Made by a program: the position numbers and the translations under genes. Under the pieces are notes generated by a model that worked only from the letters and a program-made list of their open reading frames with translations, was not told the origin of the DNA and made no database searches. Source: Polyangiaceae bacterium (lineage in GTDB: Bacteria; Myxococcota_A; Polyangia; Polyangiales; Polyangiaceae). Taken from it: a DNA stretch of 59,113 nt. Shown piece by piece: positions 1 to 59,113 of the stretch; positions within the stretch are counted from its first letter, which is position 1, and the number at the start of each line of letters is the position of its first letter. The stretch is from NCBI GenBank assembly GCA_025937835.1, contig JAICQO010000033.1:1-59113 (forward strand), read 5' to 3'.

Positions 1-2195
1 CCGGCGAGGCCTGCGTCTCGACGGTAAAGTGCGGCGACCGCGCGATCACGGGCAACGAGCAGTGCGACGACGGCGACACCAGCGACGGCGACGGCTGTTC
101 CGCGACTTGCCAGCTCGAAGCCGGTTGGGTCTGTGCGCTCGGCGGCTTGTGCCGCGCGGCGGCCTGCGGGGACGGGCTGATCGTCGGTCGTGAAGGTTGC
201 GACGACGGCAACGCCAAGAGCGGCGACGGCTGCTCGGAGACGTGCCAGCTCGAGCAGGGCTGGAAGTGCGAAGCTACGCCCAGCGAGTGCGAAGAGACCG
301 TCTGTGGCGATGGCGTCAAAGAAGGTCTCGAGCCGTGCGACGACGGCAACGACCAGTGGTGGGACGGCTGCACGCCGACCTGTACGCTCGAGCCCGACTG
401 CAAGGCGGGCGCGTGCACCTCGCGCTGCGGCGACGGCATCAAGCTGCCCGGCGACGACGAGCAGTGCGACGACGGCAACATCCTCGACGGCGATGGATGC
501 AGCCAAGAGTGCAAGCTCGAGAACCTGCCCGGCATCTACTGCAAGGATTCGGTGAGCGATCCGGACACGATCAACATCCCGGTCGTGTTCCGCGACTTCA
601 ACCGCAGCGGCAAGAACGGCGCCACGCGGCACCCCGACTTCGACGCCTGTTACGCGGGCGACCAGGCGACGACCGGTCTGGTCGAGACCTCGCTCGATGC
701 CGATACCGGCAAGCCCGTGTACACCGGCCAGTGCGGCGTGGGCACGACCTGCAGTGACAAGACCGACGAGTGCCCCTACGAGCGGCAAGTCACCGACGAG
801 GACAGCTTCTCCGAGTGGTACCAGACCTCGGACCAGAGCGACGCGGACCGCGCCAACATCCCGATCGTCCAGTTCCTCACGCTGCGCAAGCGCATGGACG
901 GCTCGTTCGTGTTCGACTCCGCCAACGCCACCGATAACCCCGGCGCGGCAGGCTTCTTCCCGCTCGACGGGCAGGGCTGGGTGGGGCTCAACAAGGAGAA
1001 CGCCTCCGACGGTCACAACTTCGGCTTCACCACCGAGACGCGCTACTGGTTCGAGTACAAGGGCGGCGAGCAGCTGTCGTTCAGCGGCGACGACGACGTG
1101 TGGGTGTTCATCGGCGGCAAGCTGGCCGTGGACCTCGGCGGTCTGCACCCGGCGCGCAGCGGCTCCGTGACGCTGAGCGACGCGGACAGCAACTCCGACG
1201 GCAAGAAGGACGACTCGCGCTTCGGCCTCGTCGAAGGCAAGGTCTACGAGATCGCGCTGTTCCACGCCGAGCGCCACACCAACGCCTCGAACTTCAAGCT
1301 GACCATCAAGGGCTTCAACTCGGGCCGCACGGTCTGTGCTCCCGAGTGCGGCGACGGCATCCTGGCAGGCCCCGACGAGATCTGCGACGACGGCACCAAC
1401 AACGGCAGCTACGGCACGTGCAAGAACGACTGCACCCTGGCTCCGTACTGCGGTGACGGCCTGGTCTCGGGTCCCGAAGCCTGTGACCTCGGCGTGAACG
1501 TCGATTCCTACGCCACGAGCCCGGATGCCTGCGCGCCGGGTTGCGTGAAGCCTCCGGGCTGCGGGGACGGCGTGCTCGACGGCCGCTTCGAGCAGTGCGA
1601 CGCCGGTGACGACAACGCCGGCGACGCTTACGGCGCGAACGCCTGCACGGACGAGTGCCGCGCAGCTCCGTACTGCGGCGACTCGAAGACCGACGCCGAC
1701 TACGGTGAGGTCTGCGACGACGGCGAGGAGAACGGCAGCGGTTACCCGGGTTCTTGCTACGCCGACTGCAGCGGTCGCGTCGATCAGCCGAACTGCGGCA
1801 ACGGCCGGCTCGACGACAAGGAGCAGTGCGATGCGGGCGCCGCCAACGGCACCGCGCAGAGCAACTGCGACATGCGCTGCAAGTACCGCTGCGGTAACGG
1901 CGTGAAGGAGACCGGCGAAGAGTGCGACGACGGCGTCAACGACGGCAGCTACGGCACCTGCAACGAGGACTGCACGCTGGCTCCGTACTGCGGCGACGGT
2001 GAAACCACCGCCGACGAAGAATGCGACGCAGGCGACGACAACCAGAGCAGCGCCGACGCCTACGGCGAGGACGAATGCACGACATCCTGCCTCGCGGCTC
2101 CCTACTGCGGCGACCGCAAGGTGCAGGCGCGGTTCAACGAGACCTGCGACGGCGGAAGCAACTGCAGCGCGCAGTGCAAGTCCGTGATTCAGTAG
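1..2195 (+). CDS. DUF4215 Cys-rich repeat and fibro-slime domain protein (5' partial)
   Basis: The frame is open from the first bases, so the true start lies upstream; the internal TTG near 147 is not needed. Twelve Cys-rich repeats of the form CGDG...E.CDDGN...C...C are visible: four before and eight after a fibro-slime/PA14-like domain at about 550-1320. That domain carries the hallmark FSGDDDVWVFIGGKLAVDLG followed by HAERH and NFKLTIKGF. The repeats match DUF4215, known from secreted proteins of Myxococcota. The protein is presumably exported and disulfide-rich, acting on the cell surface or in extracellular matrix, perhaps as an adhesin or slime component; this role is inference. The carboxy end has no MYXO-CTERM tail and stops just after the last repeat. 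A strong hairpin follows the stop. Confidence 0.88.
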   Translation, partial: GEACVSTVKCGDRAITGNEQCDDGDTSDGDGCSATCQLEAGWVCALGGLCRAAACGDGLIVGREGCDDGNAKSGDGCSETCQLEQGWKCEATPSECEETVCGDGVKEGLEPCDDGNDQWWDGCTPTCTLEPDCKAGACTSRCGDGIKLPGDDEQCDDGNILDGDGCSQECKLENLPGIYCKDSVSDPDTINIPVVFRDFNRSGKNGATRHPDFDACYAGDQATTGLVETSLDADTGKPVYTGQCGVGTTCSDKTDECPYERQVTDEDSFSEWYQTSDQSDADRANIPIVQFLTLRKRMDGSFVFDSANATDNPGAAGFFPLDGQGWVGLNKENASDGHNFGFTTETRYWFEYKGGEQLSFSGDDDVWVFIGGKLAVDLGGLHPARSGSVTLSDADSNSDGKKDDSRFGLVEGKVYEIALFHAERHTNASNFKLTIKGFNSGRTVCAPECGDGILAGPDEICDDGTNNGSYGTCKNDCTLAPYCGDGLVSGPEACDLGVNVDSYATSPDACAPGCVKPPGCGDGVLDGRFEQCDAGDDNAGDAYGANACTDECRAAPYCGDSKTDADYGEVCDDGEENGSGYPGSCYADCSGRVDQPNCGNGRLDDKEQCDAGAANGTAQSNCDMRCKYRCGNGVKETGEECDDGVNDGSYGTCNEDCTLAPYCGDGETTADEECDAGDDNQSSADAYGEDECTTSCLAAPYCGDRKVQARFNETCDGGSNCSAQCKSVIQ

Positions 2196-2213
2196 CGCCG
2201 GCCAAGTAAAGAC

Positions 2214-2247
2214 GAAGGGCTCCGGGAGAAACCTCTCGGGGCTCTTC
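2214..2247 (+). terminator. Rho-independent-like terminator of the Cys-rich protein gene
   Basis: A 15-bp stem (arms 2214-2228 and 2233-2247, three G-U pairs, AAAC loop) starts 18 bases after the TAG stop and is followed by a pyrimidine-rich TTCTTGGG. The T-tract is imperfect. Confidence 0.7.
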
Positions 2248-2276
2248 TTCTTGGGACGTCGTCGAGGACGGCTTTT

Positions 2277-2321
2277 GTCGCCAAGGCGCCAGGGGACGCC
2301 AAGAGTCGCCAAGGTTTTTTT
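2277..2321 (+). repeat. Short CGCCAAGG-type repeats ending in a T7 run
   Basis: The decamer gtcgccaagg occurs at 2277-2286 and 2305-2314, with two further cgcca-type units between them, then seven T. The rest of the 366-bp gap 2248-2613 shows no convincing gene: the frame continuing upstream of the GNAT start lacks a recognisable domain. The repeat probably belongs to a dispersed intergenic family, but only this copy is in the window. Confidence 0.45.
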
Positions 2322-2613
2322 GGGGGGCGACGGATTACGGCGTGGGGCGGCGGGGGAGCGACACGGGAAGTTGCTCGAGCCGTTTTCGGGCAGTGATGCC
2401 ACCACCGAATCATGGGAAAGGCGAGTTTCCGTTGCCGCTGCGGCGCTCTATCTCTCGTGCGCGGGTTGCAGTGCGGCGGGTAACGATGCGCCGTCGCCCA
2501 CGGCGCCGGACGTCGAGTTTTTGGGTGAAACGGCGGACGATGGGCGCCGACGGTGCGAGTGCGGGAGCTCGAAGGTGAAGGGCTCGAGCGTGAGGCGCTA
2601 CACTGCGCCTGCC

Positions 2614-3099
2614 ATGCTTGACGTCACGATCCGCCGCGCGACTCGCGGCGAGCTCTCGGAAATCGCAAAGCTTGCCGGTCAACTGGTGCAGCTGCACCAC
2701 GACCGGGATCCGGGGCGGTTCTTCCTGCCCGATCGGGTCGAGGAGGGGTACGCGTGGTGGTTCGGGCGGGAGCTCGAAAATCCGAAGGCCGTGATCCTGG
2801 CGGCGCTGGATGAGGGCCGAGTGGTCGGGTACTCGTACGGCACGCTCGACGAACGCGATTTCAATCAGCTGCTCGATCGGCACGGCTCGATCCACGACGT
2901 GTTCGTCTCGAGCGCCAAGCGGCGCGGGCGGATCGGGCGGGGGTTGGTGGTGGCGATGGTCGCGGAGCTCGAGGCGCTCGGCGCTCCGCGAGTCGTGCTC
3001 CACACCATGGTCTCCAACACCGCGGCTCAGGCGCTCTTTCGAAGCGTCGGCTTCCGAGACACGATGCTGGAGATGACGCGCGGTCCGGTTTCGGACTGA
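2614..3099 (+). CDS. GNAT family N-acetyltransferase
   Basis: This 161-aa protein has the length and pattern of a single GNAT domain: an N-terminal VTIRRAT strand, a central VVGYSYG strand, IHDVFVSSAKRRGRIGRGL as the acetyl-CoA loop (R/Q-x-x-G-x-G/A type) and a C-terminal NTAAQALFRSVGF segment. It would transfer an acetyl group from acetyl-CoA to an amine; the substrate cannot be read from sequence. The ATG at 2614 was chosen because the fold begins there, although the frame is open further upstream. It stands alone, 26 bases before the next gene. Confidence 0.82.
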   Translation: MLDVTIRRATRGELSEIAKLAGQLVQLHHDRDPGRFFLPDRVEEGYAWWFGRELENPKAVILAALDEGRVVGYSYGTLDERDFNQLLDRHGSIHDVFVSSAKRRGRIGRGLVVAMVAELEALGAPRVVLHTMVSNTAAQALFRSVGFRDTMLEMTRGPVSD

Positions 3100-3125
3100 G
3101 GAAACTGCGCGACGCGGTCGATTCC

Positions 3126-4199
3126 GTGATCGTGCGCGCAAACGCCGACCATCATCGTGGCGTGACTGGGTTCGAAGGCTTCTTGCAGTACGACGTCGCG
3201 GCCGGGTGTCCTCCGGAGGTCGAGTTCCGGCAGGCCGTGGAGCGGCGGGGGGCCGAGATCGCGAGCGGTGGCGGCGACGGATTGCGCTCGGTCGGGGTGA
3301 CGATCCGGCCGGTACCGGGCGGGTTTTCGGGCGAGGTGCGGATCGAGCCGCGGCAGGGGACGCCAGGGGCTCGCGCGGTGCGGGCGGCGAGCTGCGCGGA
3401 GGTCGTGGACGGGCTCGCGCTGGTCACGGCGATCGCCCTCCGCGATGCGGAAACGGCGGCGCGTGACGAGGCTCTGTCGAAGCCACCCGAGCCCGCGCCC
3501 TCGCAGCAGGTAGCGTCACCCGAGCCCGCGCCGTCGAAGGCCGTGGACACGCCGCCACCAAAAGCGCACGAGCCGGAAGCGCCGTTGCGTCTGCGCGGGA
3601 CCAACTTCGGCGCGGCGCGCTCGGAGCGGGTGCCCGCGGGAACGTTGCGCTTCGAGAGCGTGCGCACCGCGACGTTGCTCGCGGGGGCGGTGGTGGGCTG
3701 GGTGCCAGGCGTGGTGCTGCCGCGCTACGAGCTGTCGCTCAAGGCGACGAACTTCGTCATATCACCCTCGGGTATTACGCATCTGGTGGGACAGACGATC
3801 GCCGTGCGCTGGACTTTGCTCGGGTACGGCACGCACCGCTCGGCGGACGATTACGAGACACGGATGAACGGCTTGCTCGCCGGCGTGAGCTCGTGCTCGG
3901 CGCTGACGTACGACTCGGAGGGGTGGCAGGCGTTCCTGTGCGGGGACTTCGCGATGGGGGTGATGCACCTGGACGTGCGCGACCCTGCCGGCGAGCACCG
4001 CACGCGCGAGGTCGGGGTCGGGAAGGCCGGGCTCAGCGCCGACTTTTCGTACGCGTTCAATCGGTTTCTGTTCGCGAGCGCGCATTTGGGCGGGGAAATG
4101 GCCCTCGAGTTCCGCGCAGAGCGGCCCGACGGCAGCACGCTGTTCGAATCCAACCTGTTTCACGGCTACGCTGCCGGGGGCCTCGGTGTTCGCTTCTGA
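3126..4199 (+). CDS. Predicted envelope protein encoded with an ECF sigma factor
   Basis: This 357-aa protein starts with a GTG (3126; another GTG at 3132 is possible) and belongs to no family I can name. Residues about 20-110 form a compact domain with two Cys (AAGCPPE and AASCAEVVDGLALVTAIAL). A Pro/Ala/Ser-rich stretch follows (about 120-150). The C-terminal 180 residues look like amphipathic beta strands ending GGLGVRF, a terminal aromatic residue like that of outer-membrane barrels. No clear signal peptide is seen, so the start may be wrong or export atypical. Its end overlaps the sigma-factor start by 14 bases, implying one transcript with the next two genes. Localisation in the outer membrane is inference. 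Confidence 0.6.
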   Translation: MIVRANADHHRGVTGFEGFLQYDVAAGCPPEVEFRQAVERRGAEIASGGGDGLRSVGVTIRPVPGGFSGEVRIEPRQGTPGARAVRAASCAEVVDGLALVTAIALRDAETAARDEALSKPPEPAPSQQVASPEPAPSKAVDTPPPKAHEPEAPLRLRGTNFGAARSERVPAGTLRFESVRTATLLAGAVVGWVPGVVLPRYELSLKATNFVISPSGITHLVGQTIAVRWTLLGYGTHRSADDYETRMNGLLAGVSSCSALTYDSEGWQAFLCGDFAMGVMHLDVRDPAGEHRTREVGVGKAGLSADFSYAFNRFLFASAHLGGEMALEFRAERPDGSTLFESNLFHGYAAGGLGVRF

Positions 4200-4785
4200 C
4201 TCTCGTCTCGGCGGTCGCGTGTTGTCCGGCGAAGGTGTGGCCGAACCGGTGACGCGCGCGGCGCTCGTCGAGTTGAAGCCTTTGTTCACGGCGCACTACG
4301 CTTCGGTGTGGCGCCTGCTGCGGCGGCTGGGTGTGCCGGAGCCGATGGTCGACGATGCGGCTCAAGAGGTGTTCTGGGTTGCGGCGCGCCGGCTCGCCGA
4401 TATCCAACCGGACAGCGCCGGGTCGTTCCTGTACGGAGTGGCGCTGCGCGTCGCAGCGAGTCTGTTGCGGCGTGAAAGACTCGCCCCTTCGCTCGTCGAG
4501 CTCGGTGACGCACACGAGCTGGCCCATGCGGAGCCGTCTCCGGAGCAGTGCCTGGAGGAGCGCCGGGCCCGCGAAATGCTGGACGAGGTGATCGCGAAGC
4601 TGCCGCTCGAGCTCCGCACGGTGTTCGTGTTGTACGAGCTCGAGGGCTTGCAGATCCGTGAAATCGCGGAAATCGAGGCGATTCCGCTGGGCACTGCGAG
4701 CTCGCGCTTGCGGCGTGCGCGCGAGGAGTTTTCGAGCATTGCGCGCCGCGTGCGCGCTGCGCTCTCCGGAAGGGCGGTGCCGTGA
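4186..4785 (+). CDS. ECF-type RNA polymerase sigma factor (sigma-70 family)
   Basis: The 199-aa product has sigma region 2 (about residues 32-90, with VDDAAQEVFWVAARRL) and region 4 (about 130-185, with LPLELRTVFVLYELEGLQIREIA and the recognition helix GTASSRLRRAREEF). It should direct core RNA polymerase to a specific promoter set. The GTG start lies inside the preceding gene; a second GTG at 4219 is possible. The stop overlaps the next start in a TGATG junction, which suggests translational coupling to the downstream membrane protein, a candidate anti-sigma factor. Confidence 0.88.
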   Translation: MFASDSRLGGRVLSGEGVAEPVTRAALVELKPLFTAHYASVWRLLRRLGVPEPMVDDAAQEVFWVAARRLADIQPDSAGSFLYGVALRVAASLLRRERLAPSLVELGDAHELAHAEPSPEQCLEERRAREMLDEVIAKLPLELRTVFVLYELEGLQIREIAEIEAIPLGTASSRLRRAREEFSSIARRVRAALSGRAVP

Positions 4786-5462
4786 TGGCGAGCGGTGACG
4801 ATTTCGAGCGCTGGTTACTCGACTCGGCGCGCGAGGATGCGCTGCCCGCGGGCGCGACGGAGCGCGCCTGGGCGAGCTTTGCCGCAGCGACCGGTGCGAT
4901 GGGAGACGCCGTCGCCGGAAAGACGAACGCGGCTCGCGTCGATGCGTCGAAAGCGACGGCCGCCAAGTGGTTGGCCATCGGCGCGCTCGGCGGCGGCGCC
5001 GTGGTCGCGCTGTGGTTGCGCGGCGCTCCGCCGCAGCCGGGGGCGACAGCGCCGGCCGTGAGTGTCGTGGCTGCGCCGCAAACGCCGGCGCAACCCAGCG
5101 CGGCGCCAGCGCCGGTCGTCGCGGTCCCGGCGCCGGAGCCGAGTGAGGTTGCGGTGCGACACGAAGCCCGCGAAGCGCCGGCAAAGATGCGATCGACGCT
5201 GGCCGCGGAGGTGGCGCTGCTCGACGCGGTGCGCCGCTCTCTCGCGAACGGCGCCCACGGCGACGCGCTACGGAGCCTGGCGCACTACGAGCGGCGCTTT
5301 CCTCAGGGGCTGCTCGCTTCGGACGCCGAAGTGCTGACGATTGAAGCGCTGATAGCGAAAGGTGACGGCGGAGCCGCGCGCGCGCGGGCCGTGCGCTTCC
5401 TCACCAAACATCCGCGCGATCCGCACACTGCGCGCGTGCGGGCTCTGGCCGCGAAGCCCTGA
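4785..5462 (+). CDS. Single-pass membrane protein with TPR-like periplasmic domain; candidate anti-sigma factor
   Basis: This 225-aa protein starts at the ATG of the TGATG junction. About 60 cytoplasmic residues precede one membrane helix (about 63-79, AIGALGGGAVVALWL), then a Pro/Ala-rich linker and a helical C-terminal third that reads like one or two TPR units (LANGAHGDALRSLAHYERRFP and following). That end resembles the C-terminus of the FecR-TPR protein at 34623-35888, also encoded with an ECF sigma factor. Position and topology suggest it sequesters the sigma factor at the membrane; no classical zinc (ZAS) motif is visible, so this is inference. It is convergent with the next gene, 4 bases apart. 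Confidence 0.65.
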   Translation: MASGDDFERWLLDSAREDALPAGATERAWASFAAATGAMGDAVAGKTNAARVDASKATAAKWLAIGALGGGAVVALWLRGAPPQPGATAPAVSVVAAPQTPAQPSAAPAPVVAVPAPEPSEVAVRHEAREAPAKMRSTLAAEVALLDAVRRSLANGAHGDALRSLAHYERRFPQGLLASDAEVLTIEALIAKGDGGAARARAVRFLTKHPRDPHTARVRALAAKP

Positions 5463-5466
5463 GGGC

Positions 5467-7275
5467 TCAGCGCTCGAACGGGCCGAGATCGACCGGTGCC
5501 TGGCGCGCGGCGCCGTCGTGATCGGTCGTGACCTCGGGGAGCCGCTCACCCTCGTCGAGCCAGGGCGCAGCCGCGCTCGGGGCAAAGCCTGCCGGGTCGT
5601 GCTCGACGGCGGCCGGGAATGCTTGAAACCAGCCCGCGTCGAACTCGGTCAGGCGGAGCTCGCCGGAGCCGGGCTCGTACGCCGGTGCCTCGTCCTCGGA
5701 GCCGAAGGTTCCCGAGATCCACGCGTTGCTCTCGAAGGTGTTGGCGTCGACGGTCGTGCCGTCGGTCGCGAGCAATTGCCCGCCGCTGCTGACCGCGACC
5801 ACGACGTTGTTCACGAACCGGTTGTCGGTCGAGTCGTTGATGAACTGAACGGCCTGGCGACTGTTGACGTTCGTCACGAAGGCGTTGTGCGCAACGAGGT
5901 TGTTGGAGGAGCCGAGATTCGGGTTGTCGGTTTCTTGCCAGAAGCTCACGCCGTGGCGCGCAGGCAGCGCGAAGATGTTGTTCTTGACCACGCTGTTGCG
6001 GACGGAGGTGAAATTCGGTCCCTGTGCCAGGCTGTGGTGGAAGAAATTCCCTTCGATCAGCATGAAATCGGAGGCGCCGCGGCCGCCCGTCGGGTGACTG
6101 CCAGCGACGGCGTCGCACTCCGGGTCGTCGAAGTCGATGCCGTCGTCGGCACAGGTGGAGGCGGGATCGGCGTTGATCTGGAAGTCGGAGGAGTACGTGT
6201 CGTACGTCTCGTTCCAGCGCGCGATGTTCCAGTCGCTGCCGTTGCTGAGGTAGATGCCGTGGCCGTCGCCCGAACCGGTGTCGTAGGCGGTGCAGCTCTG
6301 GATGGCGAACCAGTCGGATTGTCCGGTGAAGAAGGGGTCGTTGTTTTGCCCGTGCCCCACCGTGTTCAGCACGGCGATGCCGCGCTGGTGCTCGTCCGCC
6401 GGATACCCGAGGCCGACCGCGCGAACTCCATAATTGCCGCCGACCAGCTCGAAGCCGTCGATCGCCACGTAGTCGGCGCCCTCGAGGTTGAAGCAGGTCC
6501 GACGACCGCTGTCGCAGCAGTTGATGGTGACGCCCGGCTCGGCTGCGAGCACGATCGGCTGGTCATAAGTGCCGCTGTGGTCCGAGTCGAGCTCGAAGCA
6601 GCCGCTATAGGTCCCGCTCAAGAACTGGATCTTGCGGCCCGGAACCGCGCCGGAGAGCGCGCTCGACACACTCGCGGGCGTTGCCTGCGAGCTGCCGTTT
6701 CCGGTGCCGTTCGGGCTCACGTAGACGGTGCTCGACGGCTGCCAGTCGCAGTCCGTGTAGTAGCGATTGAAGCGCTCGGGAAAGTCGAAGTAGTCCGCGC
6801 CTCGCGCCACGGCGGGCGCGCATGCGTCCGCCGGACCGCCGCTCGGCGCTCCGCCGTCGGCCGGACTCGCACCGCTGCTGCCGCCAGCCCCGCCTCCCGT
6901 CTCTCCGCTGTCACCACCGCCTGCGCCGCCGGCTCCGCCGCCCGAGCCCGCGTCGACTCCGCCGTCAGCGCCCGCAGCGGCATTGCTGCCGCCCGTCGTG
7001 CTGTTTGCGCCGCCGAGCCCCGCGCCGCTGGCACCGCCGGTGTCGCTGCTGCTGCCGCCACTGCTGCTGCCACCCGCGCCGCCGCGACCCGCGGAGCTCG
7101 ACGCTCCGCCCGTCTTCACTCCGCCGCTGGCGCCCGGTGTGCCGCCCGAACCGCGCCCGCCGCTCGAAGAGCCGCCGCTTCCGCCTTCAGAGCTCGGCGT
7201 GTCGTCGTCGCCACAGCCCGCGAAGACAAGGAATGCGAAACTCACCGCCCAAGGCCAGACGAGCCCGTCGCGCAT
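5467..7275 (-). CDS. Lipoprotein with Gly/Ser linker and right-handed parallel beta-helix
   Basis: The 602-aa protein has a lipoprotein signal (FLVFAGC, Cys21), then about 140 residues of Gly/Ser/Ala linker, then a domain starting STVYVSPNGTGNGSSQATPA. The latter is the typical opening of pectin-lyase-fold proteins (a short YVSPNG strand, a region like TPASVSSALSGAVPG, then repeated Asn/Gly/Val rungs such as NLVAHNAF, NSVVKNNIF and DNRFVNNVVV). Such proteins bind or cleave polysaccharides; catalytic residues cannot be assigned by eye, so enzyme activity is open. Export to the outer membrane with the helix facing outward is likely. Confidence 0.83.
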   Translation of the reverse strand: MRDGLVWPWAVSFAFLVFAGCGDDDTPSSEGGSGGSSSGGRGSGGTPGASGGVKTGGASSSAGRGGAGGSSSGGSSSDTGGASGAGLGGANSTTGGSNAAAGADGGVDAGSGGGAGGAGGGDSGETGGGAGGSSGASPADGGAPSGGPADACAPAVARGADYFDFPERFNRYYTDCDWQPSSTVYVSPNGTGNGSSQATPASVSSALSGAVPGRKIQFLSGTYSGCFELDSDHSGTYDQPIVLAAEPGVTINCCDSGRRTCFNLEGADYVAIDGFELVGGNYGVRAVGLGYPADEHQRGIAVLNTVGHGQNNDPFFTGQSDWFAIQSCTAYDTGSGDGHGIYLSNGSDWNIARWNETYDTYSSDFQINADPASTCADDGIDFDDPECDAVAGSHPTGGRGASDFMLIEGNFFHHSLAQGPNFTSVRNSVVKNNIFALPARHGVSFWQETDNPNLGSSNNLVAHNAFVTNVNSRQAVQFINDSTDNRFVNNVVVAVSSGGQLLATDGTTVDANTFESNAWISGTFGSEDEAPAYEPGSGELRLTEFDAGWFQAFPAAVEHDPAGFAPSAAAPWLDEGERLPEVTTDHDGAARQAPVDLGPFER

Positions 7276-7312
7276 CGCCCGAGCCTATCCTGATTTCGAA
7301 GCGCGGTGTGCG

Positions 7313-7675
7313 TCAGACGCTCTTGCCGTCGACGTGCTGGACCTGCAGCGCGCCTACATCGACGCCTTCGAGACAGCGCGCGTTGACGGCGACGACGTCT
7401 TCACCGGTCTGCTTCTTGCCGCGTGCAAAGGCTTTGATGCCGCAGGTGCTGCAGAACAGGTGGTGGATCACGTTCTTGTTGAACTGGTAATCGCTGAGCG
7501 ACTCTTCACCACGGAGGAGCTTGAACGAATCCGTCCCCACGAAGGTGAGCAGCGTGCCGCTGCGCCCGCACATCGAGCAGTTGCAAGCGAGCACCGGCTT
7601 CTCCAAATCGAGGCTCACCTCGTACTGAACTCGTCCACAGTGACAGCTGCCCTGATACGTCTTGGCTTCGCTCAT
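7313..7675 (-). CDS. GFA-family (CENP-V/GFA domain) zinc protein
   Basis: The start is the internal ATG at 7675 (MSEAKTYQGSCHCG); the longer frame upstream translates repeat DNA. The 120-aa product carries CHCGRVQYEV, CNCSMCGRSG and CSTCGIKAFARG, the Cys ligands of the two zinc sites of the GFA/CENP-V fold. The family includes glutathione-dependent formaldehyde-activating enzymes, but most members have no proven substrate. The intergenic foldback repeats lie just upstream. Confidence 0.85.
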   Translation of the reverse strand: MSEAKTYQGSCHCGRVQYEVSLDLEKPVLACNCSMCGRSGTLLTFVGTDSFKLLRGEESLSDYQFNKNVIHHLFCSTCGIKAFARGKKQTGEDVVAVNARCLEGVDVGALQVQHVDGKSV

Positions 7676-7708
7676 GCGCGAACGGTAAGAAACCGCGCGC
7701 TGCGTGTC

Positions 7709-8087
7709 GAGTGGCATCGCCCGCTCTGAAAAGTCTTTGCGCGGCGTGGGGCGGGGGCGCAACAGGAAGACCGGTAAGACCGGAAGCCGGATTTTCTTGG
7801 AGGAGAGAGAGTCGGGGTCGTGCAACGCAAAATCCCAGCCCGCCTTCTGACTGTGATGTGTGATCGTCGAACCCGGCCGACCCGAGCGTTCTCAGGAACA
7901 CCCGCGTAGCCCCCACCGGGCTCTGCGCAGCCCATCAGCCAAGCCTAGCGCCCCACAAAACCAACTCTTGTTTCCGGACTTCCTGTCTTCTTGTCTTCCT
8001 GTTAGAAAAATAAACGCGACGCCGCGCCGCCCCACCGCGGCCGCGCAACGACGTCGGTAGACAAAGCAAGCCAGGCGCGGCTGCTGA
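7709..8087. repeat. Foldback repeat, copy 1 (arms A1 and B1 with 114-bp interior)
   Basis: Arm A1 (7709-7837) and arm B1 (7952-8087) recur almost unchanged as 8086-8211 and 8208-8342. Inside the arms, aacaggaagac (A) and gtcttcctgtt (B) are inverse complements, so the unit can fold back. Copy 1 differs by a unique interior at 7838-7951. No transposase gene is present. Confidence 0.75.
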
Positions 8088-8342
8088 GTGGCATCGCCGC
8101 TCTGAAAAGTCTTTGCGCGGCGTGGGGCGGGGGCGCAACAGGAAGACCGGTAAGACCGGAAGCCGGATTTTCTTGGAGGAGAGAGTCGGGTTCGTGCAAC
8201 GCAAAATCCCACAAAACCAACTCTTATTCGGGACTTCCTGTCTTCTTGTCTTCCTGTTAGAAAAATAAACGCGACGCCGCGCCGTCCCACCGCGGCCGCG
8301 CAACGACGTCGGCAGACAAAGCAAGCCAGGCGCGGCTGCTGA
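8086..8342. repeat. Foldback repeat, copy 2 (arms A2 and B2 directly abutting)
   Basis: This is a direct-orientation duplicate of copy 1, lacking the 114-bp interior. Differences are few (for example one C missing in gcatcgc[c]cgctc, and cttgtttcc changed to cttattcg). Together the copies fill most of the 741-bp gap 7676-8416, which shows no credible gene. Confidence 0.75.
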
Positions 8343-8353
8343 ACCGCGCCTGG
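8326..8353 (-). terminator. Perfect 10-bp hairpin downstream of the Cys-rich lipoprotein gene
   Basis: Arms ccaggcgcgg (8326-8335) and ccgcgcctgg (8344-8353) enclose an 8-base loop. On the minus strand it lies 63 bases after the stop at 8417 and is followed by CTTGCTTTGT, a weak T-tract. One arm is the end of repeat arm B2, so it may belong to the repeat instead. Confidence 0.5.
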
Positions 8354-8416
8354 TCTCGGCGCGCTGCCTGATGTCGGGGTGCGACGGGCAGCGCGCTCTT
8401 TACTGCGAGGGCCCCC

Positions 8417-11185
8417 TTACTGGATGCCCATGCAGCGGTGGTTCACGCACTGCTTGTTGGCCGGGCAGGGGCCGCAGTCGAGCACCTCTCCGCAGTTGTC
8501 GGAGATCTCGCCGCACTGGGCGCGCTCGGCGTCGCAGGTCGTGGGCTGGCACTCGGGAGTGCCGCACTTGTACGGCTCGTCCAGGCCGCAGATCTGGCCG
8601 GGCGGGCACTCGCCGCAGTCGATGACGTCGCTGCAACCGTCGCCGACGAGGCCGCACTCGGCATTGGCGTCTTCGCAGCTGCGCGGCTCGCAGTCGGGGC
8701 CGTCCCCGCACTGGTTCGGCGATTGAGCGCCGCAGGTCTGACCGGGCGGGCAGGGACCGCAATCGAGCACGGAGCTGCAGCCGTCACCGATCGAGCCACA
8801 CTCGGCGTTCTGCGCGAGGCAGGTGGTGGGCTTGCACATGGGGGTGCAGGGGCCGCAGTCGAGCGTGCCACCGCAGCCGTTCGGGATGACGCCGCAAGCG
8901 TCGTCCGAGCACTCCGAGGGGGTGCAGCTCGGCGGCTCGGGGTCGTCGCCCACGCACGCGCCGAGGTCGAACAGCATGTAGAGGAGGATTTTCTCCTGGT
9001 CGGTCAGGTTGCCGTTGTTGGCGCTGCTGCCCGTGCAGTGGTTCGGGAACGTCGCGTTGGCGTAGGGCGAGAGGCCGCCGCCGTAGGACACGTGGAAGCC
9101 GCTGTAAGCGACGCGGCCGCAGGCGGCCATGTCCGGAGCGCCGTACGGCGTGTTGAACGAGAACTGCTGGGTGCGGTTCGGGGTCGTGGTGTGCACGAAC
9201 TCTTCCGTGCCGTCGTGGATCTGGTCACCGGCCCCGTTCGTTACCTGGCTGCGGGGCTCGTTCAGATTGAAGGAGAACGCCGGGGTGGTGGTCGCCGTCG
9301 TGACGCCCTCGGTCACCATCCAGTCGCGGAAGTTTTCGATCCGCGGGCTGACGTGGGGCCGGCCGATCGAGATGATGCCGGTTCCAGTGTTGGTCGTGGA
9401 GTCGAAGCTCGCGTTCCACGACGCCGCGCCGCGGAGACCGCTGGTGAAGTCGGCGCTGCCGGTGGGGTAGGCGGTGTTGTTGCCGGTGTTGTTGTCGCTG
9501 AGCCACGTGAAGGAGAGGTGGCTCGCGAACAGACGGCCGCCGCGGTTCACGAAGTTCCTGACGTTGCCCTGCTGCGCGTCGTTGGGGTTCGAGTCGTAGC
9601 TGCCACCCTCGCAGTCGGCGACGACCATGTCGTAAGCGCGCAGGCGGTCGATGCTGCCGTAAAGCGTGCCCTCGCTCGGCGTGTCGCCGTTGATGCGCGC
9701 GCCGGAGTCGCCCGAGTCTCCGCGGTAGAGGTGCACGCGCGGCGCGGCCGTCCCGTCTCCGGGGTTGCCGAACTCGCCCTGGGCGATGCCCATCTTGAAC
9801 AACACGCACTCGATGGCGTCGATTTCGCCCGTGCTGACGGCGATGCGCGGGATGTTGACGGCGAGGCCGTCGTCCATGGCGCGCGGCAGGCGCGTCGGGT
9901 TACCGGCCGCGACGGTTGCCGGCAGGTTCGTGGCCTTGCAACCGTCGGCTTCGGGGATCGTGAAGCGCGTGGCGCGGCGGAACTTGCCGACCTTGACGAC
10001 CAGCACGAACTCGGCGCCGACCGGGATGTTGCCGGTTATCGTGAACGTGCCGGTGGCGTCGGTGACGTCGCCCGCGAGCACGGGGCCGAGCTCCTGATCC
10101 TCGCAGCGCTCACACGCGGTGCCGGTGGCGCCGCCGCCGATGCCGGTCGTGATGTTGGGCAGCAGCGCGGGGTCGTTGCTGCGCAGGATGTACACGAAGG
10201 CGTTCGGCACGCCGACCTGGTTCTCCGTGTTCGCGTCGTTGCGTCCCGGAGTCACGACGCGGCCGCTGAGGCTCGTCGGGCTGTTGGTCGGGCAAGCGGG
10301 GACGTTCCCGCAGAGCTCGCAGTCCGGAACGGCGTTCTGGCACTCGGTGGCGCCGTTGACGCCGCCCTTGCAGAGCTCGAAGGGGCCGCAGCTGCGGCCG
10401 ACGTCGGCACAGTCGAAGACGTTGCCGCACTCGTCCACGAACATGCCGCACTCCCAGTCGCTGTCTTCGCAGCTCGTGACGTCGGAGTGGCACTCGGGCG
10501 GAGCCGCGCATTGATACGGCTGGTCGATGCCGCAGAAGGTGCCGTCTTCACACGGGCCGAGCTCGGCGGTGCAGTCCAGCGTGCCGCCGCAGCCGTCGCC
10601 GATCACGCCGCAGCGCTTGCCGGCGTCGGCACAGCTCGCGATGGGCACGCAGTCGCCGGGGCCGGAGCCGACGCCGCACTGGAAGGGCTCTTCGGCGCCG
10701 CACGTCTCGCCCGTGTCGCACTGGCCGCATTGGTAGGTGTTGCCGCAGCCGTCGCCTTCGGCGCCGCACGCTTTGCCCTCGCAGGCTTCCTCTTGGGTGA
10801 TCGGGGTACAGAGGTCGTCGAGCGGCGTGCAGACGTTGGTCTTGACGATGCCGCACTTCTCGTCGTCGCCGCACTCGCCGCACTCGATGATGTCGCCGCA
10901 GCCGTCAGCGACGGTGCCGCAATCCATGCCCAGGTCTTCACACGATTTCGGTTCGCACTGCGAAGTGCCGCCGACCGTGACGACCGAGCCGCCGGTGTTG
11001 CCGTTGCCGCGGCCGCCGCTGCCGGGGCTGGCGCCGGTGCCGTTGTTACCACCGCGAAGCGGCGTGTCGTCCGGCGACGTCCCGTTGTCGATAGCCTGAA
11101 ATTGCGGATCACTGCCGCAAGCGACGAAAGCCCCAAGCAAGCTCAGCGTCGCGAAGCGCGCGCCGACACGAATCCCAGAAAACAT
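8417..11185 (-). CDS. Cys-rich lipoprotein with central carboxypeptidase-regulatory-like region
   Basis: The 922-aa protein has a lipoprotein signal (LGAFVAC, Cys23) and a Gly/Asn linker. N-terminal Cys repeats follow the pattern C.P.SC.D....CG...DGCG....CG.C (about 75-290). A middle part begins SLSGRVVTPGRND, with a CarboxypepD_reg-like strand set (GTFTITGNIPVGAEF). Then comes an alpha/beta region (YDMVVADCEGGSYD, NFVNRGGRLFASHLSFTWL) reminiscent of ThuA/glutamine-amidotransferase-like folds. Four more Cys repeats end the protein (about 765-915). Similar proteins are sometimes labelled 'tryptophan synthase alpha chain', which nothing here supports. It is probably anchored in the outer membrane; the ligand is unknown. 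Confidence 0.78.
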   Translation of the reverse strand: MFSGIRVGARFATLSLLGAFVACGSDPQFQAIDNGTSPDDTPLRGGNNGTGASPGSGGRGNGNTGGSVVTVGGTSQCEPKSCEDLGMDCGTVADGCGDIIECGECGDDEKCGIVKTNVCTPLDDLCTPITQEEACEGKACGAEGDGCGNTYQCGQCDTGETCGAEEPFQCGVGSGPGDCVPIASCADAGKRCGVIGDGCGGTLDCTAELGPCEDGTFCGIDQPYQCAAPPECHSDVTSCEDSDWECGMFVDECGNVFDCADVGRSCGPFELCKGGVNGATECQNAVPDCELCGNVPACPTNSPTSLSGRVVTPGRNDANTENQVGVPNAFVYILRSNDPALLPNITTGIGGGATGTACERCEDQELGPVLAGDVTDATGTFTITGNIPVGAEFVLVVKVGKFRRATRFTIPEADGCKATNLPATVAAGNPTRLPRAMDDGLAVNIPRIAVSTGEIDAIECVLFKMGIAQGEFGNPGDGTAAPRVHLYRGDSGDSGARINGDTPSEGTLYGSIDRLRAYDMVVADCEGGSYDSNPNDAQQGNVRNFVNRGGRLFASHLSFTWLSDNNTGNNTAYPTGSADFTSGLRGAASWNASFDSTTNTGTGIISIGRPHVSPRIENFRDWMVTEGVTTATTTPAFSFNLNEPRSQVTNGAGDQIHDGTEEFVHTTTPNRTQQFSFNTPYGAPDMAACGRVAYSGFHVSYGGGLSPYANATFPNHCTGSSANNGNLTDQEKILLYMLFDLGACVGDDPEPPSCTPSECSDDACGVIPNGCGGTLDCGPCTPMCKPTTCLAQNAECGSIGDGCSSVLDCGPCPPGQTCGAQSPNQCGDGPDCEPRSCEDANAECGLVGDGCSDVIDCGECPPGQICGLDEPYKCGTPECQPTTCDAERAQCGEISDNCGEVLDCGPCPANKQCVNHRCMGIQ

Positions 11186-11573
11186 GATTTCTCAATCTGA
11201 TTTTCTATTCCGAGAAGGGCAACTGAAAAGTTCCCGGCTCGGATCGATTGTCGTTCTCATTCTCGGTTCGCCGGTTCGCCGCGTTTGCCATCAATCCGAA
11301 CGAGCATTGGCGGCGTCGTCGCCGTGTGACTGTAAGCGGCTCCGCCATCGGCGGTCGGCGAGGCGCTTCGACTCTAGGTGGTGATGATGTCGGAGATCGG
11401 CTCATACGGACGTCGCGCGCAGCGCGAGGCCGAGGCGCTGAACGGGAGGAGCGCGGAGCCCGCCAGAGCGAAGGGGGCCCAGGGGCCGAAATCGCGCGGG
11501 GTTCGGGGGCGCCGGGCGGCGGAGTGAGCGTAAAAAAGGCCTCCGCCTCGACAGCTGTGGTAGTCGGAGGGGC
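11186..11573. promoter_or_regulatory. 388-bp divergent intergenic region
   Basis: It separates the minus-strand Cys-rich lipoprotein gene from the plus-strand receiver protein gene and must hold both promoters. The first 60 bases next to the lipoprotein start are relatively AT-rich (tctcaatctgattttctatt). The tandem ggttcgccggttcgccg lies at about 11265-11281. I could not assign -35/-10 boxes, and the open frames inside have no domain. Confidence 0.4.
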
Positions 11574-14500
11574 ATGGCTGGGTCGCCGCAGCAGCCCTCC
11601 TCCCCTTCCGTCTCTGGCCGTGAGGATGATCCCTCTCGGCTCACGGGCGCGCGCGCCGAGTTTGCCGCCAGTCTGCCCAGACGGCTCGAGGTGGTGCGGG
11701 CCGTCCTGCGGGCGCTCTCCGAAGCCCCGACGGAAGCGGACCGAAAGCAGGCGCTCACTCGCCGGCTCCACGCGCTGGGCTCGGCCGCCCGGGTGCTCGG
11801 GTTTGCGAGCGTGGCGGAGGCCATGACCGAGGCGGAGCAGCTGCTCGAACGGCCGGGCAACCCGGCGCAGCGCGCCGCCGCGCTGTCGGAGGTCGGCCGC
11901 GCCATCGACATGGTGCCCTCCCTGCTCCTCGGCACGCCCCCGTCCACGCGCATGAGCGAGCCTCCGCCGCCCGTGGGGCAGCAGGCCCAGCCAGTGAACG
12001 TGCTGGTGTTCGGGACCTCGAGCCTCTCGGCCGCGCTGGTCGGCGACGCGCCGATCGAGGTCGAACGCACCGAGGACCGGGAGCGGGCGATCGAGCTGGC
12101 TCGCGCTTCCGGACCCAACCTGGTGATCGTGGACGCGGACCGCGTCGGGGCTCGGGAGCTCGTCGAGAGCCTGTCCCGTGACCCGCTGGTCGAGCGCATG
12201 CCCGTGCTGGTGGTGGGCAATTTCGTCAGTCCGAGCGCGGCCGCGGCCTACGTCTCGCTCGGCGCGGCCCGCGTGCTGCCGAAACCGGTGAGCCCGGACG
12301 TGCTCTCGCGCACCGCCCTCGAGCTGTGCGGCGCAGCCTCGGCCGTTCGCGTGGAGCGCGAGCCGCTCGGCAACCGCACGGTGGAAGAGCTCGCGGAGCG
12401 GATCGCGAGCGAGGTGAAAAAGGGGCTGGTCGAGAGCCTCGAAGCCGGCGGCCGCACGACCCAGGTGGCGTTCGCCGACGGCGCGGACGTGATGGCCGCG
12501 GTCTGGGGTGCGATCGCGCGGGTGCGAGAGCTCGTGACGCTGCGCTCGTCGGGAAATGTGCGGTTCTTGCCGTACGGGCCCGAGGGCGCCGTGCCGGTGG
12601 CCCCGTGGTTGGTCGAGGATCGCCGCGCCGGTGAGCGCGGCGCGAGCTCCAAGCGCAGCCTGGACGAGGTCGGCTTGCGCGGCCGACGCCTGGTGGTCGC
12701 CGACGACGATCCGGCCGTGGTCTGGTTCCTCTCGGATCTGTTGCGCGCGGTCGGCGCCGAGGTGATCGAGGCCCACGACGGGCAGTCGGCCCTGGCCCGC
12801 ACCTTCGAGGTCTGGCCCGATCTGGTGATCAGCGACGTGCTGATGCCGGGGCGCGACGGGTTCTCGCTGTGTCACGAGATCCACCGCGACGTCGCCGTGC
12901 GCGACGTGCCGGTGATCTTGCTGTCGTGGAAGGAAGATCTGCTGCAGCGCGTGCGCGAGCTCGGCGCCGACGCCGACGGCTACCTGCGCAAGGAGACGGC
13001 GGCGTCCACCGTCGTCGAGCGCGTGCGCGAGGTGTTGGTGCCCCGCGCGCGGGTCGAGCAGCGGCTGAAAGCGGGAGGCGAGGTGCGCGGGCGCCTCGAC
13101 GGGCTCACGCCGCGGCTGTTGCTCGAGCTCGTCTGCCGGTGGATCCCCGACGCTTCGGTGACGTTCCGTGATGCCGTCTACCTGCACGAGGCGCACATCC
13201 GCGACGGGCGCTTGCGTCAGGTGTCGCGGAGCGCGTCCGACGGCAGCTTCGAGCGCGGTCCCAAGGTGCTGGCCGGGCTGCTCGGCGTGAACTCGGGGCG
13301 CTTCGTGGTGCAGCCGGACACGGCGCCGTGCCGCAAAGAGTTCGACGCGCCGCTCGACGAGCTGCTGCGGCCGCCGATCGCGCGGGCGCGCGTGGCGCTC
13401 GCGGCCCTGAGCACGGAGGCCTTGCCGCGCGTCGTGAAGGTAAAGGTCGACGCGGACGCGATCGGCCGTTATCTCGAGTGCACACCCGCCTCGGCGCGTA
13501 AGCTGATCGAGCGCCTGGTTCAGGGCGAGTCACCGCGTGATTTGTTGGTCAACGCGGATGCGTCGCTGGGGCTGCTCGAGTCCGTCCTATCGGACCTGGC
13601 CCGGCGCGGCGCGATCCAGGGCGTGGAGCACGACGACGGTCCAGTGCGGCTGTCGGCTCCGCCGCCCGAGCCAGCCCCGCTGCCGCCCCCGGCCGAGGGC
13701 GCGGGCGGCGCGTTCCGCACGGCGCCGCCTGCGGGCGTCGCGTCCGGTGCGCCCGCCGATCTCGGCAACGTGGACGCTTCGTGGTCCGAGCCGCCCGTGT
13801 CCTCGCCGATGGCGGAGCTCACGGCATCGGCCAAGGCCGTCTCCGACGCGGCGGTCAGCGCGGGGGCCCCAGCGTCTTCCGCTTCCCCCGCTGCGCCGGA
13901 GCACGGCACGCCGCCGCCGCTGCCGCCGCGCCCCGCGACCCCCACCGCGCCCGCCGTTTCCGGCGCGACTCGGCTCGGCATCGCGCCGCCGAAAGCGGAC
14001 GTGCCCGTGTTCCGGACTCCGTCGTCAACGAGCGAGGTCTCGGTGCGCCCGCCGCCGCGTCCGGTGGGCGAGCGCACTCCGCCGATGCCGCTCGGCAAGG
14101 CCGAGCCGGCGTCCGAGGCCGACGACTCGGGTTGGTTCAGCTTCCAGCTCGATCCGAGCGCGCAGCCGCCGCCGGCCGCGCCGAGTCTCGAGCCGAGCGC
14201 GATTTCGGACTCCTCCAAAGCCGCGGCGGGCGAGACTCCGTCGCCCAAGGCGGACGTGATGACGCCGGGCACTGCGGAGGCGCTTCTGGGCTCGCTCAGC
14301 GGCACGCCGCCGCGCGCCGAGGAGCCGACCAAGAACGAGCGGCCGCTGACGCGCACGTTGCAGTCGCCGCGTCACGACGACGACGGTGCGGACCCGCTCG
14401 ACGAGGAGCACATCGGTCCGATCTCGTCGCCGCGCGTCGTGCTGCGCGAGAATCAGGACGACCGCGTCTCGGATGCGTCGCTCGACGCGGGCCTGACCGA

Positions 14501-15074
14501 TGCCAAGCGCGAGCCCCCGCCGGACTCTCAACCGCGCGCACGCGAGGTCGCGCCGGACACCCAGCAATCCGGCACGTCACCGGCGCCCCCCGCGCGGCTA
14601 TCACCCGCTGGTTCCGGTGCGGCGCCGGCCGAACCCGAGTCCAGCGGCACGCGCACGCTGATCTTCTCGGTGCTGGCGTTCGCGGCGGCCTACGGCGCCG
14701 TGCGCTGGGGCCTCTCGCCGATGTTGGCTCCGCCCGCGGAAGATCCGGCGCCCGCGCTGTCCGTGCCGGCGCTCGGCAGCGCGCGGATCATCGATGCCCC
14801 GGCCTCGGCATTCACCCTCAAGAGCGAAGATCTCGAGATCGAGCCGGGCGTCGATGTCGGCGCCGGCAACGGGCTGGTCGAGATCGTCGGTGCCGACCGC
14901 GACGCGCTGTACGTGGACGGCACGCTCGTCGGCCGCGGGCCGCGCAGGCTGGTGCCGTCACCGCCGGGCCCGCACGAGGTGCGGATCAGCCGCGGCACGG
15001 ACGACGCGGTGCTCGAGGTCGAGGTCGCGGCGGGCCGCCGGGTGCGTGTCAGCGCTCCCGCATCGAGTCCGTGA
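11574..15074 (+). CDS. Membrane-anchored multi-domain receiver protein (HPt-like, REC, REC, DUF4388, PEGA)
   Basis: The 1166-aa protein has, in order: an HPt-like helical region (about 29-118, RRLHALGSAARVLGF with His66 in the phosphotransfer position); a divergent receiver (about 140-250); a canonical receiver (about 370-490, VVADDDP, phosphoacceptor Asp421 in ISDVLMPGRDGF, YLRKE); a DUF4388 domain (about 500-620, GRLDGLTPRLLLEL); a winged-helix-like segment ending about 690; about 330 residues rich in Pro/Ala/Ser; one membrane helix (about 1027-1045); and a C-terminal PEGA domain (YVDGTLVGRGPRRL). Receivers are thus cytoplasmic and PEGA probably periplasmic. The stop overlaps the next ATG (GTGATG), so it is coupled to the sulfatase-fold lipoprotein. 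No output DNA-binding or enzyme domain is recognised. Confidence 0.85.
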   Translation: MAGSPQQPSSPSVSGREDDPSRLTGARAEFAASLPRRLEVVRAVLRALSEAPTEADRKQALTRRLHALGSAARVLGFASVAEAMTEAEQLLERPGNPAQRAAALSEVGRAIDMVPSLLLGTPPSTRMSEPPPPVGQQAQPVNVLVFGTSSLSAALVGDAPIEVERTEDRERAIELARASGPNLVIVDADRVGARELVESLSRDPLVERMPVLVVGNFVSPSAAAAYVSLGAARVLPKPVSPDVLSRTALELCGAASAVRVEREPLGNRTVEELAERIASEVKKGLVESLEAGGRTTQVAFADGADVMAAVWGAIARVRELVTLRSSGNVRFLPYGPEGAVPVAPWLVEDRRAGERGASSKRSLDEVGLRGRRLVVADDDPAVVWFLSDLLRAVGAEVIEAHDGQSALARTFEVWPDLVISDVLMPGRDGFSLCHEIHRDVAVRDVPVILLSWKEDLLQRVRELGADADGYLRKETAASTVVERVREVLVPRARVEQRLKAGGEVRGRLDGLTPRLLLELVCRWIPDASVTFRDAVYLHEAHIRDGRLRQVSRSASDGSFERGPKVLAGLLGVNSGRFVVQPDTAPCRKEFDAPLDELLRPPIARARVALAALSTEALPRVVKVKVDADAIGRYLECTPASARKLIERLVQGESPRDLLVNADASLGLLESVLSDLARRGAIQGVEHDDGPVRLSAPPPEPAPLPPPAEGAGGAFRTAPPAGVASGAPADLGNVDASWSEPPVSSPMAELTASAKAVSDAAVSAGAPASSASPAAPEHGTPPPLPPRPATPTAPAVSGATRLGIAPPKADVPVFRTPSSTSEVSVRPPPRPVGERTPPMPLGKAEPASEADDSGWFSFQLDPSAQPPPAAPSLEPSAISDSSKAAAGETPSPKADVMTPGTAEALLGSLSGTPPRAEEPTKNERPLTRTLQSPRHDDDGADPLDEEHIGPISSPRVVLRENQDDRVSDASLDAGLTDAKREPPPDSQPRAREVAPDTQQSGTSPAPPARLSPAGSGAAPAEPESSGTRTLIFSVLAFAAAYGAVRWGLSPMLAPPAEDPAPALSVPALGSARIIDAPASAFTLKSEDLEIEPGVDVGAGNGLVEIVGADRDALYVDGTLVGRGPRRLVPSPPGPHEVRISRGTDDAVLEVEVAAGRRVRVSAPASSP

Positions 15075-17368
15075 TGCGGTTGCCGAGCAGCTTGCCGCTC
15101 AGGGCGGCGCTGGCGTTCGCGCTGTGCCTCTTGCTTTCGTGCCGCGACCGCACCCGGGAGCGGCCGGGCGCCGAGCGCCGCGAACCGTCGAACAAGCCGG
15201 CTCCCGCCCAGTCGAAGCCGCCGGAGCGCCACGATTTACTGGCGGATCTGGCGTCGTGCGAGATCGAGCACAAGGGCGAGCTGCTCGATCTGGGCACACC
15301 GGCGGCAGAAGCGCACCGCGCGTTCAGCGTCACGCCGCTGCCGGACGGCGCCTTCCTAGACCGCGGCGGAGCCACGTTCGAGAAGGTCACGAGCTCGCGG
15401 GTGTCGTTCGATCTGTGGCTCGACGAACCGCTCGAAAAGCCCAGCGTGAGCCTGCGCGTGCACGGCGGAGTGGCGCGCATCGTGCACGTGTACGTCGACG
15501 GGGACCGCTTCGGCGCGCTGCGGCTACCCGGGGACGACACGCGCATCTTGACCGCGAACGGTAAAGCCGAGTCGCTCGCGACCGGCCGGCACCGCGTGGA
15601 GCTGCGCTTCACCGGCGTGCCGCGCGGCACGAAGGCGACTTACGCCGAGCTCGACTGGCTCCGGCTCGGCGAGCGCGACGCCGATCCGAACAGCTACGCG
15701 GCGCCGACGTTCAAGGACGTGCTGTCGGACGTCGTGCTCGATCGCATCCCGCGCAAGAGCCTGGTGCTGCGCAAGGACAGCACCGTGCGCTGCTTCCTCC
15801 GGCCGTCGCGCGATGCGCGGCTCAAGCTGGGGATCGGGATGTGGGGCGCGGGCCGCGGCGTCGCCGAGATCCGCGCGCTCGCCGACGGTGAGGCGCCCAG
15901 CGTGCTCGCCACCAAGAAGGTGTCGGGGGGCGATACGGCGGTCTGGGTGCCGGTCAACCTCGAGCTCGGCGCGCAGGCGTCGCGCGTCGTGGGCCTCGAG
16001 TTCCGCGCGCTGGAAGTGACCCGCGGCGGGCGCATCGCGTTCGGCGATCCGGTGATCGCGCGCACGGACGATCGTGCGCTTTCGAGCCCGCGTGCGCGGC
16101 TGGCCGTGGTCGTGGTCCTGGCTTCGACCGATCGCCGCAGCTTGCCGCCGTGGGGTCCGACGCGGAAGCTCGCCACGCTCGGCGGCCTCTCGCGCGAGAG
16201 CCTGGCGTTCGCGTCGCATCGCGCGCCGACGACCGTTTCGGGCGGCTCGCTCGCCACGCTGCTCACGGGCGTCGGCCCGAGCGTGCACGGGCTGGAGGAG
16301 CCGACCTCCCGGCTCGAGAGCGAGCAGCGCACGCTCGGCGAGATCGTCAAGGAGGCCAACGGGCGCAGCGCGTTCTTCAGCGGCGTGCCGACCTCGTTCG
16401 CGCCGTTCGGCTTCAATCAGGGGTTCGACGTGTTCGACACGGTCTCGCCGGTCAAGGATCTGCCGGCGACCGAGCCGTTCGCGCGCGCCGAGCGCTGGCT
16501 CGAACAGGAGCTCGACGATCCGCACGAGGCGCCGCTCCTGCTGGTGCTGCACGCGCGCGGCGCACACCCGCCCTGGGATCTGAGCCGCGAAGAGACACAG
16601 TCGCTCAAGCCGGGCGACTACAGCGGCGGGCTCGATCCACGGCGCGGCGGCATCTTCCTCGGGCAGCTGCGCGCGCGGCAGCGCAAGGCCGGCAAGCGCC
16701 TGCTCGACGACGACTGGATGCGCCTGTCCCAGCTCACCGAGGCCGCGCTCCTGAAACAGGACGGCGCGCTGGGTAGGATCGTGTCGCTGCTCCGGCGCAA
16801 GCAGGTCTGGGACGACACGCTGTTCGTGGTCACGAGCGACGTGGGTCCCGGCAGCCAGCCGGACTTGCCGTTCGATCCGCGCGGCCCGCTCACCGAAGAT
16901 CGTTTGTTGATCCCGTTGTTGATGAAGCTGCCCGGGGGCAAGCTCGCCGGGCGCGAGGTGCAGGAGCCGTCGTCCACCGAAGACGTGACGATGACGATCT
17001 TGCAATCACTCGGGCTCGGTGCGCCGAAGCGCATCGAGGGCCTCGACCTCGCGGCGCGCGCCCAGGGACGCGAGCCGCTGGTGGCGCGCGCGCAGATCGC
17101 GACCTTGCCGGACCGCTACGTGGCGCGGATCGGCTCGCGGCTTTTGCGCGGCGAAACCGGCCAGGTGCCGAAGCTGTGCGCGCTCGACGTAGACCCGGGC
17201 TGCGCCGAGGACGCGTTCAACCGCGAGATCATCGCCGGCCGTGCCCTCTGGCAAGCCGTGTTTCACGACCAGAAGCTATCGCGCCGGGCCGCACCGGCAG
17301 AGCCGAAAGCGCCGATCGAGCTCGATGAAGAGACGGCGGCTGCGCTGATCGTGTGGGGCGATAGGTAG
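15074..17368 (+). CDS. Lipoprotein of the alkaline phosphatase/sulfatase superfamily
   Basis: The 764-aa protein begins at the ATG overlapping the previous stop; the open frame further upstream is a shadow. A lipobox (CLLLSC) is followed by a charged/Pro linker, a beta-rich region (about 80-330, LDEPLEKPSVSLRVHGG and HVYVDGDRFGAL, like a carbohydrate-binding fold), then a sulfatase-type domain (about 355-690: VVVVLASTDRRSLPPWG, SGGSLATLLTGVGPSVHGL, VLHARGAHPPWDLS, LFVVTSDVG). The segment aligning with the sulfatase C-x-P-S-R signature reads APTTVSGGSLATLLTG: no formylglycine Cys or Ser-type signature is obvious. It may be a phosphotransferase/phosphodiesterase, an atypical sulfatase or a non-catalytic binder. 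Attachment to the outer membrane is inferred. Confidence 0.8.
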   Translation: MRLPSSLPLRAALAFALCLLLSCRDRTRERPGAERREPSNKPAPAQSKPPERHDLLADLASCEIEHKGELLDLGTPAAEAHRAFSVTPLPDGAFLDRGGATFEKVTSSRVSFDLWLDEPLEKPSVSLRVHGGVARIVHVYVDGDRFGALRLPGDDTRILTANGKAESLATGRHRVELRFTGVPRGTKATYAELDWLRLGERDADPNSYAAPTFKDVLSDVVLDRIPRKSLVLRKDSTVRCFLRPSRDARLKLGIGMWGAGRGVAEIRALADGEAPSVLATKKVSGGDTAVWVPVNLELGAQASRVVGLEFRALEVTRGGRIAFGDPVIARTDDRALSSPRARLAVVVVLASTDRRSLPPWGPTRKLATLGGLSRESLAFASHRAPTTVSGGSLATLLTGVGPSVHGLEEPTSRLESEQRTLGEIVKEANGRSAFFSGVPTSFAPFGFNQGFDVFDTVSPVKDLPATEPFARAERWLEQELDDPHEAPLLLVLHARGAHPPWDLSREETQSLKPGDYSGGLDPRRGGIFLGQLRARQRKAGKRLLDDDWMRLSQLTEAALLKQDGALGRIVSLLRRKQVWDDTLFVVTSDVGPGSQPDLPFDPRGPLTEDRLLIPLLMKLPGGKLAGREVQEPSSTEDVTMTILQSLGLGAPKRIEGLDLAARAQGREPLVARAQIATLPDRYVARIGSRLLRGETGQVPKLCALDVDPGCAEDAFNREIIAGRALWQAVFHDQKLSRRAAPAEPKAPIELDEETAAALIVWGDR

Positions 17369-17514
17369 CCCCCCTGCTCGAGCCGTCGTCCGCAGATCAG
17401 CGCCACGACGTCAGTTTGCACGATCGTACAAGATGACGATCGGTGCTCCCTTCTAGGGTAGCGACGTAGAGCGAGTTAGCCCTAGTCGAACCCAGGGAGG
17501 AGGAATCGGGCTCG

Positions 17515-17533
17515 GAGAACTCGGAGAGTTCTC
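17515..17533 (+). promoter_or_regulatory. Perfect 7-bp hairpin in the leader of the TPR-kinase gene run
   Basis: gagaact, cggag, agttctc forms a perfect dyad 21 bases before the ATG at 17555. It could be a repressor operator or an mRNA leader hairpin; no terminator T-run follows. A second dyad, ctaggg...ccctag, lies about 65 bases upstream. Confidence 0.4.
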
Positions 17534-17554
17534 GACTGGACGGGTCCGGATCGC

Positions 17555-18355
17555 ATGTTCAATCAAGCTTTCAAACTCGCAGAGGCCGTGAGCTTCGCGG
17601 CGACGCTGCTGGTCACTTTCCCGGCGCTGGCTGAAGAGCTTCCGCCGGCGACGGCGGAGGCCGCGCCGTCCGCGCTCGAGCTCAGCGAGCAAGCCCGCTC
17701 GCGCTACGAGGACGGCGACTTCGCGAGCGCGCTCACGCTCTTCAATCAGGCCTACGCGCGTGACCCCGATCCGAACCTGCTCTTCAACATCGCCCGCTGC
17801 CACGAGAAGCTCGGCGACAGCGCGGCGGCGATCGAGCAATACGAGGCGTTTCTGGCGAGCCCGAACGCCGACCCCGACGGCTTGAAAAAGGCCCAGGCCT
17901 CGCGCGACGCGCTCGTGAAGAGCCGGCAGCGCCGCGCCGCACGTCCCGGGACCAGCTCCGAACGACCGACCTTCGGCGACGACGGCGAAAGCGTTGCCCC
18001 CGAGAGCGCTGGCTCGTCGCACCTCGCGTCCTGGCTGCTGCTCGGGGCTGGCGTCGCGACCGCGGCGTCCGGCGTGGTCGTCTATTCGCTGGGTGTGAGC
18101 GATCACGAGGATGTCGAAGCTCAAGCCGGCTACGGCGATCCGACGCGCGTCGCCCCGATGACGCAGCGGCAGGCCGAACAGCGCGTCGACTCCGGTAACA
18201 CCAAGAAGCTGGTGGGCGGCTTGTTGATGGGCGGGGGTGGCGCGTTGCTTGCGAGCTCCGCCGTGTTGTTTCTGCTCGACCCGGGGCAGGAGTCGAAGGT
18301 CGGCTTCGGCCTTTCTCCGCGCGGCGGTAGCATCGCGATCCGCGGGAGGTTCTGA
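17555..18355 (+). CDS. Secreted/membrane TPR protein
   Basis: This 266-aa protein has a signal peptide ending near PALAEE, then TPR-type repeats (about 42-115: ARSRYEDGDFASALTLFNQAY, PNLLFNIARCHEKLGDSAAAI). A charged linker follows, then two hydrophobic segments (about 155-178 and 222-244) and a short tail. The type is common in Polyangiales next to Ser/Thr kinases, and the protein is presumably a periplasmic scaffold anchored in the inner membrane. Only 3 bases separate it from the binding-protein gene, so the two are co-transcribed. Confidence 0.8.
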   Translation: MFNQAFKLAEAVSFAATLLVTFPALAEELPPATAEAAPSALELSEQARSRYEDGDFASALTLFNQAYARDPDPNLLFNIARCHEKLGDSAAAIEQYEAFLASPNADPDGLKKAQASRDALVKSRQRRAARPGTSSERPTFGDDGESVAPESAGSSHLASWLLLGAGVATAASGVVVYSLGVSDHEDVEAQAGYGDPTRVAPMTQRQAEQRVDSGNTKKLVGGLLMGGGGALLASSAVLFLLDPGQESKVGFGLSPRGGSIAIRGRF

Positions 18356-18358
18356 GCC

Positions 18359-19858
18359 ATGCTCGCGCGCTTCGTGTTCCCGTTGCTGTTCGCGGGCGTG
18401 GCGGTCGCTTGCGGCGAGCCGTCGCTCGACGACACGCGCTTCTCCTGTGAGTCGCAGGCGGACTGCGACTCGGGCTACGTGTGCGGCCGCGTCTCGGGTC
18501 AGCGTGCGTGCGTCCCGGCGCAACAGTCCCCGATCCGGATCGGCATGAGCGGGCCGCTCCAGGGGCCCAGCCAGGATCTCGGCGGCGAAATGCGGCGCGG
18601 CATCGAGGCGCGCTTCGCCGAGGTGAACCGCGCCGGCGGCCTGTTCGGGCGGCGCGTCGAGCTCGACTGCCGGAACGACGACTACGATCCCGAGATCGCC
18701 GCCGCCAACGTCGAGACGCTGCTCGACATCAAGCAGAAGGTCGCCGATCCCGATCAGGCCGACGTGCGCGGTGACAACGGCGTGCTGGCTCTGCTCGGCA
18801 ACATCGGTACACCGACGATGCTGCGCACCGCGCCGATCGCCGACAAGAACCAGGTCGTGTTCTTCGCGCCGTTCACGGGCGCGCAGCGCTACCTGCGCGA
18901 CGGGACCAACTCTCCCTACGTGTACAACTACCGCGCGGGTTACTTCGAGGAGACGGAGGCGATGGTCGATTACCTCGCCAACTATCGCGCGCCGCGCGTG
19001 CTCGACACGCCGGATTCCTACCGGCGGCTCTTGGCCTTCACGCAGAACGACTCCTACGGAGACTCCGGCTACGAGGGTTTCGTGCGCGCCTACAACCAGC
19101 TGATCGGGTCCGTCCCGCAGCCGGACTCCGCGCAGCCGAACCCGTCGATCCGCCGGGTGCGTTACGAACGCGAAAACCTGGCGAGCGTCGACCCCGCGGT
19201 CGAAGAGGCGAAAGTGTTCCTCGACAATCTGTCGAGGACGGAAGCGCCGGGCAAGATCCCGGTCGGGATTCTGATGGTCGACACCTACGACCCGGGTAAC
19301 CGCTTCATCCGCGCGGTGAAGGACTTTTTGCACGAGAACGCCGAGCGCGCCGCTCGCTTCGACGTGGTGTTCTTGCACGTGTCGTTCGTCGGCAGTGATT
19401 CGCTGTCGCAAGCCTTGATGCGGCCGCCGGCCACGCGCGCGGACGCGACCGACCCCACCGGGCAGAAGCAGCTGAGCTACGCCGCGGGCGTGATCGTCAC
19501 GCAGGTCGTCCCCTATTACAAGGCGGAGAGCCCGGGCGTGGTCGATTACCGCAACGCCATCAAGCAGTACGACAACGCGGGCTCGAGCTTCACCTCGCTC
19601 GAAGGCTACGTCGCCGCGCGGCTGTTCCTCGACGCGCTCGCGCAAGCCGGGCCGGCGCTCGACCCCGAAGATTTGCGGAGCTCGCTCGATACGCAAATGC
19701 AGAATCGCGACCTCGGGCTCGGCACGCTGTTGAGCTTCTCCGCGACCAACCACCAGGCGTCGCACACCGTCTGGGGGAGCATGTTGACCGAGGACGGCAG
19801 CTTCACGATGCCCTTCGTCTGGACACCGGAGACGCGGATTGTCCCAGGCATCAACTGA
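18359..19858 (+). CDS. Type I periplasmic-binding lipoprotein (ABC amino-acid-type substrate-binding protein)
   Basis: The 499-aa product has a lipobox (FAGVAVAC, Cys18), a small Cys-rich segment (SCESQADCDSGYVCGRVSGQRACVP), then a Leu/Ile/Val-type binding fold. IRIGMSGPLQGPSQDLGGEMRRG opens lobe 1; GGLFGRRVELDCRNDDYDPE and GVLALLGNIGTPTMLRTAPI follow, as in LivJ-like proteins. Such proteins bind amino acids, urea or amides. No permease or ATPase gene is nearby, so it is probably not a transporter part; a sensory role with the kinase encoded next is inferred. The Cys-rich insert after the lipobox is unusual. Confidence 0.85.
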   Translation: MLARFVFPLLFAGVAVACGEPSLDDTRFSCESQADCDSGYVCGRVSGQRACVPAQQSPIRIGMSGPLQGPSQDLGGEMRRGIEARFAEVNRAGGLFGRRVELDCRNDDYDPEIAAANVETLLDIKQKVADPDQADVRGDNGVLALLGNIGTPTMLRTAPIADKNQVVFFAPFTGAQRYLRDGTNSPYVYNYRAGYFEETEAMVDYLANYRAPRVLDTPDSYRRLLAFTQNDSYGDSGYEGFVRAYNQLIGSVPQPDSAQPNPSIRRVRYERENLASVDPAVEEAKVFLDNLSRTEAPGKIPVGILMVDTYDPGNRFIRAVKDFLHENAERAARFDVVFLHVSFVGSDSLSQALMRPPATRADATDPTGQKQLSYAAGVIVTQVVPYYKAESPGVVDYRNAIKQYDNAGSSFTSLEGYVAARLFLDALAQAGPALDPEDLRSSLDTQMQNRDLGLGTLLSFSATNHQASHTVWGSMLTEDGSFTMPFVWTPETRIVPGIN

Positions 19859-19886
19859 GCCGAACCCAAGCCGACACGAGGACCAG

Positions 19887-21461
19887 ATGCTCGCCGAATC
19901 CACCGCGCAAACGCTCGAGTCGAGCTCCGAGCCGTCGTCCCGCAAATACCTTCGGATCGCGCGCCTCGATCGGGGCGGCATGGCGGACGTGTACCTGGCG
20001 CTGGCACGCGGCCCGCTCGAGTTCAGGAAGCTCCTGGTAGTGAAGTGCCTGCGCGTCGTGGCCGGGCACGAGGAGCTGTGCCGCTCGATGTTCATCGACG
20101 AGGCGCGCCTGTCGGCGCGTCTGAACCACCCGAACGTCGTCCAGACCTACGAGATCAGCGAGGACGAGGGCAAGCCGCTGATCGTGATGGAGTATCTGGA
20201 GGGGCAGAGCCTCGCGCGCCTGCGCAAGGCGGCCAAGGCCATCGACGCCCGGCGCGCCGCGCGCATCGTCTGCGACGCGCTCTCGGGCTTGCACTACGCG
20301 CACGAGCTCCGCGACTTCGACGGCACAGCGCTCAACGTGGTGCATCGCGACCTGAGCCCGCAGAACATCTTCGTCACCTACGAGGGCGCGGTGAAGATCC
20401 TCGATTTCGGGGTGGCCCGCGCCGAAATTCCGTCTCGCAGCCGCACCAAGGTCGGCGTGCTCAAGGGCAAATTCTCGTACATGGCGCCCGAGCAAACCTC
20501 GGGCGAGCCGATCGATCGCCGCACCGATCTATTCACGGTCGGGATCGTGCTCTGGGAGCTGGTCGCGGGGCAGCGCATGTTCGGCGGCACCGCCGTTCAA
20601 AAGCTCAAGGCGCTGATCCACGATCCGATCCCGAAGCTGTCGAGCGTCCGGCCCGAGGTCGATCCCGAGCTCGAACGGATCGTGCACCGCGCGCTCGAGA
20701 AGGATCGCGAGCTTCGCTATCCGAGCGCCGCCGAGATGCGTGAAGACCTCGAGAACTACCTGGCGAGGACGGGCCCGGCGATCCGCAGCGAGGACATCTC
20801 GCGCCTGATGCTGACGCACTTCGCGGTCGATCGTCAGGAGCTCCGGCAAGAGGTCCAGGAGCTCCTGGCGGCGGAGTCGTCGATGCCGGGCTCCGTGCCC
20901 GAGCTCAAGTCGGCGCCGATCCGCGACGGCTCTCCGTCGATGGCTCCGAGTAGCCTGTCGCCGATCACGCGCCCGGAGGCAGCCACGCCTGCAGCGCCCA
21001 GCGTGGAACCGCCGATCCCGTGGGGCCGCGAACGCCGGAGAGCGCTGCTCGTCGCGGTCGTTCTCGGAGTCCTTGCGTTTGCCCCGGTGGTGGCGCTGCT
21101 GCTCTGGGGTGAGGGGGGACTGCTCGAGCGGCCTGCGCCGCCGAGCGCAGCCGTGCCGGCGTCGCCTCGCGCTGCCGCGCCGCTCCCCACCGCGCAACCA
21201 ACCCCTGTCGAGGCGTCGAGCGCGCCGCCAGAGGTCGAGCTCACCGAGCTCCGCCAAGAGCGGCCGCCAGCACCGCGTGTGCGCCGCGCACCCACTCCTC
21301 CGCCGCTTCCACCAGGGCGCGCGCCGATCCGCGCCGTGCAGCCGGCTGCGGACAATTCCCCGGAGCCCGCGCCGCAGCCCGTGGCGCCCCCGACGGCTTC
21401 GACCGCGGCCCCGCGCGTGCGGCTCGTGGACGATAAGCCTCGAGTACCAATCGTCGACTGA
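19887..21461 (+). CDS. Membrane-anchored Ser/Thr protein kinase
   Basis: The ATG at 19887 is preceded by GAGGA at good spacing; the upstream TTG inside the previous gene is less likely. The 524-aa protein has a full Hanks-type kinase domain: Gly loop LDRGGMADVYLA (28-39), catalytic Lys53, VVHRDLSPQN with Asp155, DFG at 173-175 and MAPEQ (199-203). A juxtamembrane region, one membrane helix (about 386-407) and a Pro/Ala-rich outer tail without PASTA repeats follow. It should phosphorylate cytoplasmic proteins. The neighbouring binding lipoprotein and TPR protein could supply the input, which is inference. Confidence 0.9.
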   Translation: MLAESTAQTLESSSEPSSRKYLRIARLDRGGMADVYLALARGPLEFRKLLVVKCLRVVAGHEELCRSMFIDEARLSARLNHPNVVQTYEISEDEGKPLIVMEYLEGQSLARLRKAAKAIDARRAARIVCDALSGLHYAHELRDFDGTALNVVHRDLSPQNIFVTYEGAVKILDFGVARAEIPSRSRTKVGVLKGKFSYMAPEQTSGEPIDRRTDLFTVGIVLWELVAGQRMFGGTAVQKLKALIHDPIPKLSSVRPEVDPELERIVHRALEKDRELRYPSAAEMREDLENYLARTGPAIRSEDISRLMLTHFAVDRQELRQEVQELLAAESSMPGSVPELKSAPIRDGSPSMAPSSLSPITRPEAATPAAPSVEPPIPWGRERRRALLVAVVLGVLAFAPVVALLLWGEGGLLERPAPPSAAVPASPRAAAPLPTAQPTPVEASSAPPEVELTELRQERPPAPRVRRAPTPPPLPPGRAPIRAVQPAADNSPEPAPQPVAPPTASTAAPRVRLVDDKPRVPIVD

Positions 21462-21492
21462 GGTTAAACTGAGCCGCGGGAGGCTGCCCGGC

Positions 21493-22881
21493 ATGATCCC
21501 CAAATGGCTCTTTGTGTGCGCGGTGTCCGTCGTGATCTCGGCGTGCGACGACGACGACGAGAGTGGTGACGCGGAGACGTCGAGCGGAGGCCGCGCTGCG
21601 GCGACCGGCGGCGGCCCGTCCGCAGGCGGCAGATCGAGCGGCGGTCGGGCGTCCACGGGCGGCGCCCAGCCCATGGCCGGCGCGACGTCCGGCGCCGGTA
21701 CGTCGCCCGGTGGTGCGACCAGCGTTTCGACTTGTTCGTTCCCCGCTCGGGCCGCGCTCGACGCGAACGTCCCGGAAGGGTTCTGTGCGTTCACCTTCGC
21801 GACCGATGTCACGAGGGCGCGCGGCATCCTGGTGGATGACGAGGGCACCGTGCTCGTCGCGGGCAACGGCAACATCGTCGCGCTCTGGGACGACGATGGG
21901 GACGGCGTCTCCGGTGACGGCGAACGGGCCAGGATCGCGAGCGCGTCCGGTCTGAACCACGGCATCGCCGTGCACGACGGCTACCTGTACGCGTCGAGCG
22001 CCAGCACCGTCTACCGCTGGAGTTACGCGGCCGATCGCGCTCCGCTCGGCGAGCCCAGCACCGTGATCCGCGGCATCCCCTCGGGCGGCCACTCCACGCG
22101 CACGCTCGCCTTCGACGAAGCGTACCTGTACGTCAGCGTCGGCTCCGGCTCCAACGTCGACCCGAACCCTTCGCGCGCCGGCATTTTCCGTTTCCCGATC
22201 GCCGAGCTGGACGACGAGATCCAGTTTGCCGACGGCGAAATCTTCGCCCTCGGTCTGCGCAACGAGGTCGGCTTGCGCTTCGACTCGAGCGGCCGGCTGT
22301 GGGGCGTCGAAAACGGCCGAGACGATCTGTCGCGCGCCGACCTGGGCGGCGACATCCACGAGAACAACCCCGCCGAAGAGCTCAACCGCTTCGACGAGCC
22401 GGGCCGTTTCTACGGCTACCCGTACTGCTTCTCCGAGTACCTGCTGCCCGACGAGATCGGTGAAGGCGAGGGCGCGCAGTGGGCGGACCCGACGACAATC
22501 GACGACGGCACCCACACCGACGACTGGTGCAAAAATCCCGACGAGGTCGTGCCACCGCTGCTCGCCATGCAAGCTCACTCCGCGCCGCTCGACCTGTTGT
22601 TCTACCCCGGCGGCTCCTTCCCGAGCTCCTACACGGGCGATCTGTTCGTCACCTTCCACGGCTCGTGGAACCGCAGCGTCGCCACCGGCTACAAGGTGAT
22701 GCACATCCCGATCGCAGACGGCGAGCCCGCGGGCGATCCCACGCCCGTGCTCGAGTCCGCTGGGCCTGAAGACGACGATTGGCCCCACCGGCCCGTCGCG
22801 CTCGCCGTGCTCCCGAATGGAACCCTCTTAATTACCTCGGACGAATCCAACAGCATCCTGGCGCTCGGGTACGCTCAGTAA
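21493..22881 (+). CDS. Lipoprotein with PQQ-type (GDH/HHIP-like) beta-propeller dehydrogenase domain
   Basis: The start is the ATG at 21493 behind GGGAGG. The 462-aa protein has a signal with lipobox SVVISAC, a Gly/Ser/Ala linker to about residue 80, then a six-bladed propeller of the soluble glucose/sorbosone dehydrogenase type: FATDVTRARGILVDDEGTVLV, GLNHGIAVHDGYLYASS, FALGLRNEVGLRFDSSGRLWGVENGRD, GDLFVTFHGSWNRS and PVALAVLPNGTLLITSDE. It would oxidise sugars or alcohols with PQQ in the periplasm or at the surface; the substrate is unknown. It follows the kinase gene by 31 bases and may share its transcript. Confidence 0.85.
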   Translation: MIPKWLFVCAVSVVISACDDDDESGDAETSSGGRAAATGGGPSAGGRSSGGRASTGGAQPMAGATSGAGTSPGGATSVSTCSFPARAALDANVPEGFCAFTFATDVTRARGILVDDEGTVLVAGNGNIVALWDDDGDGVSGDGERARIASASGLNHGIAVHDGYLYASSASTVYRWSYAADRAPLGEPSTVIRGIPSGGHSTRTLAFDEAYLYVSVGSGSNVDPNPSRAGIFRFPIAELDDEIQFADGEIFALGLRNEVGLRFDSSGRLWGVENGRDDLSRADLGGDIHENNPAEELNRFDEPGRFYGYPYCFSEYLLPDEIGEGEGAQWADPTTIDDGTHTDDWCKNPDEVVPPLLAMQAHSAPLDLLFYPGGSFPSSYTGDLFVTFHGSWNRSVATGYKVMHIPIADGEPAGDPTPVLESAGPEDDDWPHRPVALAVLPNGTLLITSDESNSILALGYAQ

Positions 22882-22908
22882 CGACCATTCACGTCGGGGG
22901 GAGCTCCG

Positions 22909-22971
22909 GAATTTTTAACAGGAAGATTAGAAGACGGGAAGTCCTGCACAAGCTTTTGGGGGGGCGCACTG
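22909..22971. repeat. Degenerate copy of the foldback-repeat core
   Basis: atttttaacaggaagatta then gaagacgggaagtcctg closely matches the inverse complement of arm B (8208-8342), continuing into a G-run as that arm does. It lies between two convergent genes. Only one arm is recognisable. Confidence 0.55.
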
Positions 22972-23024
22972 CGCGTCGTGGCGCGACTCTGGTCACGGCT
23001 TGGAGATCGCTGGGCCTTGGGATC

Positions 23025-23077
23025 ACCGCCACGCGCGCCCGTGGCGTTCCGCCTGGCGCCCGTGGCGGTAAAAAAAA
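23025..23077. other. GC-rich hairpin followed by A8 between convergent genes
   Basis: accgccac (23025-23032) pairs with gtggcggt (23062-23069), with an alternative inner stem cgccacg/cgtggcg; eight A follow. On neither strand does a T-run follow the stem, so it is not a canonical terminator. Confidence 0.35.
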
Positions 23078-23101
23078 TACGCGTCGCAGTGTGAGGGGGG
23101 C

Positions 23102-23407
23102 TCAGGAGCGGCGGTAGCGGTGGCGGTGGCGCCAGGCGTTGCGGCCGCCGCCGCTCAGGAGGCCGAGGTCGGCTGCGACCGCGAGGGCCGTGAGCAACCA
23201 GCCGAGGGCGGGCATGCCTTGGCCGTGGCCCAGAGAGTTGACGCCGTAGGCGAAAGTCAGCGTCGTGAGAGGGAGGAAGAAGAAACCGAGCAGCGGCCAG
23301 AGCCAGTGGTCGTAGGCGCGGTCCAGGTACGAGCCGCCGAGCAGCCACACGAGGAAGAGCGCTAGTCGCGGGAAGGCGAGCGCGAGGCAGCCGACGAAGC
23401 AGGGCAT
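23102..23407 (-). CDS. Small integral membrane protein
   Basis: This 101-aa protein has three hydrophobic segments: LALAFPRLALFLVWLLGG (about 8-25), WLWPLLGFFFLPLTTLTFAYG (about 35-55) and LGWLLTALAVAADLGLL (about 68-84). It ends in an Arg/His-rich cytoplasmic tail (WRHRHRYRRS). No catalytic motif is seen and I assign no function. The short length and LPLTTLTFAY pattern resemble uncharacterised inner-membrane proteins of high-GC bacteria. It is transcribed alone, convergent with the PQQ-type gene. Confidence 0.7.
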   Translation of the reverse strand: MPCFVGCLALAFPRLALFLVWLLGGSYLDRAYDHWLWPLLGFFFLPLTTLTFAYGVNSLGHGQGMPALGWLLTALAVAADLGLLSGGGRNAWRHRHRYRRS

Positions 23408-23457
23408 GCCCCGGATTGTTACTCAGCGCTGGCGCGCGACGCCATCGGGGAAACTAC

Positions 23458-24294
23458 TCAGAGCATGGGTACGCCGGGGCGGCGCTTGGGAACCGGGAAA
23501 CCTGCGTCGAGCGCGGCGATTTCTTCGGGGCTGAGCTCGAAGCCGAGCGCGCCGGCGTTGTCGCGGACGTGCTCGGGCTTGGAGGCTTTGGGGATCGCGA
23601 ACAGATTCGGTTTGCGGGTCAGGAACGCGAGTGCCACCTGGCGAACGCTCTTGCCGCGCGCCTTGGCGATGCGCGAAAGCGCGTCACCGCCGGAGCCCGA
23701 GGGCGGGAACTTGGCGCGACCGAAGGGCGTGTAACCCACGAGGGTTACAGAGTTCGCCTCGCACCACGGCAGCACGGCGTGCTCGATCGAGCGCTCCCCG
23801 AGGTGGTAGAGCACCTGATTGCAGGAGATGCGCCCGGGCCCCGCGATCGACAGCGCCTGCGCGAGCTCCGTCTCGTCGAAATTGCTGACGCCCCAGGAGC
23901 GGATCTTGCCAGCGCTGCACAGCTCTTCGAACGCGGCGATGGTTTCCGACAGCGCGTGACGCCCGGGCCAGTGCAGCAGGTAACAATCGAGGTAGTCGGT
24001 CCGCAGGCGCTTCAGCGAGGTTTCGCAAGCGCGCACCGTGCCCTTGCGGCTCGCGTTGTCCGGCAAGACCTTGCTCACGAGAAACAGCCGCTCGCGCTGC
24101 CCCTCGATGGCGTTGGCGACGAGCTCTTCCACGCGGCCCGAGCCGTACATTTCGGCCGTATCGACGTGCGTGAGCCCGAGCTCGATGCCGAGCTTCAGCG
24201 ACGCGATAGCCGAAGCGCGGTCGTCGCCCTCCATTTGCCACGTGCCCTGTCCAATCGCCGGCACGTTCACCGAACTGTGACCAAATCGCCTCAT
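23458..24294 (-). CDS. Aldo/keto reductase
   Basis: The 278-aa NADPH-dependent oxidoreductase starts at the ATG 24294 (MRRFGHSSVNVPAIGQGTW); the longer frame adds an unrelated Arg-rich extension. The catalytic tetrad is visible as Asp45 and Tyr50 (HVDTAEMYGSG), Lys75 (LVSKV) and His108 (LLHWPG). The C-terminal IPKASKPEHVRDN contributes to cofactor binding. It reduces carbonyl compounds; the substrate is unknown, and the sequence is closest to the DkgA-like group. The gene stands alone with a 141-bp upstream gap. Confidence 0.9.
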   Translation of the reverse strand: MRRFGHSSVNVPAIGQGTWQMEGDDRASAIASLKLGIELGLTHVDTAEMYGSGRVEELVANAIEGQRERLFLVSKVLPDNASRKGTVRACETSLKRLRTDYLDCYLLHWPGRHALSETIAAFEELCSAGKIRSWGVSNFDETELAQALSIAGPGRISCNQVLYHLGERSIEHAVLPWCEANSVTLVGYTPFGRAKFPPSGSGGDALSRIAKARGKSVRQVALAFLTRKPNLFAIPKASKPEHVRDNAGALGFELSPEEIAALDAGFPVPKRRPGVPML

Positions 24295-24435
24295 GTGTGG
24301 TCCGCCTCGAATCGAAGCGGACCATCTTGAGCGACCACGCCGGGCTGTCAATCGTTCAATCGCGACTGCGCGAAACGCCACAGGCGGCCGCGAGAGCGCC
24401 AGTTGCAATTCGCAGGCGCGCGAGGACGCGGAGCA

Positions 24436-25524
24436 TCAGCGCGCGACGAGCGAGACCGAGATGCGGTCGTAATAGAGCACGGTCTGCCCTTCGAAACCGG
24501 AGTCGGTACCCACCACGAGCCAGAGGCTCCCGTCCGCGGCGGTGGTGACGACGAAGTCCGAAAGAGCCAGGGTCTTGCGTTGGTACATCGGATCCGGGCA
24601 AACCAGCGTGTTGCCGACGTCGCCGACGCGCTTCAGATCGGCGCCGTCGCTGGCCTGATTGCCCTTGTCCAAGTTCAACCGCAAGATGCCCTGGCCGTCG
24701 AGACTGCTCGCGGGTTCGCGTGCGGACGCGCCGATCTTGAAGTGCACGCTCGGCCCGGGTGAGCCGCCGATGCCGCCGCAGTCGGCCGGCGCGTTGGTCC
24801 CGATGTCGACCTCGACGCCGAGCGTGTAGCTCGCGCTCGGCTTCAGCCCTTCGAGACGGTGAGTCAGGTACATGAAGAGGTCGTCGCTGTGGTTGTCGCC
24901 GCCGAGGCGCAGACCACCGCCGTCACCGAGCTCGGCGGGCAACGCTGCCTGCGCGAACTCGAGCTCGTAGAAATCTTCTTCACCCTCGGGGTAGTCGGAG
25001 AATGCGCCGCTCCAGCCCTCGGCGTCCGAGTCGAAGTTCCAGGTGCGTTCCAGGCTGCTGTCGAAGCTCGCATCACCGGCGGCGCCGGCGTTCCCGCTCG
25101 CACCGGCGGCACCCGCGCTCGCGGTTCCGCCGCTCGAGCTTCCAGCATCACCCGCATCGTCACCGGCGACACCACCACTTTCTCCGCCGCTGCCTTCGCC
25201 GCCCGCTGCTCTGCCGCCCGTGCTGCCTCCTCGGCCCGCGCTGCCTCCGCGGCCCGCGCCGCTCGCGCCGCTTGCGCCGCCCGCATTGACGGACCCACCG
25301 CCCGCCTCACGCCCGCCCGTGACGGATGCTTTGCCTCCGCTACCCGAGCTCCCAGGGCTGCCACCGCGGGGCGCGGCCCGACCGCCGCTCGTGGATCCGC
25401 CCGAGGCGCCGCTCGTCCCTCCTGAAGCTACCGCGCTCGGCCCGCCGGACTCTTCATCGTCGGAGCAGCCCGCGAAAGGTAGCGCCGCGATGAGGGCGCA
25501 CGACCACCAGGTCCCTCTCTTCAT
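24436..25524 (-). CDS. Linker lipoprotein with C-terminal beta-sandwich
   Basis: The start is the ATG at 25524 (MKRGTWWSCALIAALPFAGC). The 362-aa protein has a lipobox Cys20, about 140 residues of Gly/Ser/Ala linker, and a C-terminal domain beginning RTWNFDSDAEGWSGAFSDYP. That opening is typical of carbohydrate-binding-like jelly rolls (a folded strand after a DxxxEGW motif), and the domain ends TVLYYDRISVSLVAR, again a jelly-roll final strand. No catalytic residues are apparent, so it is a predicted surface binder. It sits 74 bases downstream of the S8 protease gene on the same strand. Confidence 0.75.
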   Translation of the reverse strand: MKRGTWWSCALIAALPFAGCSDDEESGGPSAVASGGTSGASGGSTSGGRAAPRGGSPGSSGSGGKASVTGGREAGGGSVNAGGASGASGAGRGGSAGRGGSTGGRAAGGEGSGGESGGVAGDDAGDAGSSSGGTASAGAAGASGNAGAAGDASFDSSLERTWNFDSDAEGWSGAFSDYPEGEEDFYELEFAQAALPAELGDGGGLRLGGDNHSDDLFMYLTHRLEGLKPSASYTLGVEVDIGTNAPADCGGIGGSPGPSVHFKIGASAREPASSLDGQGILRLNLDKGNQASDGADLKRVGDVGNTLVCPDPMYQRKTLALSDFVVTTAADGSLWLVVGTDSGFEGQTVLYYDRISVSLVAR

Positions 25525-25598
25525 CGCGATGAGTATGGATGCCCCGATGACGAGCGCAAGGCTCGAGCGCTCGTCACCGGGGGCTCGATCCCGTGCGA

Positions 25599-27392
25599 TC
25601 ACCAGGTCGTGATGAAGGCCCAGGGATGGTTGCCAGCCGTGGTCTGGATGCAGTAACCGCCGTTACGCGCGGGCGGGATCGTCGCCCAGTTGAGGTTGTT
25701 GCAGGGACGCAGCTCGCCGTTCACGCGTAGCGTGCGCGGGCTCACGAAGTTGCCGCAGTTGCCGCCGTGCACGACCTGCGTGGTCTCGAGGCAGACGGCC
25801 CCGGTGCCGATGTTCCCCGACTGGTAGCTGCCCACCCACGAGAACTTCTTCGGGTTGCTGCAGAGGCCAGAGCAGGGCGTGGCCGGCGCAGCCGGGTTGA
25901 CGGTGATCTGCACGTCGTCGGAGCCGATCAACGCGCTGTCGTTGGCGGTGAGCCGCAGAACGTACACGCCGGCCGCCGAGAACGTGGCGGTGGTCACCGG
26001 GTTGGTCGCGTCCGCGAACGTGACCGTGCCGGGCCCGCTCACCTGGGTCCACGCGCGCGAGAGAGCGCCGGGCGGGTTCGGCAAGCCGTCGTCCGTGGCG
26101 CTGCCGTTCAAACTGGCGCTCGCCGGCAGCGTGATGGTCTGATCGGCGCCCGCGTTCACGACCGGCGCGGCGTTGCCGCCGCTCTCGAGGAAGCCCGTAT
26201 AGAGCAGCAGGTTCGGCGAGCCAGTGCCCGGGTCGGTGACGAGCCCCGGCGTGGCTTGCGACGTGAGCTCAGCACCGACCTCGGCCGGCGTGGCCGTTGG
26301 GTTCAGGCCGAGATACAGCGCGGCGGCGCCGACCACGTGCGGTGCAGCCATCGACGTGCCGCTCGAGTCCGCGTCCGATCCGGCGAGCCACGTGGAGTGG
26401 ATGTTCACGCCGGGCGCGAACAGGTCGAGGCAGGGGCCCCAGTTCGAGAAGCTGGCGCGCGTGTCGGTGTTATCGGTGGCTCCGACGGTCAGCGCTTCCG
26501 GCGTCGAGCCCGGGGAGTCGTTGCAGGCGTCCAGGTTGTCGTTGGCGGCGGCGATGCCGTAGGTCACGCCGGCGGCGATCGAGTTGGTGACGGCGTCGTT
26601 TTCGGCCTGCACGAAGCCGTTGTGCAAGCTGATGTTGGCGACGGCCGGACCCACGTGGTTGGCCGTAACCCAGTCGATGCCGGCGATCACGCGCGAGGAC
26701 GGACAGGAGCCGAAACAATCGCAGACGCGCACGGAGTGCAGCGTGACCTGCTTGGCGACGCCCCAGGTGGCGGAGCCGATCGTGCCGGCGACGTGCGTGC
26801 CGTGCCCGTGACAATCGTCGGGGTTGGTGTCGTTGTCCACGAAGTCGATGCCCGCGCCGACGCGGGTGCCGAAATCGGGATGGTCCGCGTCGATGCCCGT
26901 ATCCAGGATGTACGCGTGCACGCCGGCGCCTTGCTGATCCGGATAGGTGTAGGTCGTGCTGAGCGGCAAGTTGCGCTGGTCGATGCGGTCGATGCCCCAG
27001 GTCGCGCTGGTCTGCGTGGCGACGATCGAGCCCATCGCATCGGGTTCGACGTAATCGACACGCGGATCGCTACCGAGAGCGGCGAGCTCGGCCGCCGTCA
27101 GATCCATCGCGTAGCCGCGGAGCGCGTGCTCGTAGGTGAAGACGATCGAGCCGCCGTGTGCGGCGAGGATGTCGGCGCCGATCGCCGTGACGCTCTGGCC
27201 GGATGCCTGGACCGCGCTGTCCTTCAGCACCACGATGTAGCGGCCGGGGACGGCGGTGACCGCGGCCGAGGCGCTGCCGGTCTCTTCCCCGGGCAACGCG
27301 GACTCCTGGCTGCAGGACGCGAGCAGCGAGCCCGCCAGACTCATCGCAGCTGCCGTGCGGAATGCGGACGTACCCATTCTCCCGATCTTCAT
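25599..27392 (-). CDS. Secreted S8 (proteinase K-like) serine protease with PKD-like domain
   Basis: The ATG at 27392 lies behind a strong GGAGG. The 597-aa preproprotein has a lipoprotein-like signal (AGSLLASC), an I9 propeptide (about 50-120, GRYIVVLKDS to DYVEPDA), and a subtilase domain with Asp164 (YILDTGID), His197 (GHGTHVAGT), Asn284 (IAAAND) and Ser347 (GTSMAAPH). A PKD-like domain (about 420-505) follows, and then a Cys-containing C-terminal domain ending WAFITTW. It should degrade protein outside the cell, a typical predatory or scavenging enzyme; the C-terminal domain may bind prey or substrate. Confidence 0.92.
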   Translation of the reverse strand: MKIGRMGTSAFRTAAAMSLAGSLLASCSQESALPGEETGSASAAVTAVPGRYIVVLKDSAVQASGQSVTAIGADILAAHGGSIVFTYEHALRGYAMDLTAAELAALGSDPRVDYVEPDAMGSIVATQTSATWGIDRIDQRNLPLSTTYTYPDQQGAGVHAYILDTGIDADHPDFGTRVGAGIDFVDNDTNPDDCHGHGTHVAGTIGSATWGVAKQVTLHSVRVCDCFGSCPSSRVIAGIDWVTANHVGPAVANISLHNGFVQAENDAVTNSIAAGVTYGIAAANDNLDACNDSPGSTPEALTVGATDNTDTRASFSNWGPCLDLFAPGVNIHSTWLAGSDADSSGTSMAAPHVVGAAALYLGLNPTATPAEVGAELTSQATPGLVTDPGTGSPNLLLYTGFLESGGNAAPVVNAGADQTITLPASASLNGSATDDGLPNPPGALSRAWTQVSGPGTVTFADATNPVTTATFSAAGVYVLRLTANDSALIGSDDVQITVNPAAPATPCSGLCSNPKKFSWVGSYQSGNIGTGAVCLETTQVVHGGNCGNFVSPRTLRVNGELRPCNNLNWATIPPARNGGYCIQTTAGNHPWAFITTW

Positions 27393-27483
27393 TTGGACCT
27401 CCGTGGCGATTGATTCGCCGTTGCAGACACGTCGTGGCCCGGCGACGTCTCGTCGCTCCCCCACGCTCGTGAACGCGAGGACC

Positions 27484-28143
27484 CTAACGCCCTACGACCG
27501 CTTCGTCTCGTGCGGTTTTGATCACAGGCAGCGCTCGCGCGCCGCGCATCACCAAGATCACGAGGTCACGTTGTCCGCTCACGCCGGTCTTGCGAAAGAT
27601 CCGATTCCAGTAGGTCGAGACTGTGGGACGGCTGCAACCGAGCGCGTCTGCTGCTTGGTCGTTGTTCAACCCTTCGAGTGCGTGACGCACCAGGGACGCT
27701 TCTTTCGGGCTCAACCGGTAGCGCGTCGCGAAGCGCTTCACGTCGTCGTGCCGGTCGAGCAGCTGACGGATCGCGCGCAGCAACGTCTCCCCGCCGATCG
27801 GCAGCGGCAGCACCAGATCGCTCACGCGTGACAGCTCGAGCACACGCGCGGCGTCGTACTCGGACGAGAGGCAGAGCACCTTGAACGGCCGACCAGTGCG
27901 CGCCTCGGGGGGCTCACGGCGGAACGCGGAGCTCTCGCACCAGCGCGCGTCCAGGATCGCGAGATCGATCCCCTCGAGACGCGCCGGGATGAGCGAGCCG
28001 TCGAGGCCATCGCCGCGCAACACCTCGATCCCTGCGCGCTCCAGGTGCTCGCACCAACCTTCGACCGACCCAGAGCTGCCGCCTGCGAGAAAGACGCGAT
28101 ACGCCACCACCGTGCCGCCTCCGTTGGGGCCCACAATCCCCAT
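27484..28143 (-). CDS. LuxR-type transcriptional regulator with degenerate receiver
   Basis: The C-terminal 65 residues of this 219-aa protein form a LuxR/NarL helix-turn-helix (LSPKEASLVRHALEGLNNDQAADALGCSRPTVSTYWNRIFRKTG). The N-terminal 120 residues have the alternating strand/helix pattern of a receiver (DLAILDARW keeps an Asp), but the acidic pair of strand 1 is missing (YRVFLAGGSSG) and the conserved Lys region reads LVLPLPIGG. Phosphorylation is therefore doubtful. It lies between the protease and metalloprotease genes and could control either; the intergenic distances (about 90-110 bases) allow separate promoters. Confidence 0.8.
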   Translation of the reverse strand: MGIVGPNGGGTVVAYRVFLAGGSSGSVEGWCEHLERAGIEVLRGDGLDGSLIPARLEGIDLAILDARWCESSAFRREPPEARTGRPFKVLCLSSEYDAARVLELSRVSDLVLPLPIGGETLLRAIRQLLDRHDDVKRFATRYRLSPKEASLVRHALEGLNNDQAADALGCSRPTVSTYWNRIFRKTGVSGQRDLVILVMRGARALPVIKTARDEAVVGR

Positions 28144-28252
28144 CTATCCAGCATCTACAGTCCGTGGAGGTGCGCGTACAGTCCAGATTTGATCACAAGG
28201 GCTCCTCTCGGAAGCGCGGCCGGAGCGGATGGCGGGCCGAGCTCGGCTCCGC

Positions 28253-29260
28253 TCATCGCCTGCGTCGCGCGAGGATGCCGAGACCCGCGAAGACCGCGAG
28301 CGCCGTCGCGGCGTTGGTTCCGCCGCTCCGCGGTGCGGGTCCGCTCACGGTGCAGCCCGCGGCCCGCGACTCCTCGCGCTCGTCGGCAGGAGTCGAATAC
28401 AGCATCGTGGCAGCGGTCGTGTCGGTGTGCTCGAGCGTGCGCTTCTGCGTCTCGCAGCGCCGGCTGCGGTAGTACATGGTCGCGACGTCTTCCTTCATGT
28501 CCTCGCCGAGGCCCATGAAGTGGCCCACCTCGTGGGCGAGCACGTTCTGGAGATCGTAGGCGTCGACGTCGCACCGATAGTGTTCTTGCACGTTGCCGCG
28601 AGGGTTCTGATGCGGGTCCTCGCCTTCCTGGCTCATGATCTCGAAGGCCACGTTGGCGTTGATCACGATGTCGGCCTCGGCGATCGCGCCGGTGCGTTCG
28701 TCCCAGAAAGCCAGGGTGATGGCCAGGTCGTCCTTGTGACCCTCGAGGGTGATGGGGGCGACGAGCACGGTATTCTTGCCGTCCGGTTCCATCGAGAGCT
28801 TGGCGCCCTTGGTGCTGTCGAAGCGCAGCCGTGGCGTGTGCGCGCCGAGCTCGACCCAGGCGCCGAACGCCTTGCCGACCGCGTCTCGCGCGGCCTTGCC
28901 CAGGCGATCGACGGAGGCGTCGATTTGAATCGTCGTGTCGCCGCGGCGCCAGCGCACCTGATCACCGTTCGGCGCGCGCTTGATCTCGGCTGAGCCGGAG
29001 ACGATGTACGGTACGAGCTTGGGTTGGCTGCGTTCGTACTGGCGCAGGCCGAGCACCGCCGCGATCGACAACACCGCGCCGGCGGCCGCCCAGCGCAGGT
29101 TACTGGAGCTCCACACGCCGGCGCTCTGGCGCGCCGCCGGGGTCGCGGGCAGCGTGGGGCGGTGGCTCGCTGCAATCGCTCCGAGGCTGGTCGCTACGGG
29201 CCCCCTCGGGGCAGCGCTGGGTTGGTCTTCCTTCGGCGGTTCGAGCGACGGATCGGTCAC
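28253..29260 (-). CDS. Matrixin-like zinc metalloprotease with MYXO-CTERM-like tail
   Basis: The 335-aa protein has a Pro/Ser-rich cytoplasmic N-terminus, one membrane helix (about 57-72) and a zinc protease domain (about 85-300) with HEVGHFMGLGED (His243, Glu244, His247). The third-ligand position of the matrixin motif HExxHxxGxxH is Glu/Asp here. The end, GCTVSGPAP then a hydrophobic stretch and RRRR, fits the MYXO-CTERM sorting signal of Myxococcota surface proteins. A membrane helix at one end and a sorting tail at the other is unusual; the helix may be an uncleaved signal. GTG/ATG alternatives could shorten the N-terminus. Confidence 0.82.
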   Translation of the reverse strand: MTDPSLEPPKEDQPSAAPRGPVATSLGAIAASHRPTLPATPAARQSAGVWSSSNLRWAAAGAVLSIAAVLGLRQYERSQPKLVPYIVSGSAEIKRAPNGDQVRWRRGDTTIQIDASVDRLGKAARDAVGKAFGAWVELGAHTPRLRFDSTKGAKLSMEPDGKNTVLVAPITLEGHKDDLAITLAFWDERTGAIAEADIVINANVAFEIMSQEGEDPHQNPRGNVQEHYRCDVDAYDLQNVLAHEVGHFMGLGEDMKEDVATMYYRSRRCETQKRTLEHTDTTAATMLYSTPADEREESRAAGCTVSGPAPRSGGTNAATALAVFAGLGILARRRR

Positions 29261-29277
29261 CCTCGGTCATACGACCG

Positions 29278-30525
29278 TTAGCCGCCGTTCTTGAGGCGAT
29301 GTTCGCGGACCAGCGCTTCGAGCTCGGCATCGCTCAGGATGTGGTCGCTCTGCTTCGCGGCTGCGAGGATGTGCGAGACCAGCTCCTTCGTGGCGGGGAC
29401 GCCTCTGCGCGCGAGCCAGGACGCGACGTTGGAGCTCCCGGACATGTACCCGACCGAGATCTCCTGCGTGCGACCGAAGCGCGAGGCCGGCACGGCGCTG
29501 TAAATCAGATCCGACAGCTCGGGGCTCTGGGCTCGGGCCTTTTCGATCGCCGCCGCGTGCACGCCCGTGGCGGTGCGGAAGGCATTTTCGCCGAGCAACG
29601 GGTAGTTTTTCGGGATCGGGAACTCGAGCGCCTCGGCCATCGCCTCCGCGTAGGGCAAGAGCCCCCGCACGTCGTGTTGCCAGTAGCCCTCGAGCTCCAG
29701 GTTCAGGATCAAGAGCTCGAGCGGCGTATTCCCCACCCGCTCGCCGATGCCGAAGGCCGTGGCGTGGATCCGATCGGCGCCCTCGTGCGCGGCCGCGAGC
29801 GCGTTGGCGAGGCCGAGCCCGCGGTCGTTGTGGCCGTGCCAGTCGAGCGCGATCGGGCGACCCGCGCGCGCCGCGAGCTCTCGGGTGAACCCGAGCAGGC
29901 GGCGTACACCCTCGGGGGTGGAGTGGCCGACGGTGTCGCACAGGCACAGCCGCTCGGCGCCGTGCTCGAGCGCCGTCTGGAACAAGCGCGTGAGCAGCTC
30001 CGGCGCCGAGCGCGTCGTATCTTCGGTCACGAACACCGTATGCAGCCCGGCGCGCGCCGCGATCGACACCGCCTCGGCGCTCCAGCGTTCGAGCCGCTCC
30101 GGGGTCCAGCCCTCGGCCATGCTGCGTAGGGAGCTCGAGCCGACGAAGCAATGCGCCTCGAGCGCCAGCCCCGAGCGCTCGGCGACCTCGACGATCCGGC
30201 GCATGTCGGCGGCGACCGTGCGCCCCGCGCAGGCCACGCGGATCGGCAGCTTGGCCCCGGCGACCCAGCGGCAAAGCTCGAGGGTCTCGTCGAAGGCGCG
30301 CTCGGACGCCGACGGCAGCCCGAGGTTCACGCACTCCACACCCACGCTGACGGCGCGCTCGATCAGCGCGCGCCGCACCGCGAGCGCGGGCATGCGCACG
30401 CTCGCGTTCTGCAATCCGTCGCGCAGCGTGTCGTCGAGCACAGCCACCGGGCGGGTGCGACGCTTCGGCTCGGGGCCGTGGTTCCAGTCGTGAATCAGCT
30501 GGCGCGGGCCAGTCGCGGTGGGCAC
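29278..30525 (-). CDS. DRE-TIM metallolyase/carboxyltransferase (isopropylmalate/homocitrate synthase or HMG-CoA lyase family)
   Basis: The 415-aa enzyme has the family signatures: LDDTLRDGLQ near residues 30-39 (D-x-T-L-R-D-G) and LDWHGHNDRGLGLANALAA with His230 and His232 as divalent metal ligands. LCDTVGHSTPEGV and TAFGIGERVGNTPLE are also present. It condenses or cleaves an acyl-CoA/2-oxo acid; which of the family reactions cannot be decided by eye, and the usual C-terminal LeuA allosteric domain is absent. GTG 30525 is used as start, since only 57 bases separate it from the divergent radical SAM start; the long upstream frame is a shadow. Confidence 0.82.
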   Translation of the reverse strand: MPTATGPRQLIHDWNHGPEPKRRTRPVAVLDDTLRDGLQNASVRMPALAVRRALIERAVSVGVECVNLGLPSASERAFDETLELCRWVAGAKLPIRVACAGRTVAADMRRIVEVAERSGLALEAHCFVGSSSLRSMAEGWTPERLERWSAEAVSIAARAGLHTVFVTEDTTRSAPELLTRLFQTALEHGAERLCLCDTVGHSTPEGVRRLLGFTRELAARAGRPIALDWHGHNDRGLGLANALAAAHEGADRIHATAFGIGERVGNTPLELLILNLELEGYWQHDVRGLLPYAEAMAEALEFPIPKNYPLLGENAFRTATGVHAAAIEKARAQSPELSDLIYSAVPASRFGRTQEISVGYMSGSSNVASWLARRGVPATKELVSHILAAAKQSDHILSDAELEALVREHRLKNGG

Positions 30526-30582
30526 GGGGGTTCGCGCACTATACGCCGCGGGCTTCCAAACGGCTGCTATAGTCAGCCCCGA

Positions 30583-32124
30583 ATGACGACGAACGCCACC
30601 CGGCGGCTCGTGGACGAACGACTCGCCGCCGAGGTGGGACGTATCGACAAGGACGCTCCGACGCGGATCGCCCTCGTGTATCCGTCGCCGTACCGCGTGG
30701 GCATGAGCTCGCTCGGGTATCAGCGCGTCTACCGGCTGATCCAGGACTCGCCCGACATGGCCGCCGAGCGCGCCTTCCTGCCGGACGGCGGCGACGCCCC
30801 GGGCGTGAAGCTCGGCGAGCGCGCCGTGACGTACGAGAACCGGCGCGAGCTGGGTGATTTCCCGGTGCTCGCCGTCAGCGTCGCGTACGAGCTCGAGCTC
30901 GCGGGTTTGGTCAAGTTGCTGGAGGCCAGCGGCATCCCGGCGCTCGCGAAGGAGCGTAGCGAGCGCCACCCGATCGTGCTCGCCGGCGGCCCGCTCACGT
31001 TCTCGAACCCGCTGCCGCTCGGCGCCTTCGCCGACGCGATCATCATCGGAGAAGCGGAGGAGCTCGCCGTGCCGGCGCTGCGCATCGCGAGCCAGATCGC
31101 GAGCCGCAGCGAGGCCCTCGCCGAGCTCGCCAAGCTCGACAGCGTCTACGTCCCGTCGCTGCACGGCTCCACGCTGCCGCCCGTCGCTGCCTGCGACAAC
31201 GCCTTGCTGCCCGCGCACAGCACGATCATCACGCCGCACACCGAGCTCTCGGGCATGTTCCTGATCGAGGCCGAGCGCGGCTGCTCGCGCGGCTGCACTT
31301 ACTGCGTCATGCGCCGCAGCACCAACGGCGGCATGCGCATCGTCCCGAAGGAGGTGATCCTCGGCACGATCCCGGCGGACGCGCGGCGCGTGGGCCTCGT
31401 CGGGGCCGCCGTCAGCGACCACCCGAAGATCGTCGAAATCGTGCGCGAGCTCGGCGAACGCGGCGTCGAAGTGGGGCTCTCGAGCCTGCGCCCCGACCGC
31501 TTGAAGGACGAATTCGTGGGAGCGCTGAAGCTCGCCGGCTATCGCACGCTCACGACCGCGCTCGACGGCCCGAGCGAGCGCATGCGCGACCTGATCGAGC
31601 GCCGCGGCCGTGAGCCGCACTACGAGGCGGCCGCCGAGCGCGCCAAGAAGCACGGCATGGACCGGCTCAAGCTCTACTTGATGATCGGCTTGCCGGGCGA
31701 GACCGACGCCGACATCGACGAGTGCGTCGAGTTCGTCAGCGGCTTGAGCAAGATCATCCCGATCGCGCTCGGCATCGCGCCCTTCTGCGCCAAACGCAAG
31801 ACTCCGCTCGACAACACCCCCTACGCCGGCGTCCAGGTGATTCAAGATCGCCTCGAGCGCCTGCGCCGCGGTTTGCGCGGACGCGCCGACGTGCGCTCCA
31901 CCAGCGCCCGCTGGGCCTGGGTCGAATACGTGCTCGCGCAGGGCGGTATCCCCGAGGGTGAAGCGCTGCTCGAGGCCGTGCGCGAGGGCGGCCGTTTCGC
32001 GGACTATCGCCGCGCCTTCGCCAAGCTCGGTCACGCGCCGGACGGCCGTGGCTACCGCGAAGCCGCCACGCCGCTCGCGCCCGAGCGCCTCAAGCTCCGG
32101 CGCCTATCGCTCGTCGGGCCGTGA
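30583..32124 (+). CDS. B12-binding-type radical SAM protein
   Basis: The start is the ATG at 30583. The N-terminal 210 residues (RIALVYPSPYRVGMSSLGY, FPVLAVSVAYELE, IVLAGGPLTFSNPLPLG, ADAIIIGEAEEL) form the Rossmann-like domain seen in cobalamin-dependent radical SAM proteins. A TIM barrel with GCSRGCTYCVMRR follows (Cys234, Cys238, Cys241 bind the 4Fe-4S cluster). The 513-aa size and VYPSPYRVGMSSLGYQ opening resemble the YgiQ/TIGR03960-like branch, whose substrates are uncertain. The B12-binding His motif (D-x-H-x-x-G) is not visible. It is transcribed divergently from the carboxyltransferase, possibly a shared pathway. Confidence 0.85.
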   Translation: MTTNATRRLVDERLAAEVGRIDKDAPTRIALVYPSPYRVGMSSLGYQRVYRLIQDSPDMAAERAFLPDGGDAPGVKLGERAVTYENRRELGDFPVLAVSVAYELELAGLVKLLEASGIPALAKERSERHPIVLAGGPLTFSNPLPLGAFADAIIIGEAEELAVPALRIASQIASRSEALAELAKLDSVYVPSLHGSTLPPVAACDNALLPAHSTIITPHTELSGMFLIEAERGCSRGCTYCVMRRSTNGGMRIVPKEVILGTIPADARRVGLVGAAVSDHPKIVEIVRELGERGVEVGLSSLRPDRLKDEFVGALKLAGYRTLTTALDGPSERMRDLIERRGREPHYEAAAERAKKHGMDRLKLYLMIGLPGETDADIDECVEFVSGLSKIIPIALGIAPFCAKRKTPLDNTPYAGVQVIQDRLERLRRGLRGRADVRSTSARWAWVEYVLAQGGIPEGEALLEAVREGGRFADYRRAFAKLGHAPDGRGYREAATPLAPERLKLRRLSLVGP

Positions 32125-32952
32125 GCCGCGGCTCCCTCGGGTTCCGCGCGTGGCGCCCGGATCAGCCGCGAGAAAGCGCTCCACGAGCGCCACGGTGAGC
32201 GGCGGCGCCTCCTGCATCGGGTAGTGGCCGCAATCAGCGAGCGGCGTGACGGTGAGCTCCCCGCACAGCGGACCGAGGCTCTGCGCCACGGCGTTGCTCC
32301 GCATCGGCGGCATGTCTTGCTCGCCGGTGATCGCGAGCAGGGGAACGGTGATGGGCGTGCCCGGGTTCGGCAGGCCGTCGGCCGCGAACATCCGGACGTA
32401 GCCCGCTGCCGCGGCCGGCTCGGCGCGGGAGCGCCACGCAGACAGCTTGTAGCTCGTCCAGCCCGCCGATAGCCGCGAGCCGAAGCGCTGCTCGAGGGCC
32501 TTCGCCCGGGTCGCGTCGTCCGCCAGGGCGAGAGCGCGTGAGGCGGCGATCATCTCCTCGTCGGCTCCGAACCCGGACGGCGGCGGCGGCGTCAATACGA
32601 CGGCGCGCTCGATGCGAGCCGCGTGGTGCTGCGCGAGGTGCAGCGCCACGAGGGCGCTCATCGAATGCCCGACGACGGCGAACCGCGCCCACCCGAGCGC
32701 GTCCGCGAGCGCGAGCACGTCCGAGGCCGCCTCACTCACCGTGAACTCGCCGCCTAGCCCCCGAGACCGCCCGTATCCACGCAGATCTGCGAACACGAAC
32801 GTGAACCGCTCGCGGTTCAGGTAAGGTCGCGCCGCGTCCCACGTCGAGGTATCGCAGAGCCAGTCGTTCGTGATGAGAACGCGGGTTCTGCCCGAACCAG
32901 AGAGCTCGTGCCCGAGCACGCCCGAGGTCGAGGGTCGTTCGCCGGAGGTCAT
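32104..32952 (-). CDS. Alpha/beta hydrolase
   Basis: This 282-aa protein has the alpha/beta-hydrolase core: VLITNDWLCDTSTWDAARPY (oxyanion region), FADLRGYGRS, nucleophile elbow VVGHSMSA with Ser97, a later acid in ITGEQDMPP and the catalytic His in LADCGHYPMQEAP. It would hydrolyse an ester, lactone or similar bond, with no further specificity visible. The 3' end overlaps the convergent radical SAM gene by 21 bases. The tail after residue 265 is Arg/Gly-rich (TRGTRGSRGS) and is encoded in that overlap. Confidence 0.87.
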   Translation of the reverse strand: MTSGERPSTSGVLGHELSGSGRTRVLITNDWLCDTSTWDAARPYLNRERFTFVFADLRGYGRSRGLGGEFTVSEAASDVLALADALGWARFAVVGHSMSALVALHLAQHHAARIERAVVLTPPPPSGFGADEEMIAASRALALADDATRAKALEQRFGSRLSAGWTSYKLSAWRSRAEPAAAAGYVRMFAADGLPNPGTPITVPLLAITGEQDMPPMRSNAVAQSLGPLCGELTVTPLADCGHYPMQEAPPLTVALVERFLAADPGATRGTRGSRGSRPDER

Positions 32953-33026
32953 CGCGGTCCCAGTAGCGGTTCTACGCGATCAGCTCGTCCTTATCTACGG
33001 CGCGCGTGCTAGCGATCCGTTCGATC

Positions 33027-33641
33027 ATGTCGCGGAGCATGCCGACCCTGTGGACGATCGCGTGGTGCGCCGCGACGCTCGGTTCTGGCTGTTCCAGTGG
33101 GCGGCTCGACACGTTCGAGGTGGTCCCTTCCCCGGTCGGGCAGCCGCTGCTCATCGACGACTTCGAAGATCGAGACAACGCCGTGGACCCCGACGGGTGG
33201 TGGTACGCCATCGACGACGGGACCGGGCCGTCCGCGCAGATGACATTCGATGCCGTCACGGATCGCGGCGCCAGCCGATTTGCGGTCCGGGTCGCGGCGG
33301 GTCCGACCAGCGGCTTCGGCTCGTTCTTGGGATTGGATCTGCCTGGTCCGATCTTCGATGCCACGCAGTTTTCGGCCCTGTCGTTCTGGGCCCGCATGGA
33401 GCCCGCGGGCGAGCTGTCGGTGCGCTTTCAGAACGCGCGGGTGACTCAGTTCCAGCAGGTCCGCGCGCTCGACGGGGACTGGCGCGAGGTGCGGCTCCCC
33501 CTCGCGGACTTCGTTCCCGTAGACGCGGGTGGCGGCGCCATCACGCTCGACGAGCTCACCCACTTGCAGCTCTGGGTTCCGGACACGCACCCGGCCTACG
33601 AGCTCTACGTGGACGACGTCTGGCTGCTTCGAGATCCGTGA
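33027..33641 (+). CDS. Small lipoprotein with CIA30/jelly-roll-like domain
   Basis: The start is the ATG at 33027 (MSRSMPTLWTIAWC...GSGC); a GTG 21 bases upstream is possible. The 204-aa protein has a lipobox (LGSGC) and one beta-sandwich: LLIDDFEDRDNAVDPDGWWYAIDD, SALSFWARMEPAGELSVRF, LDGDWREVRLPLADF and THLQLWVPDTHPAYELYVDDVWL. This pattern is that of CIA30/carbohydrate-binding-like domains found in secreted glycosidases. It is likely a surface-anchored binder. The gene sits 74 bases from the divergent hydrolase start. Confidence 0.75.
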   Translation: MSRSMPTLWTIAWCAATLGSGCSSGRLDTFEVVPSPVGQPLLIDDFEDRDNAVDPDGWWYAIDDGTGPSAQMTFDAVTDRGASRFAVRVAAGPTSGFGSFLGLDLPGPIFDATQFSALSFWARMEPAGELSVRFQNARVTQFQQVRALDGDWREVRLPLADFVPVDAGGGAITLDELTHLQLWVPDTHPAYELYVDDVWLLRDP

Positions 33642-33651
33642 GACGAACGAC

Positions 33652-34626
33652 TCACGGGCTGTAACCGAGGCCCACGCCGCTCGACAGCCACGGTTGGCCC
33701 AGGCGCGAGAGCTCGGTGCCGCTCGCCCGGACGGTGACCGCCGGGAGCATCACGGAGAGCTCGAGGAACAAGAACGTCTTGAGGTGCCGCGTCTGCCAGG
33801 CGGCGAAGCCACGGAGCGCGAACAGCGACACCTGCGTGGAGCGTTCGGTGCCTTCGTAGCCGGGCTTCGCGCGTGGCACTGCCGACAACCACGCCATGCC
33901 ACCGCCGGCGCCCGCCCCGGCGCTGAACCCGCGCTGCGTCACGGGGGCGACGACGAGCTCCAAGGTCACGCGGCGGAGGAACAGTGTCACGTCGCCGGCA
34001 GCCGTCTGGACGGGCAGCCCGCCGAGGGTGAGCCCGCCCGACGGTTCCAGCGAAACCCAGGGGTGCAGTGGCACGCGCACGCCGACGCTCGTCGCCGCCG
34101 CCACACTGGAGGCACCCCGCGAGCCGACACCACCGAGAGCAACCCAGGGCCACAGCGACAACGGCGGTGCTTCCTCGACGCGAGGGGCTTCGTTCCGGCG
34201 CTTGCTCTCGGGCGGCAGCTCGAAGCGTCGCGCACGAAGCACCTCGCTGACGCGCAGCGCGACGGCACCTTCCGCGACCGCGCCCTGGCGCACGTCGTCT
34301 TGCACGAGCACCGGCGGACGACCCGAATGAGGCGCCACGATGGCGATGCCCTGGAGCCCCTCGCGCCCGACGCCGACGGCGCCGGCGGCATCGGGTTCCG
34401 TGGCGGCTTCGAGAACCTCGAGCTCGAGCTCGTCGAGATTGAGGGCGGTGCTCGGCCGCAGCACGAGCTCCACGTCACTCGCCAACAGCTCCGCGACGAC
34501 AGCGCGTTCTCCCGACGGCCAGGCGTGCTCGGACGTGGCGGGTGGCTCGAGGACAATCACCCTCGGGGCTGCACCGGCGACGGAGGCCGCGGCGAACAGC
34601 GCGGCCGCGACGAGCCCGCACCTCAT
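33652..34626 (-). CDS. Exported predicted outer-membrane protein of an ECF-sigma operon
   Basis: The 324-aa product begins with a signal peptide (MRCGLVAAALFAAASVAGA). A compact domain (about 20-135, RVIVLEPPATSEHAWPSGE to VSEVLRARRFELP) is followed by a Pro linker and a C-terminal half of alternating strands (WVALGGVGSRGASSVAAATSVGVRVP, WVSLEPSGGL, LELVVAPV) ending SSGVGLGYSP. I recognise no named family. Its ATG overlaps the stop of the FecR-TPR gene by 4 bases, so it is the third gene of the operon sigma, FecR-TPR, this protein. The layout parallels 3126-5462, where a protein of similar build is the first gene. Confidence 0.65.
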   Translation of the reverse strand: MRCGLVAAALFAAASVAGAAPRVIVLEPPATSEHAWPSGERAVVAELLASDVELVLRPSTALNLDELELEVLEAATEPDAAGAVGVGREGLQGIAIVAPHSGRPPVLVQDDVRQGAVAEGAVALRVSEVLRARRFELPPESKRRNEAPRVEEAPPLSLWPWVALGGVGSRGASSVAAATSVGVRVPLHPWVSLEPSGGLTLGGLPVQTAAGDVTLFLRRVTLELVVAPVTQRGFSAGAGAGGGMAWLSAVPRAKPGYEGTERSTQVSLFALRGFAAWQTRHLKTFLFLELSVMLPAVTVRASGTELSRLGQPWLSSGVGLGYSP

Positions 34627-35888
34627 TTCGAATCGGCGCGGGCGACGAGTGCGCGGGCGCGATCGGCGACCGCACCCGTCGGATGAAAGCGGAGGTAGTC
34701 GCGCGCCACCGCCGTGGCGCCGCCCGTATCGCCCGAGGCGAGCAAGATGCTCATCAGGCTCGCGCGCGCGTCGGCCGCGAGGCGGCCCGTCGGCGATTCA
34801 GCGAGGAACACGCGCAGCCAGCGCGCGGCGGCTTTGGGATCGCGATCCAGCTGCTCGGAAATCCGCGCGAGGTATAGCGCGGCGAGCCCGGCCGCAGGTC
34901 GACCCGGGAAGCGATCGCGAACCGCGAGCATGGCCTGCCGGGCGCGCCCGCGCTGGCTCGTATAGCGGGCAGCATTGCCGAGGCCGAGCAGGTCTCCCTC
35001 GGAGAGCTCGGTGAGGACGCGCTCGAACCCCTGGGCTTCGGCGAGCGCCACCGCGTCTCGATATTTCCCCGACTTCGTGAGCTCGGCGATCGTCGGAGGA
35101 GGGTCGGTTGAAGGCGGAGTGGCGCTCGCGCGAGGCGACCGCGGCGTCTCGATCGCCGAAGGCGCGGCAGGCGACGGCGCGGGCTCCAGCGCCAGCTCGG
35201 GGCCGGCCTCGGCCTCGGCCTCGGCATCGGCCTCGGCATCGGCTGAAGCCACGAGCGGCGGCGGCGCGGGCGGCGGACGCCGCTCCCACTGCTGCCCCGG
35301 GTCCAACTGCAGGGCACCCGCGCCGAGCTCACCGCCCGTCACGCGCACGCGACCCTCGGTCACCGCGACGCGGAACGTGTGGCTCGCTTGCTGCCAATCC
35401 ACCGTGAACCTCGTGCCAACGACGTGGACCTCGTACGGACCGGCGACGATGGTCCAACTCGCGCCGTCGCGATGCTTCACGCTCGCCTCGAGCCTCCCGC
35501 TCTTCAGCGCGAGCTCGGTGTGCTGCGGGTCCAACCGCACCACGCGGGCAGCCGCTCGGGGCTCCAGCAGCACGCGGCTGCCGTCCGAGAAGTCGATGGT
35601 CTCGGCGCGCTCACCGGTGGTGACGGTCGAGGATGCAACCAGCTCGCTGCCGCCGCGTAAGCTCGCCGTCGAGGTTTCGGCCCGGCCACGCCAAACGAAG
35701 ACGGCCGCGACGGCGATGGCCGTTGCGAGCAGACCCGCGGCTAGCTCCCAGCGCACTTTGCCGAGCGGCCGCCCGCCACGGTGCATGGCCTCGAGCACCT
35801 TGGCGCGCTGCACGCGGAGCGCGATCTCCGGCGGACCGTCGCCGAGCGCGTCGTCGAGCGCTTTGCCGAACTCACGCTCCGTGCTCAT
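34623..35888 (-). CDS. FecR-type anti-sigma protein with C-terminal TPR region
   Basis: The 421-aa protein has a short cytoplasmic N-terminus, one membrane helix (about 50-66, GLLATAIAVAAVFVW) and a FecR domain (about 80-210, TIDFSDGSRVLLEPRAAARV, YEVHVVGTRFTV, RVAVTEGRVRVTGGE). An acidic low-complexity linker (about 215-230) and TPR-like repeats to the end follow (ELTKSGKYRDAVALAEAQG, FHPTGAVADRARALVA). FecR-type proteins relay periplasmic signals to a cognate ECF sigma factor. Its start overlaps the sigma stop (ATGA). The C-terminus matches that of the 4785-5462 product (P.G.LA.DA...L....A.GD.G.A.A.A...L..HP), indicating related modules. Confidence 0.83.
   Translation of the reverse strand: MSTEREFGKALDDALGDGPPEIALRVQRAKVLEAMHRGGRPLGKVRWELAAGLLATAIAVAAVFVWRGRAETSTASLRGGSELVASSTVTTGERAETIDFSDGSRVLLEPRAAARVVRLDPQHTELALKSGRLEASVKHRDGASWTIVAGPYEVHVVGTRFTVDWQQASHTFRVAVTEGRVRVTGGELGAGALQLDPGQQWERRPPPAPPPLVASADAEADAEAEAEAGPELALEPAPSPAAPSAIETPRSPRASATPPSTDPPPTIAELTKSGKYRDAVALAEAQGFERVLTELSEGDLLGLGNAARYTSQRGRARQAMLAVRDRFPGRPAAGLAALYLARISEQLDRDPKAAARWLRVFLAESPTGRLAADARASLMSILLASGDTGGATAVARDYLRFHPTGAVADRARALVARADSK
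35205..35243 (-). repeat. Hexanucleotide tandem repeat within the FecR-TPR gene
   Basis: Six units of ggcctc/ggcatc in a row encode the acidic linker (alternating Ala-Glu/Ala-Asp). Units of six bases keep frame, so the linker length may vary between strains. Confidence 0.7.
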
Positions 35889-36631
35889 GACTCCCCCTCA
35901 GTACCCGGTCCTTCGCCCGGGGCGTCGCCGGAACGTAAGCTGCCGAGAAGCCGCGCGAGCTCCGGCTCCCGCCCGACGAGCTTCTCGAGCCGCTCGTTGG
36001 CGCGATTGAGGCGGCGCTTGGCCGTGGCCACGGAATACCCGCAGAGCTCCGAAATCTCCGAGAGCGTCTTGCCTTCGAGCGCGTAGAGGAGAAACACCAG
36101 GCGCTCGGCAGCCGGCATCCGATCCAGCACCCGTTTTGCGCGGAGCAAGAAGTCTCTGACTTCGACGTCGTGGACCAGGCTTCGATGCACCTCGTGCTGG
36201 ACCGCATCGCGGAGGAACAGCCGCCTCAGGCGGCGCTTGCGGATCTCGTCGTAGACGGAGTTGACGGTGATCGAGCGCACCCACGGCAGCAGCTTGTCTG
36301 CCTCGCGCACCTGCGAAACGCGGCGAAGCGCGGTCAGAAAAACGTGCTGCACGACGTCGTCGTGATCGGGATCGGCGCCCAGCAGCCGCCAAACGAGTCG
36401 GTTTACCTCGGGCTGGAAGCGGTCGTAAAAGAGCGGCGCTCCGCGGGCCGGGTCCGTGCGCAGCAGCTCGAGCAGCTCACCCATCGAGGGCGGTGACGTC
36501 GACAATCGCGGCAGGGCTCGCTCTCCCAGAGGGGCCGAGCGCCTGGGGCCCTCGCCGGCGCTCGTGCGCACGAGCTCGAGCAAGCTCCGCGCGAGGTGCG
36601 GTCCGGCAGTTGTGGGTAGGGTGAGCCCCAT
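35885..36631 (-). CDS. ECF-type RNA polymerase sigma factor with N-terminal extension
   Basis: The 248-aa protein carries sigma region 2 (LVWRLLGADPDHDDVVQHVFLTALRRV) and region 4 (MPAAERLVFLLYALEGKTLSEISELCGYSVATAKRRLNRANERL). The domains begin after about 60 residues; a downstream ATG (MGELLELLRTDP, residue 50) could be the true start and would give a usual ECF length of about 199 aa. The stop overlaps the FecR-TPR start, indicating sigma/anti-sigma coupling. It is divergent from the lipoprotein gene at 36768, 136 bases away, which could be one of its targets. Confidence 0.87.
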   Translation of the reverse strand: MGLTLPTTAGPHLARSLLELVRTSAGEGPRRSAPLGERALPRLSTSPPSMGELLELLRTDPARGAPLFYDRFQPEVNRLVWRLLGADPDHDDVVQHVFLTALRRVSQVREADKLLPWVRSITVNSVYDEIRKRRLRRLFLRDAVQHEVHRSLVHDVEVRDFLLRAKRVLDRMPAAERLVFLLYALEGKTLSEISELCGYSVATAKRRLNRANERLEKLVGREPELARLLGSLRSGDAPGEGPGTEGES

Positions 36632-36767
36632 GCGCTAGTCGCATCATGGACGTCCAGGGGCCCGCCGGCAGCGCACAAAAGAACCGCGTGCCGGCAATCT
36701 GCGGACTGCCGCAAGAAAACTGAGCTCGGTCTGGGACGCTGCTCGTCTTCTGCGACCACACGCCACG

Positions 36768-37799
36768 ATGAACGCCGTCCACTCCCATTTGCCGCGGCGC
36801 GCCGTATACGGCGTGTCCTTGGCACTGTTGTTGCCCTGCTGTTCCGAGGAATCGCCGAACAGCTCGCAGGGTGCGGCGGGAGCCTCCGGGAGCGGCAACG
36901 CCGGAGCGAACACGGGCGGCGCGGCTGCCACGGGGGGAAGCCTGGCCACGGGCGGCAACGTCACGACCGGCGGGAGTGCCGCGACCGGCGGCGGTACCGC
37001 GACCGGCGGCAGTACCGCGACCGGCGGGCACTCCGAGGCCGGTCACGGCGGAACGTCGGGCGGTGGCGCGGGGGCGGGTGGTGCGTCGGGCAGCGGCGGG
37101 AAGGCGGGCTCGGCCGGAGGCAGCGGGATGTGCAGCGCCGGTCAGTACCTGCTCTGCGAGGACTTCGAAGCGCCGTCGCTGCCGAGCGCGTGGACGGCGC
37201 GTGGAGTGGTCTCCATCGCCACCGATCAAGCGAAGCGCGGCATGCGCTCCTTGAAGATCGCCCAGGCGCCGAACGGCGAACGGCGCATCGTGCGCAGCGC
37301 GGCTGGCATCGCGGCAGCGCATTGGGGTCGTGTGTTTTATCGCGTCGAGCTGCCGACCCCCGATGTCTTCGTGCACTCCACGCTCGTCGCCCTCGCGGGC
37401 AATGGACCCGGCATCGGTGTCGCCGAGTACCGCGTCGTCGATACCGTCCAAGACGCGAATCGCAATCATCAGTTTCTCTGGAACGTCCAGCCGAGCGGCG
37501 CCGAATTCGGCAAGGGCAGCAGCTACGACTTTCGCTTCGACGGCGAATGGCACTGCGCCGAGTGGCTCGTGGACGCCACCAATCAAGCTTATCGCTTCTT
37601 CATCGACAGCACCGAAGTGACCCAGATCGCGATCGCAAACGGAGCCGGCAACGACGGCACGGGCGACAACCGGAGCCACATACCCATGAGTTTCACGGAG
37701 CTTCGCGTCGGATGGAACAACTACCAGAGCGCCTCCCCGGGCTTCGTCGCCTGGATCGACGAGCTCGCGATCGGCGCGAGCCGAGTGGGATGCGAATGA
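36768..37799 (+). CDS. Linker lipoprotein with C-terminal beta-sandwich, first gene of the DUF1592/DUF1552 operon
   Basis: The 343-aa protein has a lipoprotein signal (LALLLPCC), then about 95 residues of strongly repetitive Gly/Thr/Ala linker (units like TATGGS). The domain after GSGMCSAGQYLLCEDFE ends YQSASPGFVAWIDELAIGASRVGCE. Motifs SLKIAQAP, GRVFYRVELPTP and WHCAEWLVDATNQAYRFFIDS suggest a concanavalin/jelly-roll fold as in polysaccharide-binding or lyase-like proteins. The catalytic centre is not evident. The stop overlaps the next ATG by 4 bases, so co-translation with the DUF1592 gene is expected. Confidence 0.78.
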   Translation: MNAVHSHLPRRAVYGVSLALLLPCCSEESPNSSQGAAGASGSGNAGANTGGAAATGGSLATGGNVTTGGSAATGGGTATGGSTATGGHSEAGHGGTSGGGAGAGGASGSGGKAGSAGGSGMCSAGQYLLCEDFEAPSLPSAWTARGVVSIATDQAKRGMRSLKIAQAPNGERRIVRSAAGIAAAHWGRVFYRVELPTPDVFVHSTLVALAGNGPGIGVAEYRVVDTVQDANRNHQFLWNVQPSGAEFGKGSSYDFRFDGEWHCAEWLVDATNQAYRFFIDSTEVTQIAIANGAGNDGTGDNRSHIPMSFTELRVGWNNYQSASPGFVAWIDELAIGASRVGCE

Positions 37800-39640
37800 C
37801 TCGCTCGCGGAACACCCGGACCCGTGCGCTCGCCGCGCTGGTCGCGCTCGGGTTTTGCGGATGCACCGGCGCGGTGGGTGACGGCACGGTTGCCCCTGCC
37901 GCGGGCGGCGCGTCCGGCGCACCCGTAGCTGGCAGCCCGTCGAATGGCGGCAGCTCCCGCGGCGGCACGAATACCGGTGGCACGTCGTCCGTCGTCCCAG
38001 CTGCCGGCGCACTCAGCAACGGCGGAGCAGACACGGGTGGCGCCGGAAAAGCCCCTGCGCCCAGCGTCGACGAGTTCGACGTCGATCCCAGCACCGCAGC
38101 AGACGGCGTGCCGGTAGCGAGCCGCGTGCTGCGTCTCGGCTACGCCGACTACGACCGCACCGTCGCGGACCTCCTGCATCTGCCGGTGAAGCGATCGACG
38201 GACTTTCCCGCAGAGCAGCCGAACCTCGGTCCCTACGAAGATCTCGGCGCGCGCCGCGTCAGCGAGCCGCTCCAAAATGAGTACGTGCTGAGCGCCGAAG
38301 CGCTCGCAGCTGAGCTCGCCACGAACGCCGCGGCGTTCAATCAGGTCGTGGGCTGCGCCACCGCGAACACGGCCTGCCGCGATTCATTCATCGACGCCTT
38401 TGGCAAACAGGCGTACCGGCGGCCGCTCACGGAAAGCGAGAAGACGCGCTATCGAACGCTCTTCGACCGCGGACCCGAGCTGGTCGCCAGCGGCGACGCG
38501 CTCAAGGACGGCGTTCGGCTCGTCGTCGAAGCGGTGCTTCAGTCGCCGAATTTCCTCTACCGCATCGAAGCCGGCAGAGGAGTCTCGGATGCTCAGGGCG
38601 CCTTGCTCACGGATTATGAGATCGCCGTGCGGCTCTCGTACCTGTTTTGGGGAACACTGCCGGACAGGGAGCTCCTTCTAGCTGCCGACGGCGGTAAGCT
38701 GTCGACCGCCGCGGGTATCGTCGAGCAAGCAAAGCGCTTGGCCGCGTCGCCGCGTGTCGTCGACCGCGTCCTCGATTTCCACGAGCGCTGGCTGCAGCTC
38801 GACGATCTGAGCGGTGTCAGCAAAGACCCGGCGAAATTCCCGCTGTTTTCAGCGGGCCTCGTCAGCTCGATGGTCGAAGAAACGCGGCGGTTCGTGGAAG
38901 AGGTGACCCTCACCCAGAACGGCGGCGTGCGGTCACTGCTGACGGCGCCCATCGGCTTCGTGAACGACGACCTGGCGCGACTGTACGGGCTCAACGGCTC
39001 GTTTGGCCCCGGCCTCCAGCGCGTTGAGTTCGACGGCAGCACGCAGCGCCTCGGCATCCTGACCCAAGCCGCGTTCTTGTCGGGGCACAGCTCGGCGACC
39101 ACCCGGACGTCGCCGATCTTGCGCGGCGTGTTCGTGTTGCGCCGGCTCGCGTGTCTCGACATTCCGCCGCCGCCGCCGGGAGCGGAAATGCAGGAGCCGG
39201 AGCAGCCGTCCGCGCAGCCGCTGCGCACCACGCGCGAGTACTTCACGTGGAAGACGTCGATGAGTCAGTGCGCGACCTGCCACACGGTCATCAATCCCGT
39301 CGGCTTCGCCTTCGAGAAGTTCGACGCCATCGGGCAGCTCCGCAGCCTCGAAGCCGACGCGCCCGTGGATGCGTCCGGGACGCTCGGCTTGCCCGACGGC
39401 GATATCGTGTTCGACGGCGCCCGCGAGCTCGTCACCGAGCTCGCCGAACGCTCGCGAGTTCGCGCCTGTTACGCGAAGAACTGGCTTCAATACGCCTACG
39501 CGCGCAAGGAGACCGCGCTGGATTTGCGTACCCTCGCCAGCCTCGCCAAGGGGCTCGCAACCGACGCCTTCGGAGCCCGCGACGTGCTGGTCAGCATGAC
39601 CCAGAGCGCGGCCTTCTCTCACCTCCCGATCCGAGAGTGA
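37796..39640 (+). CDS. DUF1592/DUF1588/DUF1585 lipoprotein (Planctomycete-type cytochrome C-related family)
   Basis: The ATG at 37796 overlaps the previous stop. The 614-aa protein has a lipobox (GFCGC), a short linker, then DUF1587-like RLGYADYDRTVADLL, DUF1595-like FGKQAYRRPLTESEK, DUF1592 (GVRLVVEAVLQSPNFLYRIE, AVRLSYLFWGTLPD, RLGILTQAAFLSGHSSATTRTSPILRG), DUF1588 (SMSQCATCHTVINPVGFAFEKFDAIG, with a CxxCH haem-type motif) and DUF1585 at the end. The set occurs with DUF1552 proteins in Myxococcota and Planctomycetes. The biochemical role is not established; a c-type haem in DUF1588 suggests redox work on the cell surface. Confidence 0.9.
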   Translation: MTRSRNTRTRALAALVALGFCGCTGAVGDGTVAPAAGGASGAPVAGSPSNGGSSRGGTNTGGTSSVVPAAGALSNGGADTGGAGKAPAPSVDEFDVDPSTAADGVPVASRVLRLGYADYDRTVADLLHLPVKRSTDFPAEQPNLGPYEDLGARRVSEPLQNEYVLSAEALAAELATNAAAFNQVVGCATANTACRDSFIDAFGKQAYRRPLTESEKTRYRTLFDRGPELVASGDALKDGVRLVVEAVLQSPNFLYRIEAGRGVSDAQGALLTDYEIAVRLSYLFWGTLPDRELLLAADGGKLSTAAGIVEQAKRLAASPRVVDRVLDFHERWLQLDDLSGVSKDPAKFPLFSAGLVSSMVEETRRFVEEVTLTQNGGVRSLLTAPIGFVNDDLARLYGLNGSFGPGLQRVEFDGSTQRLGILTQAAFLSGHSSATTRTSPILRGVFVLRRLACLDIPPPPPGAEMQEPEQPSAQPLRTTREYFTWKTSMSQCATCHTVINPVGFAFEKFDAIGQLRSLEADAPVDASGTLGLPDGDIVFDGARELVTELAERSRVRACYAKNWLQYAYARKETALDLRTLASLAKGLATDAFGARDVLVSMTQSAAFSHLPIRE

Positions 39641-39644
39641 CCTC

Positions 39645-41057
39645 ATGAGCAAAGCACGCTTTCTCCATCGCAGAGCCTTTCTACGCGGCGTGGCCGGCGT
39701 CTCCGTGGGGCTGCCCCTGCTCGAGAGCATCGGCGGAGGTCCGCTGCAAGCGCAGGAGGCCCAGCCCCAGAAGCGATTCTTGTCGTTCCACTCGAGCAGC
39801 GGCGTCGAGACCGATCGGTTCTGGCCGCAGATCGGCGCTCTGAGCGCCGCCTCGTTCGCGGGCCGCGGCACGGAAGCGCTCGCGTCGTACGCCGATCGGA
39901 TCCTCATCCCGCGTGGTGTTCACGGCTACCCCGTCGGCACCTGGACAGGTCATTCCGAAGCCACCTGCCAGGCCCTGACGGCAGCCGCGCACGTCGATAC
40001 GGTCGCGCAAGGCGCGTCGATCGATCAGGTGATCGCCAAGGCGCTCAACCCCGCGGGGCGCGAGGCGCTCGTGGTGCGTCCTGGTGGTCGCGACGGTGGC
40101 GTGGCCGGCTTCAACTCGATTTCCTATCGCGCTGCCGGGCAGCGGGCAGAGGCGGAGTCGAACCCGTATCGCACCTACCGCGCTCTCATGGGGATGGCGC
40201 CGGCTGCGCCTCCGGACCCCTCGCAGCCGGCGGACGAAGCCGAGCAGCGGCTGCTCGCGAAGCGGCAAAGCGTCATCGACCTCGTCCGCGCCGAGTTCGT
40301 GGAGCTACGCCGCCTCGACCTCAGCCAGAGCGACCAGGAAAAGCTCGACATGCATTTCCAGCTGATCCGCGACGTCGAGGTCGGAATGACTCAGAATCCG
40401 ACGGCGGTCGGCTGCTCCGTCGACGTCGCGACCACGGCTCAGCTGGGAGCGCTCGACGCGAACACCGTCGAAGCCAACGCGAACTTTCCGTCGGTGGCTC
40501 GGCTGTTCGTCAAGCTCCTTGGCTTGGCGCTCGCGTGCGGCTACACACGCTCTGCCGTGCTGCAGTGGGGCGCAGCCGTCGCCGGCTCTCCGACGTACAC
40601 GTGGGACGGGATGAATCACAGCTTCCGCCATCATCCCCTCTCTCACGGCACGACCGAGGACTTCAACGAGACCATGGTAGCCGGTTACAAGGACATGCTC
40701 TTCGCGATCGATCGCTGGAACACCGGCGAGTTCGTGAAGCTGCTCGACCTCTTGGACAGCTACGACGAAGGCGGGGGCCGCTCGCTCCTCGACAACACCC
40801 TGGTGCTCTACACGAACGAGTTCTCGCACGGGCAAGGGCACACCACGGGCGATCTGCCCATCGTCATCGCCGGAGCCAAAGGCACTTTCCAGACCGGCAA
40901 ATCGCTGCTGCTGAGCGGCAGCAAGGCGGACATCGCCGGCGTCACGGGCACGAACGGCCAGAGCCACCGACTACTCTGCACAGTGCTGAACGCCGTCGGC
41001 GTCCCCACCGAGCGCTGGAACGGGGGCTCGGAGCTCACCGAGCTGCGCGCCACCTAG
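39645..41057 (+). CDS. DUF1552 protein with Tat-like signal
   Basis: The 470-aa protein starts with a twin-arginine type signal (HRRAFLRGVAGVSVGLPLLESI) and then shows the DUF1552 pattern: KRFLSFHSSSGVETDRFWPQ, SYADRILIPRGVHGYP, GHSEATCQAL, NEFSHGQGHTTGDLPIVIAG and a C-terminal LLCTVLNAVGVPTERW. The family is related to the DUF1501/sulfatase-like alkaline phosphatase superfamily, and its activity is unproven. Only 4 bases separate it from the DUF1592 gene, the standard pairing. Tat export implies folding, perhaps with a cofactor, before crossing the membrane. Confidence 0.9.
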   Translation: MSKARFLHRRAFLRGVAGVSVGLPLLESIGGGPLQAQEAQPQKRFLSFHSSSGVETDRFWPQIGALSAASFAGRGTEALASYADRILIPRGVHGYPVGTWTGHSEATCQALTAAAHVDTVAQGASIDQVIAKALNPAGREALVVRPGGRDGGVAGFNSISYRAAGQRAEAESNPYRTYRALMGMAPAAPPDPSQPADEAEQRLLAKRQSVIDLVRAEFVELRRLDLSQSDQEKLDMHFQLIRDVEVGMTQNPTAVGCSVDVATTAQLGALDANTVEANANFPSVARLFVKLLGLALACGYTRSAVLQWGAAVAGSPTYTWDGMNHSFRHHPLSHGTTEDFNETMVAGYKDMLFAIDRWNTGEFVKLLDLLDSYDEGGGRSLLDNTLVLYTNEFSHGQGHTTGDLPIVIAGAKGTFQTGKSLLLSGSKADIAGVTGTNGQSHRLLCTVLNAVGVPTERWNGGSELTELRAT

Positions 41058-41242
41058 TGGGGATTCGCGAGCACGGACGGGCGGGGCCGAGATCGAGAGA
41101 CCGCCATTCGCAGGACTTCCCGAACGGTTCGGTAGCCGTCACGCTCCTCCCAGCCTTCGAACGCACACCGAGGCGGGTAGCGCCGAAGAGAGGCAAACCG
41201 CCGCGGTTGCCGGCGCTGCTTTCCGGCACTATTCGTTCGGGC

Positions 41243-41800
41243 ATGAAGCGCTTGGCCGCGGTGATGGTCGTGTCGATCGCAGGCGTTCTGGGCGCTTGCC
41301 AGAAGTCGTCTGCGGGAGGCTCGGAGCCGTCTCCGACCGAACCCGCGCGCACGGAGCTGCTCGCAGTGGGCGCCGAAGCGCCGTCGCTGCGCGCCGACGC
41401 GCACAACGGGGAGACGGTCGATCTCGCGGCGCTGCGCGGCAAGCCCGTGGTCGTCTACTTCTACCCGAAGGATGATACGCCCGGCTGCACGGTCGAGGCG
41501 CAAGAGATCCGCGATGTCTGGTCGGAGCTGCAGAGCTCGGGCGCGGTCGTGATCGGGGTTTCGTCCGACGACGTGGCTTCGCACCAGGCCTTCGCCGAAA
41601 AGCACGCGTTGCCGTTCCTGCTCGTGCCCGATTCGGATCACGCCATCGCGCACAAATTCGGCGTGCCCGTCAGCAACGGCAAGGCCAAGCGCGTCTCGTT
41701 CCTGATCGGCAAGGACGGCAAGGTCGCAAAGGTATTCCCCGACGTGAAGCCGCAGGGGCACGGGCGCGAGCTGGTCGCAGCCATCCGCGCGGCGTCGTAG
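41243..41800 (+). CDS. Lipoprotein peroxiredoxin (BCP/PrxQ type, AhpC/TSA)
   Basis: The start is the ATG at 41243. The 185-aa protein has a lipobox (AGVLGAC, Cys19) and an AhpC/TSA domain with the peroxidatic Cys82 in VVYFYPKDDTPGCTVEAQEI. The usual resolving Cys of PrxQ/BCP five residues later is Gln87, so this looks like a 1-Cys enzyme needing an outside reductant. It would reduce peroxides in the periplasm. It is preceded by a 185-bp gap with no feature I recognise, and followed convergently by the DTW gene. Confidence 0.87.
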   Translation: MKRLAAVMVVSIAGVLGACQKSSAGGSEPSPTEPARTELLAVGAEAPSLRADAHNGETVDLAALRGKPVVVYFYPKDDTPGCTVEAQEIRDVWSELQSSGAVVIGVSSDDVASHQAFAEKHALPFLLVPDSDHAIAHKFGVPVSNGKAKRVSFLIGKDGKVAKVFPDVKPQGHGRELVAAIRAAS

Positions 41801-41861
41801 GGGTTCGAGGGCGGCGCGCAGTCAGGATCCTTACTGCGGCGCACGGGGTTTTGTCCGTGAT

Positions 41862-42476
41862 TCAGCTGACGGCGTTACCGTTCCGATCGCGGATGCGGCC
41901 GCGGTGGCGATCGACGCGGCGGACGAGCTCGTCGTAGAGCGCGAGCAAGGGCTCGGAGACCTCGGGGCCCTCGAGCCAGCGCAGCGCGTGCGCGATGGCT
42001 TCCAGGGTGGACATGCCCGCTTCATGAGGCGGCACGCGCAGGCGGATCGGCGTCACGTCGGGGACCGGCAGCGCCAGCTCGGGCAGCGAGCGGAGCGCGC
42101 TGATCTTCTTGTACATGCGACGCGCCTGGCGGAAGCTGCCGTCGAGCACGATCAGGCGGCGCGGGGGCGGGTCGAGGCGAGGTGGCTCGAGGGGCGGGCG
42201 CGGGCTCGCGCTGTAGAGCAAAGCCGTGCCGGGAAGTGTGAGCTCGCGATCGTCGAAGTGCGTGCCGCCGCCGTGCTCGAGGATGCGCGCGTTCGGCAGC
42301 GCGAGCGCCGCGAAGCGCGCCGTGTTGCTGGTGAGGCGGAGCTCGGCCACGTGGCGCACGATCACGATCTCGGTGCGCGTAGGTAGCTTCGGCAACACCG
42401 CACACAGGCAGATCTCGAGATTGAGCCAGCAGGTTTTGCAGTGTCCCGCGAGATCTTCCGGCGTAGTCGATCGCAT
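41862..42476 (-). CDS. DTW-domain protein (tRNA-uridine aminocarboxypropyltransferase type)
   Basis: The start is the ATG at 42476; the frame beyond it is the antisense of a lipoprotein linker. The 204-aa protein has a zinc-type N-terminus (HCKTCWLNLEICLC: Cys13, 16, 23, 25), a SPOUT-like core (IVRHVAELRLTSNTARFAALALPNARI) and LIVLDGSFRQARRMYKK. In the family this site reads DGTW, here DGSF. Members (TapT/TDD1) put an aminocarboxypropyl group from S-adenosylmethionine on tRNA uridine. The substitution is conservative, so activity is plausible. Confidence 0.85.
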   Translation of the reverse strand: MRSTTPEDLAGHCKTCWLNLEICLCAVLPKLPTRTEIVIVRHVAELRLTSNTARFAALALPNARILEHGGGTHFDDRELTLPGTALLYSASPRPPLEPPRLDPPPRRLIVLDGSFRQARRMYKKISALRSLPELALPVPDVTPIRLRVPPHEAGMSTLEAIAHALRWLEGPEVSEPLLALYDELVRRVDRHRGRIRDRNGNAVS

Positions 42477-42523
42477 CTTCGGTCTATCTCGCACGGCGCA
42501 CCGCCACCCGCCAGCCAAGGACC

Positions 42524-42583
42524 GGCTCTGTGGGCGCACGATCGAGGATCGACCTTTGTTGCGAGGCTCTGTGGGCGCACGAT
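42524..42583 (+). promoter_or_regulatory. 19-bp direct repeat upstream of the DNRLRE lipoprotein gene
   Basis: ggctctgtgggcgcacgat occurs at 42524-42542 and 42565-42583, 41 bases start to start (about four helical turns), ending 11 bases before the ATG at 42595. Spacing and position suggest paired operators or a promoter duplication. Confidence 0.45.
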
Positions 42584-42594
42584 ACTGTGCGCGG

Positions 42595-43593
42595 ATGTCG
42601 AGCACGGCGTTGTCCAGTTTGCGCTGGGTCTCCATCGCGTGGTGCGCACTGGGGATCGCGCTCGCATGCGGCGAAAAGGGCAACGAAGATTTGTTCGGGG
42701 AGATGCCCAATCGCGGTGGCAACGGTCGCGGGGGCAACACCAGCGGCGGCAGCAACTCGAACGCCAACGGCGGAGTCGGCGCGAGCCTGATTGGCGGGAG
42801 TAGCGCTGGGGGCAGCGGCGCATCGGCCGGTGGCAGTGGCGGTCGGTCGCAGTCTGCGGGCGGGTCAGCCGCGGCTTCCCCAGCGGGTGGGTCAGGCGGC
42901 GCGCTGGGTGGCAGGAGCTCCGGTGGCTCGGGGGAGGCCGGTATGGTCCCGAACGGGGGCGGCGGTGTTGCGGGTTCGACTGGCGGCGTCTCCGGAGGCG
43001 GCACCGCAGGTTCCGAGTCCGGTGGAGCCTCCCCGAGCGAGGGCGGCGCGACAAATGGCGCTGGCAGCGCGGGCGATGCCTCGGCCGGCGCTGCCGGTGA
43101 CGGCGCGGCCCCGCGCACGATCCAGATCGGCGTCCTCGACGATGCCTACGTGGACAGCTGTGAAACCGAGCGCAACACCGGCTCGGACGAGACGCTCTCC
43201 GTAGATTCCGACCCTTGTGTCTTCGCAGTTTTCGTGAAGCCAGCCGCGCTCTCCGAGATTCCGCCGGGGGCGACGGTTGAATCCGCGCTCCTCGAGCTCC
43301 AGTGCACCGACGCGGGCAACGCGGTCCGTGTGCTGAGAATCACGGACGACTGGAGTGAAGAGTCGGTCACCTGGGACAGCAGCCCCGGTGTCGGCGACGA
43401 AATCGGCTCGTTCGAGCCATTGGAGGGCCCGGTGTTCATCGATATCACCGAGCTCGTGACGGAATGGCTGGCAGGAGCGCCGATTCACGGCGTGGCGCTC
43501 GTGCAAACCGAGGAGACCGACGGCTCGGACTACCCCAGCACGGAGGCTGGTGAGGCCAACGCGCCGCGGCTCGTGGTCACGTACACGCCCTGA
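42595..43593 (+). CDS. Linker lipoprotein with DNRLRE-like (CBM96-type) domain
   Basis: The 332-aa protein starts at the ATG 42595, has a lipobox (GIALAC), about 140 residues of Gly/Ser/Ala linker, then a C-terminal beta domain with the DNRLRE-type pattern. DDAYVDSCETERNTGSDETLSVDS is followed by AVFVKPAALSEIPPGATVESALLELQC, ITDDWSEESVTWDSSPGVG, FIDITELVTEWLAG and GVALVQTEE. Such domains bind polysaccharide (for example alginate) in known cases. Predicted to be surface-displayed. Confidence 0.85.
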   Translation: MSSTALSSLRWVSIAWCALGIALACGEKGNEDLFGEMPNRGGNGRGGNTSGGSNSNANGGVGASLIGGSSAGGSGASAGGSGGRSQSAGGSAAASPAGGSGGALGGRSSGGSGEAGMVPNGGGGVAGSTGGVSGGGTAGSESGGASPSEGGATNGAGSAGDASAGAAGDGAAPRTIQIGVLDDAYVDSCETERNTGSDETLSVDSDPCVFAVFVKPAALSEIPPGATVESALLELQCTDAGNAVRVLRITDDWSEESVTWDSSPGVGDEIGSFEPLEGPVFIDITELVTEWLAGAPIHGVALVQTEETDGSDYPSTEAGEANAPRLVVTYTP

Positions 43594-43657
43594 GGTCCAA
43601 CGGCGATCCGACGCGGCGGGCGTGCTAGCACCTGTGCCAGGCCCCCGAGAACGACGA

Positions 43658-44908
43658 ATGCCGCGCGAACGTCCCGAGTCCGTGATCACCGAGGTCGAAC
43701 CGCCGAATCGCCGCCGCGCGCTGTCGCACATCGGCGGGCGTGTCGAGGCGAGCGAGGGCCCCGCCGCGCTGCTCTCGATCCTGGAGCGCGCGCTCGACGT
43801 GCGTGTGAGCGAGGACGCAGGGCTCGCGGATCTGCACGGGTTCCACAGCTACCCCGCGCGCATGCACCCGGACACGGCGCACGTGCTGATAGGCTCGATG
43901 TCCCGGCGCGGAGAGAGCGTGCTCGACCCGTTTTGTGGCAGCGGCACGGTCCTGGTCGCGGCGCAACGGCTGGAGCGGGTCGCGCTCGGCAGCGACTTGA
44001 ACCCGATCGCCGTGGCGCTGTCGAGCTTGAAGACGGCTCGGCTCGGCGCGAAGTTCGCGGAGTCGATCGAGCGCGCGGCGGCGCAGGTCGCCGAGCATGC
44101 CAAGGCCAGGCAGACGGCGAAGCTCGGGCCCACGGTGCTGTACGGCCCGGAGGATCGCGAGCTGTTCGCGATGCACGTGCTGCTCGAGCTCGACGGCTTG
44201 CGCGACGGGATCGAGGCGCTGCGCGATCCGCCGATGGAGCGTGCTTTGTTCCTGGTGCTGTCGGCGATCTTGACCAAGCTCAGCGTGAAGGCCGGCGATG
44301 CGAGCTCGCGCACGACCACGAAGCGCTTGGCGCGCGGCTATGCGATCCGCTTCTTCACGCACAAGGCCCACGATCTGTCGATGCGCTTGCTCGAGGCCAA
44401 GCAGGCAACGCCGCGCGGCGCGCGCCCGGCGCGGGTCGAGGTCGCGGACGCGCGGCGGCTGGGCTTCGTGGACGATCGGTCGGTGGGATTGATCGTGACG
44501 TCGCCGCCCTATCCCGGGGTGTACGACTACTTCATCCACCACGAGCTGCGGCTGCGCTGGCTCAGGCTCGACGGGCGCGGGCTGTCCCGCAACGAAATCG
44601 GGCCGCGCCGAGCGGCGCGCAAGGGCGCTGCCAGCGTCGGCGAGTGGGAAAGAGACTTCACGCGCGTGCTGGAAGAGATGCGGCGGGTGCTCCGACCCGG
44701 AGGTAAGGCGGTGCTCCTGGTCGCGGACTCGAGCCTCGCGGGCAGGCCGCTCGCGGTGGATCAGTGGTTGCCACGGCTCGCGCAGCGCGCGCGGCTCAGC
44801 GTGGTGGCGCGCGCCGGGCAGCGCCGCCCACACTTTCACCGAGGCTCTGCCGAGGCCTTCGCCGGCAAGCCGCGCCGGGAGCACCTGGTCGTGCTGGAGG
44901 CGCCGTGA
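43658..44908 (+). CDS. Orphan N6/N4-type DNA (or RNA) methyltransferase
   Basis: The 416-aa protein starts at the ATG 43658 (MPRERPESV). HGFHSYPARMHPDTAHVLI precedes motif I (LDPFCGSGT, residues 89-97) and, near residue 282, motif IV (TSPPYPG). C-terminal VLLVADSSLAG and a final strand close the fold. The order of I before IV and the HGxHxYPARM lead resemble a solitary amino-methyltransferase group (COG0863/COG1041-like). The substrate could be DNA or RNA. No restriction endonuclease is near, so a modification-only role is likely. The stop overlaps the next start (GTGA). Confidence 0.8.
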   Translation: MPRERPESVITEVEPPNRRRALSHIGGRVEASEGPAALLSILERALDVRVSEDAGLADLHGFHSYPARMHPDTAHVLIGSMSRRGESVLDPFCGSGTVLVAAQRLERVALGSDLNPIAVALSSLKTARLGAKFAESIERAAAQVAEHAKARQTAKLGPTVLYGPEDRELFAMHVLLELDGLRDGIEALRDPPMERALFLVLSAILTKLSVKAGDASSRTTTKRLARGYAIRFFTHKAHDLSMRLLEAKQATPRGARPARVEVADARRLGFVDDRSVGLIVTSPPYPGVYDYFIHHELRLRWLRLDGRGLSRNEIGPRRAARKGAASVGEWERDFTRVLEEMRRVLRPGGKAVLLVADSSLAGRPLAVDQWLPRLAQRARLSVVARAGQRRPHFHRGSAEAFAGKPRREHLVVLEAP

Positions 44909-46989
44909 GCTCGCCCCGCTCGAATCGGCTGGAACACGAGACCAGCCCGTACCTCCTGCAGCACAAGCATAACCCCGTGGAGTGGTACCCGTGGGGCGAG
45001 GAGGCGCTCTCGCGAGCGCGCGCGGAGGACAAGCCGATCTTCCTCAGCATCGGCTACGCGGCGTGTCACTGGTGCCACGTGATGGAGCGCGAGTGCTTCG
45101 AGAACGCCGAGATCGCCGCGCTCTTGAACCGCGAATTCATCGCGATCAAGGTCGACCGCGAAGAGCGGCCGGACCTCGACGAGATCTACATGGCGGCCAC
45201 GGTCGCGCTGTCCGGCAGCGGCGGCTGGCCGATGAGCGTGTTTCTGGCCCCCGACCAGCGCCCGTTCTTCGCTGGCACGTATTTCCCCCCCGAAGATCGC
45301 TGGGGGAAGCCCGGCTTCGGTACGCTGCTCGCGCGCATCGCGTCGCTCTGGCACAAGGAGCGGGCGACTCTGCTCGAACAGGCGCAGCGGCTCACCGAGC
45401 ACGTGCGCGGTCAATCCGCGAGCGCCGCGCCCGAGGTCATCTCCGCCGAGACGCTCGACCGCGTGATCGACGAGCTCGCGGAGACCTACGACGACACGTA
45501 CGGCGGCTTCGGCTCGGCGCCGAAGTTTCCTCCGCACCAGATGCTGAGCGTGCTGCTCCGGCACCACCGCCGCACGGGCGACCCGCGCTCGCTGTTGATG
45601 GCGCGCGGCACGCTCGACGGCATGAAGAACGGCGGCATCTACGACCACGTCGGCGGCGGCTTCGCGCGTTACTCGACCGACGAGCGCTGGCTCGTGCCGC
45701 ACTTCGAGAAGATGCTCTACGACAACGCGCAGCTAGCGAACGTCTATCTGGAGGCGTTTCAGCTGACGGGCGAGGCGGAGTACCGGCGGGTCGCGGCCGA
45801 GACCCTCGACTACGTCGTGCGCGAGATGCAATCGCCCGAGGGCGGCTATTACTCGGCCACCGACGCCGACAGCGAGGGCGTGGAGGGCAAGTTCTTCGTG
45901 TTCACGGTCGACCAGATCGTGGAGATCTTGGGCACCGAAGCCGGCGACACGTTCAACCTGTATTACGACGTCACGCTGCACGGAAACTGGGAGGGCACGA
46001 ACGTGCTCAACGTGCCGCGCCCCGCGCACGACGTGGCTTACGAGCTCGGGATCTCCGAGGCGGAGCTCGGAAAGCGCCTCGCCCGCTCGCGAGCGCTGGT
46101 GTACGAAGCGCGCAAACAACGCATCCCGCCGTTGCTCGACGACAAGGTGCTCACGGCCTGGAACGGGCTGATGATCTCGGCCATGGCCGAGGGCTACCGC
46201 GTGCTGCGCGACGAGCGCTACCTGACGTCGGCGCTCGCTGCGGCAAGCTTCGTGCTCGAGCGGCTGCGCACGGCGGACGGGGCGCTACTGCGCACCTACC
46301 GCGCCGGAAAGGCGCACCTCGCCGCGTACCTCGAGGACTACGCGTTCCTCGCCGACGGCTTGATCACGCTTTACGAGGCGTCGGGCAGGCTCGAGCTGCT
46401 CCGCTCCGCGCTCGAGCTCGGAGAGCGCATCGTGCGCGACTTCGGCGACGAGACGGGCGGCTTCTATCAAACCGCGCGCGGGCACGAGTCGCTGATCGCG
46501 CGCACCCGGGAAGGCCACGACGGCGCGATCCCGAGCGCAAACTCGCTGGCGGTGCGGGCTTTGGTTCGCCTTTCGCGACATTTCGATCGTCCGGAGCTCG
46601 AGAAGCGCGCGGTCGACGCGCTGACGGCGCACGGCGCGTTCCTCGCGCGAGCGCCGCGTGCCTTCCCGAGCGCGCTCTTGGTGTGTGACTGGCTGCTGGA
46701 AGGCCCGGTCGAGATCGCCGTGGTCGGCCCGCGTGGCCGCGACGACACCGAGGCGTTGCAGCGCGTGGTCGCCGCGACGTTCCTACCGAATCGCGTGCTG
46801 TCTCCGGTCGATCCGGCTGACGCGGAGCGCTCGCTGCTCGGCCGGGACAAGGGCCTGGTCGACGGGCGCGCCGCGGCCTATGTGTGCCGGAGCTTCACCT
46901 GTGAGGCGCCGGTGACGGAGCCCGCGGCCCTCGCCGAGGGGCTCGACCGAGACCGGAAATCGCGCACGCGCGGCACGGCCGTCGGCTAG
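44905..46989 (+). CDS. YyaL/DUF255 thioredoxin-domain protein (SPATA20-like)
   Basis: The GTG at 44905 overlaps the previous stop; the frame further up is a shadow. The 694-aa length is normal for the family. The N-terminal thioredoxin-like domain has LEHETSPYLLQHKHNPVEWYPW and SIGYAACHWCHVMERE (Cys54, Cys57), and the rest is an (alpha/alpha)6 barrel with FPPHQML, GGGFARYSTDERWLVPHFEKMLYDNAQL and GYYSATDADSEGVEGKFF, like N-acylglucosamine epimerases. The function is not established; it may be a disulfide-linked sugar-processing enzyme. The stop abuts that of the convergent next gene. Confidence 0.93.
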   Translation: MSSPRSNRLEHETSPYLLQHKHNPVEWYPWGEEALSRARAEDKPIFLSIGYAACHWCHVMERECFENAEIAALLNREFIAIKVDREERPDLDEIYMAATVALSGSGGWPMSVFLAPDQRPFFAGTYFPPEDRWGKPGFGTLLARIASLWHKERATLLEQAQRLTEHVRGQSASAAPEVISAETLDRVIDELAETYDDTYGGFGSAPKFPPHQMLSVLLRHHRRTGDPRSLLMARGTLDGMKNGGIYDHVGGGFARYSTDERWLVPHFEKMLYDNAQLANVYLEAFQLTGEAEYRRVAAETLDYVVREMQSPEGGYYSATDADSEGVEGKFFVFTVDQIVEILGTEAGDTFNLYYDVTLHGNWEGTNVLNVPRPAHDVAYELGISEAELGKRLARSRALVYEARKQRIPPLLDDKVLTAWNGLMISAMAEGYRVLRDERYLTSALAAASFVLERLRTADGALLRTYRAGKAHLAAYLEDYAFLADGLITLYEASGRLELLRSALELGERIVRDFGDETGGFYQTARGHESLIARTREGHDGAIPSANSLAVRALVRLSRHFDRPELEKRAVDALTAHGAFLARAPRAFPSALLVCDWLLEGPVEIAVVGPRGRDDTEALQRVVAATFLPNRVLSPVDPADAERSLLGRDKGLVDGRAAAYVCRSFTCEAPVTEPAALAEGLDRDRKSRTRGTAVG

Positions 46990-48180
46990 CTAGCGCTGCG
47001 CGGCGGCCAGCGCGCTGACCGGACCCGCGTCGTGGAGCAAGCCGCGCTCCTCGAGCAGCGAGCGGACCATGCCGAGCTCCGTCTCGAGCTCGGCGTGCAA
47101 GCCAGGGAGCGCGGCGACCGCGCCAGTCTTGAGGCAGTGCTCGACGTCTTCCGCGAGCAGCGCCATACGCGACGCACCGAAGTTGCCACAGGCGCCCTTC
47201 ACGGCGTGAGCGAGCGACAGCTCGGCGGGCAGATCGGCGGCAGCGATGGCCGTGCCGAGCAGCGAAAGGCGCCGCGTCATGTCGTGGACGAAGATCTCGC
47301 TGAGCTCGAGGGCGATCGCGGGGCCGGCCTCGCGCGCGAGCTCGTCGAGGCGTGACGGGTCGAGGCGCGTCGTGGCATCCTGGCTCGGCATCGGGACCGT
47401 GATCGGCGGCGAGGCGGCGCGGGTGGAATCCGAGCCGCGCGCGAACCAGTACGCGACCTTTTGCCGCAGCGTCACCAGGCTGAACGGCTTCGCGATGTAG
47501 TCGTCCATGCCCGCGGCGAGGCATGCGCGGCGCATGCCGGCGGCGGTGCCGGCCGTGACGCCGATGATCGGCACACGCTCGCGCGGGCCCTCGAGGCGGC
47601 GGATCTCGCGCGTCGTCTCGAAGCCGTCGAGCAGCGGCATGTGGCAGTCCATCAGCACCGCGTCGTAGTGCCCGGTCGCGAACTTGGCGACGGCGTCGAT
47701 GCCCGAGCTGCACGCGTCGACGCTCGCGCCCGAGAACGACAGAGCGCGCGCAATCAGCGCGCGGTTGAACTCGTTGTCGTCGACCACCAGCACGCGCGCG
47801 TCGAGCGACGCGGTGTCGGGGATGCGCTCCGTAGCCGGCGGGGCGTTGCTCTCGCGGGGGTCGTCGAGGATCTCGTTCAGCACGCTGAGCAGCTGTTGGC
47901 CCGAGCGATGGACGCCCTGCACCGCCGCGCGCTGCTGCGCGTCGAGCTCGGTCTCGAGCAGGAGCTCGGTGCCGCCGATCACGACCGTCATCGGTGTGCG
48001 GAGCTCGTGACCGAGCGCCACCGCTTGCCGCCCGAAGGAGCGCGCGCGCAACAGGCCGCCGATGCGGCCGACCAGCTCATGCCAGCGCTCCTCCGAAGGC
48101 GGCCGGCTCTGAGTCGCGCCGACCGCTTCGAGCTCTTCGAGCAACTCGGGCGGCAGCGTCGCCCGGGGGGGTTCCGTCAC
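46990..48180 (-). CDS. HisKA-receiver-HPt protein without ATPase domain
   Basis: GTG 48180 overlaps the stop of the NtrC-type gene upstream (GTGA). The 396-aa protein has a dimerisation/HisKA region ([18 protein letters not shown], His58), then directly a receiver ([11 protein letters not shown], phosphoacceptor Asp178 in [14 protein letters not shown], Lys231) and a C-terminal HPt ([13 protein letters not shown], His325). The HATPase_c domain that normally follows HisKA is absent: only about 20 residues separate the last HisKA helix from the receiver. It therefore probably cannot autophosphorylate and may work as a phosphorelay hub or partner of another kinase. Confidence 0.85.
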
Positions 48181-49604
48181 GCCACGTCCTTGGACAGGTC
48201 GAGCGTCGCGATCCGGCGATACAGCGTGGCGCGGCCGATCCCGAGCAACTTCGCGGCCTTGCCGACGCTGCCCTGCGTGACGCGCAAGGCGCGCTGGATC
48301 GCGCGGCGTTCGAGCTCGTGGAGCGGCACGACCTCGTCTTCGCCCGAGTCGTTGGCGCGGCGGTTGGCGAGCGCGGGGATCGACGGCAGCACGTTGTTGC
48401 GGATGTCGGCGGGCAGATCGGCGAGGCCGATCTCGTCGCCGCGACACGCGAGCAAGCTGCGGTGAACCACGTTCTGGAGCTCGCGGACGTTGCCCGCCCA
48501 GCGGTGCCGAGCCAGCGCGTCGAGCGCTTCGGGAGAGATGCGCTTGACCTTGCGACCCAGGCCCTCCTCGAGCGTGCGCAGGAAGTGACCGACCAGGAGC
48601 GGGATGTCATCGGCGCGCTCGCGCAGCGGCGGCAGGTGCACCGGGTACACGACCAGGCGGAAGTACAGATCCTCGCGGAAGCGCCCGGCCTCGACCTCGG
48701 CGCGCAAGTCGCGGTGCGTCGCGCACACGATCCGCACGTCGATCGGGATCTCTTGCGAGCCGCCGACGCGACGGATGGTCTTCTCCTGCAAGGTGCGGAG
48801 CAGGCTGGCCTGAGTCGTGAGGCTCATTTCGCCGAGCTCGTCGAGCAACAGCGTGCCGCCGTGCGCCTGCTCGAAGCAGCCGCGGCGCATGCCGGTCGCG
48901 CCGGTGAAGGAGCCGCGCTCGTGGCCGAAGAGCTCCGATTCTTGTAGGGATTCCGGGATGCCCGCGCAGTTGATGGCCACGAACGGGCCGCGGCGGCGGG
49001 GGCTGCCGTTGTGGATGGCGCGCGCCACGAGCTCCTTGCCCGTGCCGCTCTCGCCGAAGATGCAGACCGCGACGTCGCTGCTCAGCACCCGCTCCACCTG
49101 ACGCGCGAGCTCGCGCATCTTCGGGCTCTGTCCGACGATCGAGCCGAGCACGCTGCGCTCGCCGAGCGCGTTCTCGAGGCGGCGCACGTCGGCGACGAGC
49201 TCGCCGCGCTCACGCGCTCGATGCACCGCCAGCACCAGGCGATCCCGGTCGAGCGGCTTCGTGAGGTAGTCGTAGGCGCCGGCGCGCATCGCCGCGACCG
49301 CAGTCTCCAGCTCGCGCTGCGCCGTCACGACGATGATCGGCAGATCGGCGTCGCGCGCCCGGAGATGCTGGATCACCTTGAAGCCGCCGACTTCCCCGAG
49401 TCCGAGGTCCACGCACGCAACCGCGGGGTTCTCGTTCTGAGTCTCGAGCGCGCTCTCCCCGGTCTCGTGCTCGACGACACGGTAACCGGCGCGCTCCAAC
49501 CAGAAGCGCATCAAACGCCGCGCGGTCGGGTCGTCATCGACGACTGCCACCAGCGCGCCGCGTCCGAGCTGGGTGGTCGAGGAGGGGGGAGGGGCTTCTT
49601 CCAT
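48177..49604 (-). CDS. Sigma-54-dependent response regulator (NtrC family)
   Basis: The 475-aa protein starts at the ATG 49604. It has a receiver (VVDDDP, phosphoacceptor Asp66, Lys116), an AAA+ sigma-54 activation domain (Walker A GESGTGKE at 184-191, GSFTGA at 231-236, [33 protein letters not shown]) and a C-terminal Fis-type HTH ([21 protein letters not shown]). It activates sigma-54 promoters when phosphorylated. The next gene encodes a phosphorelay protein with which it is translationally coupled. Confidence 0.93.
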
Positions 49605-49710
49605 CACAACCCCCCCAACGTCCGAACGGAGTCCCTCCTTTAGACGCTGTCGAATCTCAGGTAGCGACGAGCGAGCCAGGCCGAGCCAGGGGTCGAGCTG
49701 CTGCGCAAAG

Positions 49711-49744
49711 CAATCAAAATATTGAATTTGCTCATTTTTTAACC
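49711..49744. promoter_or_regulatory. AT-rich box in the regulator/phosphatase divergent region
   Basis: caatcaaaatattgaatttg followed by ctcattttttaacc is far more AT-rich than its surroundings and lies between the divergent starts at 49604 and 49807. Probably promoter or regulator-binding DNA; exact boxes are uncertain. Confidence 0.4.
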
Positions 49745-49806
49745 CTGTCCTGCGCCAGGTGCGCCGCGCTCGGGGAGCTGGAACGAGGTTCGCAATCTGC
49801 GTGGCG

Positions 49807-50541
49807 ATGACGCCGCATCCGCTCCAAGCCGACCCCTCCGGATTCCCGATCCGGTCGGGCATGTTGGGCGCGAGCGGCGCCGTCGTGCGCGGCACTCACG
49901 AAGCGGATGCCTGCGGGAGCGTCGTGGATGAAGGTGGCTCGGTGTGTGTGTTCGTGGTCCAGGTGACTGGCGACGCAACGCCGACCGGCTTCTCGGCCGC
50001 TCTTTCGGCGGCCATCGGCGCGGCGGCCAGAGCCCGCCTGCCCATCTACGAGCTCGTGGCAGACGTCCGGCGCGTCGCCGTCTCCACGACGGGCGCGAGC
50101 GCCGGGCTGTCGCTGTTGCGGTTCTCGGCGCGGGACGCCCGGGTCGAAGTCCTGAACGCGGGGATGCCGCCGATCGTCCGCTTGCTACCGGGAGCTGCGC
50201 CGACGCTGTACCCGTCGCGCTCCGGACCGATCGGCAGCGGCTTCTCCGAAGTCCACCCCTACGAGCTCTCACCGCTGGTCTGGGGAAGTGCCTGGCTCGT
50301 CACGAGTGACGGCGTGACCGGCGGCTCGCTCGATCCCCTGGCCTTGCTGCGTGGGATCGCGGCTTCCGGCTTGGAACAGCGCGTCTTCGAGCTTGCCGAC
50401 GCCGACCCGGCCCAGCTGGCGGCGGCGGCTTCGGCCCTGGCGGACGCGAGCGGTGGCAGCGCCGCGGTCGATCGGACCTTGGTGGTCGCGAGCGCCGATC
50501 CGCGTCGCCGCGGCGCATCCGGGATCGAGATCCGCGGCTAG
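49807..50541 (+). CDS. Degenerate SpoIIE/RsbU-type PP2C phosphatase
   Basis: The start is the ATG at 49807 (MTPHPLQADP); a GTG 48 bases upstream is possible. The 244-aa protein shows the PP2C_SpoIIE core: VCVFVVQVTGDATPTGFSAAL, LLRFSARDARVEVLNAGMPPIV and AWLVTSDGVTGG. The canonical GDVSGHG metal motif is replaced by QVTGDATPTGF, whereas the Asp of SDG is kept. One metal ligand may be missing, so activity is doubtful. Family members regulate anti-sigma antagonists or two-component targets. It stands divergent from the NtrC-type gene and ends overlapping the PFK gene by 4 bases. Confidence 0.75.
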   Translation: MTPHPLQADPSGFPIRSGMLGASGAVVRGTHEADACGSVVDEGGSVCVFVVQVTGDATPTGFSAALSAAIGAAARARLPIYELVADVRRVAVSTTGASAGLSLLRFSARDARVEVLNAGMPPIVRLLPGAAPTLYPSRSGPIGSGFSEVHPYELSPLVWGSAWLVTSDGVTGGSLDPLALLRGIAASGLEQRVFELADADPAQLAAAASALADASGGSAAVDRTLVVASADPRRRGASGIEIRG

Positions 50542-51617
50542 GCGTCGCCCACGCAAATGCCGAAGTCACGGGCGGTTTGCAGCGCGTCGTCGTCGAGCTC
50601 CACGCGGTGCTCGAGGCCGAGCGCATCCGCGAGCGGCATCGAGGTCATGCGCGGCGGTCGCCAGCACACGGTGCGCCCCCATTGCCCCGCCGCGGCGAGC
50701 CGCACGGCCTCCGCGCCGTAGCGCAGCGCGAGCACGCGATCGTTCGGCGTCGGGGTACCGCCGCGCTGCAGGTGCCCGAGCACGAGGCTGCGCGTCTCGA
50801 GCTGCGTGCGCTCGGCGATGGCTTCGGCGACCTGTGCGCCCACGCCGCCCAGGGTCACCTCCTTGCCGAGCTCTTGGCGGGCCACGATGCGGTCGCCGCC
50901 CTTCGGCTTGGTCCCCTCCGCCACCACCACGATCGCGAACGGCCGGTCCGTGTCGAAGCGGTGGCGAATCGAGCGGCACACGAGCTCGATGTCGAAATCG
51001 ATCTCCGGCAGCAAGATCACGTGCGCGGCGCCTGCGAGCCCGGCGTGCAACGCGAGCCAGCCCGCGTAGCGCCCCATCAGCTCCACGACCATCACCCGCG
51101 AGTGGGCCTCGGCGGTCGAGTGCAGGCGGCCGATCGCGTCGGTGGCAAAGCTCATCGCGCTGTCGAAGCCGAAGCTCGTGTCGGTGCTGCCGAGATCGTT
51201 GTCGATCGTCTTCGGCACGGTGATGACGTTCATCCCCTTTTCTCGAAAGCGCGCGGCGATGCGCAGGCTGCCGTCGCCGCCGACCGCGATCAGGCCGTCG
51301 GCGCCGAGCTCCCGGTAGCGCGCGAGCACCTGGTCGCTCACGTCCGTGAGTACGGTCTCGCCGTTCGGGCCGGGGACGGGGTACTCGAAGGGTTGACCGC
51401 GGTTCACCGTGCCGAGCAGCGTCCCGCCGCGATCGGTGATGCCGCGGACCAGATCGCGGTCGAGCGCGAACGTCCCACCCGGCTCGAGTAACCCCGAGTA
51501 ACCCCGCCGCACACCCGTCACACGGAAGCCGCGCCGCAGCGCGGACAACGTGACGGCCCGGATCACCGCGTTCAACCCCGGCGCGTCGCCGCCGCCGGTA
51601 TTGATGAGCAGATGCAT
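50538..51617 (-). CDS. 6-phosphofructokinase
   Basis: The 359-aa enzyme starts at the ATG 51617 (MHLLINTGGGDAPGLNAVIR). It contains the PFK signatures GGGDAPGLNA, GGDGS (113-117), VPKTIDNDL (135-142), FGFDSAMSFA and VELMGRYAGWLA. GGDG with Lys in PKTIDND is the combination reported for ATP-using PFKs of the actinobacterial/mixed type, whereas PPi enzymes carry GGDD; ATP use is thus likely but needs assay. It converts fructose-6-phosphate to fructose-1,6-bisphosphate in glycolysis. It is divergent from the TerB-like gene. Confidence 0.93.
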   Translation of the reverse strand: MHLLINTGGGDAPGLNAVIRAVTLSALRRGFRVTGVRRGYSGLLEPGGTFALDRDLVRGITDRGGTLLGTVNRGQPFEYPVPGPNGETVLTDVSDQVLARYRELGADGLIAVGGDGSLRIAARFREKGMNVITVPKTIDNDLGSTDTSFGFDSAMSFATDAIGRLHSTAEAHSRVMVVELMGRYAGWLALHAGLAGAAHVILLPEIDFDIELVCRSIRHRFDTDRPFAIVVVAEGTKPKGGDRIVARQELGKEVTLGGVGAQVAEAIAERTQLETRSLVLGHLQRGGTPTPNDRVLALRYGAEAVRLAAAGQWGRTVCWRPPRMTSMPLADALGLEHRVELDDDALQTARDFGICVGDA

Positions 51618-51698
51618 GCCGCATGGTGCCACAGCTCCTACCTGGTCAGAGAGAGCTGAGTTTTCCCAATCCGCTCGCTTCGGTGTACCTTTCCCCTC

Positions 51699-52244
51699 GT
51701 GCGCATCCGAACCCCCACGATTGCGCGTCTGCGCGACGCGCTGATTCTGAGCGGTCGGCGTCCGAGCTCGGTCGTCTCGCCCGCCTACGAGACGCTCGCC
51801 CGCAGCGGCCTCCTCGACAAGAACGAGGCGCTGGCGCTGACCCGCGTCGAGCCGCTGGCCGAGACCATGTTCCTGATGATGTCCGCCGACGGCGTGTTGA
51901 AGCCCGACGAGCAGGATGCGGTGCGGGGCGCGATCCGCGGCCTCTCCGGTAATGTCCTCCACACCGGCACGATCAACGTCATGCTCGAGCGCTTCGCCAC
52001 GCGCCTCGAGGAGCAGGGCCGGGATCAGCGCCTCAAAGAAATCGCCGCATCGATCGCCCAGGAGCCCGCCGAAGCCGAGGGCGCCTTCGCCCTGGCCGCC
52101 GCCGTCGCACTCGCCGACGACGACGTGGCCACCCAGGAAAACGAGCTGATCAACGAGCTCACCGTCTGGTTCGGCATCAGCCCGAAACGCGCGCACGAAA
52201 TTCTGGACCAGCTCGAAGCTGACCGGCACTTCCCCGTCCAGTAA
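51699..52244 (+). CDS. TerB-like helical protein
   Basis: The 181-aa protein starts at GTG 51699. After about 45 residues, FLMMSADGVLKPDEQDAVRGAIRGL and FALAAAVALADDDVATQENELINELTVWFGI match the two-repeat TerB fold (acidic D.. positions that bind divalent metal, such as ADG and ADDDVA). TerB proteins were named for tellurite resistance, but many are of unknown role in stress responses. The protein is all-helical and lacks a signal peptide or membrane segment. It is monocistronic, with repeat DNA after the stop. Confidence 0.8.
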   Translation: MRIRTPTIARLRDALILSGRRPSSVVSPAYETLARSGLLDKNEALALTRVEPLAETMFLMMSADGVLKPDEQDAVRGAIRGLSGNVLHTGTINVMLERFATRLEEQGRDQRLKEIAASIAQEPAEAEGAFALAAAVALADDDVATQENELINELTVWFGISPKRAHEILDQLEADRHFPVQ

Positions 52245-52267
52245 AGGCACTGGCCGTCGGGGGGCTG

Positions 52268-52452
52268 GGATGCAACAAGAAGATCGAAAGCGGGGAAGAT
52301 CCGAAGGTGTTTATTTCGGTGGGTGGGCTGTGACCTTGTCGGGGCTGGTGCCCTTGCGGCTGCAACGTGTTGGACGAGCTGGCGCTCCCGCTCACCCATC
52401 CAACCAGAAGAATCTTCCCGTCTTCCTCCCTTCCAACCTTCTTGTTGCATCC
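52268..52452. repeat. 185-bp foldback element with perfect 15-bp terminal inverted repeats
   Basis: ggatgcaacaagaag (52268-52282) and its inverse complement (52438-52452) bound the element. The arms continue imperfectly (cggggaagat versus atcttcccg; ggtgggtgggc versus gctcaccca). The motif content aacaagaaga/tcttcttgtt and gtttatt resembles the repeats at 7709-8342. No transposase is seen. Confidence 0.65.
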
Positions 52453-52518
52453 AGTCGTCCACGTCGCGCTTCGTCGTGTCAGCGCGGCGTGGTGCCTTTG
52501 GAGGGGTTGGGGGGAGCG

Positions 52519-53979
52519 TTACTTGCCGAGTAGCGCGTTCATGACGCCGGTGTAGACGGGCTTTTTTTGGTAGTTGTCGTCCCAGAGCAGGCCGCTGGGT
52601 TTGCGGCCGCCGCAGTCGAGCTCGTCCCAGGTGTTGAGCCACGAGTACTTGTCCGTGGTGCCCCAGAAGGTGATGGCCTTGCAGGCGGGCTGATTGAGGC
52701 ACGCGGTGACGATCTCGTGGAAGCGCGTGGCTTGGGACTCGGGGGACTCGCCGTCGCAGCAGTGAGAATCCATCTCGCTGATCAGCACTTCCAGGCCGAG
52801 GTCGGCGATGCGCTGCATGTTGGCGATCACGTCGGCGACTGGCGGCTTGCTGTTGGGCGTGCCGAGGTGCGTCTGTAGTCCGACGGCGTCGATCGGGATG
52901 CCGCGCTCGACCATGCTCTTGACCATCTCGTAGACGGCGTCCGACTTCGGCTGCAGGCCCTCGGAGCGGAAGTCGTTGTAGATGAGCTTGGCTTCCGGAT
53001 CGGCTTCGCGAGCGGCCTTGAACGCGTCATCCACGAAGCTCTTGCCGAGCACCCGGTAAAAGACCGAGTTGCGGTAGGTCGGCGTGTTCTCGTCGGGCCA
53101 GTTGTTCGGGTTCTCGAAGGCCTCGTTGACGACGTCCCACTCTTTGATGCGGTCCTTGTAGTGGCCGATGACGGTCTTGATGTGGTTCGTCATCACCGAA
53201 CGCAGCTCGGTGGGATCGTTGATGCTCGAGACCCAGCTCGGGAGCTGCAGGTGCCAGACCAGGGTGTGACCCTTCGGCTTCATGCCGTTCTGCACTGCGA
53301 AGTCCACGAACCTGTCGGCGTTCGTATAGTTGAAGCCGCCGCGGTTGGGCTGGAGCGAGTCCCACTTCATCTCGTTCTCGGCCGTCGCGTAGTTGTGCTC
53401 GCGCAACGTCTCGACGTACGCGGCCTCGTTCAGGTGGGAGGTCGCAATCGCGGTGCCGATCAGGCGACCGCTGCACTCTCCCGCTTCCTTCAACGTCTTG
53501 GCCGTCGGTGGGCACATCAGCGGGCTGCCGCCCGCGCCGCCGCCGCCGTTGTTCGCTTGGCCGCCGCCGCCGCCGCCGCCGTTGTTGGCTTGCCCGCCGC
53601 CCCCGGAGGCCGCGCCCGCCGAGCCGCCCTGCACTGGCGCGCCGCCGGTTGCGCTGCCGCCGCTCGGGGCACCGGCGTTGCTCACCGCGCCGCCCGTCGG
53701 CGTCTGGCCGCCCGTGGGGGCCGGCGCGCCGCCGGTTGCGCTGCCGCCTGCGGCGCTGACCCCGCCTTGCGTGATGGGGGCGCCGCCGGTCGCGATCTGG
53801 CCGCCGGTCGCGCTCCCGCTCTGTCCCGCGGGGTGCGTGCTGCCGCCCGTGGCAAAGGCGCTACCGCCGGTGCTCGACCCGCCGTCGTCGCTCGCGGACT
53901 CACACGCGGCCGCAGGGGCCAGCAGCGCCGCACCCAGGGTCAACCAATGCATCGTTCCGAATACGCGGCGCGTCGACAT
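52519..53979 (-). CDS. GH10 endo-beta-1,4-xylanase lipoprotein
   Basis: The ATG at 53979 gives 486 aa (an ATG 12 bases upstream is possible). A lipobox (LLAPAAAC, Cys26) is followed by about 125 residues of Gly/Ala/Thr/Ser linker, then a GH10 TIM barrel from about residue 160: ATAENEMKWDSLQPNRGGFNY, GHTLVWHLQLPSWV, acid/base Glu286 in EWDVVNEAFE, AVGLQTHLG, and nucleophile Glu402 in VLISEMDSHCC. It would cut xylan at the cell surface. The linker probably spans a surface layer. Confidence 0.93.
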   Translation of the reverse strand: MSTRRVFGTMHWLTLGAALLAPAAACESASDDGGSSTGGSAFATGGSTHPAGQSGSATGGQIATGGAPITQGGVSAAGGSATGGAPAPTGGQTPTGGAVSNAGAPSGGSATGGAPVQGGSAGAASGGGGQANNGGGGGGGQANNGGGGAGGSPLMCPPTAKTLKEAGECSGRLIGTAIATSHLNEAAYVETLREHNYATAENEMKWDSLQPNRGGFNYTNADRFVDFAVQNGMKPKGHTLVWHLQLPSWVSSINDPTELRSVMTNHIKTVIGHYKDRIKEWDVVNEAFENPNNWPDENTPTYRNSVFYRVLGKSFVDDAFKAAREADPEAKLIYNDFRSEGLQPKSDAVYEMVKSMVERGIPIDAVGLQTHLGTPNSKPPVADVIANMQRIADLGLEVLISEMDSHCCDGESPESQATRFHEIVTACLNQPACKAITFWGTTDKYSWLNTWDELDCGGRKPSGLLWDDNYQKKPVYTGVMNALLGK

Positions 53980-54047
53980 TGCCGCCAACATAACAGCGCG
54001 CTCGGGGTTTGGCTAAGGACCTTTACTCCCCGCCAACCACCGACCTA

Positions 54048-55991
54048 CTACCGGGGGGTGACGGGAGGGATCGGCACTCCCAAAGTCAACGCGATGGCGC
54101 GGAACAGCTCGGCCTCTTCGAGTTTGACCTTTCCGTCCGCGCAGATCGCGCGCTCGCACGCGTCCAGGAAGCGACGGCGTTCGGACAAGCTGGCGCGGCG
54201 CAGGGCGTCGAGCGCGGCGTGTACAGCGGAAAATTCTCCCTCGGGCGCGCGATCGAGGGCGAGCGGCGGATCGTAGCCGGCATCGAAGGAGGCTCTCGTC
54301 ATGACGCTCGCGCGATGACCGGGCTCGCCCTGGCCGGAGCGCACGATCACGGAGAGCACGACCACCGAGGCCGAGACGAGCTCTCGCGCCGAAGGCGCCG
54401 GCAGCCGCGGCTGGCGCGCCGTCTCGGTGTGCGCCGGACCGAGCCCGTGGCGCAGCAGCCGCTGCACGATGAACTCGAACAGATCCGTGCGCTGGTCGGC
54501 GGCCACCGCCCGATCGACCGCGTTCAGCAGCATCTCTTGCGAGCGCCCGGGCAGCGTGCGCAGCGTGGGCAAGAGCAGCTCGATCAGCGGCAGCCGCACC
54601 GCTGGCCCGAGTCCCGAAAGGCAGGGGGAGAGCTCGTAGGCCGTCTGCAGCACCTCCGGAGGCAGCGCCGCTTGCATGGCCGACCACTTTCCGGCGCGCG
54701 CTTCCGGGTTCTCTTCCAGCAACAAGAGCAGCATCAGCCCGACGGCGCGCGTCGGATCGTGCAGCGCGAGCGTGACCGGTTGGGGCAGCGACCCGAGCAG
54801 CGAGTGCGCGTAGTCGAGGCTCGGCTGTTGGAGCAAGCCCGCCACCTGGAGCAGGCCCGCGGTTGGGTGCTCCGCCTTGCCGGACAGCATCTGCACCCGC
54901 TCGGGCGGAGCTTGCCCGTCCCAGTGCGGGTCGTGCATGCGGATGCGCTGTTCGATGGGAGGGTGCGTGGCGCGCCAGCTCTTGATGCCCTGCGCGAAGC
55001 ACAGGTGAGCCATGCTCGAAGCCGCCGGGATCTGCAGGCGCGAACCCAGATCCGACACCCGCTTCAAGGCGTTGGCCAGGATCGCGGGCTGGCGCGTGAA
55101 CTGAATGGCCGCCGCGTCCGCCAAGAGCTCGCGCTGCCGGCACACTGCGGCCTGAATCAGCCGCGCGAAGAAGGCGCCGATCGCGCCGATGATCGTGATC
55201 AGGACGATCACCACCACGATCGCGAGCAGGATCGCCGCGGCGTTGCCGCTGCCCTTGCCGCGGCTCGACGACCCGCTCGAGGACGAAGACGAGCTCGACG
55301 TCCAGATCCTGCCCGAGCCGCTCGAGCTCGAAGAGTCGCCCGAGCTGCTCCCCGAGAACATCCAAACCCGGATGCCGCGGCCGACGATGGTGAGGATCAA
55401 GATGCCGTGCAGCGCCGCGATCAAGCGCGTGTTCAGCCGCATGTCCCCGTTCAGGATGTGGCTGAACTCGTGGGCGACCACGGCCTGGAGCTCGTCGCGA
55501 TCGAGCTGCTCGAGCGCGCCGCGGGTCACGGCCAAGGCGGCGCGATCGATCTCGTAACCGGCCGCGAAGGCGTTGATCGCAGCCTCGCCGTCGAGCACGT
55601 GCACCGCCGGCATCGGTACGCCGGAGGCGATCGACATCTCCTCCACCACGTTCATCAGCCGCCGCTCGAGCCGGTTCTGCGTGGTCGGGTCGACGCGGCG
55701 CGCGCCGACCGATTCGCACACGTGCTGGCCGCCGCGCGCGAGCTGCGCGTACTTGGTGAGCCCGGCGACCAGGATCACGAACAGCGTGGTGCACACCGTG
55801 ACCACCACGCGATCGAGCGTGAACCACTCCACCTCGAACGGAGGCGCGGAGAATTGCCCGTGGATCCGGAACCCGAAGGAGACCGCGAAGTACACCGCCG
55901 ACACGATCGCCAACAGGCAGATCGCGAACAGCACCAGGAACCAGTGCGTTTTCCGGCGCGCGTCGTCCTGCGCCTGGAAGAAGTCGGTCAC
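54048..55991 (-). CDS. M48 family metalloprotease (HtpX-like) fused to TerB-like domain
   Basis: The 647-aa membrane protein has two N-terminal helices (about 17-38 and 60-79), then the zinc protease domain with VVAHEFSHILNGD (His174, Glu175, His178) and the third ligand in RQRELLADAAAIQF. Further membrane segments (about 187-207 and 249-273) flank an exceptional Ser/Gly tract (about 212-245). The C-terminal third, with SLSERRRFLDACERAICADGKVKLEEAELFRAIALTLGV, is TerB-like and extends beyond normal M48 length (about 300 aa). It follows lemA by 25 bases, the classical LemA/HtpX pairing, and may process envelope proteins. Confidence 0.88.
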   Translation of the reverse strand: MTDFFQAQDDARRKTHWFLVLFAICLLAIVSAVYFAVSFGFRIHGQFSAPPFEVEWFTLDRVVVTVCTTLFVILVAGLTKYAQLARGGQHVCESVGARRVDPTTQNRLERRLMNVVEEMSIASGVPMPAVHVLDGEAAINAFAAGYEIDRAALAVTRGALEQLDRDELQAVVAHEFSHILNGDMRLNTRLIAALHGILILTIVGRGIRVWMFSGSSSGDSSSSSGSGRIWTSSSSSSSSGSSSRGKGSGNAAAILLAIVVVIVLITIIGAIGAFFARLIQAAVCRQRELLADAAAIQFTRQPAILANALKRVSDLGSRLQIPAASSMAHLCFAQGIKSWRATHPPIEQRIRMHDPHWDGQAPPERVQMLSGKAEHPTAGLLQVAGLLQQPSLDYAHSLLGSLPQPVTLALHDPTRAVGLMLLLLLEENPEARAGKWSAMQAALPPEVLQTAYELSPCLSGLGPAVRLPLIELLLPTLRTLPGRSQEMLLNAVDRAVAADQRTDLFEFIVQRLLRHGLGPAHTETARQPRLPAPSARELVSASVVVLSVIVRSGQGEPGHRASVMTRASFDAGYDPPLALDRAPEGEFSAVHAALDALRRASLSERRRFLDACERAICADGKVKLEEAELFRAIALTLGVPIPPVTPR

Positions 55992-56016
55992 GGCCGGATC
56001 CAGAGCCGAGGCGCGC

Positions 56017-56619
56017 TCAGAACTGCACGCGCGGAGCCTCGCGCTCGGCTTCGCTCCCGATCGGGTTCAGCAAGGCAGCCTCGGAGAAGCCGAAGACGCC
56101 CGCGATCATCACCGCGGGGAAAGCGCCACGGCCGTTCTCGTACTCCGTGACCGCGTCGTTGTACGCCTGGCGCGCGAACGCGACCTTGTTCTCGGTGGAG
56201 CGCAGATCCTCGCTGAGCTCGGACATGGTGGTTTGCGCCTTGAGGTCGGGATACGCCTCGGACAGCGCGAACAGCCGCCCGAGCGCGCCGCTCAACGCGC
56301 CCTCACTCGCGGCGAGCTCTTGCATGGCCTGCGTGCCCCCGGGCGATTGGCGCGCTCGGTCGGTGGCGCTGACGGCGCGGTTTCGCGCGGCGATCACCGC
56401 TTCCAGCGTCTCGCGCTCGTGCGACAGGTAGGCCTTGGCCGTGGCGACCAGGTTGGGGATCAGATCGTGGCGGCGCTTGAGCTGCACGTCGATTTGCGAA
56501 AACGCATTCCTGTAGCGGTTCCGGAGCTTGACGAGCTTGTTGTAAAGCCCGATCACCAGCAACACGGTCAGGCCGAACAGCACGAACACGACCACGGCCA
56601 CCACGATCCCGACGCTCAT
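56017..56619 (-). CDS. lemA: LemA family protein
   Basis: The 200-aa protein has one N-terminal membrane helix (about 4-26) and the LemA signature YNKLVKLRNRYRNAFSQIDVQLKRRHDLIPNLV, with long following helices and EDLRSTENKVAFARQAYNDAVTEYENGRGAFP. LemA proteins sit in the inner membrane and occur with HtpX-type proteases; the precise role is unsettled. Here the M48 gene follows in the same operon. Confidence 0.93.
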   Translation of the reverse strand: MSVGIVVAVVVFVLFGLTVLLVIGLYNKLVKLRNRYRNAFSQIDVQLKRRHDLIPNLVATAKAYLSHERETLEAVIAARNRAVSATDRARQSPGGTQAMQELAASEGALSGALGRLFALSEAYPDLKAQTTMSELSEDLRSTENKVAFARQAYNDAVTEYENGRGAFPAVMIAGVFGFSEAALLNPIGSEAEREAPRVQF

Positions 56620-56695
56620 GCTTCAGTAGGTAACTGAGGCGGGGGGCGATCGCAATCTCGGGCGCGGGCTGGTAAGCCCGAAACGAGCCGCGCGC

Positions 56696-57619
56696 TCACG
56701 GGGTCGCGCAGCGGACGCGCACTTCTTCGGGGTGCGCGGGCGGAGGGCCTGCCGGCGTGCTCGGGTTCGCTGTCGGAGTCGGAGCTCCCGAGGGTGCGGT
56801 CGCCGACGGCGGCGGCGTGGTCGCAGGCGGTGTCGGCGTGGTCGCAGGCGGTGTCGGGTTCGGCGTGGGAGTCTGCGTCGGTCCGGGCGGCGGCGGCGCC
56901 GGCACCGAAGCGTCGCTCGTCATCAACAGCGGATACCGATCGTCGAGCTCCGCCTCGCACTCCTCCCTCGGCAGCGCGAGCAACGGCACGTCGCTCGCGT
57001 CGATGCTGGCTACCTCTGACCCCGCGCGCCCCACTGCGATTTGCTCACCCCAGAGCGAGAGCACCAACGTGCCGCGCAAGCGCGCTTCGTCGGCGTGCGC
57101 CGCGCAGGCGGTCGCATTTTCGACCTTGCATTCCTCCTGACACTGCTGGCGCCCTGTGTCGTCACCCTGCTCGGTCACGAGCGCTTGGCAATCGGCGCTG
57201 CAGGCGATGTATTCGCAGCAGGAGTCGCTGTCTTGAGTTCCGCGCCGGTACAGCGCGAGCACCTCGTCGCCGACCTCGATCCCTTCCGCGCCGCCGCACA
57301 TCAGCGTGCCGTCGAAGTAACCGCCGAATTCGTCGCCCGCCGCGACACCGTCGACTTCGCCAAAGAGCTGCTCTGCCACGAGCCGGTAGCGCGTGAGTCC
57401 CACGTCGGCGAACGGCTCCGCGCCGAGCACGCGCGCGCGGATCGGCGCCATGCCACCGGTCGTTCCGCACGGGCAATGCGGAATGCTCGGGATGCCCGGC
57501 GGTTGGGGTTCCGGCGTCACGAGCGGCGGCTTGGGATCGTTGTTCTCGCTCCCCGATTGTCCGTCCTGGCAGGCGAGGACCGCGAACGCGAGCAGTGACC
57601 AGAATCCGTGGCGCGACAT
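56696..57619 (-). CDS. Lipoprotein with Cys-rich domain and Thr/Pro-rich C-terminus
   Basis: The start is the ATG at 57619 (MSRHGFWSLLAFAVLAC). The 307-aa protein has a lipobox Cys17, a short linker, and a Cys-rich core (about 45-190: HCPCGTTGG, LMCGGAEGIEVGDEVLALYRRG, SCCEYIACSADCQ, CQEECK). Then comes DVPLLALPREECEAELDD and about 70 residues of Thr/Pro (PPATTP units) ending EEVRVRCATP. No known family is recognised. Its domain pattern (DVGLTRYRLVAEQLFGEV with a GDEFGG loop) suggests a small beta-barrel. It is divergent from the DUF4423 gene, 86 bases away. Confidence 0.75.
   Translation of the reverse strand: MSRHGFWSLLAFAVLACQDGQSGSENNDPKPPLVTPEPQPPGIPSIPHCPCGTTGGMAPIRARVLGAEPFADVGLTRYRLVAEQLFGEVDGVAAGDEFGGYFDGTLMCGGAEGIEVGDEVLALYRRGTQDSDSCCEYIACSADCQALVTEQGDDTGRQQCQEECKVENATACAAHADEARLRGTLVLSLWGEQIAVGRAGSEVASIDASDVPLLALPREECEAELDDRYPLLMTSDASVPAPPPPGPTQTPTPNPTPPATTPTPPATTPPPSATAPSGAPTPTANPSTPAGPPPAHPEEVRVRCATP
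56817..56858 (-). repeat. 21-bp tandem duplication encoding PPATTPT units
   Basis: gtggtcgcaggcggtgtcgg plus one base occurs twice in tandem within the Thr/Pro tail and keeps the frame (seven codons per unit). Confidence 0.75.
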
Positions 57620-57705
57620 CCATTTTCTTTTGACGTGCGCCGCCCTCCGGGTAAAGCCAGAACTCCGTCGGATTCGAACAAATCGGGTCCCAGAGTTGCC
57701 AGGCA

Positions 57706-58686
57706 ATGCTCGAAACTGACAGAGTCACGGACTTCGCGCTGGCCGCGCGCCAGCTGCTGCGCGCCGTGCGGGGCAAGCGTTCTCAGGCAGGTTTTGCGAG
57801 AAAACTGGGGTTTCGCGGCAACCCCATCCCCGATTGGGAGTCCGGTCGCCGCGCGCCGACGGCCGAGCGCGCCCTCGAGGCTTGTCGGGCCGCGGGTATC
57901 GACGTGACGGCCGCCTTCGCCCGGTTTCACGTGGCCGAGGTCGGAGAGCTGGCGGCTCCGGGCGGGCTCGCTGCGTGGCTCGAGCGCGTGCGCGGCGCGA
58001 CGAGCGTCAGCGACCTCTCGAAGCGCAGCGGCTTCTCGAGGCATCAGGTCGCGCGCTGGCTCGGCAACGAGGCGCGCCCGCGCTTGCCCGAGTTCTTGCA
58101 GCTCGTCGAGGCGATCACCGGCCGCATCTCCGATCTGGTCGCGGAGCTCGTGCCGATCGAGCTCGTGCCGTGCTTGCTCGAGCTGCACACGCGGCGCGAC
58201 GCGGCGCGCCGCCTGGCCTACGAGGAGCCGTGGACGGAGGCGATCCTGCGCGTGCTCGAGATCCGCGAGTACCAGGCGTTGCCGGAGCACGCGCCCGGGT
58301 TCATCAGCGCGTACCTCGGCATCGAGCCCGAGCTCGAAGCGCGCTGTCTCGAAAAGCTGCTCGATGCGGGCGTGATCCGCCGCGACGGCGCGCACTACCG
58401 TAGCGTCGGCTCACTCAACGTCGACACGCGTTCGGCCTCGGCGCTCAAGGCGCACTGGACGCGGAGCGCGCTCTCGCGCGTCGAGCAGCCCGGCAAGGAC
58501 GACCTGTTCAGCTACAACGTCTTTTCGGCTTCCGAGGCCGATCTACGGCGGATCCGCGAGCTCCTGCGCGCGACCTACCGCGAGATCCGCGCGCTGGTCG
58601 CGGTCACGCCGGCCGACGAGCGCGTGGCGCTGATCAACATCCAGTTCATGCATTGGCCGCGCGACACCGAAGCGGCGGAGCGCTGA
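57706..58686 (+). CDS. TIGR02147-type regulator with DUF4423 domain
   Basis: The 326-aa protein has a helix-turn-helix-like N-terminus (AARQLLRAVRGKRSQAGFARKLGFRGN then WESGRRAPTAERALEACRAAG, XRE-like). A second HTH-like repeat follows (SKRSGFSRHQVARWLGNE). Its C-terminal DUF4423 region includes VDTRSASALKAHWTRSALSRVEQPG, FSASEADLRRIRELLRATYREIRALV and VALINIQFMHW. TIGR02147 proteins occur in Fibrobacter, Bdellovibrio and Myxococcota, and are presumed transcriptional regulators. The duplicated HTH is unusual. It is convergent with the partial CapA gene. Confidence 0.8.
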   Translation: MLETDRVTDFALAARQLLRAVRGKRSQAGFARKLGFRGNPIPDWESGRRAPTAERALEACRAAGIDVTAAFARFHVAEVGELAAPGGLAAWLERVRGATSVSDLSKRSGFSRHQVARWLGNEARPRLPEFLQLVEAITGRISDLVAELVPIELVPCLLELHTRRDAARRLAYEEPWTEAILRVLEIREYQALPEHAPGFISAYLGIEPELEARCLEKLLDAGVIRRDGAHYRSVGSLNVDTRSASALKAHWTRSALSRVEQPGKDDLFSYNVFSASEADLRRIRELLRATYREIRALVAVTPADERVALINIQFMHWPRDTEAAER

Positions 58687-58687
58687 G

Positions 58688-59113
58688 CTACGGCGTCCCC
58701 GGCGAAATCGCGAAGCAACCGAATGCGTCCGGCTCCGACAGGACCGTGCTGCCGATCTCGGCGCTGATGCGCTGGAAATGGCGATAGAAGCGCTCGCGGT
58801 CGTACGCGCCGTAGCGCCCGTCGAGCACGTGCGGCTCGTGCGTTCCGATCTCGATCCGGTACGGACACAGCGAGAAGCGTCGCGTGCCGTCTTCTTCGAA
58901 GATCATCCGCGCCAGCATGCCGTAGCGCGTCCAGGGGTAGCCGCGCCGCGAGCCGAACACGAAATTGCCGAGGCTGTGGAAGGCGGGGCGACCGCCGAAC
59001 CAGCGCACGCCGTGCACGACGTGCGGGTGGTGACCGAAGAGCGCGTCGGGTCCGGCGTCCATCGCGCGGTTCACGAAGTTTTTGACCATGGCTCCCGGTG
59101 CGTTCACGTATTC
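58688..59113 (-). CDS. CapA family (poly-gamma-glutamate synthesis) protein, 5' partial
   Basis: Only the C-terminal 140 or so residues are in the window; the frame runs off the edge (a GTG near 59107 is internal). DALFGHHPHVVHGVRWFGGRPAFHSLGNFVFG is the CapA-like metallophosphatase signature with the metal-binding GHHPH. The remainder is a normal C-terminus. The family is linked to capsule polyglutamate in Bacillus but is widespread with other roles. Confidence 0.85.
   Translation of the reverse strand, partial: EYVNAPGAMVKNFVNRAMDAGPDALFGHHPHVVHGVRWFGGRPAFHSLGNFVFGSRRGYPWTRYGMLARMIFEEDGTRRFSLCPYRIEIGTHEPHVLDGRYGAYDRERFYRHFQRISAEIGSTVLSEPDAFGCFAISPGTP

Follow-up and report, generated by a model that had tools for sequence, protein, structure and literature searches.

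A linked gene pair of Polyangiaceae encoding a multidomain receiver protein and a sulfatase-fold lipoprotein that has lost its catalytic set

In a window of 59,113 nucleotides (the whole stretch of DNA analysed) from a Polyangiaceae bacterium, a multidomain receiver protein (gene A) is encoded directly upstream of a sulfatase-fold lipoprotein (gene B); this tandem arrangement recurs in relatives, and the catalytic set of B has been lost in the clade of the window. We propose that the two proteins form a conserved envelope module, in which the disarmed sulfatase-fold B acts as a sensor or scaffold and A as a membrane-tethered receiver hub, with the signal passing from outside to inside; taken as a joint claim, we regard this as quite possible, if somewhat short of an even chance. 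The bacterial group to which the window belongs has been studied mainly through Myxococcus.

The gene pair and its distribution

The source genome (6.9 Mb) is assembled in 227 contigs, of which the window is contig C206, and many long overlapping open reading frames (ORFs) are found in the window. The named relatives belong to the Polyangiaceae and other Myxococcales, and those within the window's family include Polyangium, Minicystis and Labilithrix. The two genes are arranged as follows:

11574-15074, + strand: gene A, a 1166-residue HPt-REC-REC-DUF4388-TM-PEGA protein (ORF list, Pfam, AlphaFold)
15074-17368, + strand: gene B, a 764-residue lipoprotein of sulfatase fold, with a GTG start at 15071 also possible (ORF, Pfam, model)

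An earlier note on this DNA had described the stop of gene A as overlapping the start of the lipoprotein, and both ORFs are indeed as claimed. The junction at 15071-15076 reads GTGATG, with the TGA stop of gene A at 15072-15074; initiation of gene B at ATG 15074 gives an overlap of 1 nt and initiation at GTG 15071 one of 4 nt. The 4-nt overlap is the most frequent A/B spacing, being present in 8 of 45 named loci with A beside B, for which the start codons were chosen by script. Promoter, terminator and Rfam scans yielded nothing useful.

We searched 97 relatives with a profile of A (E ≤1e-8) and with B (E ≤1e-20) and tabulated the results for the 60 genomes of the window's family. A was detected in 54 of them, B in 59, both in 53 and both on the same contig in 45, and 43 of these 45 carry A followed by B in tandem. 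The exceptions are G010, where the genes lie about 33 kb apart on opposite strands, and G185, with 3.6 kb between B and the A profile region, likewise on opposite strands. In eight further family genomes A and B are on different contigs, some plausibly split by contig ends; B was found without detected A in six of the 60 genomes and A without B in one. The linkage in relatives that the earlier note had named as a check therefore holds within the family, and the order has tandem pairs outside this family too (f2, f5, f8, f9, f11, f6 and one f3 genome). Of two further f3 genomes, one (L067) has A and B in divergent orientation at a distance of about 4 kb, and the other (L065) no A nearby. The tandem is likewise carried by Polyangium isolates and, on a complete chromosome, by Minicystis rosea DSM 24000 (loci L084, L079, L082 and L117). 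When 140 genomes from across the phylum were searched with a profile of A residues 496–690 (E ≤1e-12), 20 matched; all 20 belong to the order of the window, with 14 from its own family and 6 from others. Judging by this distribution, the A-B pair is old.

The ORFs around 80 loci were clustered, and of the 14 largest clusters those of B and A cover 80 and 50 loci, respectively. A third conserved gene was considered and rejected, as the other clusters with more than 13 loci lie for the most part antisense to A or B, judged by strand and position only; clusters at 10–13 of the 80 loci may be real neighbours. The genes flanking the pair in the window had no matches beside the pair in relatives, apart from generic kinase matches.

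Fold, catalytic set and selection in gene B

We refer to B proteins as active-type when the catalytic residues are present by sequence. Unless stated otherwise, residues were counted in 40 loci (33 inactive-type and 7 active-type) taken from whole-protein search matches and not picked by motif, with partial or weak matches (e.g. G005, G008, G015, G019, G024) left out. The features of gene B are:

15074-15142, + strand: lipoprotein signal with lipobox Cys23 (LLSC), from sequence
15212-16078, + strand: N-terminal beta-rich region, residues 47-335 (Pfam search, model)
16091-17326, + strand: sulfatase-fold domain, residues 340-751 (Pfam, model, fold search)
16238-16240, + strand: Ser389, at the Thr nucleophile position of active-type relatives
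16550-16579, + strand: HARGAHPPWD, residues 493-502
16838-16843, + strand: Asp589-Val590, a kept Asp followed by a lost metal-site His

The lipobox column holds Cys in 32 of 33 inactive-type and 6 of 7 active-type relatives, in line with membership of B among the lipoproteins, and a stricter lipobox pattern search is passed by 63 of 80 loci; from its signal, B is presumably periplasmic. For the beta-rich region (residues 47–335) no Pfam family was found. The sulfatase-fold domain belongs to its superfamily both by sequence family, matching Sulfatase PF00884 with an E value of 6.2e-19 (68.8 bits vs a Pfam cut-off of 25), and by fold, the predicted structure (pLDDT 90) having an S1 sulfatase as its best structural match (VIA Z 32.2, rmsd 3.4, 379 residues aligned). 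The fold of B is shared with phosphonate monoester hydrolases and S1 sulfatases at Z 28.6–32.2 among the best 50 matches listed, and an active-type relative of B matches them also by sequence (4upk, E 2.2e-21). The active-type B proteins differ from these enzymes in having Thr where the latter have the Cys or Ser of C/S-x-P-x-R; from the window protein the metal His is missing as well, along with most of the set.

Outgroup B proteins carry the complete set D...R, N-W-T-K-P-S, DPH, SDHGE and GHGHS, with Thr in the nucleophile place, residues that we take to fill the metal and nucleophile roles of the superfamily. In the family of the window and the sister family f8 the set has fallen apart, the HPPW His and the S/G-D Asp being its sole residues retained throughout. 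The window protein has Ala350, Ser389, Val590, Pro602 and Gly604 where active-type relatives have Asp, Thr, His, His and His, respectively; it retains Asp589 and His498, and the metal-ligand and nucleophile residues of the PF00884 branch are missing. His at position 590 is present in 7/7 active-type vs 0/33 inactive-type proteins, and the same holds for positions 602 and 604. The first Asp of the set is found in 7/7 vs 3/33 and the Thr of the nucleophile place in 7/7 vs 2/33, the 33 inactive-type proteins having Ala in 11, Pro in 8, Val in 5, Ser in 4, Thr in 2, Asn in 1, Gly in 1 and a gap in 1. Considered as a set, the catalytic residues split all-or-none between the two types. The earlier note could not see the usual Cys/Ser signature of sulfatases in gene B, an observation that we confirm and that is explained by the loss of the metal and nucleophile set in the window's clade. 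Assignment as a formylglycine sulfatase was rejected, as C/S-x-P-x-R, which we assume to be the motif of these enzymes, is absent and the window reads S-G-G-S-L at the aligned place.

In a quick tree of 81 rows calculated without the catalytic columns, one branch separates 48 inactive-type proteins, including that of the window, from 33 active-type proteins (SH-aLRT 100). One change still suffices when f6 is added, whose B proteins (L152, L153) are inactive-type, more decayed and join near the split; given the long branch, a second independent loss of the catalytic set in f6 is possible. Composition warnings were issued for these quick trees, whose long rows are L112, L089 and L154. As far as the sequences tell, gene B probably encodes a pseudoenzyme kept for binding.

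The dN/dS ratios (NG86) of inactive-type B were 0.10–0.24 in 8 pairs, and those of active-type B 0.08–0.13 in four of five pairs, the fifth giving 0.37. Judged by these ratios, inactive-type B is still under purifying selection. A set of residues is new in the inactive clade, comprising G496 and P499 (33/33 each), H493, R495 and W501 (31/33 each) and the cysteines Cys62 and Cys240 (32/33) as well as Cys702 and Cys710 (29/33), and H498, P500 and D589 are kept in 33/33. The resulting stretch HARGxHPPWD aligns to QTIDPHVPYD of active-type relatives, with H498, P500 and mostly D502 common to both types and His493 also present in 1/7 active-type rows. The motif is not absolute: position 494 is Ala in 24/33 and position 502 Asp in 28/33, locus L154 (genome G019 of the window's family, a weak match) reads HLRGGHAPFD, and f6 is without the motif. 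The named loci L072–L151, the best 80 of 127, were seeded on [HQ][ATL][RI][GD][GPA]H[PV]P[WY]D and their motif conservation is partly by construction of the seed, hence the recount in the 40 whole-protein-search loci. The near-invariance of these new residues looks like a re-used pocket and not like decay.

Linkage to A also differs with the type of B. Within the best 80 of 127 loci, A lies directly upstream of inactive-type B in 38 of 42 informative named loci (plus 5 uninformative) and of active-type B in 11 of 31 (plus 2 uninformative), the active-type set containing several copies per genome, not each of which is a counterpart of the window's B. Outgroup A proteins are found beside B with a complete catalytic set, e.g. 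in L066, L068, L070 and L071.

Domain arrangement of gene A

The following features were delineated in gene A:

11655-11906, + strand: HPt domain, residues 28-111, with His66 at the phosphotransfer position (Pfam, four-helix model)
11994-12341, + strand: degenerate receiver 1, residues 141-256, retaining D187 and K237 but with G147-T148 where the acidic pair would stand (AlphaFold fold)
12357-12608, + strand: conserved middle region, residues 262-345 (HMM from homologues, no Pfam match)
12693-13025, + strand: receiver 2, intact, residues 374-484; D377, D378, D421 (12834-12836), S451 and K473 (Pfam)
13059-13373, + strand: DUF4388 (PATAN-type) region, residues 496-600 (weak Pfam matches in homologues only; model)
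13407-13646, + strand: winged-helix-like tail, residues 612-691 (order of secondary-structure elements only; conserved in relatives)
13662-14654, + strand: disordered linker, residues 697-1027 (pLDDT <50)
14655-14711, + strand: membrane helix, residues 1028-1046 (AlphaFold, hydropathy, relatives)
14820-15053, + strand: PEGA-like all-beta domain, residues 1083-1160 (pLDDT about 95, Pfam below cut-off)

The composition given in the earlier note stands for the HPt domain and receiver 2, both detected by Pfam, and for the membrane helix; receiver 1 turned out to be degenerate, and the DUF4388 and PEGA assignments correspond to weak or sub-threshold Pfam matches. The AlphaFold model of gene A was built on 24 rows, and fold searches with the whole model returned receivers or receiver-bearing proteins as the best 50 matches listed each.

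With a match to PF01627 at an E value of 5.8e-7 (30.1 bits vs a cut-off of 24.6) and His66 in place, the amino-terminal helical region is a member of the HPt family. This His is kept in 37/49 A proteins and absent from 12/49, where the rows of this and the following residue counts include the window and two identical pairs (L078/L157 and L128/L156); when restricted to the window and named loci, the counts are 33/42 for the HPt His, 39/43 for D187 and 44/49 for D421. Response_reg matched gene A in two stretches, with an E value of 1.6e-26 and its best match at residues 374–484. Receiver 1 lacks the acidic pair expected of PF00072 at the end of strand 1 and has a receiver-like fold without being a full receiver; across A proteins, D187 is present in 43/50 and K237 in 37/50, with Asp at 147 in 3/50 and Asp or Glu at 148 in 10/50. 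From these residues, receiver 1 is probably a pseudo-receiver. Receiver 2 of the window has the entire PF00072 set of acidic pair, phospho-acceptor Asp, Ser/Thr and Lys, and its fold superimposes on the PhoB receiver with Z 20.8 and an rmsd of 1.3 over 122 aligned residues. D421 is Asp in 51/57 and K473 Lys in 52/57 A proteins. Residue 421 is not Asp in L088, L090, L132, L149 and L161, the last having an A that is not beside B in the fetched sequence, and the acidic pair is altered in L095. As D421, the acidic pair or the HPt His is missing in some A proteins, phosphorylation is not required everywhere.

For DUF4388 (PF14332), which we take to be the PATAN domain, no Pfam match was obtained in the window protein, either with the whole protein or with the isolated region. 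Among 15 aligned A proteins, 5 gave weak matches at E ≤0.1 (best 1.8e-4), as did 10 of 16 isolated homologous regions at E ≤1 (best 6.6e-5), and in the AlphaFold model residues 504–611 form a region of sheet and helix. The absence of any output, as it had been stated for gene A, was too strong, as this PATAN-type region, which the earlier note itself had named, is a candidate output. Residues 620–691 show a winged-helix-like order of elements in the model; a DNA-binding output of this tail is not favoured, its 80 residues (612–691) holding 13 Asp/Glu vs 10 Lys/Arg. The subsequent linker is rich in Pro and Ala (64 and 54, respectively, among 326 residues counted).

A membrane helix had been claimed at about residue 1027 and is supported by the AlphaFold model at 1028–1046, at low confidence (blocks at pLDDT 39–63), as well as by hydropathy in the A proteins of relatives. 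The best hydropathy window of gene A lies at 1029 with a mean of 1.61, and windows in the core of receiver 1 reach 1.55. Because the signal in the window is barely above this core, the relatives matter for the assignment: a hydropathy of ≥1.5 past the DUF4388 region is reached by 34 of the 35 A proteins adjoining an inactive-type B and by 8 of the 10 adjoining an active-type B.

PEGA (PF08308) scored 16.7 bits at residues 1112–1160 of the window protein vs a gathering threshold of 20.8, and 4 of 15 A proteins matched at E ≤0.1. No PEGA match was found in 6 of the 35 adjacent A proteins with inactive-type B (L085, L103, L105, L110, L111 and L112), of which L085 and L103 are near-copies and L111 is also without a clear helix. 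The A proteins of L085/L103, L105, L110 and L159 stop 9–20 residues past the helix, and that of L116 has just 39 residues past it. Since some A proteins without PEGA keep the helix and adjoin B, the PEGA domain cannot be the universal contact.

Candidate functions and related systems

In the reading that we favour, B would be a lipid-anchored, presumably periplasmic protein derived from an alkaline phosphatase/sulfatase-fold enzyme with a Thr nucleophile; it would have lost catalysis in this clade and now serve as a binding protein, either sensor or scaffold, its old cleft carrying new near-invariant residues. A would be a membrane-tethered cytoplasmic hub, with the intact receiver 2 phosphorylated by an unlinked kinase and with the HPt domain and receiver 1 as accessories. 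Its helix, and usually its PEGA domain, would position A beside B, and the DUF4388/PATAN-type region would contact a cytoplasmic target. The signal would most likely flow from outside to inside, the envelope state read by B altering A in a manner gated by receiver phosphorylation. Because A and B have stayed together although catalysis was lost, the core function of B is more likely binding than the reaction, which favours B as a sensor or scaffold. We infer the biochemical inactivity and location of B, its contact with A, and the ligand, kinase, direction and target of the signal, and consider coupling across the envelope plausible. A more specific version, in which an enzyme acting on phospho-esters was disarmed a single time in an ancestor of the window's family and, through the near-invariant HARGxHPPWD cleft and the new Cys residues, re-tooled as a lipoprotein ligand sensor for a membrane-tethered receiver with PATAN-type output, with no sensor kinase involved there, appears doubtful but deserves serious consideration. 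If the module exists as proposed, the fact that its enzyme site is complete in some versions and lost in others would be a natural experiment on what a pseudoenzyme keeps doing, and it would represent a receiver-based reading of the envelope independent of a membrane sensor kinase.

The two genes could instead be linked by expression only, sharing an operon without contact, with A acting on type IV pili or another target via its PATAN-type region and B working separately. The binding of PATAN-type receivers to PilB in Synechocystis (PMC10519157) and the loss of PEGA in some A proteins would agree with such an arrangement; the tandem order in 43/45 genomes with no third gene as widely kept, and the placement of a membrane-spanning A beside a lipoprotein, favour a joint task, so that we consider expression linkage alone rather unlikely. 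Control might also run from the inside out, phosphorylation of A changing its periplasmic end and thereby switching B, which would be an enzyme in the outgroups and here a partner in adhesion or structure. Given the outgroup A proteins that stand beside catalytically complete B, A may originally have controlled an enzyme, and receiver 2 keeps D421 throughout most of the family of A proteins. Loss of catalysis would, however, have removed the output of such a circuit, yet the pair stayed, and the DUF4388 region, located on the same side of the helix as the receivers, may itself be an output; we hold inside-out control to be unlikely.

Quite improbable, to our judgement, is a B that is not dead and has formed a new catalytic or metal site from H493, H498, D502 and D589. 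These cleft His and Asp residues are near fixed in the clade (31/33, 33/33, 28/33 and 33/33, respectively) and the window has a Ser at the nucleophile place, but that place is variable, with no conservation of Ser389 across the clade, the metal His has been lost in 33/33 and the family searches named no family with such a set of residues. There is virtually no chance that the pair is an artefact of assembly or annotation, arising from wrong frames or chance ORF overlap in high-GC DNA: a genome in 227 contigs and the many long overlapping ORFs would invite this explanation, but the tandem in the complete M. rosea chromosome and in the Polyangium isolates and the low dN/dS stand against it, and chance ORFs are ruled out by conservation and dN/dS.

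Functionally, the closest precedent is YejM/PbgA/LapC, the LPS checkpoint of enterobacteria, in which a periplasmic domain of related fold serves as a regulatory envelope module informing a cytoplasmic regulator (PMC13333357). In that source, the periplasmic domain of YejM is described as resembling EptA and LtaS and as helping to control LPS synthesis, and YejM is reported to bind magnesium and to show phosphatase activity; unlike this reported magnesium binding, the metal set of the window's B is lost. YejM further has its own membrane domain and the partner LapB (PMC9356133), whereas here B is a lipoprotein and the helix and receivers reside in a second gene. The window's B matches a YejM profile weakly (E 0.0064) and the active-type relative of L119 at E 9.6e-11; against YejM/LapC NF038282 the window's B scored 14.8 bits vs an NCBIfam cut-off of 825 and is not a YejM by profile.

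In the open-licence literature we found no publication on the A-B pair and none pairing a PEGA domain with DUF4388 or with a receiver domain; the one paper listed for DUF4388 by name deals with nitrite reductase. The PATAN domain of Synechocystis receivers binds the pilus motor PilB, as reported in PMC10519157 and PMC7690835, and the M. xanthus PATAN proteins MXAN_3211 and MXAN_4965 appear in a type IV pilus study as candidates that were set aside (PMC11580455). Like PixG, PixE, LsiR and PatA, gene A combines a receiver and a DUF4388-type region on one chain; unlike these, it adds an HPt domain, a second receiver-like domain, a membrane helix and a PEGA-like domain. With PEGA-domain proteins it shares the carboxy-terminal beta domain, which in this case is borne by a two-component receiver protein and absent in some members.

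Residue losses in A beside a retained B

In three related loci, loss of key residues affects the second receiver of A, the membrane protein carrying HPt and receiver domains: L088 and L090 lack D421, and L095 lacks the acidic pair (D377, D378). The HPt His is likewise changed in L088 and L090. Despite these receiver losses, A still adjoins in all three loci a B of the inactive type, the sulfatase-fold lipoprotein whose catalytic set is lost, and, judged from their sequences, these loci may represent a doubly disarmed A–B pair.

At two loci from another family of the same order (L152 and L153), B adjoins A, yet even the HPPW His (H498) is gone, making these the most decayed B proteins among those seen with a kept partner A. 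The A proteins of both loci retain the helix, followed by 142–161 further residues. Within the window's own family, two genomes (G010 and G185) carry A and B on a shared contig but not in tandem, and provide useful tests of the importance of the A–B linkage.

Signal sequences of active-type B

The active-type B proteins, with the catalytic set present, of L130, L138 and L151 exhibit an amino-terminal twin-arginine-like signal (S/T-R-R-[ED]-F) and no plain lipoprotein signal. In L130 and L138, A is absent upstream; L151 is uninformative on this point.

Surroundings of the pair

The following features flank the pair:
8417–11185, minus strand: 922-aa ORF with a lipoprotein-like start and Cys-rich repeats
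17555–21461: three closely packed genes encoding a TPR protein, a periplasmic substrate-binding protein and a Ser/Thr kinase

Among 40 loci searched, the downstream trio was absent beside the pair, generic kinase matches excepted. Searches of the 922-aa ORF against Pfam and NCBIfam yielded no match at the thresholds used; by eye, its repeats follow the pattern CG...DGCG...DCGxC.

Within positions 7721–8342, a 116-nt sequence (97%) and an 89-nt sequence (100%) are directly repeated at spacings of ~255–376 nt. Used as a genome query, the 116-nt unit gave at least 17 matches (40 of 127 candidates scored). Of these 17, all but two were short (25–50 nt); some of the 15 short matches form small arrays, and one lies in the window at 22912–22944.
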